Assembly: GCA_951799445.1 (NCBI GenBank)
Contig: OX637288.1
Coordinates: 33,025,288-33,089,287, forward strand
DNA length: 64,000 bases
DNA from: Pseudisothecium myosuroides
Taxonomy: Eukaryota; Streptophyta; Bryopsida; Hypnales; Lembophyllaceae
Direction: 5' to 3'
In this document: piece by piece, positions 1 through 64,000 of the stretch
Layout of the letters: each line of letters opens with the position of its first letter
How positions within the stretch are numbered: the first letter of the stretch is position 1
The notes under the pieces: model-generated
Told to the model about the DNA's origin: nothing
What the model saw: the letters and a program-made list of their open reading frames with translations, nothing else
Database searches by the model: none
Position numbers and translations under genes: made by a program

Positions 1-1033
1 GTGGACCAATTCCTGTCCGCATTGGACTCTCCACTGTCCGAACGAGGGGCGAATTCCATGGAGATGTTTGCTGCCCAGAGGAGCCTGTTTGCCGATCAAG
101 CCAACCTGCAGTCCGAGGGGGAACAGACTTCAGTGTGTTCCCAAGACTGGTGCAAGAGTGATCAAGGCTCCCAGTCGATAGCAGGCGGGGGTGGCAGTGG
201 TCTAGAGCCCAGCAGCCTTACTCGTGCTCGGGTGATGGTGGTGGATCCAAGGCAGCGGGGACGGAAGTCCCTCACCTTGCTGCTGGAGCGCTGTGGCTTT
301 GAAGTCTCCTGTGCTTGCAGTGCAACCGAAGCTTTGTGGCGGTTTGAGCAGACCATGCATGACCCCGAGGGATTCTCCATGATTTTTATTAATCTGTCTC
401 TTGCTAGAGCTGAGAATTATGATCTTGTCCATGAGCTTCGGTCCATGGAGCAGGCGGAATCCGGCAACACTTGCTTGACCAACCCTGCCCTGATCGTCGC
501 TGTTACCGATCTGGACAGGTATGAATCTTCAGACCCGATAGTAGATGCAGCCTGGTTCATTTGTTTTTTTATTGCAGAGGGTGCCTAAATCTTGACTTTA
601 TTTGAGGGATTGCACACCATTGAAGCTTCTTTGGTCATTTTTCCTGGATCATATTTTGGGGACTCTCGGATTTTTGAAGTTGGAATGGCATAGTGTTCTA
701 AATACTAACGCATTGGAAAATCCGATTTCTGCACCTTTGTTAGAGGTGCTTTAGGGAATAGTTTTAGCTCCTTGAGGACTATGCTGGCGTGCTCTATTAC
801 GTCACTCAATAATAGGTTGCAATGTTTACAGATGGGATATCTCAAACACGGATGGATTAAAGAAGAAAGACATGGCAGCAGGTGTGGATGAAGTTATAAC
901 CTGCCCATCGCGAGTTCAACAGCTGCGAGACACATTGACTACATTGGGTGTACCAATAGACCATCTCGACTATAACAAGTCCCCTCGTGCTGTCTTCAGT
1001 TCCTGGAACAACACACCGGTTTTAGCCAGATGA
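1..1033 (+). CDS. C-terminal part of a protein with a degenerate receiver domain (hybrid histidine kinase or ethylene-receptor-like); 5' end outside the window
   Basis: Two exons are visible, 1-518 and 832-1033, giving 239 residues; the first codon shown is only the window edge. The donor after GACAG at 518 and acceptor TTTACAG at 831 keep the frame (AG+A = Arg173), and TGA is at 1031-1033. Residues 1-73 are a low-complexity Ser/Gln/Gly linker. Residues 74-215 look like a receiver fold: a first strand ARVMVVD, the helix RKSLTLLLERCGFEVSC, a third strand FSMIFINLSL, a fourth strand ALIVAVTD and a late AGVDEVITCP. The key positions are changed: the acidic-pocket second Asp is Pro83, the phospho-acceptor Asp is Asn131, and the Lys before Pro is Cys197. 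It is therefore probably a pseudo-receiver that cannot take phosphate. The layout (linker, receiver, short tail) and PALIVAVT resemble plant ethylene receptors of the ETR2/EIN4 type, but the sensor and kinase parts are not in view. The family call is inference. Confidence 0.6.
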
Positions 1034-2140
1034 GGTGACCTCTGTACAATGGCCGATAGATTTCCCAATTCTTTGCAATAAGTGCATGTAGAACTGCCAC
1101 CTTTAGTTTTCTTTTGGTGTTTTTTTCTCTTTTTTTTAAATTTTTTTCTTTTAGCTTCAATACGCTTACAATTCCCTCGGGTGTCTTCCATCTTTTAAGC
1201 GAAGCAACCGGTCCAAGTGGAGCCTAGCTTTTTTATGTGGTCGCCGTGGAACCTCTTGTTTCGCTGCTTCCCATACAAAATTTTAGAGGCAGGCCGCTTG
1301 GGCAATAGAGTTGGAAGCTTTTGGTTTGTGTGCCTACTAGACGTAGTTAGTAACCCTCTTCGATGTGGGGCTGCTGCTGCTGCTGTACATCAAGTACGAG
1401 TTTCCAAATTGCCAGCTTTTAGCAACTCTAAAGTAATGATGTATCCCTGAACGGGGATATGGTCGTTGTTTGGGGCTCTGTACAAGAAAGCTTTACAGCG
1501 GAGGACCATGGAGGTTCTTCCCTTTGTGTATTAACTTACGCAGCAAACACTGTCGCTCTAATCAATGACCAATACAACAGGGCCTCCAATGCTTGGCCTT
1601 CACCAACGAGTTCTCGAGGCGCTTTGTCTCTTATTGCCGTTTTTCCTGTGTCTCTTTCAGTTGGATAAGTTTGATACGGATAACAGCATCACTCATTCTG
1701 AAAACAAGGCACCTTTGCCAGCAAGCAAGCAACCTTCCAGAGGGCCACACTACTGTAGACGATGTCGCAGGGCTGTGATAATATGGACAAATGCTTATTT
1801 TAACCAGGCAGGCAGGCAGGAAAGCGATCTGGCTTGGTACACAAATCTGATTGATTGATGTTGAGTGTCGTGGAAGCAAATATTGAAGACACCCTCTCTA
1901 AGCCTCGAATACCTACAGAGACTGGATTCCCGCTTCGAGTTGTAAATGCGGGTTCTATTCGGTCTAAGCTTAGTGTGTGTAACAAAGTGCTGGATGTCGA
2001 TTTCTGGAGTGGAAGTTATTCTCGTTCCAACGAGGGCATTGGATGGTGGAGCACTGGAGCTGATCCGTTAGTGCAGAGTTACTGTAGCAAGATGTGGTCA
2101 AATTCTTGACCTTCTGTTCTGAAAACATGAGGTGTAATGT
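1034..2140 (+). other. Probable 3' UTR and downstream flank of the receiver gene
   Basis: This stretch has no convincing coding exon, but its base composition stays closer to the preceding exons than to the AT-rich DNA after about 2.1 kb. A possible 3'-UTR intron starts right after the stop (TGAG then GTGACC at 1035-1040) and ends at the pyrimidine-rich tract closing with TTTTAG near 1154. A short GCT repeat lies at 1370-1386. The open frames here are not conserved-looking. I cannot place the poly(A) site. Confidence 0.35.
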
Positions 2141-2262
2141 TGTTTGTATGTGAAATATTATAATAATTTAACTCTACAGTACACTATAGAAGTTTGCATT
2201 TCCCGGGGATGGTTCATCTGTACATACTACGAAATTCTGGTGATCATCGGGTAGTTCATCTA

Positions 2263-2412
2263 AAAGTTCATAACAGTATTTGTGTGAAATATTTGGATAT
2301 CAAACGTGAAAAGAGATTATTGAAGTCCTTTTATTCAAAGTTCATAACAGTATTTGTGTGAAATATTTGTATATCAAACATGAAAAGAGATTATTGAAGT
2401 CCTTTTATTCAA
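2263..2412. repeat. Tandem duplication, 74-base unit, two copies
   Basis: The segment starting AAGTTCATAACAGTATTTG at about 2263 is repeated immediately from about 2337 with only a few mismatches, both copies ending CCTTTTATTCAA. The offset between equivalent bases is 74. There is no coding content. Confidence 0.85.
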
Positions 2413-2799
2413 GAGTAATAGGTGTGGGAAAATTTTCAAAAGTGATTACAAATCGGTTCAACCATGGGTGCACTTGGTAGTTCAAAACTGTCATATTATA
2501 TATGTGCTTTGCCATCCAAGATTTCCAACGACTTTAAATCATTCTTGTTTAGAACATATGGTGATCCACAAAGGAGTATACATCAAACAAACACTTGCTT
2601 AGGGTCAAGGTTGAAGCTTGAGAAATAGAAGAGATGGAGATCTATAATAACTTTATGGACAAGATTTAGACAAACAATAGTATTGAGCTTCGAAAACCAC
2701 ATTGAATTGAAAGTTGTATAGAAATTGACTTCTATGGTGCACGTTCCTCTTGTAATCACCTTTTGAGACTCAAACACATGTTTTCTCTTTATCTACCCC

Positions 2800-3063
2800 A
2801 TCCCTCAAAAGTTGACTAGACCAATTCTTTTTTCATGACCATGTTTCTTTTACATTGTTGGTCAATTTCTTCCTCAAGACAACTTACTTACACAAGACAA
2901 GTGTCTTTTTTTAGAGAGTTTTTATCTAGCTCCATCCTCCAGAAGTTGACTAGACCAATTCTTTTTTCATGGCCATGCTTCTTTTACATTGTTGAATTGG
3001 TCAATTTCTTCCTCAAGACAATGTACTTATACAAGACACTTGAGCGCCTTTTTTAGAGAGTTC
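2800..3063. repeat. Imperfect direct duplication, about 130-base unit
   Basis: The phrase AGTTGACTAGACCAATTC occurs at about 2811 and again at about 2944. Each copy is followed by a run of Ts, CATTGTTG, TCAATTTCTTCCTCAAGACA and a closing TTTTTTAGAGAGTT. The second copy carries small indels. It looks like an old local duplication with no gene in it. Confidence 0.8.
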
Positions 3064-3292
3064 TATCAATCCAATCAAGGTCTAATTTTTGGAAATTGAA
3101 TGTATACAAATTTGAACTTCATACTTCAAAATCTAATTCCTTTTGAATTAAAGTAAACATGATTTCCATTCACCCACTTACCACATAGTACCAATTCAAT
3201 TCATCACTCTCAATTCCTTCTATTTGTATACAAAATTTTATTCCAAATGCATATCTTGAATAATTACATGATTCTCCATTATCCTTTAGAAG

Positions 3293-3364
3293 GTACTCCC
3301 TTTAGTTTGGAAATATGGTGATTGCATTGAGAATAGATACACTATTTCCAAATGGAGGTAGTAA
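3293..3364. mobile_element. Short Stowaway/mariner-like inverted-repeat element
   Basis: The left end TACTCCCTTTAGTTTGGAAA and right end TTTCCAAATGGAGGTAGTA are imperfect inverted copies about 70 bases apart, flanked by TA. The CTCCCTNNGTTTGGAAATA style of terminus is typical of very short plant mariner-like MITEs. The assignment rests on end sequence only. Confidence 0.55.
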
Positions 3365-3784
3365 TTAATTAAGTGTCTTTTTTTTTTTTTTTTTTTAAAC
3401 TTAATTGTTTTGAATCATGTATACAATTTAAACATAACTTCAAATGCACTCTTTTCGATGGATTCAATACATATCAATGATGTGTTGCTTAAATAAGGGA
3501 CTACTTCAAAGTCCTTCATTCCTACGCTCTAGTAGATTTTGGAACCCGTGTCCGACTTCGATGTACTTGGTTTGTACACCCTGAAATGAGTATCTACATT
3601 ATTTAGAATCTTCCGGGCATCGGGGATGGTGCTCGCCGGAATGGATAGGTCCACCATGAGATCACTCAGTCCTCACATGGTCGAATTTCGTATTCAGGTG
3701 GACTTCTTGAGGCGTGTGAGTTTAACTTACAAGCTTCAATACATCCCCAAACTGGAACCCAATTTCCAAGACTGCAGATGTTGG

Positions 3785-3900
3785 GTTTTACAACAATATG
3801 ATTGTCCAAAACCCCCCACAAAAACAGTATGATTGTCGGAAAAAAACCACAAAAACAATATGATGGTCAGAAAAAAACACAAAAAACAATATGATTGACT
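3785..3900. repeat. Short degenerate tandem repeat, about 37-base unit
   Basis: Three to four copies of a unit containing CAATATGATTGTC followed by an A-rich stretch and CCACAAAAA run through this segment. It is adjacent to, but not part of, any gene. Confidence 0.65.
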
Positions 3901-4308
3901 GCTGCAATCAATAAGTTATTGATAAAAATCACATCTCGAGAAATTGGGACAAGTCATCGCGTCACGAAAAAAGAGACTCTCGAAAAAAGAGACTCTCAAG
4001 CTCATCTCAAGCTCATCCATGGCCACCAAGAGTGTGGCATGCTTGACCTGCTCGGCTTGGTCAAGGAGTTGGTTGAGACTGGAATGAGAGCTTCCCCTAT
4101 GATCCTGATTTGAAGGAGCCGTGCTATGGAAAACTTATCTATTCAGTGCGTCAACAGACAAAGGTTCCCCTATTCTTGGGCGGGGCGCACCCCGCCTTGG
4201 CTTTCCACATGTTGGAGAGCCATGAAGTTGGGTTGGTTTTTTAGTGATTTCTCCTTGATGTGTTTTCCATGACCAAGTAGATTATAATGGGAGAGCGTGA
4301 AGAATAAC

Positions 4309-4599
4309 TTCAAGGTAAGTAAGTACACCTAAAACCGACAAAGCAAAAAGTTTCTTTATATTCAGTTATATTGAAAAAAGTTTTGTGGGGATTTGTTGGC
4401 AGTCGAAAAGGGAGTCTAGATTCTTTTAGAATGCATTTTTTGGTCCCTACATGAATAAACTATGAATTTTTCAAAGTGCTGGAAATAGGTGATTTTATAA
4501 CCGGCATTGGATTCTCATGAATAGAAAGAGTGTATTTTAGACAAGAATATGTAGATGTCGGGTTTATGCAGGTGTTGAGTTTAGGTGTAGTTACTTTAA
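4309..4599. mobile_element. AGGTAACTACACC-type MITE family, copy 1 of 6
   Basis: The left end AAGGTAAGTAAGTACACC and right end TTTAGGTGTAGTTACTTT are inverted relatives of a consensus AAGGTAACTACACCTAA. The interior shares landmarks with copies near 12.3, 27.1, 28.5, 45.1 and 60.2 kb: a TCTAGATTCT-like stretch, AATGCATTTTT, GAATAAACTATGAATTTT, CAAAGTGCT and TACATTTTAGGCAAG. It has no coding capacity, so it is a non-autonomous DNA element. Confidence 0.8.
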
Positions 4600-7500
4600 A
4601 TACGTATGAAGTTGCGTAGAAATGAGGGAGGTGTTGATGTGTGGTTGTTCTTCATGTTCTAGCTTGCTTTGCTATTCCTTGGCATAATCTCTTAAATGTA
4701 GGTAAGTTTGAGTTTTTTAGATTGCATTGAGATTCCAAAATACTCACTCAAAAGATAACAAAGTCTATGTATATTTCATGTTACAATTATTTGCCATCAC
4801 ATACTGTATGTATCTAATGTTGCTGTGCACATGATTGTCAAATCTCAAGTATTATCAGTCTTAATATGACCCTTTTTTCCCATCACAACTTGCTACATCA
4901 ATAAAACTTGTTTGCATTTAGATTATTATGTGATTGAAACATTCTTGAACCTATTGTGTCCTTTTCTATTTTAGGATGCAAATTTCTATGGTAAAGGAAA
5001 AGAATGATTTACAATGGTTGTATAGGCAAAATATTCTTCTATAGTACCATTAGAGAAGAAACCACTATGAAAGGTTCAAAAATGTTGTGTGACCATCATG
5101 TATTTTCATGATTTAGTTAGATAGAGGATGTTACCACAACAAGGACATGTGAGTCATATTTGTAAAGTATGTTGTTTGTGCAATGATGTTTGACTACATG
5201 TCTATGTAGTGTCCAAAAAAACAGTGGTTTGCCTAATGATGTGTCAAGCAATATGGTAGGTGAAATAGAATAGTCAAATCAATCTATGTTGCCATAATTG
5301 AAAGTTTGACAAAGGTAGAAGAGATTTGCCACATTTGAGATATTTTTTACAAGATAGTGCAAAGTTTTAAGTCAACATGAAAGTGAATGATTGAAGATTT
5401 AGTACAAATATTATAGAAGGTTGAACATTATTAGTGTAAAATTATTGCAGATCACGGTAGTCCTAAACAATGCATTTGATTTGTGAAGAACAAAAAGACC
5501 TTGTCTTTCATAGAAATATTGTGAGCTTCAAATTAACGCTTGCTTTTGTTAATATTATAGCAGCAGTTATGGCTGAGAGCTCAAAGTTCAAAGTTTAAAT
5601 TTAGAATTCTATATTACTAATAAAAGTTTAAATTGAATTTAGATAAAAATTACTTCATTCACTATGTGGAAGTAAATTAAAGCAATTCAAAATGTAATGA
5701 TTATTTTATTAAATGCAAATTGTGTCACAATTTCATGTCTCATTTTCATCCTCATAGTTTTTCATTTGTTCCTTATTATTAAATTCTAATAACCTCCCCT
5801 AAAAGTAGGAAAAGCCTTCATTATTCTTGTATGAAGGCATGCACCATACTAACCCTAAAAATCTATAGGCTAGAAATTGATATATACTCACAAAACTACC
5901 AAAAGTTAGATTTCTCTAACAAAAAAGGATTATTATTCAAATTTTATTTAGTTTTTAGAATTTATAATTGTAAGATTTTATTCTTGACTATTACAAGAGG
6001 CACATATAAAATGTCAGGGGTCTGAGGAAAATATATGTGTGAGATCAAAGCCCACAAAACGCAGCAAAAGGTTTTTTTCAAGATTGCCCAAATGTAGCTT
6101 TATTGGGCTTTTGAGCTCCACAATTCAAATGTTGTTTGCAAGGAAGATGTAGGCTCTTCATATTTGAGTAGAGTCTCATGTTAGAATAAGTATGCAAATT
6201 TTCAAAGCAAAATGATATTGCACTCCGCTTGCCTGAGTTGCCCCTTTTTCCTCTCAAAATGCATAACATTTTTTTCAACCATTGGATTGTCATAAAAATT
6301 AGATTCCTTAGAAGTTTGTGTATTTTCCTAATCTCAATAAAAATATAAGGGCAAATAAGCAAAATTTGATAGTTCATTTTAGATGCTCAAATTTCTCAAA
6401 ACCCATTTCATCTTGCAAGGAACTTTAGGGGCTAAGGAAGTTAAAATATTTCAAATACAAATTACAAAAAAAATTGTATTTAAATTATATCAAATTGATA
6501 ATTTTACAAGTTTTAGCCTCCTATATCAAAATTCAAGTACTAAGAACAAAAATTATTTTCGATACATTTTCCAAGTTAAATGCCTCTAAATTGATTTCAC
6601 CAAACGGTTTGTAATGTTTTTCAAATCGACCATATAGAATTTTTTTGCATATGATGTTGAAAGCATTCATTTTACAACAAGGGATCCGCTCTCCAAAAAC
6701 ATTCAATTTCTTTTCAATTGAAGGAATTGAAAAGTAATTTGAAGGCACAAACAACAACATTTGGGGTCCAGTTCATTTTTAAACAAAGACTATAAAAATT
6801 TGGATTGGAATTTGGATTAAAAAAAATATAAGAACTGATTAGAGTTCACTTTGCATCTATAGGGGCTGGAACTTTGGATTTTTTAGTATTGACAAATATA
6901 GAATTCAATGCCAGCTTTTGGTCAACACACACCTCTAAAGTTGCCAAGTCTTCCATGACAATTGAAAATTTTTAACCTTAAAAGGTTGAGCTTGTAATTA
7001 TTTTTTTAAACTTCATTTTGCAAATACCTATAAATGTGATTTTTTTGTATTTATTTTTTGGAGATGAAATTATACGTCTTCTATTCATTTTAAATTTTTT
7101 GCATTACTTTGGATTTTTTTTTGAAATTATCATGAATATTAAAATAAAAATGAAACAATTCAAATAAAATGCAATTGACGCTATTTTTTTTTTTAAAAAC
7201 CCTTGAGGTCTATATTATAGTGTTGAATATCATTGTGCATATTTTTTTTATTGTATCATTCTAATACTAGAAAATTAGCATTTCATTTAGTCCATTGTTG
7301 CATCTTCTTTTTCCAAATTGCACTTGAACATTTTAGAATATTTTCTTTATTTTAAATAGAATTGCAAATGAATAGCCAAAGATTATCAATGAAAAATTGA
7401 TCTCTAGTAGGAATATATTGCTTTTTGGACTACAATATCCACGTAAAAACTCCCATCGCCAAAGTCTCCCATCCCCAAAACCTTTAGTTTAGTGTTCTTA

Positions 7501-10050
7501 ACCTATTTTCAAATTTCCCTTTGTCCTTTTTGATTCCCAATCCCTATCCTATAATTCCCATGTAAACCTAGAACTACCATAGCTAGCTTTGACCTAGCAT
7601 AAATGGTAGCGAGTCACTTCAAATGTCTTGAAATTTTTCCATAATGTAAATAATTAATAGGATACTTAAATATTAATTTTCTCCTACAACTAAGATAATG
7701 TCCAACTTTGGTGGACATTTCTCCACTACTGATTTTTTGCCAAGTCACGGTCTCCACACCCCCGTCCACACCCAGTTGTATTTTGTGCATAACTTGTAGG
7801 TCCCATATCCATTGTAGCCAAAATTTTGATACAAGGTATTAAATAATGTTTTTTTAATTATTTTTAAAATTTCATAATCACATTACAAAAACTCAATAGG
7901 ATTAAAACTCCCAAATATACTCTTTTTGGTTGCCTTAGATTTGAGACACCTTGACTTCAAAGCCTCTTATTTCCTTCTTCATAATAAATATAAATCTAAA
8001 AATTGGTATCATGGTAGATCAACTATTCAAAAACTTATATCCAAAATCTTGCTGTCATTCAACACTTTATCAAAACACAAATCTAAAATTCCTCACATCT
8101 ATGCTTCCTTCAATAATAAATCACCAATAAATACACAACTTAGCACACAAATGCATTCCACACTTCAAAAGAATGCCACCAAGAACCAAAAATGAGACAA
8201 AGACCTAGCCTTTGCTTCTAAGTAGCCAACCACAATCCTAGGAAGCTATTTGCCGGCTAATACTAATCATATCCTCCCAACCCTTGCATCGACAACTAAC
8301 CAACCAATTATCAACCAACAATTAACAAAAACAACTAGCAAAAATTACTAATATTACACACATCCTTTAACATACAAAGATGCCTTCTTCAACTAGTAGA
8401 CGATCCACATCACGATGACAGTGTGAGCAACGGAGCCTTAGTTAGTCAAACACTACAAACTAGGGCTCCACTTCTCTTCACACTACCAATGACAACCTAC
8501 TAAAGGATTCAATCTTTTATTATTGAAAATATTAGGGATATGGTTGAAAGGAATGACGTTATTTAGTGTTTTTTTTGTACTCTATAGATTTTTACATAGA
8601 GATATATTGGAGCCTCAAAAGAGTGGTCGTTGTTACCAACCTTGGCAAATGGAGTGAACCCCCGAGTAAACCTCCCATCATTGAGGCACTTCTATACATA
8701 TGCCCTCATCAAAGAGATGTTGTAAATTGACAAATCCGACTGGATACGAAATGCAATTTATGTGTCATACACCATTGCAACGAGCCCACAAGAGGATCCG
8801 TCAAGCTGTTGCACAACATCAATATATTGGTACATCCTCATGGCTGGGCAACAGATCCTCTAATTGGGCCTCAACTTCAAGAGACAAACGCCTTGCATGT
8901 GGCATCACCAAATTGTGGATGGTGCACGGCCTATAGTTGTCAAAGAACAAAGTTGAAAGATGTAGATTTGGAAATTGTGAATCTTAAGCCAAGTACCAAA
9001 TGGCTACTCAATAAAATGCCCTATAGTGAAACCCTTATGAAATCTTACAACCCAGTCCAAAATCTCTTAAAAAAATCCTAAGTACAAAGAAAGAGAAGTC
9101 TTTTCTTAAATATAATCTATTTTATTTATAAATTTATTTAAACATAAAATTAGACAAATAAATATTCAAATATTTAGACTCAAAAAACTCTTCATCAATT
9201 CTTTATTATATACTACTTTTGTCCCACTAAAAAACTCCAAATCATGCATAGTTCATGCCCCACTAAAAAACTCCGTTTACTAATTTCAAACTCTCAGTAA
9301 GTGTTGTTGGTAATGAACAACAGTGTGGGAGTAAATTTTGCATAGATCTGAAAACCAATCTTTCATATTCCAATCTCTATTTCTAGATTATAAATTTCTA
9401 ATCCAAAGCGGCAATTTGCGGATTGAAAGCGGCAATTTGTGAAGCGGCAATTCATGAAGTCGCAATTTGTGAATTAGAAAGTGATGAAATTCGTGGATCA
9501 GGAAGCAACAATTTGTAAATCTAAAGTGGCAATTAGTGAATTTCGAAGATAGATTTGTCAAGTGACTGTAAACCAAGTTTCTTCTATTCTCTCTAAATTA
9601 GCAATTTACAAATTTAGAATTTGGACTTGCAATTAGGTTTCCCGGAAACAAATTGTTCATGAATTGCTGCCAGTATTTACAAATTGTGCTCAAATATGAC
9701 AAAACTGCATGGATTTTGGGTGCTTAAATCACAACACCTCAGTTGCAAATTTTACATAGATTTGAGAAATGGCTTCTTGAATGCATGCATTTTTAGCGCA
9801 AAGGTTGACAATATAGTTAATCCCTCATGGGAAAGAAATTTGGAGAATTTTAGTGGAACAAAGTGAGTAATGTTTATAAATGTAAATAATATAAGATGAA
9901 TGAATAAGCAAAAAATGGCACAAAAAGTTGTGTAGTATATGAAAGGTCACAAATTATTTGATGCAATAGTTGTGGCTTCCTTTTACACTATTTTTTCAAT
10001 TGTGGTTGTACTTTTTCAGCTTCATTTTATGATTTTGGTCATGTCTATTC
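4600..10050. other. AT-rich intergenic DNA without a recognisable gene
   Basis: I see no exon with splice sites and conserved-looking protein in this 5.4 kb. The longest open frames are under 100 codons and of random-looking composition. It contains one copy of a dispersed repeat (5690-5830), a block of short inverted and direct repeats built on GGCAATTTGTGAA-like words at 9400-9560, and long homopolymer runs. Confidence 0.6.
5690..5830. repeat. Dispersed repeat, copy 1 (second copy at 26.6 kb)
   Basis: It shares the exact phrase TTAAATGCAAATTGTGTCAC and the following CAATTTCAT with 26600-26630. A looser similarity continues for about 100 bases through a TTTGTTC...CTAATRAC stretch to AAGCCTT. 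Ends are not defined and the class is unknown. Confidence 0.6.
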
Positions 10051-10053
10051 ACA

Positions 10054-10985
10054 TTAACCCCTAAAGGACCAAGGCTTTTTTTCTGCCAAAAAACACTCAA
10101 AACTGCCATTTCTATAGCAAAAAGTAAAAAAAATTGAAAACTGTTTTTTTCCACATCTAACCGTAGGATCTGACACCTAACTAGTATGAGAGTGTGTGGA
10201 AAAAATTTCAGAATTTTTGACCGCACAAATTGCAAGATATCCGCGTTTAAAGTGAAAAAAACAAGTTTTTCAGCACATTGCGGGACTGGATTTTTTGACT
10301 TTGAACATTTTTAACTTAAAATTTTTGCACTACAGTGTTTTGAGCTTTAAATCTTTATAGTGGAGAATTGAGTTGAGAGTCTAGGAAAAATAAAAAAACT
10401 TAATTATCATTCTTAAAAAAAATTGTTAAGTAGAAGTAGGTATGAGATAGAAGGAAAATCTAAAATATTCATATATTTTAAATGGAATTAAATTGCACTA
10501 ATTCCAATGGTGAGATTGTTCTAGCAAGTAATATAAACCACGCAAAAAAAAAAAAATTGAAAAATATGAAAAATTGCATTCAGAAATGAATCCTACAAGT
10601 TATTTTTTTCAAGACGATGCTCTAACTACCCGAAAAACAAGAATGTCCATAACTTTCTCATAACATATCCAAATGAAATGAATCAAAGTTTTCCAGATAG
10701 GCAAAAATATAATCTATGAGAAAAAAATATCAAAAAAAAAAATTCAAATTTTTGTCCATTTTTTTTTTGCTGCCCGAGCTGCCCCGCGTCCCCTGTTTTG
10801 AGCTTATTTGGTCATAACTTTTGTTCCCGGGCACCGATTGTGAAAAAAATTATATTTCCACAAAGCTCATCAGTTTTTCTATCTCCAAAAAAAGCTTCAA
10901 AAAATCACGACAAAATTTCAGCCCGTAGGTACCTGCCTGAAAACGCATTTGTCCCCCGAAGGGACAACAGTCCTTTAGGGGTTAA
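10054..10985. mobile_element. TTAA-bounded non-autonomous element, family A copy 1 (piggyBac-like ends)
   Basis: The segment opens TTAA-CCCCTAAAGGAC and closes GTCCTTTAGGGG-TTAA, a perfect 12-base TIR with a TTAA on both sides; total length is 932 bases including both TTAA. The interior shows no long frame. It is clearly related to 35464-36051 (inverted orientation) and 60653-61986: all share AAAACACTCAAAACTGCCAT-like sequence near one end and TAACTTTTGYTCYYRGGCAY near the other. TTAA targets plus TIRs beginning CCC are the known signature of piggyBac elements. No transposase is present, so the superfamily is inference. Confidence 0.8.
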
Positions 10986-12208
10986 GTGCACCCTATATTT
11001 GTTGATATAATACATAAGATATACACATATATATGATTTAAAATATTTCCTGAGCCAATTCTGACCTAAAGTTTGTCATTGGAATAATATGTTTTCAAAA
11101 ATTGAAGTCTAATAATTTTTTTATTCCAAGTGTTATGCACCCCAAAAAGTCAATGGCAGTTTTTAGGAAAATTGATTCATTTTCTTCAAACTATTAAAAA
11201 ATAGTGAAAACATTCTAAATAAATAAATAATAATGAATAGTTTTTAAGAACTTGATAGAGATGAGATTTCACCAAAGAATTTATAGAAGGGATTTTTCAA
11301 TGGCTTAAGCACAACAAAGCCTTTTTTCATCTATGTAGAAGGTATGGAATTTTTTTTAGAATGCCTTGGTAGATACTTACAACCCTAGTGGAGGAATATA
11401 GAATCAAAATTTCCAATTAAAAACCATCATTTCAAATTTGTTACGGTACTAAAACCTCTAAAATACAAATATGATAGTACCAAAGTACAAAACAAATACA
11501 ATACTCTTCAAATGCAATAAATAATACCAAAATACAAAACAAATATGATAAAATACAATTACAAATATTCTTTAAATATGATAGGACAAATATACAGAAC
11601 ACAAATATACAAACCTGTGTAGAAAGACCTTTAGTATATATCGTACCCAGAAAGCAGGTTCAACACTTTCTGTCATTTAATTATTTAATTTGCCAAAACC
11701 TAAAAATATTTTGCCATTACTCTACCACTATAACTTTTTTGTCCTTGCAAAAATATTAATTGTATTGCAATATTAATTTCCTAAAATTTTGGCATCCATA
11801 TTTAGAATTGTTTTATGTCAACTTTAACCACCTGGTCCAGAATATAAAAAAAGTATTCTTGAACCCACAAATACCGGTATTTGCAATTTTAAGTGCCGGA
11901 TTTCTTATCATTGTAGAATCAATTCCTTTTAGAGCACCCCCATGCATACTCAAGAAAAAGTGGCCCTCAATTTATGACATAGAAGACCTGCATTGGATTT
12001 GTTTTTGAGGTCTATAGCAAGTCATCCACCCTTGCCCATGCTCCCAACTCCACACAATGACGTGGCTCATAATGCTTTGAAGTAAGGAACTAACCTCTCG
12101 TAAGACCAAACAATATCAAAGATATGCCAAATTTAGGCTTTGGAGTGGTTGAGCGGGCCCTTGATTGTAACGGGCCTTGGCTTGTTTTTATGGAGCCCTA
12201 TCAAATTC
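10986..12208. other. AT-rich intergenic DNA, nothing recognised
   Basis: There are no splice-supported exons. ACAAATATGATA-like words recur at 11460-11620 as a loose local repeat. No other structure was seen. Confidence 0.6.
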
Positions 12209-12489
12209 TAAGGTAACTAAATCTAAAATCAACCGTTTAAGCAATTCAACTGATTTCAGATGGGTTCTCATTACTATACTGGAATTTTTTTTTGTGGGGT
12301 CTTGTTGTTGGTCCAAAGGGGATTCTAGCTACTCTAAGAATGCATTTTTTTAAAATACCGTATGAATAAACCATGAATATTGAAAGTGCTAAAAATAGGT
12401 GTTTCTAAAACTGACCCTACACTCTCATGAATAGTGGGAGTACATTTTAGGCAAGAAACTATAGAGAACAATTGGGTGTAGTTACCTTA
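12209..12489. mobile_element. AGGTAACTACACC-type MITE family, copy 2 of 6
   Basis: The left end TAAGGTAACTAAATCTAA and right end GGGTGTAGTTACCTTA form TIRs of the family consensus, and the central landmarks seen in copy 1 are present in the same order. Length is about 281 bases. TA can be read on both sides. Confidence 0.8.
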
Positions 12490-12971
12490 CGTCTTGCAAG
12501 GTCTTGGATGAGGGACCTTTTTCTCATGTGCGTTGGGCCTTTGGAGAATCGCCGAGGCCACTTGTTTGGAGCATGAGTGTGGATGCTCTTATCATTACTG
12601 CATCATTCATTACTCCATGGGCTACTTCCTACCCAATAGCTCACCATTACTTTGGTTGCTTGCCTTTTAGCCAGCATGCATTCTCATCAAATGCAAACCC
12701 AAAAGTCTTGGCCCCCCAACAGATGTTCTGCACCAATTGGTGCAAAGACTCAGTCAGCAGCCTTTAAAATTGATGATATCAACATCTTTTAATATTTTAA
12801 AACTGCTTTCAAGTTTCTCCTTGAGTGACTTATAATTCACGTATCTTTCTTTTCCTGCATGGCGGGGGGGTTCTTTTCCCATGGGACTCAACAACTCAAC
12901 AATGTTCAATTTCTCTTTTGTTGATTTCAAATTTGGCGTCTCAATCCTGCATGGTTTTTCTTTTTAACCCT

Positions 12972-13086
12972 GTAAGAGCATCTGCAATGGAGGCCCGGTA
13001 TATGACCCGGTGTCGGTATAACTAATTTTTGAACAGTAAATAATTAGAACTTGAAAATTGTTGTTCTCATTGGAAGCGCATCGGAA
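12972..13086. mobile_element. Possible short MITE with GAGCATCTGCAATGG terminus
   Basis: The left end GAGCATCTGCAATGGAGG is of a kind often found at plant MITE ends (GAGCATCTCCAATGG). About 100 bases on, TTCTCATTGGAAGCGCATC is an imperfect inverted counterpart. The match is loose and no target duplication is evident. Confidence 0.4.
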
Positions 13087-15180
13087 AGAACATGGAGAAG
13101 GTACAAGAAAATTCAAAATTAAACATTGGACAAGTACTTCAAAAGCAAGGTAAAAATCTGAAATTATAGAGGTCTTAGCAAATCACGGTTACCAAAGCAA
13201 CATTTGGCCATTGACCCTCTAAATTTAAAAAAAAAATTATGTTTCATTATACCAACTATGCTCGTTTGTAATTAATTTTGATTATACGTGCACATACCTT
13301 ACCTTACCTTCAGTTGGACCGGAATCTTATGGCTCAACGTCTCAACATTTAGTTTATTCAGCCTTTGAGAGATAACTTACTGCGTCTTTGCAATTCAATT
13401 CTTCTGGCTAAAATGTATGAGAACAGCCACTTCCCACGGATGAAGAATGGGAATATGGGAATATGGGGAAACAGTTGTTAATAAAATGAAGATTCTGTCC
13501 AATCCAAAACAAAATTTACAACTGTTCACACGTTTAGATTTTTATGGCGTATCATTTGGTGGCCTGTGACTGCAGAGAAATGGATCCATTGTGAAGGTCG
13601 AGTAACACTGTCCAGAAAGCCTTTCTGAGAGAAGATGCAAAATGAGGTGCAAATCTGTGAAAATATGCATGCCAGTGTCCATGTGGACTTTGACGACTCT
13701 CTACATTGGTTCTCAAATCTAGTGTGCATCATAAACCACAAAAATGACCTACAAGAAGACCAACATGACAAATTAGACCAGTCATGAGACTCTTGAGGTC
13801 ATGTCCATGGTCTATGCACACCATATTTTCACTAGTGAGCAACTTTGAATTCTTAGTATAACTTCAAAGATTGCGGAAGTGAAGTGGACGTCAAGAGCAA
13901 CCGAGGAGGAAAGCCATTGTCATTTATTGCGGAATTTGATGTAGGTTAGCAAGTTGGGGAAGTATGGTGGTTATGGTGGTTATGGTACTTATATAAGTAG
14001 AAGTGTTTGGTATATATTGTGCTTTTAATTCTTGAGCTAATAGTTAGAACAAAGTATCTAGAATAATGATTTTTTTTTCATTATTTTTAGGCAACGCACA
14101 AAGCAATGTACAGTAGAATGGTGAAACTATTTACATCCATTGACTTAGATGAATATGCATGTATTCATCCAATAGTGTGTAAAATCATCCATAATAGAGC
14201 TATATTGTCCCTAAATTATGTAGCAATTGAGTGATTTCATCCATTGAAAATAGGAGAATCTACCACTCAATATTCCCTCCAAATCAAACTGTATCGATTT
14301 TGAGCGATGAATTACCCCCCAAAAAAACACTGACCGAGAGATCAAAGCAGCTGCTTTGGACAACAATACATTCGTCAATATTGCTGTTGCATACAAGAAG
14401 GAAATCATATGTCTCAGCCACATGGATAGAAAGAAATGCACAGTGAACAAAAGAACAGGAATCTTAAATCTTATGACAGTGCGAATGTATAGAAAACACA
14501 ATTGTACTCTGTTTGTGATTATCAATGTTGTTGTCTTTGAAACATGGGTGGCTAGGGTTGTGTTGAATATGACATTTGTGCATACGAAGAAGATTTTGCA
14601 TATCTCAGTGATTTTAGCCTTCTACAGGTCCTTGACTCATCGAAACTCTTTCATTTTGATTCCAATGCTCACAAGATTGGCATGCAATTGGCAAGAATTT
14701 GCAGTATTGGCAGTCACTGTTTCTGTTGCTGTCTCACATATTCTTCAACCATGGAATTCATAGTTCTATTTGAGGATAGCAAGAAAATTCTTGAGGTTTA
14801 GGCAGGATACATATTTACACACTGCTTATGTAGTACACACATAATAGTATATTGTCTTGTGTTAGCATACATTATGCTACATTAGCTTATTATTAGATGA
14901 GTTTATGGTATATTGTGGTTTTAGAGACCTTCCATATCTTGGAATGTAACGATTCTTGTATTACAACTGATGAAATGCAAGATTTTTTACACCCGTGTAA
15001 TTTACATCAAATTAGACATCTTCATCAGTCTCACATCAAACATAATTACACGCTTAGTGACCACTTCAGGCTCCTCTGCAGGGATGTAATGTGAGTTCAT
15101 ATCTAAATGATCACCAAGCTCAATGAAAGTATTTTGGAAATAGTCTATCAAAGTTGACTCCATGTTTGTCAACAATCACA
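13087..15180. other. Intergenic DNA without a supported gene
   Basis: Several open frames of 60-135 codons lie here on both strands and overlap each other, the longest at 14356-14763. None has splice or domain support, and composition is not clearly coding. A GGTTATGGT direct repeat is seen at 13970-13990. Confidence 0.55.
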
Positions 15181-15800
15181 TTGTGAAGGTGCCGCAGCCC
15201 ATGCCTACTTTCATTGAGAGCATCATCAACGGAATTCAGGCACTTGCACTTGCAGGGACTTTCGCAAATCACGATTCCAGTGTCATTGTAGCAGGCCTTG
15301 AATTAATGTGGTGAGTGGCTTGAAGGGCACCTCTCTCCAACCAGGGCTCCGTAAGGGCTGATCCAAGTCCACAGAGGCACATTGGCAGGGTGCTTGCTCT
15401 CATGCACAGTCGCACACGGTGCTGCGAGCTTTGCCTTCCCCACCTTCCCAGCCTCAGTCGTAGGGTTTTTCAGGGTTTAGGGTTTAGCCATTGTGGCGTT
15501 GATGAAGTGAACTGGACCTGCACAATCTTTACACAATTTCCTGTCAATAGAACACAACGATCCAGACATGCCATCATAGAAACTCTGTGGACCCAAAAAT
15601 AAGTAGATGTTAGTGCACAGTCTGCAGTACAAGTGAGAATTTTGTTGTGTGGGAGACGATATTTGCTGTGGACAGTACCAATCCATACCTTAACCCTTAC
15701 AGTAACCCCTAAACGTCTGGATTCATCTCCAAAATTGACGATTTGAGAAAAACTATTATAAACTACAATTTGGAAGAATATTTTGGAATTGGTATACAAA
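15180..15800. other. GC-richer island with telomere-like motif, function unknown
   Basis: This block is visibly richer in G and C than the DNA on either side and contains CAGGGTTTAGGGTTTAGCC near 15471-15489, two TTTAGGG-like units. Two interlocked antisense frames of 69 and 109 codons occur, with no recognisable domain. It could be a decayed gene, a promoter or a repeat edge. I do not recognise it. Confidence 0.3.
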
Positions 15801-16274
15801 GGAAAGCTGTAGATTTTGATTTTTAAATTCTATCCGTTTGGTTAGATCTACTAATGCTATCACCAATCTTTTTCTATAAATTTTGAAAAGAAAATTTCAG
15901 AATTCCTTCTAAATTCAATTACAAGTAAAATATTATCATTTTTTGAGTAAAACTTGTTGGAATGGATTTGAAATAAGGTTATCTTCATGTAGTGATTTTT
16001 TGAAATTTTTGTGACCTTTACATCTTTGACCTCATTTTTGCACATCTAGTTTTGAACTAAAGTCAATGCAAATTGACCACTTGACATACTTCCACATTTG
16101 TAATTTTAGAAATGTATATATTCTAGTAACACCAAATCCAACCGATGGATAGGACAACAACTTGATAAAGTATCACCAAAAATTAGAATGACTTTCATCC
16201 AAGTAGGAATGAGACAAAAACAAGGATATGAATTTGTTCATCGTCCAGAAAATGGACATCGGAGCACTCCAGGG

Positions 16275-16497
16275 TTAAACGTTGGTGCAACCATTATATG
16301 GCCGATGGATGAGAGGAAATCAAACTGTGTAGGACATAAATGCAACTATTCATCCTCAAAATTTGTTGTGAAAAGGGAAGATCTTCTACTGTAGCTTGAC
16401 TTCCAATGAGCGCTTTTGCAATTTTTTAAGCCAATGATTCACACGGTAATGCAAAAGGATGATTTCGAGGATCACCCCTTTGTCCTTTAAGGGTTAA
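16275..16497. mobile_element. TTAA-bounded element, family G copy 2
   Basis: The right end CCTTTAAGGG-TTAA is clear; the left TTAA at 16275 is followed by a decayed end. The interior matches 17345-17574 over most of its length, including AACTATTCATCCT, TAGCTTGACTTCCAATGAG and TCCAATGA-like words in the same order. About 223 bases, non-coding. Confidence 0.6.
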
Positions 16498-16738
16498 GTT
16501 TCGCTATTTGTTTTGTTTTATTTTATTTTGTTTGTTACGGTGAGATCTTTTGAATTGTACGTCCCTTGATCATGTTCTTGGTAACGTCAAAAAGCTCTCT
16601 GTGAGAAAGAAGGGTGCATAGGTTTTGTTTTGTGGCATTTGGACATGTGGTGTGAAAGTTATTGAATTTCAGATCTTTTATGAATTAAAAAGTTAGAAAA
16701 TTACTTTTTCCTTTTATTTTGGTTGTGGCAATGGCACA
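16498..16738 (-). repeat. Dispersed repeat family I, copy 1
   Basis: It is about 70-80 percent similar by eye to 31250-31458 from GTTTGTTTTGTT through GTGAAAGTTATTGAATTTCA to GGTTGTGGCAATGGCACA. Read on the minus strand it starts TGTGCCATTGCCACAACC and ends in an AAACAAAC-rich tail, which suggests a retroposed SINE or LINE 3' end. No target duplication could be identified. Confidence 0.6.
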
Positions 16739-17344
16739 CAAGTAATTTTGAAGGTAGCTTGCTCACATTGGATCCATTGATTTTGAACTACCCATAAAAT
16801 AACTTTGCTCTTATCTAATAGCCCAATGATAATGTTTTTAGCAAGGTATGGTTGATAATCATTGTTTTGGTACTTTAGAGGAATCATGACCCTCAATTCA
16901 AAGTATATTTGTACTACCTTGGTGAACAAGCATCATAAACTCTAATCTTTGAACAAAGAATCAAAACCTAACAACATATTGTACACCTGTAATATATAAA
17001 TTGAATACATTATCCTTTTAAACAAATATTTCAATTACAAGGGCATTATGATAGTTTATATTGCAAGTCTTACTCTCTCTACAATGGCTAATGCAATTCC
17101 ATGCTCTCAATTCCAAATTAAAATAGATTTGAACACAACAGTAGTCTGCAAAAGTTGTAAAGGACTCAAATTTTATTGATAAATTGATAAATGACCCAAA
17201 ACTACCGTAAGTGTTGAGTGTAAACATTCTCAAAAATGATATTTATTCAATGTGCAAGATATATGGGAGGTACAGTACACTTACGTAGGGATTGCACTCA
17301 AATGAGGTGCTTATAAGGTGTAATGTGGGGACACCCAAAGTGTC

Positions 17345-17574
17345 TTAACCCAATAAGGACGCCGCGGACCATAAGTGTCCGATGAATGACAAGGGATTCT
17401 CCAATGTAGGACAGAACTACAACTATTCATCCTTGGAGTTTTTTGTGGAAAGTGGAGAACATCTACAATAGCTTGACTTCCAATGAGTACTTTTGGATTT
17501 TTTTATTCCAATGACTCTCACGGTTATACAATGCATGATTTCCAGGGTCACCCCCCGCATCCTTACAGGGTTAA
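17345..17574. mobile_element. TTAA-bounded element, family G copy 1
   Basis: It opens TTAA-CCCAATAAGGACGC and closes GCATCCTTACAGGG-TTAA, an imperfect TIR with TTAA on both sides; total 230 bases. It is related to the copy ending at 16497. It is non-coding and probably mobilised in trans. Confidence 0.7.
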
Positions 17575-18505
17575 ATTGCACCATTTTGAGGGCGTCCTCA
17601 ATGGGATTGACATAGTCTAGTTTACTTGCCCAATCAACTGGAAATTGTGTTCAAAAGATGCCATTATCTTATTAATTCCTTCTTGCATCGAACTAGCCAT
17701 CTCGATAAGTGCATGACATTCTCAAAAGACACTAATACCATTACTATTGCTTATGTTGAACCATATACAAGTGTATCACTACATGATACTCACCACAGAT
17801 CTATACTAGAAGTGGACGTATTAGACTAGTATAAACGTATAAACCAATATAAACCAACTCTATGCGAAACATATTATACAAATATTAGATCAAGAGGTTT
17901 CTACATATTTATTATGCGATAACCTACTAATGGGAACTAGATAGAACTCACGAATCAAATCTGAAAAAATATCTTCTAAAGGAGTCGTGGTGCTTACCCA
18001 ATGTAAAGTTCACAATTATGTGAATAAAACTAACTTGAATTCTAAATCTAGAGCACAGCAAGATATGGAAGTCAAGATGTGTGGGATACAGTGAAGATAA
18101 ACGAAATTAAAAGCACTGATTATGCACAAAGTTCACTTCACAAGGAAGTCGAGTATGGTCACATAGCAACGTCTACAGCTATTATACCTCAATGCGCTTT
18201 ATTTGAGGGTCCAAACCACTTCAGGGGCAGAAACCGCTTTAAATGAATCAAACTTGAAGGAAAAGATAGTGTGTACCTGTGTGTACCTAATGCAGATCAT
18301 TTACACTCAACCCACTTGTCATATCGACTAAGTCTTAAATACATCTTCATGTCGGTCCTGTAGTGAGCCCTTTGGGACGAGATACAGAACTGCAAACCTT
18401 ACACACAAGTAGGCAGGCATGCAGACATGTTACTGGGTGCTTGGCAATTGCACAATGCTTTCAAACGAATTAAATAAAGTAAATAAAAAGAAGCAGGAAA
18501 CCTAT
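17575..18505. other. 3' flank of the NDR kinase gene
   Basis: This holds the probable 3' UTR of the kinase gene, which is on the minus strand, and intergenic DNA beyond it. No other exon is supported. A clear poly(A) signal was not identified. Confidence 0.4.
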
Positions 18506-23499
<4,994 letters not shown>

Positions 23500-25126
23500 C
23501 GCAGACCCCTTCTTGTGGCCTTCTCTACTGCACTCTTGAAGGCTTCAACCGCAAGACCATCTCTCTCTCTACCTACACCTCTGTTTACTTTGCAGCTCCT
23601 CACTTCCCTGTGTTTCTCCACGACAGTTGAAAAAAAATTGTCCTTTCTTCTGTCTCGCTTCGACTTCGCCTCTGTTTCTAAGAAAGCAGGCTTCAAATTC
23701 CTCCGGCATTTCCACAGCAGGGCCCCCTAATCGAGCTAATCACCCCGCATGCACGACTCTTCAACAGACGTGAAGCCTTTCCCATGCACGAGTAGTACCA
23801 TGCTTTGCACTGCAGGAAGTCCACATCCAACTGAAATACGCCCCTAGACTTCACATTACCACCCCGACGCTTAGGTTCCCAACACCACAACCTCTAACCG
23901 ATTCTTCAACACCTGCACCCGCACGCTCTCACACAACCAATTCTTCCAGCTGAAACGTCTTCACGAAATCCACGAGAACACCAACTCTTGCTCATAATTT
24001 CTTAACCCGGTTTGACTCCAAAGGTACGGACGGGTTACCAAAAAGAGTCCAATGCAGTCTCACGCAGCATCCGACGAAAAGATAAACTTATCCGCATGGC
24101 TCACGCCCTCAAATACTTGCAGCCCGTTCCTTCTTCCTAGGGTTTTATCTTAGCAAACCTCAAGCAAAACTGACGAGATGCTCCAACACCTCAAGAAGCC
24201 ACCCTAACAAACCTCAACTCCGCCACGGCGCCTACAATTGTCGGTAATTTCAAACCAAAAAGGAATCAAGAGAGGGAAACGAACTCGAGAAGGACACGAA
24301 GCGAACCTCCGAAACGCCTTCCTCCTTTCAACGCCAGTAGTCTTTCAACCACAATTCCTCCCCATTTGCGGTCCCGTACAGCTAAAGAAGAGAAAACAAC
24401 TGGCAGTAGCGAACGAGGCTAGTTAGTTCCAGTCTGTGCAAACATGCAAAGCTACGAGAGCTACGAGTAGCGCCGCAAGACGGAGGGGCAGCAGTGCAAC
24501 ACCGAAAAGTCGAAAGAAACAACTACAAACGTAGTGACTTCCGTCCTGGCCGCATTTCTCAACCGATTTCGACGATTCAAAGAGCGCTGTGAATCGCAAG
24601 AGAAAGCTCGAGACGGCAGTCTCGATGCATGAGCGACAGCGCGATCGCGCACAAGCGATCTCGGGCAGGAAACGGGGCTCTCAGAGCCGATAGCGCGACT
24701 TCTTCCTCCTCCGCTTGGCAACCCCTTGCGAGAAGAGTCGGAGGGGTTGTTCCTCGTTCGTCCGAGTCGACGAATCGTCTGTGCTTCGTCGAGTTTCGAC
24801 GAGGATGGAATTTTTCGTCGGGTTCGTCGGGAGGACGACCGTCGGCGGGAACGTCGGACGAGGTGAACGGAGGACCGGGTTCGTTGGTCCGCGACGTTCT
24901 CAACGCGGATTGCGGCGTTCGAAGGACGGAGCGCCGACACGTTCTCAACGGCGTTCTCTACAGGCTCACGCGGAATCGTAGGCCCCACTCCCGCTCTTAA
25001 ACAATTGCCATGGAATTCCAAGGGCTTGACCCCCAGGACCCGCCTCCATGAGTAGAGCGTGGATCCGTGGTAGTAGGTCGGTTCTCCAAACGGCGTAAAT
25101 TTACAGCCAGCTTTTGAGGGGGCCAA
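23500..25126 (-). promoter_or_regulatory. Probable 5' UTR and promoter region of the NDR gene, with a GC-rich block
   Basis: Immediately upstream of the start codon the sequence is pyrimidine- and GC-richer than intergenic DNA. A strongly CpG-rich block spans about 24540-25080, where TCG and CGA words dominate on both strands. An AAACCCTA telo-box-like motif (minus strand) lies near 24134-24142. A 221-codon Ser/Arg-rich frame at 24461-25126 (-) and antisense frames overlap the block; they are probably composition artefacts. A 5' UTR intron is possible but I could not fix its ends. Confidence 0.45.
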
Positions 25127-25331
25127 AAAAAAAAAAGGACCCTCATTATTTGTGTAATTACTCTTGATATTTTGTGTGAGTTCCTAGAACTTGAGGTGCT
25201 TTGGAGGAAATTCTCACAAAAAAATTGTGCTTTACAATTTTAGGGGCGAGTCTATTGTAGTGCAACAAGCCTCTACCGGAGGTAAAGTCAGAGGTGACTG
25301 TAAAAAAAACGATCCCCAATTTCGTGCTTGA

Positions 25332-25743
25332 TTAACCCCTAAGTGGTTTAGGGGCCACATTGTGTCCTCTACATTCATACGTGGCCCTTATTCTCCAAAT
25401 TCCTTGAAGTATTGGCCAAATATGTGAACTACAAAATTGAAGATAAAACAACCCTTGAATTTCTGTTGTTTCCAAAAAAAATATTGTGACACTCATTGTT
25501 GAATTGAGAGGCTGCCGAACATGCTCAAGTGTATATTTCTAGAAAAATACGTGTATTGCTCCCACCACATCTATATGCATCTATCCTTCTTGTCCACATC
25601 TGCCATGACTAGATTCATGGTAAGCATTCGACAAAAAAAATATTTAAAAATGGATAATAAATCATTCACATACAAGGTTGTATATATCGTATTTAGGCAA
25701 TGTGCAGATGTATTGAAGACACCCAAAACCACTTGGGGGTTAA
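25332..25743. mobile_element. TTAA-bounded element, family E (single copy seen)
   Basis: It opens TTAA-CCCCTAAGTGGTTT and closes AAACCACTTGGGGG-TTAA, a 14-base TIR with one mismatch and TTAA on both sides; total length 412 bases. The left end is itself a small hairpin, CCCCTAAGTGGTTTAGGGG. The interior has no relation that I can see to families A, F or G, and no coding frame of note. Confidence 0.75.
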
Positions 25744-26074
25744 TTTACTTTTCTACACCTCTCCTGGCTAATTAGGGATCTTTGATTGCAAATATAAACT
25801 CATAACTTGGAAATTTTATTATGCGTCACAAATAAAAAGTTCTCACATTTTTTCCAAGGATAAAACAAGGAGACTCAAGCCATAAGTTTCTAGAATTAAG
25901 TTAGATTTTATATTCCATATTTTTTTGAAGAAAACTAAATTGAATTGTTTGAAGTTTACAAGTCAAAAACTTTAATACCAGTTACAATATGAGTGGAATT
26001 TTTCAAAAAAATTTGGACAAATTGTTGATTTTCACTGAAAACATCAAGCGTTACAAAAAATCCAAATCCTGCAG

Positions 26075-26235
26075 AGGGCCGTTTGATTTTCGGCCGCAAT
26101 GCAAATACAAGAAAGAATTTAAAAATTAGAAATCACCAATCTGACATGGCACTAGTAGTGCCACGTCAGAATCCTAATTTTTTTTCTGTTGTAGTTGCAC
26201 TACTGCCATGCAGTTTTGCAGCCATCTACAGGTTC
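26075..26235. repeat. Family H repeat fragment with GACATGGCA/TGCCACGTC palindrome
   Basis: GAGGGCCGTTTGATTTTC is followed about 60 bases on by CTGACATGGCACTAGTAGTG and CCACGTCAG, a near palindrome. The same order (GAGGGCC, AT-rich core, CTGACGTGGCA palindrome) is seen at 33291-33520 and 63065-63350. Class unknown. Confidence 0.45.
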
Positions 26236-26584
26236 GAAACTTTTCCTAGTGTACACAATTTTGTTTAAATATTATTTTCAGGCTTGGAAATAAATAGGAT
26301 AAACATGGTGTTGTTACCATGACATTTTCTACTTAACTTGCAATTGCAATACATTATTCAATTTTTTTTTTAAATTCTATGAATCACGAGATGATATAAA
26401 AGTAAGACTCAACAAGGTTTGTTTTGTTTGTGCAACACAAATTCAATCAAGATCATTTTCAAGACTAAAATGGCTTAGACAACAAGAAGTCTTTAAGTAT
26501 CCAAAGTTGTGTAAGTTATAAATTATTTGACACTTGAAAAAATTCATAGAATTTTCAAAACTCACCAAGATGATTTGAAATTCT

Positions 26585-26730
26585 TACCACATGTATGTAC
26601 ATTAAATGCAAATTGTGTCACAATTTCATTTGTCAAGTTTTCATTAATTTGTTCTTCCTAAACCCTAATGACATTCAAATATCTTCACAATAAAACCTTA
26701 CAACTTGATGAAAGCCTTTGGTGTTGTTGC
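26585..26730. repeat. Dispersed repeat, copy 2 (first copy at 5.7 kb)
   Basis: It shares ATTAAATGCAAATTGTGTCA and the following TTTCAT, TTTGTTC and AAAGCCTT landmarks with 5690-5830. Boundaries are not defined. Confidence 0.6.
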
Positions 26731-27029
26731 ATTGAAACGTAGCTCATTCTATTGTGTATGTAATGGCTATGCACTTCTTATAACAAATTGCTCAAATTCA
26801 TTTCTTAAACATTTTGTCAAGTACAAGAAAGTTGCAAAAAAATATAACAAGTAGACAAGACATGGTATTGGCAAAGTTCTCATGAAGAATAGTAAACAAG
26901 GAAAACTTAAAGAGTAGGCAAAATATAATAATGGGACATTAGAGGTTGATGTGTTGAAAATTATTGTATATATAAATGTGCAAGAAGGATTGAAGTGATG
27001 TCAAAGGATCCCCTCCAAGCAACCATACC

Positions 27030-27296
27030 TCCAAGTGTCCAAGTAAGCATCTAAGCATAGTTCCTATTTTCAAAAAGAATTCCATATTGCTCCTTTTTTA
27101 TCTTGTTGGAAATTGGACGAGGATTCTAGATTCTCTTTAAACATATTACTTAAAAATTGTATAAATAAATTATAAATTTTCATAATATTGATTATAAATG
27201 CATCCAAAATTGATCCTTACACTCATGTTCATAAAGTGGTACATTTTAGTCAAGAATGTAGATGCTCAAATCTAGGTGTAGCTAGTTATCTTAAAG
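27030..27296. mobile_element. AGGTAACTACACC-type MITE family, copy 3 of 6
   Basis: The right end CTAGGTGTAGCTAGTTATC followed by TTAA, and interior words GATTCTAGATTCTCT and CATTTTAGTCAAGAATG, match the family. The left end is worn and its position approximate. Confidence 0.65.
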
Positions 27297-28399
27297 CATC
27301 CTTAGTCCGCACCAATACCATAATCAAAGGAGCAACTCCAAAAAACACTCCCCAAAGCAATTGGTATTAGTCTCTCTTTACTCCAGGCCTGCCATTCTCC
27401 TTCCCAAACCCAACAAGTTTGTCAAAATCCAAAGAACTGAACCCACAACTTGGCTCATGATAAAAAAATTCATAGTTGTCATATCTTTTGAAAGTTTGTT
27501 ACGTGCTCCACTAGATTAAAACTTCCCTCTTTTACATGAATAGTCTTTATTTTATTTCAATGTAGAATCTTTTCCTCTCCTGCTTTTGACAATGCAAAAA
27601 AGTACATGTCAAGTTTGGATTGCCACCTTTGCAATAGGTCAATTTCTTTGCAAAAAAATCACGGGAATGGAATGAGGTTCACAATCCTCCATTTGAAAAT
27701 TTCAGTACTGTCCTTGTTTCCGGTCATGGACTGAGGATGCCCTTATTCCCGAGATTGCGAGTACACAGCACAATTTGAATGAAAGGTAACGTGTCCATAA
27801 GTTTGCAACACTTGTCCTGTTTGAAGTCAATCTAACAATAATGGTTGTGCAGTTCATCAAATGGAAAGAAGGAGGTTAAGAAAATAAAAATGGAAGGAAG
27901 GAGTCTCTATAGAGCTTCAAAATGGACAGTCAAATTTTTTATTGATGGTAAGAAACTTCCACACGTTAGCCATCCCTTTGCAACGAAATGCTGTAACTTA
28001 TTGCGACCCCACCCAAGCTTGCGAGCATCAGATGAATTAAAGTTACCATTCCTATTTCGTACCTGCCTACCTAAGATGCCATGAATGCCAAAATCTCAAC
28101 CATACTCGGGTGTATTGGTCTTTACGCTAACATACCACACCTAAAATTGTCCAAATATATATTTGAGCATTTGAGCGAGGTTCATATTATTAAGGTAGAG
28201 GCACCTGAAAGTGTCTCTGGATCTATTGGCATCCCTTTTTAGGAAGGGCAATCATTTTAGAACCTAAATGTAGACATACCAAATATAGCTTATTATTTGT
28301 TGACCAAATTGATAAGCCATGTATGGTCCATCTAAATTTGCGTTTCAAAATTACTCCCCTTCCTAGAAAGGGATGCCATTGGGTGCCTCTACCTCAAGT
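27297..28399. other. Intergenic DNA, nothing recognised
   Basis: Only short frames are present. A loose inverted similarity is seen between 28230-28260 and 28355-28400, around GGCATCCCTTTTTAGGAAGG and CCTAGAAAGGGATGCC. This suggests a small foldback element of roughly 200 bases, but its ends could not be resolved. Confidence 0.4.
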
Positions 28400-28596
28400 T
28401 GTTTAACTTTTTGTTGGGTCTTGGATAGAAGTAACAAGAGGATTTTAGGTCATCATAGCAAGCTTTTTCAAGACACTATATGAAGAAATTATGAACTTTC
28501 AAAGGGCTCAAAGTAGATGTACACAAAATCAACCCTAGTCTCTCTAAAATAGAAGTTGTATATTTTAAGCACAAACATGTAGTAGTTGCTTTGAAA
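28400..28596. mobile_element. AGGTAACTACACC-type MITE family, copy 4 of 6 (truncated)
   Basis: Interior landmarks are present in family order: GTTGGGTCTTGG, GAGGATTTTAGG, CACTATATGAAG, ATGAACTTTCAAAG, then TATTTTAAGCACAAACATG. Both ends are decayed. Confidence 0.55.
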
Positions 28597-28879
28597 ATAA
28601 TTCAAAATTAAGTGCAAAATTCAGAGACAGGTCGGAATGGACAATTTTTTTACATTTACAAATCTGTCTCTGAATTTTGTCCATAACTTTTTATAAAAAT
28701 CTTTGAATCACAAACGGATTTTTGGAGGTGAAAGTTAATTTCATTTTACAACTTTTCTTAGTTCAAAGTTTTTTGAAAAAAATTGATTAAATGAGGTCTG
28801 AAGTCTGTTGATTTTACAAAGCACTTGGAAAAAAATTGCAAAAACTTGGTAAATAACTTCCAACTCCTACTTTGGACAC

Positions 28880-29060
28880 ATGTGTGAGTTGGTAGTGCAT
28901 TGGATTATTAAGAACCTTGGGCCTCAACTTGGAGGTCCACGGTTCAAACCTTGGTGGCATCACTATTTGTGGTGGTTGCCACATGGCGGGTTGTAGGATT
29001 TTTGTAGGATTTTTACACTTGTGCAAAAATTGTGGGCATTGTAACAATGCGATAAAATTG
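28880..29060 (+). mobile_element. tRNA-derived SINE-like element
   Basis: GAGTTGGTAGTGCATTGG at 28886-28903 resembles a tRNA box A region and GGTTCAAACC at 28941-28950 a box B. Their spacing matches a tRNA head. A body without tRNA folding follows, with TTTTTGTAGGATTTTTACAC and a run to about 29060. A decayed tRNA pseudogene is the alternative. No second copy was found in the window. Confidence 0.5.
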
Positions 29061-30149
29061 TAAATTAACGTGTGCATCCATGAAACAATAGTAACCACAC
29101 GATAATCATTGACATTTCGTAGGGTTCCAACTTTGTGATGTAGTTGAAAATATGTATGCATTTAGAAATACAAGCTTTATACAAAAATCAATTGTGATCC
29201 TTGCATAGAGAATCTTTTCCTTGAATTGGTGATAAGTTCTCTGTTGATATAGTCATTTATGATCCAAATGTTTAAGAACATGTGTCTTTGTTAATCATAA
29301 ACATAAGTTGTACCAAGGATTGCAAAATGTTAGAGAACTCTACAAAATATATCACTATGCATCAAAAACTGCAATACATAAATGGAAAAACAATATTTCC
29401 TGGATTCCGTTAGTACTCTAACAAATCTAGTATAGAGCTGACCCTGCTGCAAAAAGAACACAAATATCTTTGTTCACTCTTCTTTCATAAAACTTGTATG
29501 CCACATGGGCCTTCTTTATGTAATGTCCACCCCTAAAAAAACTCCTTTGGTACAAAGCACGCCACTTGTTCTTGCATCAAAAAGAACATAGAACCGTTTG
29601 TGCCCTAGGAAAGATATGGACATGGACTTATTTTTGTATATTATACATTCACTTCCTAGCATGGGCATGAATGAACCTACATAACTTCCAATCCAAATGC
29701 AAGTGTATTTTTCAAATCACACTTTGCCATTTCATTCTCCTCCAAATGAATCGCTTACCTTCCAAACCAATCTGATGTCCATTTCTTTTTAGATTGCCAT
29801 TTATTTAATATTTACATACTTTGGAAACCAATTTATAGTTCCTTGATGTTCAAAGGATTGATGAAACAATGTTAGAAGTTGCAGTTGGGCTAAGATCTAT
29901 TTTGAGCCCATCTACTTTAGTAGAAAATAGTTCATGGAGAACCAAGCTATATACACTATACTATGGTTCCAAATGCCCATTTTGAACACCAATCTAGTTT
30001 TGTACTCTCACATTATCATTCAGTGCTCCAGGACTACCTTTCTACTCCTGCTTACATCCTTCCATGAATCTTTGTAATTTCTACTTTATGCATAACATGC
30101 CATTCAAAAATCGTTTGACAAATGAGTGAAGTAACTTACTCGTGTGTCA
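29061..30149. other. Intergenic DNA, nothing recognised
   Basis: No splice-supported exon, no long inverted repeat and no relation to the other repeat families were seen. Confidence 0.55.
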
Positions 30150-30233
30150 TATTCCCTTTGTCTCAAAATAAATCTGTAGTACTCCTACAATATCCTATTA
30201 GAAACCATGGATATATTTTGAGACAAGGGAAGT
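30150..30233. mobile_element. Short Stowaway/mariner-like MITE
   Basis: CCCTTTGTCTCAAAATAAAT at the left and ATATATTTTGAGACAAGGG at the right are inverted copies with few mismatches, about 84 bases end to end. The ends are typical of very short plant mariner-like MITEs. Confidence 0.65.
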
Positions 30234-31249
30234 AGATATTTTCATATTTATTGTAGACATAATAATGATACAACTCTTGGAACAAATAAGATATATAACT
30301 TGTTTCTGACCAGGGCCCCATTTGCACAAGATAAGATGCCCTATTTTCATAAATGAGGAAATATGATGTCAACCAAGGCCTTCATTGTTGTGTGGCCAAT
30401 AACACTTTGGCACCTAAAGAAGTTGCTAATCCCATATTTGCGCGTTTTGAAAATAGATTTGCCTATAGATTGAGAACCAATTGGACTGTAATCTATACTT
30501 CCTTAATTTCTACTAATTCCAAACTAGATGAAAAATTAGCAAAAAATAGTGCAATCTTCATTATAATTTTTATTCCTTGAGTGAAGAAAAATATCCCCAT
30601 CTCCATCTCTCAATTGGATATGTGCTAAAATGCTTAACATTATCGGAAATAGGTTGTACACGTACCTTAGTCAGTTTTTCCAATTGATTAGAATCATTGT
30701 AAACATCGGTTGATACTCCATTGCATTCAGGCAGCAGGACTAATTAGATGGGGATTTTTTTATTTTATTTTTTATTTTTGACAATTTCCATTGCAATTCA
30801 CATTTGAATTGAATTGCAATGGACTAGGTAGATGGGGATTTGATCCACTGATATAATTGAGGACTTTCTGGTACCTACAAGTTTGAGAACATTGAGCTCA
30901 AGCATGCCTGTGCTGGACAATGAAATCAGGGTTTTCATTTTGAGCTAGAATTTGCTCAAAAATGATACAAAATACAAGTAATGTTGTTGGAATAGTGGAT
31001 GAATTTTTTAATATTCTTAGCAGATGAAATAGGTGAATTTTGCTATATAATCTTGGTACGGCATCCCTCCTTTTGGAATGAATGTACAAATCTGTGGATG
31101 AATGTTTGATTTTCATCCCATATTTTCATGTTTATCTTTAATCCATCAACATGGATGAAAATAGCTTCATCATTCTCAAAAATATTGTTTTCTTTACAGT
31201 CCAAAATAAATGAGAGAAAAACAAATTGGGATGAATAATGGTATCCATA

Positions 31250-31458
31250 TTTGGCTGTTTGTTTTGTTATGTTTGTTTGTTATGTTGAGATCTCCCGAAC
31301 CGTGCGTCCCTTGGTCACGTGCTTGGTACTGTCGGAAAGCCCTCGGCAAGGAGGGGTGCACGGGCTTTGTTTCGTGGCGTTTGGACTTGCTACGTGAAAG
31401 TTATTGAATTTCAAAGTTCTTATTGATTTACTTTTTGGTTGTGGCAATGGCACAGGGC
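31250..31458 (-). repeat. Dispersed repeat family I, copy 2
   Basis: It matches 16498-16738 from the GTTTGTTTTGTT run to GGTTGTGGCAATGGCACA, with GAGATCTCCCGAACCGTGCG inside. This copy is more CpG-rich and so may be younger. On the minus strand the A-rich end reads as a tail. Confidence 0.6.
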
Positions 31459-31717
31459 ACACCAGCGTGAGTTATGGGGTTCAAATACTGATGAGGGTCT
31501 TCAAGAAAGAAGCATCTCAAGATTGCATACAGACATGATTGAAATTAACTCCTAAAATTCCTTTTGAAGTGGGGGGATGGATAGTTCTATTAAGCCAGAG
31601 TGGCATTCATTTCAAAGCAAAGATTTTGCTCTGGTTTGAGTGGTTTCCAGCTTCAGTTTAAATGTTCTAACTTAATTTATAGATGCTTCAACTTTACCTA
31701 TTTACACATACTGTACT

Positions 31718-32462
31718 TTAACCTTTAAAGGACGGACCCATGACCACTGATTTCAAGCTTCCTTGTCCATCACTCAGTTTGCTTCCATTTTGCAACTAGA
31801 TATGAATGAAAAATTTTATATTTATTTTTCAGGGATGGAATTACATGTTTTCTTCACTTCATAATTTTTTTAGATTTTTCTGTGAAAAATTGATTTTTTT
31901 GAGAATTTTTGAAGAAAAAGTGAAGAAAAATCATATCAAATAGAAAATTATGTCAAAAAATTGGAAATTTTCACCATGTATGTATATTATAGTGACAAAC
32001 ATCATGGTGTAAACTCAATTTCCGTATCATTCTATAATTAGAAAATAATAGACATCAAAAATACATCCAAAGTTCAAATTGTCATAAAATCTTCAATATT
32101 AGGAATTTTTTCAAAATTCAAATTGGAGTAGAAACTAGAATACATGACCTTCATTTTGTTCGTTGGGCTCAAACTCAAAAAATATCATTTTTGTGGAGAA
32201 ATTTCAGATTTAGAGCAAGGAGCAACAACTTCTCAAAATACACTAAAATAGCAGAATTTTGTGATCCGTTTTTTTTACTAACTTCTCATTTCCGTGAAGA
32301 CAAACACTAGCAAGGCTACAAATTCAATTGGATACCCTTCATAACCTATCATGAAAAGCCAGCAAGAAAAACATGGATGAAAAACTACTTCCAGTCTCTC
32401 TACAGGTGAAGGCATGGTCATCCAAAAGCCACGAAATGGCTGTGGCGGCGTTACAGGGTTAA
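31718..32462 (+). mobile_element. TTAA-bounded element, family F copy 1
   Basis: It opens TTAA-CCTTTAAAGGACGGACCC and closes GGCGTTACAGGG-TTAA; length is 745 bases. The reverse complement of 62225-62959 matches it along almost its whole length, including ATGACCACTGATTTCAAG, CATTTTGCAACTAG and ATTGATTTTTTTGAGAATTT. TIRs are short and imperfect. There is no transposase frame. Confidence 0.75.
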
Positions 32463-33258
32463 CCATCAATTCAACAAATTAATGTAAGCGGCTGGAGCTA
32501 CCTTGCTCGGCTTTTCTTCCTTTATCACAAATGACCACGCTTGGTGGACAGCGACTTGAAGGAAGATGATTTGCTGTACTGTACATCTTCTTTTGTGTTA
32601 ATTTTTTCATGTTGCACGGGAACTGAATGCGACAGAGGTGTGGTGAGTTGAAGTCATGTGTGGCTTGTCACTCCAAGTCGCACGAAGCTATTGTCAATTG
32701 TTATCAGCAAAACACTCGTGTAGCTCTCAAGGAGAAACAAAACAAAGCGTACACGATATGTACAATGACCCCGGGTGTCCCGAAAGCATCCAAATGAGCA
32801 TTTGAATGGAGTTTCATTCTTTAATATTTAATTATTTTAATTGTTGGTTGTGAGTGAAGAATTTATTCATTCATGATCCCACACCATAATTATATGATAA
32901 TGATATAGAAAGAGAGAAGCAGTGTAAAATACTCTTTTATTTTTCAAAAAATTGTTTAAAAAATGAACCTATTTCAAAACTTTTTTATTTTTTTTATCTC
33001 GTAGGACAAAAAAATTGGATAAAAAAACCCACGGTGAATTTGTAGAGACTAGCGTTTGGGATTTTTTTGAGTCTTACCAACTATTTTTTATTTTATTCCC
33101 ACATAGAACTGTTTTTTTGAGTACCAAGACCATTTTTTTCAATATTTTTTTTACTCCAAGTAGATTTTTTTCCAAAAAAATCTTATCCGGATTTTGTCAG
33201 ATGTTTTCAAATGGCAAACAATTTTTTTCCCAATTCTAGTGGGCTAACAAGTGAACTA
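32463..33258. other. Intergenic DNA; 32465-32790 is GC-richer, function unknown
   Basis: The first 330 bases are less AT-rich than the surroundings and contain ordinary-looking sequence without a frame longer than about 40 codons. They may be a decayed gene fragment. The rest is poly(T)/poly(A)-rich. Confidence 0.35.
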
Positions 33259-33789
33259 CTAAGGTGGGTATCCCCAAACATTAGATGTTTTTTGAAGGCA
33301 TTGGAGGGCCATTTCAACCTTGTTTCCTTGGCTGTTATGAACAGTGCTGAAGTCAAAATATTAAAATAATAATAAATTTAAAAAATAAATATATATATTT
33401 TAAAAAAAAATTAAAATTATTATCTGACGTGGCAGTTGTTGTGCCACATCAGACTGCTGCAGCAGCAGAGTTCCCACAATCCGGGAACTCCAGGGAACTG
33501 GCGGCCTTGTTTAGTAGGTGAATCTCATCTGATGAACTGCCACTTTTTGCTAAGAGTAGTTCCTATTATTAGACTGATCAAATTTTCATATGTTCTTGTT
33601 GGCAAGTGAAAGGAGGTTCCAACGCACCAGAGAATGTGGCATTTGGATATTGTATGCAAAAGTTCTTAAGGAACAAAGTTTGTTTCTAAAATAGTTTCTT
33701 CCACATAGGTATAGAATTGATTTTGGAGACGTGCACAAAGTAAAGATGGCGGTTCTCCATCTGTTACACATTTGGGGTACCTACCTTAA
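33259..33789. mobile_element. AGGTGGG-type inverted-repeat element, copy 2, carrying a family H segment
   Basis: The left end TAAGGTGGGTATCCCCAAA and the right end TTTGGGGTACCTACCTTA are inverted copies. The family H segment (GGAGGGCCATTT, AT-rich core, CTGACGTGGCAGTTGTTGTG, then GGGAACTCCAGGGAACTGG) lies inside at about 33291-33520, so it is probably a nested insertion. Confidence 0.6.
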
Positions 33790-34780
33790 CTGGCGGTTGT
33801 CCCTGAACATTGGTAGGTCTAATTTTATTTATTTATTTATTTCCATGTGACATTTGTGACCATTGTATTAAAAAAAAACGAGAAAGCCACAGAGAGGATG
33901 GTAACTTAGGTATAATTTTACATTCTACAAATGAGCCCAGATAGCAAATGCTTCCCACAACTGCACTTGTCTCTTTTTCAGACTTCTACTCCATGACACA
34001 GACTACCTCACGTCCTCACCCACTAAGCTTAAGTTACAGGATCGTTTGGAATTTCTGCATTGCTCTTATCAATTCCAAACTTGAAGGCTGACTGGACTTC
34101 TCCTGCGGTTGTCCTCAGTCTGCGTCTTAAGTTATGGCTCACATCAGACTGGACTGACCAGGAGGGCGAGCAAACAGATAAGTTAGACTTCAGTTGGACT
34201 TCAGTTGGACCATCAGCAGCAGCCCACAGTCAGTCATTTGATGTTGTTGTAACCCAAGTTAACCTTTGAAAAAACAACAACAACAACAACAACTTAAGTT
34301 AACCTAAAGTTGCAGTAAGGAACTGAACTGAACTGAAGTAAGTTATGTTCTGAAGTTGTCCATGAGCTGAGCAAAAACGAAAACTGGGAGTGACTGTATG
34401 ATTCCATTGTGGAGACAGCTCGTTCCCCTTCTCAGCAATAAATTCCTGTGATTTCCTGCTAAATTCTCACCTTGTTTATTCAGTTCCAGGAAGATTGATC
34501 CATCATGTCCAAGTGAGTTTTTAAAATTACATCCACTCGTGGGAATTGTCCACGTGTTTAAGAAAATAAAATGAAATAAAATTACTTCCACTTTTTCTGG
34601 AAGCTATTGTACTTGTATAGTGATTTGGTCTTAAAGTAAAACTGGCAAGCAAGGGAAACGGCAAGTGAGCGTGGTAACTTGAGTTCTCACATTAGGTCAG
34701 TGTATCATGACCGACAGTAGGAGTGAGATATGAAAATCATGGAGGACTCCTGATTTTCTTCAGTGCATTATCAATTTCAT
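33790..34780. other. Intergenic DNA with a CAA microsatellite
   Basis: A (CAA)n run lies at 34269-34292, next to repeated GGACTTCAGTT and AACTGAACTG words. Frames here are short and without recognisable protein. The segment 34010-34260 is GC-richer and of unknown origin. Confidence 0.45.
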
Positions 34781-35054
34781 CAATGCCAATTCTTGGCCGG
34801 GGTGAACTGACCCCCCCCCCTCGCTTGGCCACTCGGAAAAACGCTGAATTTTTTTATTTTCCATTCATGACAAAATTTGCAAATTTTGAATTCATATTTG
34901 CAATCAGAGGCCCTAAATTAACTTGGAGAGGTGTATGAGGTAAATTAATCGGGCACAAAATAGGGGGCATTTTTTTTTACTTGCACCCATGGATTGAATT
35001 GGAGTGGCCGAGTGAGGGGGCCAGTTCACCCCGACCCAATTCTTGCCATTGGTC
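34781..35054. mobile_element. GC-ended inverted-repeat element (single copy)
   Basis: CGGGGTGAACTGACCCCC with CTTGGCCACTCGG at the left and GGAGTGGCCGAGTGAGG with CCAGTTCACCCCGAC at the right form inverted arms of about 45 bases around an AT-rich centre. It resembles a MITE with long TIRs. No target duplication was resolved. Confidence 0.6.
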
Positions 35055-35399
35055 AATCCTATGTTAAAAAAGAACAGGAAGATAGTTCAAAGTTAGGGAA
35101 TGGAATTGGGAATAAATTGGATTGCAATTTTGAAAACATCAACAAAAAAACAGTGAAAAAATCTATTTTTTTAATATTTTGAATAAAAGAAAGAGAAATA
35201 ATTGGACTTTGTACTCAAAAAAATGGCTCAATTTGGGAATGGAAGGAAAATAGCTGGTAAAACTAAAAAAACTTCCCAAACATTGGTCGTCAATTGCTAA
35301 CAAATTGGATTGACTAATTGTTCAAATCTGGCCTTAAGTATCAGGTATGAGAGATGACAAGTAGACATATGGACAATGACATTGTAACCAAATTTGGAT

Positions 35400-36262
35400 T
35401 TAAGGTGGGCACCCAAAAATGCACCATTGACCCATTATTGCCATTGTCGCTCTGTATACATCTTTAACCCCTAAAGTCCCATTGGCCCTACGGGGGCCAA
35501 AATGCAAGTTCAGGTAGGCTCACATGGTCTCAATATTCATCATAATTTTCTAAAACTTCTTATAAAGTTAGAAAAACACATAAGTTTCTTGGGAATATAA
35601 TTTTTATTTCAATCGATGCCCGGAAGCAAAAGTTATTGCACAAAAAGCCAAATATGGAGGTCGGCGGGCAGCCCAAAAAAAATCACAAAAAGTCAAAATA
35701 ATTTTTTTAGTTTTTTTTTCTTAAAGTATTATATTTTTGTCTACATGTAAAACTTTGATTCATTCTATTTGGACTAGTGATGAGAAAGTTATGGACAATC
35801 TTGTTTTTCGGGCAATCTAAGTAGTTCTTGAAAAAAAAACTTTTTACCCAACTTTGAATGCTAATATCTTCCAATCTGTATAGTCAAATTTGATGAAATT
35901 TTTACCACATGATCTCAGACAAGTGAAGTACAAGATCCTATAGTTAGATTCTAAAAAAAATGTTTTTTTTGCTTTCATGGATGAATGCAACAGAAATGGT
36001 AGTTTAGAGTGGTTTTTGACAGAAAAATAGCCTTGGGACTTTAGGGGTTAAAATCAATATCTACCTACTTCGAAGAAAACTCTACCCAATTTTTTTGACC
36101 CTTTGTAACTTTTGCATATGATTGAAATGTTGCGTTCTCTAGGGCATTGGAATTTTATTTAACTTGCCAACAAAAAAATATGAAAATTTGACCAATCTAA
36201 TAATACCGGCAGTAATTAGGCATAGTAGCAAAAAGTGTTGATTTGGGGGTTGCCCACCTTAA
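35400..36262. mobile_element. AGGTGGG-type inverted-repeat element, copy 1, interrupted by a TTAA element
   Basis: The left end TTTAAGGTGGGCACCCAAA and right end TTTGGGGGTTGCCCACCTTAA are inverted copies. The element is split by the complete family A copy at 35464-36051, leaving about 275 bases of its own sequence. Confidence 0.65.
35464..36051. mobile_element. TTAA-bounded element, family A copy 2 (inverted relative to copy 1)
   Basis: It opens TTAA-CCCCTAAAGTCCCA and closes TGGGACTTTAGGGG-TTAA, a perfect 14-base TIR. The reverse complement shows CAAGGCTATTTTTCTGTC, AAAACCACTCTAAACTACC and CCGGGCATCGATTG, matching the order in 10054-10985. It is shorter than copy 1 (588 versus 932 bases). 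Confidence 0.85.
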
Positions 36263-37789
36263 ACAGTGGCAATAAATTATTGCCATGTTTGCCCCTCAAA
36301 TCTCTTCTTGAGATAGGCATGAATGTTCATTTCTAAGTCATACCAAAGTTTGAAGTTAATCTCAAACTTGGAATCAAACTTGGAAGGTCATGGAAAGTAG
36401 CTATGTTCGGCATAGTTTAAATAAATAAAAAGGTTAAAGGTTTAGGGTTTAGGATTTAGAATTCAAGTTAGCTCTAAATGAAAAATGCATAAAAATTGTG
36501 TGAATTAGGTGTGTGATATGTGTAGCAATTGCTAAGCATTTATTTTTCTTTCTAGTACAAAATGACTTGTTGAAAACCTAAATATGTTCAAAAAGTTCAA
36601 TCATGTGAAAGGAAAATATTTGTTTATATATTTGGCATGTGTAATATGCACCTAATTTAAGTCATATCCATACGTTTATCGCATACCAACAACACCAATC
36701 TTTCAATCTGTACAAACAAAATGCAATTATTTTTGTAGCCTTTAAGTTTGAATTGCTACAATAGTAGTTTTAATAAACCATGCATGGTCTCTTTGCTATT
36801 TCAAGAATGTATTTTGCAATGTTGAATCACCACTTTGTCTAGCAATACAAAAAGAAATGAGCACTTGAATTCACCTGATTTCTATAATAAGAGATTAATT
36901 CCATAATAATGCCATTGCTAATGAGAATATGAGGATTTATAAAAAGCCTCCAAGAATTGTATGCAAATTTTAAAAATAAAATGTATGCTCTATATACTCT
37001 TTCCCCCCTTAAAGACTAGAGGTAGTCCAAATTTCTAGATGTAGTATAAAATACAATTTAGAATAATAATTTAATAGTGACTCTCCTACGATAGTTGTAA
37101 AATATGATTCGTAGATCATATCCATACGGGTAGATCAACTACGCTAGAATACAAACCAAGATTTTTCAATAAAATTTGAAGCCAAAAATTAAAGTTTTAT
37201 TTTGAAATCAATTTTAGACTAAATATTTGTGATTTTCACAAGAATCTTTTTCATTTAAGTTCAAAATATTAAGTTCTAATCATGTTAATTTTTGAAGATT
37301 TTTATTTTACTTCTTTATATACATTGACTGAACTATTCTAAAGGGTCATTTTTTGAACTGAAATAGTTATTTTTTTAGGATGGAACAACCAATATCCTTT
37401 AAACAAAGGAATATTTGCAAAGCAAAGTCTTCAAAATCTATACCATACAAATGTTAAAGAACTAACAAAAGAATCTTCAAAAAAATTGATGGATAAAAAA
37501 AATGCATTTGTACATGCTTGGGGTTTGTTTGCATTCATTCATTGTTCAAGATTTGAATGTCTGGTCCTTTAGGGGGTAAAAGAAGATGCATTATGCAAAG
37601 AGGTTGTGATAATAAACTAAGCAAGATGTCAAAGTAGTCATTTGAAGTTTGTGGCCCACATCCGTCTTCCCCCAACTAAGGATAAATGTAAAAAATTACC
37701 TCTATTTTGTGGTTGCTTAGTGTCCCGTATTCATCACCTTTCCTACTATGTAAGTTAGGAGGCTTGAACTTAGACCTGGCATTAAAAGC
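36263..37789. other. AT-rich intergenic DNA, nothing recognised
   Basis: No exon is supported. GTTTAGGGTTTAGG near 36439 is a short telomere-like word. GTCCTTTAGGGGGTAAAAG near 37565 looks like a worn right end of a TTAA-type element whose left end I could not find. Confidence 0.5.
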
Positions 37790-38045
37790 AAACATGACTT
37801 AGACGTACATTTTGCTTTCTTCAATGTACCAACTATGCACATTTCAAGAGGTGGTCGCTTTTGATGACCACAAATGACCACTTTTTTCCAACTTTAAAAA
37901 TTTGTAACTAATTCCACAAAGGTTCAAAAAGTATGAAACGACTTGGGTTAGATGTCAATTCCACTTGTCTTTCAAGGAAAATTTACTGAAAAATATTTCA
38001 AGATGTTTTACTTCCCCAAAATTCAGTTTCAGCACTTAGATGATT
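37790..38045. repeat. Dispersed repeat family J, copy 1
   Basis: It is related to 60395-60652: ACATTTTGCTTTCTT followed by AATGTACCAA, then AAAAAGTATG, GGTTAGATGTCAATTCCA and TTTCAAGGAAAATTTACT in the same order and spacing. No coding frame. Confidence 0.65.
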
Positions 38046-39178
38046 GCTTTATGGACCTCCTACCTTACTTCATTTCTCCCATCCAATTTGGGGCCTCTGA
38101 ATCCAAATTTGAATCCACAATTTCCAAATTTGATCAAGGGTGACAAATGAAAAATTCTTTAGTGTTTTCCCCATTGGGACTTCAAATGCCTGACCACTTT
38201 AACGTCCTGCATAACTAACTGTCGAATGACAATGTGAAAAGGACCATTGAAACCTGCTGAAAGAAAGCTGACAATCTGACATCCGTCTGCTAAAGCTCAG
38301 GTAGTCAGGTACACAGAATGTGTTCATATCTTCCCATGATTCGGGAGTTCAACGCGCTTGCTTGCCTGACTGGACCACAAGATAAGGCCTTGAAGTCTGT
38401 GAAGCTGAGAACTCACTCCTCTGGTAGGAACTCAGTCTACTGTAGTCTCAAAGATGCAGCACAAATGGACATGATTGATTGCTGGGTCAAAACCACTGCT
38501 CATACTGCATTGTTCATCGAAATGAAATACCATTATTTTTAAAAAAACACTTCATAATATCATACACGTTCTCCTAAGTAGAAACTGTTGATGCTAAGTT
38601 ATGAAATTTCTAAGGTTTGAAAGTGACAACCATCTCCTTGGCATCTTTATCATTGAATGACAATTGTGAATTCCAGCCATGCTACAAGTTGTCCAAACAA
38701 TATGACCTCTGATTCACTAGTTACAAAAGAGAGCATCCGTCAACTCAATTTTCTGGACTTCAAAACATAACCCTCAGGCATAGTAGCTGAAATTAGGTTA
38801 TAATTAGGTTATAACATGGCATAACATGTCTCTTTGTGCGTGAAGTCAAATTTCTTTATAGGTTGTTTTGGTACAAGGTGTACGGACATTCTAGGATCAT
38901 TGTAGTCAAAGTTACATAATCTCCCCTAATATGCGACAAGATTTAGCAAACATTTGGAGCATAGTTATGTAGATCCATTAAATACAAGAAACTCGAATCA
39001 GGCGCACACGCTGCAGATTACTCAGCATTTGCCTGTGAAGAATGGGATGAGGTCACACACCAAAACTAGCTATTCAACTTTGAATTTCCGAGTTGCAGAA
39101 GATAGCTTCAGCAGAGGCCGTGGTGTTGATGCACTCAGCGTAGTTCGTGTGCTTGGTTTAGAGAGACCTCATACGGAC

Positions 39179-42100
39179 TTACGAGTTACGACGGGCTTGG
39201 GTTCGGTTAAAAACAAAGACGCCCCCAGTGCCAAGAGCCCGCCCCACAAGCAAGTTGCTGTCCAAAAATGTTAGGTTGTACCATGCTCCAATAGGAGCCC
39301 TGCATTTTCATGAAATTCTACCACATGAGGACTTTTTTTGTAACATGTCAAAAGAAAGTACGGCTTCTGTTACAAAATATGAAATGATAGGGGGTGGAGG
39401 ACCACCAAATCATAAATGAAAAACAACACCAATCTTCGATTAGATTACCTTGTGGCATTCTCAGGTTGAGTTTGTGACCTTCTGAGTGGAAATCGTAAGT
39501 CCAAACTTCGTAGAAACTGCAAAATCTGTAAAATGAAAAGACCACAGGCAGCACAGAAAATTTGTCAAAATCTAGTCAGTATTGAATAACAGGAAACCAA
39601 ACCTCAAAAAATTCCAAAGCAACAGGAGCTATAGGAGTTAGAGAATAGCACTTTGTCATCAAGATCTTGACTGGAATAAGGCATGTTCCTCATCCACCGT
39701 CTAGAGCTACTCATTCTTTGTGAAAGAAGTTTGACAGTATGATACAATAAAGAAGATTATGAAGCGTGCACACGAGGTGGATTTCTCTCGGTAAAGGTCA
39801 AGTATACTTCACTTACACATCAAAAGGACTCGGTTGGTTTCCACTAATGCTCACATGCTCTAGAACACTTTATTTCCTTGCAAAATATATGAATGAACCG
39901 AAGAATATATTGCACGAACTCAGCAAGAGCAGTCTCCAGCATGATAAAGCGCTAGCAATGTAGCTTTAATAGTGACATGAAAGACGGATGTTCAACGACG
40001 AACTGCAACTCCATGCGTTCCATAAAAATCGTAATTAAAAAGAGAAGTCGGACGAGAAGTACCTGAAGATTGATAAAAGTGCGAGGCAAAAGTGCTGGAG
40101 CAATGAACGTTTCCAATTCTGGACTTATCTCGACTTCAGCTACTCTTGCCTGAAGTGCACCCCACCCCACAAGTCTTACCAAACATAAGACATGGAATCA
40201 ACCCTCTTAAGTGCATGCCCGCAGAGACAACAAGCTGCTCTGGCTACCAAAATTAGTGTGACTTCGTTTCGTACCGGGGTTGCACACATGACGTGGTAAA
40301 ATAATGACCACTTCCTAAATACTGCACAGACAACGAATTCCAAAAGTGTACCTCTTCAAAATTCAGAACGATGCTGCGAGGACTCGCAACAGAGAACTTG
40401 GCTGACACAATGAGGGTTGCGCCCTCATTCTCCTACATAGAAATGCGAAAAATGAACATTAAAAATGACGAAAATAATAAAAGCAGGTGGGAAAAATTGA
40501 ACAGTTAGAACCATAAACGTACAAGGATTGAAAAGGAAAGCAAAAGAAGACACAAAACCAACGAAGTGTGCTGAAAAGAGATCATAACATTCCATTTCCA
40601 AATTACAACAATGCCACAACCTGAATCTGACTGAGCACAGCGCTCTTACAAAATAGGCCTGCCCAGAATAACCCCCGAAATTGGACCAGTGAGTCGGTAG
40701 AAAGGAAAGTATACAAAACGAGGCACATGTGAAGACAAAAAAAAGCCACATAGGAGCCACAAACCTGTAGAAGTCCTCGAACGCTCCACCGCACAATATT
40801 TTCAACAGTTCCACCATCTGTTCTGCCTTTACAGTCGAAATTCTGATACACTTGTCCAACCTGCTCATAAACCCAATTACTAACATCACAACACTAAAGA
40901 TTGCTCAGACCTAAATCGAATTCAGTTACAAAATGTCGACTATCCTAGCTTCCAGAGACAGTTGCAAGTCAGGAAGATGTGACCAGACTGTACTCGGCCC
41001 AAAAGCACATAGATTCCAACGCATCTCCTACCGGAATTCAACCAAGGTATTGGTAAATACATGGACTCGTCACTCCAGAAGCAACAACTAGAAAGTCTAA
41101 TCGACACGAGCGAGAAAAGAGAAAACAAGAGGGTGGAAAAAAAGACTTAGAAAAAAGGGTTTCACCTGCAGTAAGGGGAGATTAGCCGCTTGTAGGAGCG
41201 AGATGACATCAGGAGCCGTCGTATATTGAAGTAACCAAGTCCCGTGCAGCTGGTCTAGCACTAACGGCGTTCCTGCGTTGAACTTCTCCACGCCCACCTG
41301 GCTTTCCCATGCAGATTAGCCTGCGTCATGAGTTAACATCAACGCACATCCAAAGGCTTTACAAGAATGTACTCTTACAAATAACTACAGTAGCTCTAAA
41401 TCTAAACTATCAGACTTGAGAAACAAGCTCTTAAAAAGACTGCTCTTCAAAATAACTGTATGCTTCCAATCATTACCCAAGAGGTGAATTATGGTCCTCT
41501 CCGTGATTCAAATTTCCAATGTTCCGTCATCTTGCGCATCGACAATGCAAAAGATTTCCCAGTAATGGTAATAATAGAATGCAAAATGGCTGCCACATGA
41601 TTGGCGGGGTTTACTACCGACCAGAATGATGGCGTGATATAAGAGTTGATGCCACGTTAACCCTCAAACGTAACAAGTGATCCGATGGATCATTTGAGGG
41701 TCAAAAAAATCAATTGTTGCAAAGAAAATGGTTTCAAATGCTTTTGAGTAAATCTAAGACCAACATTCATTTGTTCTCTAGTTTCACTAACAGTTTGAAT
41801 CATGGAAACCAGATCAATATCAAGAGATATAAGAGAGTTTCAAACTTACACTTCAGTAGAAAACAGCAAAATACTGACTGTCCATAAATCCATCAGCTTT
41901 TCATTCTAAGTGTTCAAATGCACGTTTCCATGCATTTGCTCCAAAACTAATTTAACTTTGGATTCACTTAATCATTCAAAAACCAAGAACACTAAAAATA
42001 AGTGGAACATCACTTGTTTGATGACCTACTTTAAGTCAATGGAAAATATCAATTATCTACATAGACGAGGAGAATTTTGGTTCTTAGCTCCATTTTGATA

Positions 42101-44009
42101 TGTACTACAGTTTCCAAGAAGAGATTCTGTAAAAAAAGGAAAAGAAAAGAGGTGAAAATGACATTCAAAAGTAAGAAAAAGTATATGACGTTTTAACGAC
42201 AAATTTTCAATTAAACAACGTACCATGGCCTCTTCGATCGCGGCACGCTGGTCTGGCGAGACCTGCGCACCCCTTTTCGTGTCCATCACTGCCCGTAGGA
42301 GATCCAATTTAGCCCTCTCCACTTCCTGCTCTCTATCTTGATCCATCTGAGCTCGCTCTTGACCCTGACTTTCGCAAGGATATCATTTAGAACGACATAC
42401 AACTATTGGAAAGTTCCATCAAAACACAAAACGGGCTTACATGCATCAAATTCCGACAAAAAGCAATCTTCTGTGTCTGATTGATGCCATTTGCCTTCCA
42501 AAGAGCGAGACCTGACATTGACATTGACATTGACATTGACATTGACAACACACATTGTCAATGTCATATCATGTCACGCAGACATGACATTGACGACACA
42601 TTTCCCTGCACAGACCAGCCGCACGGTAGGGTTGCAAGAAATTTTCATTCATATAGAAAGTTAATATGCACTTTAACGACAAAGTCATCGATCATTGCAG
42701 GATTGCAATAAATTTTATTAAATGACCAAATTTTACTCTTTCAGGCGAGTAAAATAAGTGGAAATAAAATTAGTGACGAGGAAGCCCTTGTTGATAAAAA
42801 ATTCGATATATATCATCGTAATACACAAGATATATATGACTCTTGAATCGTTTTTCTTGTAAAAGGTCTAAGTCTCAGTCGCCAACAGTTTAAATCACTT
42901 TTCACACTGCAAATTTGGTGAGTCATTTAAACCTTGGGGTATGCAGTAAATGGCATGTTTGCTATACAATTTGTAAAGAACACCAAAACGTTAAACACAG
43001 CCTCAAGAACCTTCCACATAGAATTCCTGAGGTCTAAAAAAATTCTTAACGACAGTATGCTTTGAAAGGATAAAATTACCTCGTTTTACACAACTCAGAA
43101 GGCAGAGAGAAACAACATAAAAATCATTACGGCAAACTCTCAACTACAAATTTCATTGTACAGCAACGACGGGAATCCACACATCAAATTCCTGCAACAG
43201 AAATCTTCTGTATCTAAGTAATGGCAGGTGAACTAGACCTACGGACACCAAAGCTCAAAACCAAGCTCAAAAAACTCCCTCACTGAATTCCCGAGGGTTT
43301 TCCAAAATTTCTCTAGCAAAACGAAGATAAGCTCTTGAACCTCAAAATCAACTCGTCTCACACAATTCAGCAAACAGAAAGATCACCAAAAATAATTAAA
43401 TTCTCTCAAAACCTAAAATAACCACACAGAGGATCGCATCCCCAAATTTCAAAAAAAAATTTAGTGCAGCAAAACATCGAATTCATGCCAGCGCAATCTT
43501 CTGTACCTGATTAATACCATTTTCCTGCAAGTGACCTAGCCCTAAGGACACCAAAACCCTAAACCAACCCCACCAACCTCCCACACCGAATCCCTCAGGA
43601 TTTTCACAAATCTCTTCACCTAAAAACGAAGAAATCCTTGTGAACCTCAAAATCAACTCGTTTCACATAATTCAGCAAACAGAGAGATCACACAAAAGAA
43701 TCAAATTTCTCTTAAAACCTAGAAAACTCATACAGATGCTCGCATCCCCAAATTTCATCGGAAGAGAACCAATGGCAGTAGTACCTCGACTACAGCAGCG
43801 AATTTCCATGATGGATGCTCCCTGGTCCCGAAATTGCACCCATTGGCAATCCTGCTGACAAGAAACGAGCCTCGAGCTCCTGAACAATGGATCAAACTCT
43901 GCCCTGGCTTGACATCGCCACGCACTTGATTTCCAAAGAAATTGTGCCGATGCAGAGGCTTTCCTACAGAAGGCTTCCACAGGGCTGTGGACATGATCAT
44001 CGTGTGCAA
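39179..44009 (-). CDS. FBN8: Plastid lipid-associated protein / fibrillin, FBN8 (PAP10)-like, 8 exons, 319 residues
   Basis: Exons on the minus strand are 43785-44009, 42224-42364, 41166-41297, 40765-40860, 40352-40432, 40063-40149, 39449-39525 and 39179-39299, all with GT-AG junctions; the sum is 960 bases including TAA at 39179-39181. Exon 1 encodes about 75 residues rich in Ser, His and Arg and poor in acids, a plausible chloroplast transit peptide; Met1, Met4 and Met6 are all possible starts. Residues about 90-319 form one PAP/fibrillin domain: DLLRAVMDTKRG, LHGTWLLQYTTAPD (140-153), YQNFDC, NIVRWSV, EGATLIVSAKFSV, APALLPRTF and a C-terminal LDSNLLVGR with GGVFVF (292-310). The ALLPR(S/T)F and LxGRAxGxGGVFVF words fit the FBN8 branch best. 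Fibrillins bind plastid lipids at thylakoids and plastoglobules; the precise role of this branch is unclear. The gene looks intact; only the subfamily is uncertain. Confidence 0.9.
41658..41701. repeat. Small CCCTCAAA/TTTGAGGG hairpin in a fibrillin intron
   Basis: TTAACCCTCAAACG and CATTTGAGGG face each other about 20 bases apart, between exons 2 and 3 of the fibrillin gene. The ends resemble the TTAA/CCC elements elsewhere, but TTAA is absent on the right. Confidence 0.45.
42430..43775. repeat. About 300-base tandem repeat inside fibrillin intron 1, third copy interrupted
   Basis: AATCTTCTGTRYCTGA-type sequence recurs at about 42465, 43202 and 43495. AATCAACTCGTYTCACA recurs at 43346 and 43651, and CGCATCCCCAAATTTCA at about 43435 and 43741. 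Two neighbouring copies are offset by 293-305 bases. The first copy is split by about 440 bases at roughly 42500-42950 containing a (GACATT)n run and its inverted TGTCAATGTC. The last copy runs into the donor side of exon 1. Confidence 0.65.
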
Positions 44010-44219
44010 TTGGGGATGCAGGGGCTTTGGGTTTATGAAAAAACTAAGTTACGATTGCCGAGAAGGAGAAGAACTGAAGCATATGCAGTTGCTTGAGGCG
44101 GATATGGGACCACTGCGCGGTCAAGGACTTGCCAAGTTCCCATTGTCAGATAAGGCACCAGGGAAGGGAAGGGAAGGTATCCTCACCAAAATCAGAACAC
44201 ACTTTTTTGAGATCCAGTA
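44010..44219 (-). promoter_or_regulatory. Short 5' flank / 5' UTR of the fibrillin gene
   Basis: Only 210 bases separate the start codon from an inverted-repeat element. The composition resembles the exon side. I found no convincing TATA box. The promoter must lie here and/or within the element. Confidence 0.4.
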
Positions 44220-44586
44220 AGGGAGGCAACCCATTTCTGACCACTTAAGCAGTTACACGTATCTGCAGGACGGGTTTCTTCAATGGGGAAATTTTCCCGT
44301 GTGCAGAAATAGAGTTTGGAAGGTTTCCATAATTTTTCAGATTTTTATTTCTTCAAACATAATTAATTACTATGAATTTTTCAGCTAAAGAATATGTTCG
44401 ACCCATATTAGTCATATAGACTTTCCTATTTCCAACCAAGGGTTGGTTGCAATATTGAGAGTCTTGTAGATAATCATAATGCCGGGAACTACGTTATAAT
44501 TGATCACTATTCATCTCATCTTGCACAAAAAGATAGTAGCCTACATTGGCAGAATGAGGGGTTGATCAGGAATGGGTTGCTTTCCA
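44220..44586. mobile_element. AGG-ended MITE just upstream of the fibrillin gene (family M copy 1)
   Basis: The left end GGGAGGCAACCCATTTCTGA and right end CAGGAATGGGTTGCTTTCC are inverted copies with few mismatches, next to TA. The interior is related to the nested element at 61505-61929: ACTTAAGCAGTT versus ATTTAAGCAATT, then a GGAAATTTTYCC stretch. Non-coding, about 367 bases. Confidence 0.65.
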
Positions 44587-44965
44587 TATATCATAATACA
44601 AATTACAAATTGGAAAAAAAATCAAGCCAAGATGGTACCAAATGAAAGTGGAAGTGAATGCAATTAGTTTGAGAGTTTTCAGAAAATGTGTAAATAAACT
44701 ACAAATGTTCAAAGTAGAAGTCATAGGAACCCCTATTATTGACACTAGACTATCTGTAATTGGACATTCTTGAAATTAAAAAATGCTTTAGCTTTCATTG
44801 GGGGTTGCCTTAGAAAACTCTTCATCTCTCATTGGTTACTTCTAGAAATTAGTATTGATTCAAAGAAAATAATTTGTTGAAATTGGATCATGCACTATGC
44901 AAGCTTTGAACACCATTAGTTTGGCTCTTTCTAAAGGGGCGGCGTTGTAGAAGGATTTGCCCTAC

Positions 44966-45262
44966 CTTAATAAAACCTAAATCAATGCATCAAAATAAAG
45001 GTTTGAGCATGGTTCCTATTATTGAGTTGACACAAAATTTTGTTGGATCTTGTTGAAAGTTGGAAGAAGATTTTAGAGTCTATAAGTGCATTTTTTGGAC
45101 TCCATATGATTAAACTATGGATTTTCAAAGTACTGAAAATAAATGTCTTTAAAACAAATCCTAGATTCTAATGTAAAGAGACTATACATGTACATATATT
45201 TTAGGCTAAATCTCAATGGGACAGTTTTGCACACAGGTCACAATTAGGTGTTGTTACCTTAA
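44966..45262. mobile_element. AGGTAACTACACC-type MITE family, copy 5 of 6
   Basis: The right end AATTAGGTGTTGTTACCTTA is clear and the left end ACCTTAATAAAACCTAAAT is worn. The interior has GATTTTAGAGTCTATAAGTG, CATTTTTTGGAC, TATGGATTTTCAAAG and TATTTTAGGCTAA in family order. Confidence 0.7.
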
Positions 45263-45496
45263 CCCTTGGGCGCATAGTATAAGTTTACTAAAATCCTAAC
45301 CCTTTGGAATTCATTCCAATCAAACTATCATCTAAAAAAGATCCACATTACCGATTGGTAGTAGAGATAAGTCTGGGGCTCCAAGGAAAGGGACACGTCC
45401 TTTGACCATATCGTTGAAAAGATTATAATGGTCAAACAAGGAAATCTTTCAAAACCAAGAAGCCACATTTGAGGCACTGGGACATTCAGAGGTTAA
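45259..45496. mobile_element. Possible worn TTAA-bounded element
   Basis: TTAA-CCCTTGGGCG at the left and TTCAGAGG-TTAA at the right are about 238 bases apart. TIR agreement is poor and no second copy was seen. Its left TTAA overlaps the end of the preceding MITE. Confidence 0.3.
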
Positions 45497-46204
45497 TGTG
45501 AAAATAGAGCCTTATAATGGAAAATAACACGTCAAGCCATGGGTATGGAGAGAAATGTTATTTTTCATAAGGAGTCTTTGTTTTTATTGTACTATACATA
45601 ACCTCAATATTGAATGTTTGGATCTTGGTCAACCATGCTCAATCAAGGGTCTTGAAGAAGGGCATTATAATGCCAAAGTACCCACACTTTACTAAAAAAA
45701 AATACCTTTCTGGATACAATGCCAAAGACTTCCATTTGTCTTGAAGTGGATTCTTTGAATACATTTGAGGTCACTTTTAGAAATAAGTAGAAAAAGACAA
45801 TCCAAATTTTTTTCTTGAAACTCACCAAATTCAATTACTTATTTTTGGACATTGAAATTGTATAAAGGACAATGGTCTGATTATATGACATTACAACTAC
45901 AAGTATATTTTCTATCTATTGTACTTTGAATTGATTTACTTGCATAATCTTGATTGCATCAACTAAATTAGAACGTATGTATTACTCTAATGAATGAGGC
46001 ACTAATGCTAATATTGGTGTTACAAATAAGAAATACTTTCCTATTTAGTCCAAAAGGGAAATATGGCCGATAGGATGTTTTTGAGTACCTTAAGAAAATC
46101 ATGAAGTCTTCTCATAATTACGGGTTTCAACTAGACAAAAATACTTGTCTTTGTTGTTGCTCAAGAAGGTGGTCGAGAATTACATGTGGATAGCGTGGAA
46201 TCTT

Positions 46205-46546
46205 TTAACCCCTTAAAAGGGTTGGCATCCTTTTTGTGGATTATGAATTTTTTCAAGATTGGGGCTAGAGCTTGTTGCAGAATCTACAAGAAATGGATGA
46301 AGTGCATCCACGTATGTTGAAAAAAGGAATTTTATTTATTTTTCAACAATATGGCTTTCTATTGTAGTCACTTGATGCTTCATGATTCTTGTGCAAGGTT
46401 CCAAATGAGTTTACGGTAGGATGGGGAGCAAAGAAAAACTTATAGAATTGAAGATTTGATGTTTAGATTCTACTCATATCATAATATATCTTGCCAAAAT
46501 TGTTCAAAATTTGCATCTAGCTACACTATGAATTCTTAGGGATTAA
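46205..46546. mobile_element. Possible worn TTAA-bounded element
   Basis: TTAA-CCCCTTAAAAGGG at the left and CTTAGGGATTAAAG at the right suggest ends of the TTAA/CCC type 342 bases apart. The left end is a short palindrome. No related copy was found. Confidence 0.3.
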
Positions 46547-46569
46547 AGTACAACCGGGTGTGATAATCT

Positions 46570-46880
46570 TACAAATTGCCTATTGTGCCATTCAATTTCT
46601 TTTGCATAATATAGAATACAATTGATATTTTTCATCTTGCATAATGAACATTCAATTCTTACACAATCCCAATCAAACACACCAAATTTCAACTTCGAAA
46701 AGCCAAAACTCCATTTTTGGTGAATTATTTCACTTAATGTTCATGATAATTGATTGAAAAACATTGGTGATGAATTTTAAAAATTTGATTGAATACACAT
46801 GTAGGAAACGTCCATATGCACATCTTTTCTTCAACAAGCATCTCCAAAAACGTTTCATAATTCCCACTAGAAAAAAAATT
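46570..46880 (+). repeat. Module Q, copy 1 (direct)
   Basis: About 300 bases running from a CAATTTCTTTTGCATAAT-like start, through AATCAAACACACCAAATTTC, CTCCATTTTTGGTGAAT and GTAGGAAACGTCCATATGCA, to AAGCATCTCCAAAAA and AATTCCC. The same order occurs in the copies at about 47640, 48370 (inverted) and 48440. No protein frame is conserved between copies. Confidence 0.75.
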
Positions 46881-46889
46881 AGCCTTTGG

Positions 46890-47347
46890 GAGGGCTCCTT
46901 CCCTTTGCAAAGGGGCTGTGAGTTCCCCACAATGGAACTCACAACCCCTTTGAGGGACAACGGTCACTATTCATCATCATTGATGAATAGTGACCACAAT
47001 AAAAAAGTGTTAAAAAATTAAAAAACTAAAAAAAACTAAAAAATAATAATAATATAATATTAAATATATTAAAATATATTAAAATAATAATAAAATAACA
47101 ATTCAGGTTGACAAGGATAATTTCGGCCACATCAGCATTGAAAATTTTGAAATTTTATATTTATTTTAATAATAATAATTTTATAATAATTTTATAATAT
47201 TTTCTAAATTATAATAATGAACTGTTCCGCGCAGAGCAGGCCCTGCTGTTCGCCGCCCCCCCCCAAAAAAAAAAATTGATTATTTATTTATTTTTTTCAG
47301 CCAGCGTTCCCTGCTGTCTGGGAACTCACAGCCCTCCAGAGGGCTCA
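46890..47347. mobile_element. Family H element with GAGGGCT termini and an AT-rich core
   Basis: GGAGGGCTCC and GGGGCTGTGAGTTCC at the left face GGGAACTCACAGCCCTCC and GAGGGCTC at the right. Two tight hairpins lie near the left end (912-948 and 962-995 after 46000; the second has a perfect 15-base stem GGTCACTATTCATCA). The core is almost pure A/T. It directly abuts the end of module Q copy 1. Confidence 0.55.
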
Positions 47348-47639
47348 TTTTTCTTTTAATAGGCTATGCAGAGATTTCAATGTTCCCCAAATTTACAAAA
47401 ATAGTTTTGACATCCACATCACATTGTTGGTATGAGGATCTGAGGATCTGAGGAGTTTGGCTTGGCTTGGTGTGGATTTGTGAAGTTGGACCAAAGACTA
47501 CCTATAGCCCGCATTCAAATGTGAGACGCCCATTTTGTTTGGCCACACCAACATAAACGCTGCGTTGTATAGTACAGGGGGATACAATTCACTTACAAAC
47601 TAGCAATTCAGTCATTCAAAGAATTTTATATAATATAGA

Positions 47640-48375
47640 ATAGAATTGACAATTTTTGTCTTATATTATTAACATTTCATTCTTATGCAATTCCAATCAA
47701 GCATACCAAATTTCAGTTCCAAAAAACCAAAATCTCATTTTTGGTGAATTTTTAACGCCAGTTTTTATGGTTTTATATAATATTTTATTAAAAACAATTG
47801 GTAATGAACTTTTTTAATTTGATTGCATAGATATGTAGGGAACATCCATATGCACATCCTTCATATTAAAAAACATCCCCTTAAGTAACAAAAATATGAA
47901 CACGGAAGAGTAAAATGTGAGGCATCATATGACCAAACTTTGTAAAATAGATATTTCTACATTTTAACTAGATTTTGCTATTTAACCTACACACTGGGAC
48001 TCATTTTGTAAATTTGAACATGATAATACAATTACTTTGCCAAAACCTAGTCAAAATATAGAGAAATCTATTTTATAGAGTTTGGTCATATGACGCCTCA
48101 TATTGAACTCGTCCTAGATTATATTTTTGTTATTTAAGGGGGTGTTTTTTAATATGAAAGATGTGCGTATGGCTTTTCCCTACATATCTATGCAATCAAA
48201 TTTAAAAAATTCATCACCAATTGTTTTCTTTAAAATATTATGTAAAACCATAAAAATTGGCTTAAAAAATTCACCAAAAATGGAATTTTGCTTTTTGGGA
48301 ACTGGAATTTGGTATGCTTGATTTGGATTGCGTAAGAATTGAGTATTATTTATTCAAGACAAAAAATTCCAATTT
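47640..48375. repeat. Large palindrome made of module Q copies 2 and 3 head to head
   Basis: The left arm (about 47640-47985) holds one direct copy and the right arm (about 48035-48375) its inverted counterpart. Shared words include CAAGCATACCAAATTTC against GGAATTTGGTATGCTTG, GATATGTAGGGAACATCC against TTCCCTACATATCTATGC, and GACCAAACTTTG against AGTTTGGTC. The arms are about 340 bases with a spacer near 50 bases. Confidence 0.75.
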
Positions 48376-48439
48376 TTTGTACAATGGGAGGACAAAAGTC
48401 TTGTCGCCCCCTTTTGTTCCTGCACAAACACCCCCATTT

Positions 48440-48700
48440 TCAAACACCGTTTTTCACAATTTTATGCAATTCTTGCATCATTTCATTCCTATGTAGTCTT
48501 GATTATGTATACCAAACTTCAACTTCAAAAAAGCAAAACTCCATTTTTGGTGAATTTTTAAAGTCAATTTTCATAGTTTTACATAGTATTTTATTGAAAA
48601 CAATTAACAGTGAATTTTTTTAATTCAATTGTGGAGATATGTAGGGAACATCCATATGCACATCTTTCCTTCAACAAGCATCTCCAAAAAAATTCACAAT
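48440..48700 (+). repeat. Module Q, copy 4 (direct)
   Basis: It matches copy 1 from CATTTCATTCCTATG through ACTCCATTTTTGGTGAATTT and GATATGTAGGGAACATCC to AACAAGCATCTCCAAAAA. It ends in the left arm of the foldback that follows. Confidence 0.75.
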
Positions 48701-48951
48701 TCCCTCTATGGAGAATTCAATGTTGCGGTGACAATGTCCTAATTTTAGAAAATAGATATATTTTTATTATAATTAGATTTTGGCAAGGCAATTGTACCAT
48801 TATGCTCAAATGTACAAAATTAGATAGTGTGAGGATTAAATAGCAAAATCTAATTATAATAAAAATATATCTATTTTCCAAAATTAGGACATTGTCACCG
48901 CAACATTGAATTCTCCATAGAGGGAATTGTGAATTTTTTTTTGGAGATGCT
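48677..48951. repeat. Foldback with about 107-base near-perfect arms
   Basis: The left arm from AGCATCTCCAAAAAAATTC to AATTAGATTTTG is repeated in inverse order on the right, ending TTTTGGAGATGCT, with only a few differences and a spacer of about 60 bases. No frame crosses it. The outer 30 bases are shared with module Q. Confidence 0.85.
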
Positions 48952-49547
48952 ATCACATTGCTTGGCCCAAGCATGTTTGGTATTGAGAGGTTGTTGGAAC
49001 TCCAGATATGAAGCTCAAATTGACAAAAATCTGAATTGTGTTAGCACAAGAAGCATTGATGTTGCCTTCGTAGTGTAGGAGCTACAAACACAATTTCAAG
49101 TGCAATGAGTGCAATTGGATTTTTTTTAGACATGTGACTTGAATTAGCATCCAAATGACATCTAAAATGTAGTTAATTCATTTACCAACATTTACGTAGC
49201 AGTTTCATGAAGTTTGGAGGTCTAAAGTGGAAGATATGATCATTCAAAGTTCACTTCTTTTTCAATGACACTTAGAGTTCGAAAATTTGAACATAAACTT
49301 CTTGGTGGGTATTGTATGATACTGTACTTGCCCATTGCCACTACCACTATGTACCAAAAAGATGCAAAGACTGTTGTTCAATTCAAATACCCCCCCGCTT
49401 TGGCAAAAATTCAAAGCCATTAATCTCTTGGGAAAAAAATCTCCCCCCCCTTGATCACCATTGATCTCCAATTTAAAAAGTGAAAAATCATCGTTGATCG
49501 CCATTGCGAGAGGCAATCTTGGCCGTCGCTCTAGGATATGGGTATGT
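48952..49547. other. Intergenic DNA between the palindrome cluster and the CACTA pair
   Basis: No gene or repeat was recognised. Two short C-runs occur near 49390 and 49443. Confidence 0.5.
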
Positions 49548-51848
49548 CACTAGAAGAAACCCGCGTCTTCGCAGATCGTTGATTTTGGACACCGGGACGT
49601 CCATGACGATGTCACGGGGCGTCACCGTGGATGTCACTTTTTTCGCGTCAAAGTTGACACGCCAAAAACATCAAAAATCTGAAATAACATGGCCTGATGT
49701 CACCGTGATTTTAGCAGACATCAGAAATGACATGGGTCAACGGGGTCCTCAAAGGCCGCCATGTGGCTGCCACCTAAGCGCCATGCGTGCATGGGCAGCC
49801 ATGTAGGAATTTTTTCATCCAATTTTGTCCATGACGTGGCATCTGAGGTGGCACTTGACGTGGCAACGGGAAAAATGACGTGGCATCCAGCAAGGCTGAA
49901 GTGGCATGCTTCGTCAGCATAGTTTTTTGTTGTCTAAGAATTTTAGTATCGTTTTTGGAGACGTCATCTTAGACGTCTAGATGTTTTCTGAGACGTTAAG
50001 TTTAACATCCACACGTTTTTTGAGATGTTAAATTTAACGTCTAGATGTTTTCTGAGACGTCAACTCTAACATCCACATGATTTTTGAGATGTTAAATTTA
50101 ACATCTACATATCTTGTGACATCAATGTTGATGTCTGCATTTCACTATGAATTCCTCTTGCAATGCTTAGGATGATTTAGAGAAACATAATGATGTCATG
50201 TTAGACGTAGGTATCCTACATGACATTCATGTGCATTTCACAATGTCTAATACAACATATTATACGCAGTACACCATATACCATACATAGTACACCATAC
50301 ATAATATACAATACATCATACAAAATACGCCATACAAAATACACCAAATTTGAAAACTATATCACATGGCTTTACAAGCCACTTCATGTGAGTATATAGA
50401 AGGAAGAAGATAGTCTCTTTATACCGGTAGGGTGATAGGAGGGAAGACAAACTATATGGGATATTTAAAATGCGTGAATTAAATTTCTATGGGGCAACAC
50501 TCAGATGTCTGACAGGACATCCAGAGGATAAAGTGGGTTGTTTACTTCTATATCCCTCTAAAGATTATCAAAGATTTTAGAGACATACAAGGAGACAATG
50601 TTGCGTTGGAAGATGAAGCTTAGCACTTGTCGGTCCTATATATTTCAGTGGGCCAATACACATATGTTTGAGAAGACGTCTGCAAGATACAATGGTTTGT
50701 CCGCATGTATGTCTCTTGAGGCGTACTAGTGTCTGCCAAATAGTGATGGAGGAGGTCTCAAGGCATACTGGTGTCTTTTAAACATTTAGGGGAGGGAGAA
50801 GGCACGAGTTCACATTTAGGGGTTGATCCTATACATTGCAATTGAAAGATGAAAAATTAATACATGACAACTTATGCACATGACACTATAAGAAAACAAT
50901 ATTTGATTTTATTGCTAGATTTTGCGTCTTAATGTCTTGTCTGATGTCTTCAAATGTCTACATAGACATCCAAAATTTTGCGTTGCCTAAGACAAGCCAT
51001 ATACATCGAAAATCCGTGATGGAAGTTGATCTTGTTGAAAACATGGTTTTTGATCATGACCTAGACTGTTGGACATGTAAGACGACACCCTCAATTGCTC
51101 GTTGAACTTCCAAAGAATGTACTTAAATGCATAAGGTACAAAGTCACATTGAAATGCAAATGTATCCTATGTTAATTGAAGTTGTGTCATTTGAAACGTC
51201 CTCAAGTCTCCATAAATGTCTCCATAAACATTTTGATGTCTCTGACTACGTCTCCAAATACATTGTCATGTCTTAGGTGACGTCTTAGTAGACATCTCAA
51301 TGTTTCATACAATGTCTCCAAGTCTCCGTAGACATCTCTGAAATAAACATAGAATACCTACAATGCAGCCCTCATATGCTGACAAGGCATGCCAAGTCAG
51401 CATTATTCGATGCCATGTCAATCAATTTCCACGTGGCAAGCCACGTCATCTGCCACATCATCATTTATTTTTTCAAGGACTACTCCATGACTGCCCGATC
51501 CCCTTTTTTTTACCTTGGGCAATGCTTTATCCAAAATTGTAGTAATTTTTGGAAAATTATCCACAGTGAAAATGGGTCAATGAAGCTGATGTGGCTCTCG
51601 ATGTTTTTGCTGATGATCTTAAGGACATCAGCTTGTCATCAAATATGTCATCAAAAACCTCGACGTTAATGGTAACACCAACTTGTTTTCATTCAAATTT
51701 GTCATTGTCATGTGAAACATCTCTAAAATTTTACCGAAACCACAATCTGTCTTTCAGACATCTTGATGTCCCCACAGACACCGTATGTTTTGCCTTCAAC
51801 ATTGCAGTTTTGGTTTGACATCAAAAAAGACACGGGTTTCTTCTAGTG
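49548..51848. mobile_element. CACTA (CMC/EnSpm) non-autonomous transposon 1, TSD TGT
   Basis: The left end CACTAGAAGAAACCCGCGTC and right end GACACGGGTTTCTTCTAGTG are inverted copies of about 22 bases with one mismatch. TGT flanks both sides (49545-49547 and 51849-51851), the 3-base target duplication expected of CACTA elements. Subterminal regions carry many GACGTC, GATGTC and GACATC words in both orientations, including a tandem array at about 49960-50130 (GAGATGTTAAATTTAAC). The element is 2301 bases and no transposase frame remains. Confidence 0.9.
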
Positions 51849-51906
51849 TGTGTACACATACACATACATTATACAAATATGAATATACACTACAAGAAAA
51901 TGAGTG

Positions 51907-52600
51907 TTTTATGACTGCAAAATATGACTGCGTTGAGTCATAAAATTTGAAAATATGACTCCGCCGGAAATCACTGTAGATGACTCGCAATATGACTGCG
52001 TCCAGTCATTACCGACGAGTCATATTTTGCACCAGTCATATTTTCAGTCATATGGGTTTGGGGGTATAATTATTTTTGGCTGATGTGGAATATGACTGTA
52101 GTGAATCATATTTTGGCTGACGTGGCATATGACTACGGTGAGTCATATTTTTTGTTGATGCGGAATATGACTTTTGTGAATCATATTTTTTGTTGACATA
52201 AGAAGTGACTCTTGTGAGTCATATTTTTGTTGATGTGATGCGGAATATGACTTTTGTGAGTCATATTTTTTGTTGATATAAGAAATGACTCTTGTGAATC
52301 ATATTTTTGTTGATGTAGAAAATGACTCTCATGAGTCATATTCACTACTCATATTTTTTGTTTATTTGATTTATGACTCCTATGAGTCATATTTTTGGTT
52401 AATGTAGTAGTTCACATAGAATGTTACTAGTAATATTATGATTAAATGTAGTCATGTTTTCAAAAGTATAGAGTTACTTTTTGGCATGACTTTGAGCATT
52501 ATGTGACTACATCCAGTCATATTTGGGTCAAGATTTTTTGTGAAATATGACTCAAGCAAATGATATATTTAAAATAAAAGAGAGTCACATTTCTTAGATT
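51907..52600. repeat. Left subterminal repeat array of CACTA transposon 2
   Basis: Over twenty copies of TATGACT or AGTCATA lie in both orientations, often as AATATGACTNNNNNNAGTCATATT palindromes separated by TTTTTGTTGAT. This is the known placement and style of CACTA transposase-binding repeats. Confidence 0.85.
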
Positions 52601-53159
52601 TGTGTGAGTGGTTTGTAATTAGAATACGTGAGGTTTATAATAGCTTCAATCATAAATTATAGTCACATTTTTCCTACATTCTAATTAAATGAACATGATG
52701 CATTGCCATTATGCATCAATATGGGTTAGTAGCTAAATAAGAGACGCCATCCAATTAAAAAAGAGTACTTATGATTTTTGAGATGCACAAGAGGCAATTA
52801 TATTAGAGAAATAAACTACAAGAAATAATGTGATTTTTCTCAATGACATTTATTTGTTACTAATACAAAACATATCACAATGACACTCTATAAATGTATC
52901 TTTTCACACGCTTATAGGACCTACATTCCTTACAAAAATGTGAAGATGTTGCCTCTTTGGTGTTGCAAGTAGTCTTCAATAACTTCATTCCAGCTTGGTG
53001 CCTACATGTACAATCAAGGAGGTTAATTTGTAGTGAATGAACAATATAGTTCAACCTTCAAAGTTTTAAGGCAACACAAAATATGAAGCACAAGTTTAAG
53101 ATAAGAAAGAGCCATAACCACTATATCTCTAAAAATCGCAAATAAATAGGAAGAAAGAA

Positions 53160-53850
53160 TAACAATGGTTATAGAGAGAACAAGAAACAATAGGCGGCAA
53201 GTGCTAAGAGGTAAGATGCAACAAAAAGCAAGAATGAAGATGCAACAAGAAGCACAACTTAAGATGCAAGAAATTGCAACAAATAACAAAAAGAAGCAAG
53301 AACTAAGATGCAATAAGAAGCATTTATTTAGGAAACATGAATTAATTTGCAACAACAAGAAATTAAAAGCAAACAACAAAGAAGCAACAAGAAGCAACAA
53401 GAAGCAACAAGAAGCAACAAGAAACAACAAGAAACAACAAGAAACAACAAGAAACAAGAAACAAAAACTAAGAGGTAACAAGAGGACACTAAAAGCAAAG
53501 AGCAAGAACTAAGAGGCAATGAGAGGCAAAAGCTAGTAAGCAACAAGTTGCAAGAATTAAGAATAAAAAACAAACAAGATCTAAAAGGTATTAATAAGAA
53601 GCAAAATCTAAGAAGCAACAAGAAACAAGAGCTAAAAGGTAACAAGAAGCAAAACCTAAGAGGCAACAAGAAACAAGAATTAAGAAGCAACAAGAAACAA
53701 GAACTAAGAGCCAACAAGAAATAAGAACTAAGAAACAACAACAAACAAGAACTAAGAAGCAACAACAAACAAGAACTAAGAGGCAACAACAAACAAGAAC
53801 TAAGAAACAACAACAAACAAGAGCTAAAAGAAGCAAAAATAGCCAAATGG
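53160..53850. repeat. Purine-biased low-complexity tract (CAACAAGAA units) inside CACTA 2
   Basis: On the plus strand this is nearly free of T, made of drifting CAACAAGAAGCAA and CAAGAACTAAGAGG units. Open frames of 115-172 codons on both strands arise from the repeat (Lys/Gln/Asn-rich one way, Leu/Cys/Ser-rich the other) and are not taken as genes. Confidence 0.8.
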
Positions 53851-56800
53851 CGACTAGGGTTTCAAAACCCTAAAGTAGTGGCGGCTAGGGTTTTAAAATC
53901 CTAGTCATATGACTTGTTCCAATCATGCACATGACTAGCTCTAGTCATGTAACTAGCTTTAGTCATGCACATGACTTGCTCTAGTCATGTGGCTTGTTTT
54001 AGTCATGTACATGATTGGCTCTAGTCATGGAACTTGCTTCAATCATACAACTAACCAAATATGACTATATTAAGCAAGTAAGCTATTTTAACAATCAAAT
54101 TTGATCCAGTGGATATATTGATACTATAAGTCTACAAAATGCATGAAGGAGAGCTGCAAAGTCTTAAGCACCCTACAATTATGGCAAAAAAAAGACATAT
54201 AAATAGATGCCATGCGTCTGTCACAATATCTACGTCCATGTACAAAGAGTGTGCAATAGTTAAAATATCTGATAGAGGCACTATTTAAAAGCATCTTTGA
54301 AGCAAATAAAAGTTTATGCTTTTATAATATATATCCTTGTAAGAACATCCAAACGACCATCTATTCATCTTTTGATTGCATTACAAGCGCGCGTGCTTAC
54401 AGTAAGCTTCAATCTTCATATGAACAAATTTGTGACTTCTGTAGGGCCTATAGAGACCCTCCATTAATGTGGCTTGTATGACATTGCTGAGAACCTTTCT
54501 AAGAAAGAAACAAACTTCAATACATGATATATGTGAGTGTTTTTTCTATATCCTTGAGATAAAATATGCACATCCATGTTCTTTGTTGTTGGGCTCCAAA
54601 TCTTAAGTTGGATATTTAAGTATTGTTCAATTGGCATTCTAAACAATGAACAAGTATTTTCTAATAATAAAGTATAAGTGGTTCACATCTTAACTAAAAT
54701 TGATACAAATTGCTAAAGTTAGAGGTTTTGGATGGTTTTGGCCCCGAAAAAATCACTATCGATTTTGAAAAAACTACATGAGTTAAAAAATAGGGTTCAT
54801 TTAATTCAAAGCGGGAAAATTTTATGTAATATGTAGGGCTACTATAGGGTCTATGAAATGCTACATATGCTATTATATGTAAATTAGGCTATGTAAAAAC
54901 ATCATGTAGTAGGAATTTTTATTAACAAGTTAGCCTTAACAAATAGAGGCCATGCAAATTTTTCACATTACGATGAGTATAGGCGTAGACAAATAATTTC
55001 ATGTGGATGATGAATGGACATAGTCAAGAAAATCAACAATGAAGGGGTTTGACTGAAATTGTACCATGCTACTAGTAGCACTTGTATACTGATATATCAA
55101 AAAAATTAAGTGTAAATGTAAGACATTAATCAAAAGTGGCAAAACTTGTCACATTGCATAAATAGGGAGGTTTACCTTAGTGGGTTCAACGAACTAAAAA
55201 TTATACAACACAAGGATAAAATTTATAGTTCATTTTACTCTAAAATTTGAAGTCATATGTGTTAATCACACTCATATTGAATGAAATATTCATAGAGTAA
55301 TTTCAATACTAGAGATTCTAAAGTGGTCAATGTTATTACCCCCTGAAGGCTAAAGGGTATTTAGAAGAGGAAAAAATCCAAAACTGCCAATTTTTTATGC
55401 ATTGTCCAAAATAAAAAAGTAATTTTTGTTTTTAATTACAACATCAAAAATTGTATTAAATAATTAAGGCAATGAATTGAAAAAAATTCATCCCATTTGA
55501 TCATGTGGATTGAAAGATCATAAAGTTTGAAGTAAATTTTTTTTTCATTCCTACAAACTAGGGTCAAGGGACTTGGAGCCTTCTTGGAGTCAAATTTTTA
55601 GTCTACACAAAAATGAAGATTTTGACTACTTATAAGTATATGATGTTAGGTTTATTCAAAAAAAAATTCAAAAGCAAATATGGAGCCTAGCTTACTCTAA
55701 ATCAACCTGCAATGCAAGGAGGTTAAGTACATTGGCAATATACAAATCATTTTTTTGAGGATTTCTTATGCAATGAGGGAAATTTTTTAATTTAAAATAC
55801 AAATGGTAAAAAATTAGAGATAAACATTTGGAATATATGGGAAAAATTTCAAAAACTTTGACTGTACATATTGCAAGATAATAGGGCTTGAGATTAGAAG
55901 AAAATGTTTTTTCTCAAAACCACCCCAACATAGCTAACAAAATTTGACTCTTCCTAGAATGTGATGTGAGAACTAAATTTATTTTTTGAAAATTGTATGT
56001 CATATTTTATTAGTTATATAAATGCCAAATATCAATAGTTGATGAGAGTTTCTGCAAAAGATGCTCCAAAGATGTCCAAATTCACCAAGTTGACAAAAAA
56101 GTTTAGGGCAGGATAAAATTAGATTCCCACTGTGGGGGTACAATTTTATATCTTGTGTCAAAATTTTGTGAACATCTGACTAAAATTAACTTCATAGGAT
56201 AATGTGTGTATAGGTAGTTACTACCTCTTTTGAGGTGACAGTGATAGTGTAAAACCATGCACAAATGCAATAGTAGGGTAGTCAAAGAATAATTTTTGTA
56301 CATGTGGCACATCATAAATTCATAATTGGTCGGAAATAATTTTCATTTCCTTATATTGCATCTCACATATAACACAAAACACGAGAAGTGTTTCAATGGT
56401 TATTATTACATTAAAAGACTATCGAGCAATCTACTGCAACTTGTAGCCTAAACGAGAACGACAGGTCCTTGCAAATGAAAGAACCTCAACTCAAATTTAA
56501 TGCTCAAAACTTCATCGCATTTAGTGCTCTCCAATCTTCTGAAGCCTTTTTGAGTCTGATTGTGGAGAAGTCCGCAGAATTGTCATTCATAAAACCTCTT
56601 TGCAAATAAAAGGAAAAATCCAATCTTCAAAACAAAAGGCCAAATCCCATCTTCAAACAAAAGGAAAGCTTTTAATAAAGCAACAAATTCAAAATTGACA
56701 AAAAAAGTAGATCGTAGTTAATATCCATATGTGTCTATTGGTCGTTGAGGCAAATCCTTAAATAAAACTTGAATATTTTGGAATTGAATTTCATTGCTTT

Positions 56801-57104
56801 GTTCAAGTTCATTGCAATAAGGAGAGCACATTTTCCACAATTAAGTTCAATGGACTTCGTCGGCCCAACATTTAGAAAACGAAATTCCACAAAGCCACAA
56901 TCAAACTCTAGCCAGCTGTGCCCAATTTTTGATCACAAGCACCAATAGCTAAAAAAATTCTCTTAAAAGATAAAGAATCAAAAGAAATAATGCATCCATG
57001 TTTCTAAGTCATTCATGCTTCAATCCAATTTTTTTTAATTCAATTGTTGTATAATTTTTTTAATAAACTATTCACAATAAAAAGAAGTTTTAGCCTCGTC
57101 GTAG

Positions 57105-57450
57105 CTACTTGGAACTGACAGAAATCCAAATTGAAAAAGATTGAAGAAGAAAGATGAAACCTCGATAGGAAAAATTAAGCCAATGAATCTCGTTCATGGG
57201 AAGCACTTGCTTGTGCTCCTGGATGTATCCATCTGCAATGCCTTCAATCTTCAATGACAATGCCACAATCAATGTCACAATCCTTTCCTGCCCATCATTA
57301 TCAAATTTTGGAGCAGCAAATAGCAACATGATGGAATTGAATACACTGACTAGGCCGCAAGATTGCAAGATTATATCACTGGAGACCCCATTCATAAGTT
57401 TCTTGAAAATTTCTTTGTTTTGGTTGCTTCTGAACTTTATTAAGATTTAT
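57105..57450 (-). pseudogene. Possible captured host-gene exon inside CACTA 2
   Basis: A minus-strand frame reads about 100 residues with coding-like composition, including NKEIFKKLMNGVSS, DIILQSCGLVSVFNSIMLL, FDNDGQERIVTLIVALSLK and IEGIADGYIQEHKQVL. The alternating hydrophobic pattern suggests a helical-repeat or other globular protein; I do not recognise the family. Upstream, 57450-57590 contains further readable pieces (QLLKCLGEFGEIS, CDLRRLCNKVTEEIF) broken by stops, as expected for a decayed multi-exon fragment. It is less AT-rich than the rest of the transposon. Confidence 0.4.
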
Positions 57451-59319
57451 GAAATTCAAAAAATCTCCTCAGTGACCTTATTGCACAATCTCCTCAAATC
57501 ACAAGCGCAAAAATTTCTTGTCTATACACATCATCCTATATATTCACATGAAATCTCTCCGAATTCTCCGAGACACTTAAGCAATTGCATCAATTCACTA
57601 TGAGGCACAAGGATATACATGTGCGCATGTCTGTTATTCCATTTGTACTGATGGTTTTATCTTCAAGTCCAATTGCACGGCACCAAGAGCATTGTTTTCT
57701 TTTTGAATCGCACAGTTGCTGATTTTGCAAAAAGGGGGTTATTTGTTTTCTTTTTGAATCGCATGGCCATTGATTTTTCAAAGGAAGGGGGATTATTGTT
57801 TTCTTTTCAAATGTCACGGTTCTTGATTTATCAGAGGGGGGATTTCTAGGACAAAGGGTGGTCTTCCTTCTTTTTACTTCATAGACAGCTTTTTTTATTT
57901 GCATCGCATGATAGCAAAGGGTGGTCTTTTTTTTTTAAAACTAATTGCATGGTTGCAGATTTTTCACTTGAGGGGGCGGGTCCAAGGCGGAGTTGCTTGT
58001 CTCTTTTCAGGAGATATTGTTCAATGGACAATTGGCCTTTAGAGGTTAAAAACTGCCACTTGGTCAATAGCACTTGAATTTAATCGATCATTGTTAGTTT
58101 CATGGTGTATACACTGTACACATATGTAATAGAGTGAAGGAAAAATTTGTGAAGAAGGATGGAGGCGGGAAAAAATTGGGCACTTAAATTTTATTTGTAA
58201 GATAGTCCCACTTAAAAAACCATAGGAAAGAATTTACAAAAACCATAAGGTATTAAAAATATGCCTCTCATAACTTTTTATATAAAAAAATGATCATGTT
58301 AAATGCAATAATTAAGGTAAATAGCCCCACATCAAATACCCTCTTAACTAAGGTGTATACCTTAATTTACAAAGAGTAATCTCCCTAGATTTTTGGTTGA
58401 TTGAGGCCAAAACTCTAAACTTTCAAATTCAAGTTGAGAAATTCAAAAAAATTGTTAGCTTAAGTTGTAGGGCATTGCATGCAGCCTATTCTAAAATAGT
58501 AAAAATCTTTATAATGGAATATTTTTAGCAAAGTATAGATGGGTGAAATTTTGTCTCTAATTTATTCTTCAAGATTTCATCCAACATTTTCTTCTAGCCT
58601 ATAAGGATATAAATGAATTCATAAGAGCCGATGGCGATGGTGAAAAGGTTCATTTTGGAGTCCTATTTGAAATGTTAATGGAATGTTCTACTCAAAGACT
58701 TCAGCAATTTCATCAAAGTTAGATGTAAAAATTATTCAAAGTTGTCAACAATGAAAAATTCTATTCAATATTGTACTTGCACAACACACCAACCATTAAA
58801 TCTACTTATGCACAAATTCAACAGGTGATCATGTCCTGTGTTTGTTAAATAGTGAACCCTTTATATAATTAAAAAATTCAAGAATTTGTTTATTTGAACC
58901 ACTACATTTGAAGAAAGCCTCTTTCACCAAATGTATATGTCAACGTCAAAAAAATAAAAAATAAAAAATAAAAAACATCTTTAACATGTATGCATTTTGA
59001 GACCTTTTCCCCCATCCCTTCCAATATGGCGGCTGAGAATGACCCATCAATTGTCTCCTATTGTTATTAGCTTCATTTTTCTCTACTTCTCTTGTAAATT
59101 TTACAAAAAAATTGATTAATTAATTGTAGAAAAAACATGTGCCACCCAAAGATATTTGACGCCAATTGTGTAATGGATACAACATTCAAAAAAACAAAAA
59201 AAATTTAACACGTATTTAATCAACTCACACTTACAACCAAAAGAATACAAGAGGGCCTTCTTAGATTGCCCACCTTTTTCTTGTACCGCCTAAAAAGAAA
59301 AAAAATTACTACCAAAAAA

Positions 59320-59710
59320 ATGTGACTACAAAATACACTAACAATAAAATATGACTATAAAATATGACTGAGGCAAAAACACGATTGCCCGCCCAAATTT
59401 CCCTTTGGCTGCCCCTTTCAAAAAAATGTCACTACCATGGAGATATGACTGCAAAATATGACTCACCCAAAAATATGACTGGCAAATATGACTTGCCGTT
59501 CCCCAAACATGTTCCCTATGAAGTACTTTGGTGTTCCCAATGGGCATACACTATACGCTGGTGAAGTACAATGGAAAAATATGACTAGCAGTCATATTTG
59601 CAGTCATTATTTTTCCCAAGGTCTTGGCCTCCAATAACATGACTGCATGTAGTCGCCAGTCATCCCCAGTCATATTTTTGCAGTCATAAAACACTCATTT
59701 TCTTGTAGTG
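59320..59710. repeat. Right subterminal repeat array of CACTA transposon 2
   Basis: At least a dozen TATGACT or AGTCATA words are present, with AAAATATGACTG and CAGTCATATTT recurring, up to the terminal repeat. It matches the left array in motif. Confidence 0.85.
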
Positions 59711-60024
59711 ATAAAATATAGATACAAATACAAATATGTAATATATTATACATATACGGATATGACCATATATTCCATATTGATAGCATTTGAAGTTGCA
59801 ATCTAAAATTACAAATGTAGGGGGGGGATAATTTATCACAAACAATCAACATATGTTTTAAATAATTGTTAATACTTAGCGGAATACATCATTATATACC
59901 GAGAAGATGCAAACTTACATATTTTGGATATCACTTATATCACTATTACCATCATCATGATAAACCAAAACTCTTTTATAGCCTAATTAATCACACTATA
60001 GTCACTCTTTGTAATTAATTACAC

Positions 60025-60317
60025 TCTAACACAACTACAACTAAAATCACAAAAATAAGCAATTCAGCATGGTTCATCTTATTATATCGAATTTTTTTGG
60101 GGGGGGTCTTGTCTGATTGGTAGTCAAAAGGGGATTCTAGATTCTCTAAAAATGCATTTTTAGGACATCATGTGAATAAACTACAAATTTTCAAAGTGTT
60201 AAAAAGAGGGTTTAGTACAACCAACCATAGGCTTTCATGCCATAGTAGTACATCTTAGGCAAAGATGTAGACTGTGCGGTTTTAGAAAGTGGTCAAAATT
60301 AGGTGTAGTTACCTTAA
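60025..60317. mobile_element. AGGTAACTACACC-type MITE family, copy 6 of 6
   Basis: The left end ACAACTACAACTAAAATC and right end AATTAGGTGTAGTTACCTTA are inverted. Interior GGGGATTCTAGATTCTCTAA, AATGCATTTTTAGGAC, GAATAAACTAC and TACATCTTAGGCAAAGATG follow the family order. Confidence 0.8.
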
Positions 60318-60394
60318 TCACTCTTTGTAGGCAGTTATGTCCAACTTTGTAGAGTAAGGTAGAAAGTCCATGATGCAAGCGGGCTCTAAAAGTG

Positions 60395-60652
60395 TTCTTT
60401 AACATAAAGGAACATTTTGCTTTCTTAAATGTACCAATTGCATTTGTCAATGTATCAATGGTGAACAAATGATGGGATGGATGTTGTTAATGGCCCATGT
60501 GATTCCAGTCGCAAAATTCATAACTAAATCTACAAAGATCCAAAAAGTATGGAACAACTTGGATTAGATGTCAATTCCATTTGGCTTTCAAGGAAAATTT
60601 ACTAAAAATTATATTTCAAAGAGTTTATTTTTCCCAAAATTGCAATCAATTC
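60395..60652. repeat. Dispersed repeat family J, copy 2 (cut by a TTAA element)
   Basis: It matches 37790-38045 through GATGTCAATTCCATTTGGC and AAGGAAAATTTACTAAA, then stops exactly where the family A copy begins at TTAA 60653. Confidence 0.65.
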
Positions 60653-61986
60653 TTAATTCCTACAATTTTGAGGTCATTTTTCGTCAAAAACCACTCAAAA
60701 CTGTCATTTTCAATATAAACAATAAAATTTTAAACATTTGATTATTTTGCATATATAACTTAGAGTCTTGTACTAGGGTAGTATAAGAATGTCTGGAAGA
60801 AATTTCAAAATCTTTGACCATATCAATCATGCTTTTAAAGTGAAGAAAATAATTTTTTTTGCTCCCAATTTGACTAGATTATAAGACTTTGAATCCTCTT
60901 AACATAATTTTTTTGGACTATAGATTGTGAATATAAGTTTTTATATTTTGAAGAATTGAGTTGAGGGTTTGGAAATTCCCCTTCTTGATTTTCATTCTTT
61001 AAAAAATTGTTAAGTTGACGTAGGTGTAAGATAGAAGGAAAAACTAAATTGTTGATAGCTCTAAGATGGAATTGAAACACAGTATTAACACACTAATCTC
61101 AATGGTGAGATTTTTCTAGAAAACAAACTAAACCATATGAAGTTTTTTTTAATTTTTTTAAATTGAATACATAAACGGATCCAATACATTATTTTCTCAT
61201 GAATTTGTTAAGATTGCCTGTAAAACAAGAAGCTTTATAACTTTCACATCACTTATCCAAAGAGAATGAATAAAATCTTTCCAAATTGAAAAATATAATA
61301 TATATAAAATATATTTAAAAAATAAATATTTCAATGTTTTTTTAATATTTTGCTATCCACCCTTGCATGTTTTGGGTTTATTGTAGCATAACTTTTGCTC
61401 TTAGGCACTGATTGAAATCAAAATTGTATTCTTCAAAAGTTAATCAATTTTCCTATCTTGAAAAAAAACTCAAAAAATCTTCCCAAAAATTGAGATCATA
61501 GGTAAGGTAGAAGCACCACTAGTCAATCATTTAAGCAATTTTGGAGCAAATCGTGAATAGTATAAGGTGATGGAAATTTTTCCCATGTATGAAGATAGGA
61601 AATATGGGCATTGCAAAAAAATTAGACTTTTATTTCCAAAATCAAAATTAATGTGAATTTTGGGAACCAAAAAGTTCACTTCACCAATATAGCCAATGTC
61701 TAGAGTCTTCTAATTCCAATCATTCAAGAACAACTTTCCCGCTCATTACTTTTTACTTTCTTGCTCACTACTTTGAGACATGTGTTATAACCTTATTAGT
61801 CCCAATCTTGAAAAGGACCAAAAAAACTCATTTCCAACTTCCCTTGGAAATTTGTTCTAACCTTAGTTGAAAATATTGCACCCCTGCAAGTTGGATACTG
61901 GGTGTGGTTGACTACTAGTGCTTCTACCTTATATGCCTAAAGTCCCAAGAATCCCCCAAGGGAACTTTGGGGACTTTAGAGGTTAA
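60653..61986. mobile_element. TTAA-bounded element, family A copy 3, worn and carrying a nested MITE
   Basis: It begins TTAA-TTCCTACAA and ends GGACTTTAGAGG-TTAA. The interior aligns by landmarks with 10054-10985: AAAACCACTCAAAACTGTCA, TAGCATAACTTTTGCTC and ATAGGTA before the break, then CCTAAAGTCCCAAGAAT after it. The break is the MITE at 61505-61929; without it the copy is about 907 bases, close to the 932 of copy 1. Confidence 0.75.
61505..61929. mobile_element. AGGTAGAAGCAC-ended MITE nested in a TTAA element (family M copy 2), TSD TA
   Basis: The left end AGGTAGAAGCACCACTAGTC and right end GACTACTAGTGCTTCTACCT are inverted with few mismatches. TA flanks both sides (61503-61504 and 61930-61931). 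Removing it restores the family A sequence ATAGGTA-TGCC, which supports the boundaries. It is related to 44220-44586. Confidence 0.8.
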
Positions 61987-62224
61987 AGAAACGCTCTTGG
62001 GACCTCTTGCTTTATTGTATGTAACCTGGTTCTCAAGATTAGATTAGGGTCTAAACCCCTAAATGTATCAATGAGTGTTCAAATTAAAAACAAAAAAATC
62101 ACATTCAGTTAATCATAATATTCCTTTGAAATATTTGTGCCAATAAGATAGGGAGTTCCTTCCGCTTTCAATGCTTTAAAACATTTTCTTCCTTAAATAT
62201 CGTAAATATTATCAATTGGGGCTT

Positions 62225-62959
62225 TTAACCCTAGAGCGCCACGGACGCCATTCCTATGACAATATTGTTAACTGGAAAGAATTCAAAAATAGTTTTTCAT
62301 CCTCCTTTTCCCTATTGACCTTTCATGTTGGGTTATGAAGAGTATCCAATTGAGTTTGTAGTCTTTTCAATGTTTGTCTTCACTTAAATGAGAAGTTATT
62401 AAAAAAAAACGGATCACAAAATATGTAATTCTAGTGTATTTTGGGAAGTTGTTGCTCCTTGCTCTAAATCTAAAATTTCTCTACAAAAATGATATTTTTT
62501 GAGTTTGAGCCCAACTAACAAAATGAAGGTCATCTACTCTGGTTTCTACTCCAATTTGAATTTTGAAAAAAATCCTAATATTGAATATTTTATAGCAATT
62601 TGAACTTTTGGTGCATTTTCAATGTCTATTATTTTCTAATTATTGGATGATATGTAAATTAAATTTACAGCATGATTTTTGTCATTGTACTATACACACA
62701 TGGTAAAAAATTTAGATCTTTTGAAATAATTTTCTATTTAATATGATTTTTCTTCACTTTCTTTTCAAAAATTCTCAAAAAAATCAATTTTCCACAAAAA
62801 AATCTAAATTTTTTGTGAAGTAAAGAAGACATGTAATTTCATCTTTGAAAAATAAATATAATTTTTTTCATACATACCTAGTTGCAAAATGGCAACAATT
62901 TGAGTGGTGGACAATGAAATTTGAAATCAATGGTCATGGGTCCGTCATTTAGGGGTTAA
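62225..62959 (-). mobile_element. TTAA-bounded element, family F copy 2 (inverted relative to copy 1)
   Basis: It opens TTAA-CCCTAGAGCGCCACGG and closes TCCGTCATTTAGGGG-TTAA; 735 bases. The reverse complement tracks 31718-32462 nearly base for base over long runs. Soon after it, GGGTCTTTAGGGG-TTAA (62988-63003) looks like the right end of another TTAA element in which this one may be nested. Confidence 0.75.
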
Positions 62960-63064
62960 ACATTCATCATTGTTTATAAAGAGGTTGGGTCTTTAGGGGT
63001 TAAAGGCCATCTAACTAGTGGAATATAATTGTCCAATCATTGCTTGTACTTCTTCACATTAGAG

Positions 63065-63350
63065 GGATTTGAAGGCATGGGAGGGCCGTTTCAAGGTTGT
63101 TCGCCTTGTTGTGAACCATCCACTGCTAGTTAGAATATTTAAATTTAAAAGAAATAAAAATTACATATATATAATAATTATATATAATATATAATTATAT
63201 AATTATATATTTTATAAAATTTTAAAATATGTTTTTAAAATATTAATAAATTAATATTATCTGACGTGTCAAAGTCTTGGCCATGTCAAATTGTTGATGT
63301 GGTGAAGTTCCCAATGTTCCCCATTGTCTGGAAACTTGCAAAAACTCATA
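63065..63350. repeat. Family H repeat copy
   Basis: GAAGGCATGGGAGGGCCGTTTC, an AT-only core with TATATAATTATA words, then CTGACGTGTCAAAGTC and GTTCCCAATGTTCCCC repeat the order seen at 33291-33520. Confidence 0.6.
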
Positions 63351-63655
63351 GTCTTCTAATTCACTCAAATCCCCTCTAATGCTAAATTCAATTTTTTCAG
63401 CAAATAAAAGATCAACAATGTCATAGAAATGCAATTGTAATATAACATAACTCTCCAAAGTCTGGATTTTGGATGATGAAGAACATGCTAAAATGAAGTT
63501 TTGTCTATACAAATTTTGATTCATCTAAAGTAATTTTGTATCTACATTAAATCAACCTTCTTTTGCCCTCTTTCGTGAAGTAGATATAGTATATTTATAT
63601 AAAAATATAAGCAAAAAGTTGCAAAAATTCAAAAAAGGATTTGGTTGCCAAAGGA

Positions 63656-64000
63656 TTAATCCCTTAGAGCTCCAAGGGACCAAAAGTGTTCCTACACAGT
63701 TTGGAAGTCTAATTTGAAGTGCTAGCACTTTTGCATTTGATGTCCAAATTTAATAAAAACTTGTTGAAAAATTCACACTTTCTCTTTTAGTTTGTGTGGT
63801 AAATTTTTCAAATCAATCCAAAATGTACTGAGTTTTGGGGAGCCATTCAAAGTTCATGGCTTCAATTTGAATTCCCCAAACTACATTTTGATGGTTGCAA
63901 CTTAGGGAGCTTGTATCTCCTTCATCCAATGTTTGTTTTCAATAAAATTTGTTGGATTATGTTTCCCTTGAAGTCTAGTTATTGTGGTAAAATTTCATGT
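63656..64000. mobile_element. Possible left part of a TTAA-type element running off the window
   Basis: TTAA-TCCCTTAGAGCTCCAAGG at 63656 has the TTAA/CCC style of left end. No right end is available. The remaining sequence has no coding frame. Confidence 0.35.

What the first reader, a model, noticed from the sequence alone, without database searches (positions are those of the whole stretch)
10054..10985. A plant family of TTAA-flanked elements with CCCCTAAAG ends: piggyBac-like signature
Three copies of one family (10054-10985, 35464-36051, 60653-61986) all have TTAA on both sides; the two sharp copies have perfect 12-14 base TIRs starting CCCC. TTAA targets and CCC-starting termini are the established signature of piggyBac transposons, which are rarely discussed in plants. 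If true, the genome must have, or have had, a TTAA-specific transposase.
Basis: partly seen in the sequence, partly recalled or inferred. Interest (0 to 1): 0.75.

Follow-up and report, generated by a model that had tools for sequence, protein, structure and literature searches.

The report
Native piggyBac transposons in a bryophyte
The window carries short, gene-less copies of a jumping-DNA family (piggyBac) best known from animals; this bryophyte-like plant genome holds very many of them and also near-identical full-length copies that encode the piggyBac enzyme, so the family probably moved recently in this plant.

Summary
Observation and interpretation both hold. Copies 10054-10985 and 35464-36051 are sharp TTAA-flanked elements with perfect 12-bp and 14-bp TIRs; the third (60653-61986) is a decayed relative whose left end has lost CCCC. 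In the 388-Mb genome the 13-mer TTAACCCCTAAAG occurs 27,720 times, against 12 for the reversed control. The genome has 899 candidates for piggyBac transposase (PF13843); all 116 scored pass the cut-off. Five types of 5.4-6.2 kb element with TTAA-CCCC ends enclose such a transposase; one (C5:31905448-31911073) shares both ends with copy 1 at 71-72% identity. Five copies of another type, 99.9-100% identical over 4.1 kb, sit at five TTAA sites with unrelated surroundings. Paralogous empty sites show one four-base slot where the filled site has two TTAA. A 19-bp palindrome at bp 15-33 of one end matches the place and length of the site bound by the Cys-rich domain of insect piggyBac. LBD genes make the host a land plant, most like bryophytes. 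Known kind; unusual host, number and intactness. The direct parent of the window copies was not found, and present mobility is inferred.

The parts
10054..10985 (+). Copy 1: non-autonomous piggyBac element, 924 bp plus TTAA on both sides
   Evidence: 15 relatives at 93-97% fetched with the same ends; both ends homologous to the C5 autonomous element
10058..10069 (+). Left TIR of copy 1, CCCCTAAAGGAC
   Evidence: arms 10054-10069 and 10970-10985, 100% complementary (TTAA included)
10970..10981 (-). Right TIR of copy 1
10949..10967 (.). 19-bp palindrome TTGTCCC(CCGAA)GGGACAA at bp 15-33 of the right end; proposed site for the Cys-rich domain of the transposase
   Evidence: Sequence: 14 of 15 fetched relatives keep a stem of 6 bp or more, L072 does not; role inferred from PMC7351741 passages
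35464..36051 (-). Copy 2: non-autonomous piggyBac element, 580 bp plus TTAA on both sides, reversed relative to copy 1
   Evidence: 86% identical over 220 bp to the downstream end of the C10 autonomous element, 74% over 223 bp to that of the C5 element; paralogous empty sites at 70% and 67%
35468..35481 (+). Left TIR of copy 2, CCCCTAAAGTCCCA
36034..36047 (-). Right TIR of copy 2
35482..35500 (.). 19-bp palindrome TTGGCCC(TACGG)GGGCCAA at bp 15-33 of the left end of copy 2
60653..61986 (+). Copy 3: decayed relative of copy 1; right end recognisable (TTAA-CCTCTAAAGTCCCC read inward), left end degenerate, nested TIR element inside
44222..44328 (-). Unoccupied paralogue of the target site of L068, a close relative of copy 1: single TTAA
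   Evidence: 88.8% identity over 107 nt across the junction
37417..37538 (+). Unoccupied paralogue of the target site of the L001 element: single slot reading TTCA
   Evidence: 77% identity over 122 nt

Best explanation
The window copies are internally deleted, non-autonomous piggyBac elements (MITE-like), moved in trans by piggyBac transposases encoded by longer elements in the same plant genome. Mechanism, by analogy with known piggyBac: the transposase recognises the CCCCTAAAG inverted repeats, docks a dimer of its C-terminal Cys-rich domain on the 19-bp palindrome inside one end, cuts the element out with TTAA overhangs and inserts it at another TTAA, which is duplicated. Shown here: the ends, TTAA on both sides, paralogous empty sites with one slot, DDD transposases inside elements with the same kind of ends, and homology of both ends of copy 1 to one such element. 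Inferred: cross-mobilisation, binding of the palindrome, seamless excision, present-day activity.
For: 27,720 exact ends against 12. With the four flanking bases left open (first base A, G or T) 33,037 sites against 1,566 background, so 84% are exactly TTAA. 116 of 116 scored PF13843 matches over the cut-off; 0 of 14 control genomes. Autonomous elements with TTAA-CCCC at both ends on C11, C2, C1, C10 and C5, frames of 589-1091 aa without stops. At 15 of 15 ends predicted for further copies, TTAA-CCCC lay within 18 bases of the predicted place. C10-type transposase matches T. ni piggyBac 6x67, E 1.1e-29, and piggyBat 9c0f, 7.7e-28; the DDD positions align by my reading. Empty site in L008: 96.8% over 125 nt, one TTAA; L068: 88.8% over 107 nt, one TTAA. 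Both ends of copy 1 homologous to the C5 element. Palindrome (PMC7351741).
Against: The link between the window copies and an autonomous element is homology at 71-86%, not near-identity; the direct parent was not found. For copy 2 only the downstream end matched the C5 element. The first five autonomous elements were delimited by looking for TTAACC, so their TTAA is not an independent test. In four of the six empty-site comparisons the slot is not TTAA itself: TTCA for L001, TTGA for L072, CCAA in both paralogues of copy 2, and no clear slot for L078. Palindrome lost in L072 and not seen in the same place in copy 3. No expression or mobility data.
Confidence: 0.95

Rival explanations
1. Tc1/mariner (Stowaway-like) elements with a TA duplication and ends ACCCC...GGGGT that lie in T-TA-A surroundings.
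For: A single filled or empty site cannot tell TTAA duplicated around CCCC...GGGG from TA duplicated around ACCCC...GGGGT inside TTAA; both read the same.
Against: A TA duplication leaves the outer T and A free, but 27,720 of 33,037 sites have all four bases, and in 16 aligned loci the outer T and A are kept in 13-16 while the next bases fall to 5-10. Elements with such ends encode PF13843, not a mariner transposase.
Confidence: 0.02
2. PIF/Harbinger (Tourist-like) elements with a TTA or TAA duplication.
For: TTA and TAA are contained in TTAA; such elements are common in plants (PMC10004981 passage).
Against: A three-base duplication would make the element unsymmetrical by one base; the TIRs are symmetrical around four bases, the slot in the L008 and L068 empty sites is a full TTAA, and the enclosed transposase is PF13843.
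Confidence: 0.01
3. The elements are true piggyBac derivatives but fossils: the transposases of the intact lineages do not act on copy-1-type ends, which were spread by a parent now lost.
For: No autonomous element nearer than 71-86% to the window copies was found; the 40 best relatives of copy 1 are 92-97% identical to it, itself aside, older than the near-identical autonomous copies.
Against: Only 30 of the 116 scored transposase loci were fetched, so the parent may simply not have been looked at; ends are alike across types.
Confidence: 0.3
4. The piggyBac stretches are contamination, for instance from an animal, in a plant assembly.
For: piggyBac is better known from animals; the transposase search returned mostly unnamed metagenome proteins, with a butterfly as the only organism named.
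Against: Transposase matches lie on all 11 large contigs, ten of which also carry full-length relatives of copy 1, and LOB-domain genes lie on nine of those contigs.
Confidence: 0.01

Closest known systems
Trichoplusia ni piggyBac (transposase structure 6x67; PMC7351741, passages seen)
   Same: TTAA target and duplication, DDD transposase related in sequence (E 1.1e-29), Cys-rich C-terminus, unequal ends, 19-bp palindrome at nearly the same place in one end (bp 15-33 here, bp 17-33 there)
   Different: Plant host; TIR CCCCTAAAG...; elements of 5.4-6.2 kb with frames up to 1091 aa; an upstream ORF in three of the five types; no G+C-rich palindrome seen in the first 62 nt of most of the other ends, whereas insect piggyBac has the internal repeat in both ends
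piggyBat (9c0f)
   Same: Related transposase, E 7.7e-28
   Different: Bat element (host recalled); ends not compared here
piggyBac entries in plant repeat lists (fern table PMC6890710; angiosperm MITE list PMC10004981; passages seen)
   Same: Same superfamily name in land plants
   Different: The fern table gives 1,230 copies, 122 kb, 0.00% of the assembly; the passages seen show no intact transposase. Here 27,720 exact ends and near-identical elements with long open frames are seen

Membership tests
piggyBac superfamily | TTAA target, duplicated on insertion | tested here: met
   27,720 of 33,037 ends; 15 of 15 predicted ends; one full TTAA in the L008 and L068 empty sites, mutated slots in others
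piggyBac superfamily | Short TIR starting CCC (recalled) | tested here: met
   left end of copy 3 has lost it
piggyBac superfamily | DDE_Tnp_1_7 transposase with DDD triad in autonomous members | tested here: met
   triad by reading of the alignment to 6x67. Met for elements with the same kind of ends, not for the window copies, which have no transposase
piggyBac superfamily | C-terminal Cys-rich domain | tested here: met
   Cys-rich C-termini visible in the frames; by eye, no Pfam match to the zinc-ribbon family was returned
piggyBac superfamily | Palindromic internal repeat for the Cys-rich domain, unequal ends | tested here: inconclusive
   Palindrome present in one end of copies 1, 2 and most relatives; binding not testable here
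piggyBac superfamily | Seamless excision | not testable with these tools
   Needs an excision assay or allele comparison
Tc1/mariner (Stowaway) | TA duplication with free neighbours | tested here: not met
   Outer T and A fixed
PIF/Harbinger (Tourist) | 3-bp TTA/TAA duplication and Harbinger transposase | tested here: not met
   Four-base symmetrical flanks, full TTAA in two empty sites, PF13843 inside. A Harbinger search of the genome was not made

The most novel reading that the evidence does not exclude
A land-plant lineage in which piggyBac is still mobile and has built a very large DNA-transposon population through several co-existing autonomous lineages, some with their own extra upstream ORF, all keeping the logic of the insect element (TTAA, unequal ends, Cys-rich-domain palindrome): a native plant piggyBac system that could serve footprint-free excision in plants.
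Probability: 0.45. Interest if true: 0.72.

Novelty: new member of a known kind. Interest (0 to 1): 0.55.

Why it matters
Insect piggyBac is used as a seamless excision tool in rice, tobacco and chrysanthemum, and a review of that work says that all DNA transposons found in plants leave a footprint (PMC10905368, passages). A land plant with its own near-identical piggyBac elements with open frames, and a very large number of passive copies, would make it testable whether plants host seamless transposition naturally. It would also give a graded series of insertions for asking how and when this superfamily reached and spread in bryophytes.

Tried and rejected
Tc1/mariner and Harbinger readings were rejected (see rivals). 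I first took the C10 element (C10:10309112-10315270) as the parent of copy 2: its right end matches at 86% over 220 bp, but the other similar stretch lies inside the element at 67% and has no recognisable end, so it counts as a relative only; the C5 element was the better match in architecture. An ORF upstream of the transposase in three types had no Pfam match and one database relative at 73%; its role is open. Paper searches on piggyBac with moss, bryophyte, Physcomitrium, Marchantia and Viridiplantae gave no report of native bryophyte piggyBac in the titles and abstract starts listed; the moss-genome hit that I opened held the word 'piggybacking'. Most subscription papers are not in that library; a 2017 survey of the superfamily that I looked up was not held. 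A structure prediction was not made, since the sequence match to 6x67 was enough.

Full report
OBSERVATION. Copies 1 and 2 have the structure described, with perfect 12-bp and 14-bp TIRs inside TTAA. Copy 3 is a decayed relative (68% over 876 bp) with one recognisable end and a nested TIR element. CCCCTAAAG with up to one mismatch is threefold over shuffles in the window (31 against 10.0).

GENOME-WIDE. The window lies at C2:33025288-33089287 of an assembly of 387.9 Mb in 222 contigs. TTAACCCCTAAAG occurs 27,720 times (13,904 + 13,816) against 12 for the pattern read backwards. With the four bases before CCCCTAAAG left open (the first only A, G or T) there are 33,037 sites against 1,566 background, so 84% are exactly TTAA; the listed sites that are not TTAA are mostly one base away from it, but some, such as GCTA, are not (my reading of the list, which shows only the first places). 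If each element gives two ends, 27,720 exact ends stand for roughly 14,000 elements; that is an estimate. With copy 1 as query there were 9,020 first-look candidates, 40 of which were scored; all 40, copy 1 among them, are full length at 92-100%.

BOUNDARIES. In 16 loci (copy 1 and 15 relatives) the four TTAA columns are kept in 15-16 of 16 on the left and 13-15 on the right, while the 30 columns outside fall to 5-10 of 16. Departures inside the border are point or one-base changes (for instance L065, L069, L070).

EMPTY SITES. These are paralogous sites in fetched sequence, not alleles. In one search, 9 candidate elements were paired (one of them, in the C10 region, spurious); 8 had flanks long enough to join, and 2 (L001, L008) had a good junction-spanning match in about 240 kb. 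In one search, 16 were tested and 3 (L068, L072, L078) had one. Copy 2, with only a weak match, was tried again and gave two. Copy 1 gave none. Best case: the 932-bp element in L008 sits in one arm of a palindrome, and the other arm is 96.8% identical over 125 nt with a single TTAA. L068 against window 44328-44222: 88.8% over 107 nt, single TTAA. L072 against L065: 91.0% over 111 nt, single slot reading TTGA. L001 against window 37417-37538: 77% over 122 nt, slot TTCA. Copy 2 against L068 (70% over 141 nt) and L040 (67% over 94 nt): no extra bases, slot CCAA in both. L078: several matches at 72-81% without a clear slot. So the four-base length is borne out repeatedly, and the sequence TTAA in the unoccupied site in two.

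TRANSPOSASE. PF13843 gave 899 candidates; 116 were scored and all 116 pass the cut-off, best 1.7e-83; 0 of 14 control genomes match. Elements with both ends read: C11:11602571-11608136 (5,566 bp, 780-aa frame), C2:3387245-3392658 (5,414 bp, 1056 aa), C1:12692817-12698448 (5,632 bp, 1091 aa), C10:10309112-10315270 (6,159 bp, 589 aa), C5:31905448-31911073 (5,626 bp, 758 aa); frames are stop to stop and introns were not resolved. These ends were found by looking for TTAACC, so they are not independent tests. Independent: for four further copies of the C2 type (both ends), one of the C10 type (both ends) and five of the C1 type (downstream end) I fetched small pieces at predicted places, and 15 of 15 held TTAA-CCCC, 11 of them at the exact base and the others 1, 1, 2 and 18 bases off. 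Outer flanks of 60 nt at these and the C2 and C1 copies show no similarity to one another, except the two flanks of the C3 copy (84% over 49 nt). The five C2-type copies are 99.9-100% identical over 4,116 bp, which points to recent movement. Of the 30 transposase loci fetched, many others carry stops or shorter frames. The C10-type protein matches 6x67 (T. ni piggyBac, E 1.1e-29) and 9c0f (piggyBat, 7.7e-28); the Asp residues D268, D346, D447 named in PMC7351741 align with Asp by my reading.

LINK TO THE WINDOW COPIES. The C5 element has an upstream end with a palindrome and a downstream end without an equal one, as copies 1 and 2 do. Copy 1 1-204 matches its downstream end at 72% and copy 1 783-932 its upstream end at 71%; copy 2 368-588 matches the downstream end at 74%, its other end did not match at the threshold. 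The element of L008 is likewise related to the C11 type (72% over 380 bp). The direct parent of copies 1 and 2 was not found; 30 of 116 scored loci were fetched.

PALINDROME. In copy 1, copy 2 and a further copy in the C2 region one end holds a 19-bp dyad at bp 15-33 (arms of 7, centre of 5); the C5 element has arms of 6 at bp 17-31; the C1-type upstream end has a different dyad; copy 3 has none in that place. Of 15 relatives of copy 1, 14 keep a stem of 6 bp or more and L072 does not. In copies 1 and 2 the arms differ in step (GTCCC/GGGAC against GGCCC/GGGCC). Stems at the other end are mostly T-run/A-run; exceptions are the copy in the C2 region, the C5 element and L077. In T. ni piggyBac a dimer of the Cys-rich domain binds a 19-bp palindromic internal repeat, bp 17-33 of one end (PMC7351741, passages). 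The same role here is inference.

HOST. LOB domain: 22 matches from 25 candidates. The 214-aa LBD protein of L045 has an unnamed relative at 97%; its best named relatives are Marchantia paleacea (73% over 77%), Physcomitrium patens (74% over 82%), Riccia sorocarpa, Calypogeia fissa and Sphagnum jensenii (best 120 of 3,279 listed). So a bryophyte is likeliest; 11 large contigs would suit many mosses (recalled), but moss against liverwort is not settled. Transposase matches lie on all 11.

LITERATURE. Passages seen say that piggyBac-like elements occur in fungi, plants and metazoans (PMC8086355; PMC10813416, abstract), list PiggyBac among seven angiosperm MITE superfamilies (PMC10004981) and among plant superfamilies (PMC10794571), and give 0.00% PiggyBac in a fern (PMC6890710). 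So piggyBac in plants is on record by name. In ten searches, whose listings I saw, I met no account of abundant, near-intact piggyBac in a bryophyte; most subscription papers are outside that library.

VERDICT. Ordinary in kind (non-autonomous piggyBac elements), unusual in host, number and in the near-identical autonomous copies alongside.

Noticed in passing
window 61503-61931: Nested element of about 430 bp inside copy 3, with 27-nt inverted repeats 89% complementary (TAAGGTAGAAGCACC...); it seems to lie between TA and TA, so perhaps Tc1/mariner-like (by eye).
   Followed up: no
C2:3387245-3392658, C1:12692817-12698448, C11:11602571-11608136: An upstream ORF with a shared domain of about 90 aa (FYRQxAxxLG...WPD). 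In the C1 and C2 types it ends 13-16 nt before the first ATG of the transposase frame, in the frame one base back. No Pfam match, one database relative.
   Followed up: partly
window 10058-10066 and other ends: The TIR core CCCTAAA equals the unit of the common plant telomere repeat (recalled); probably coincidence.
   Followed up: no
L008 1370-1500 and 2433-2500: A near-perfect palindromic repeat of some 130-160 bp that served as target of the L008 element; it looks like a member of another hairpin-like repeat family.
   Followed up: no
window 22020-22559 (-): Open frame resembling an exon of an NDR/AGC-type protein kinase (my reading of the translation; not searched).
   Followed up: no
C1:12692817-12692820: The C1-type autonomous copy shares its TTAA with the end of another CCCCTAAAG element: two elements back to back at one TTAA.
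   Followed up: no
C10:10310990-10311860: Stretch similar to the interior of copies 1 and 2 (66-67%) inside the C10-type autonomous element, shared by its near-identical copies: an old nested copy or a homologous part.
   Followed up: partly
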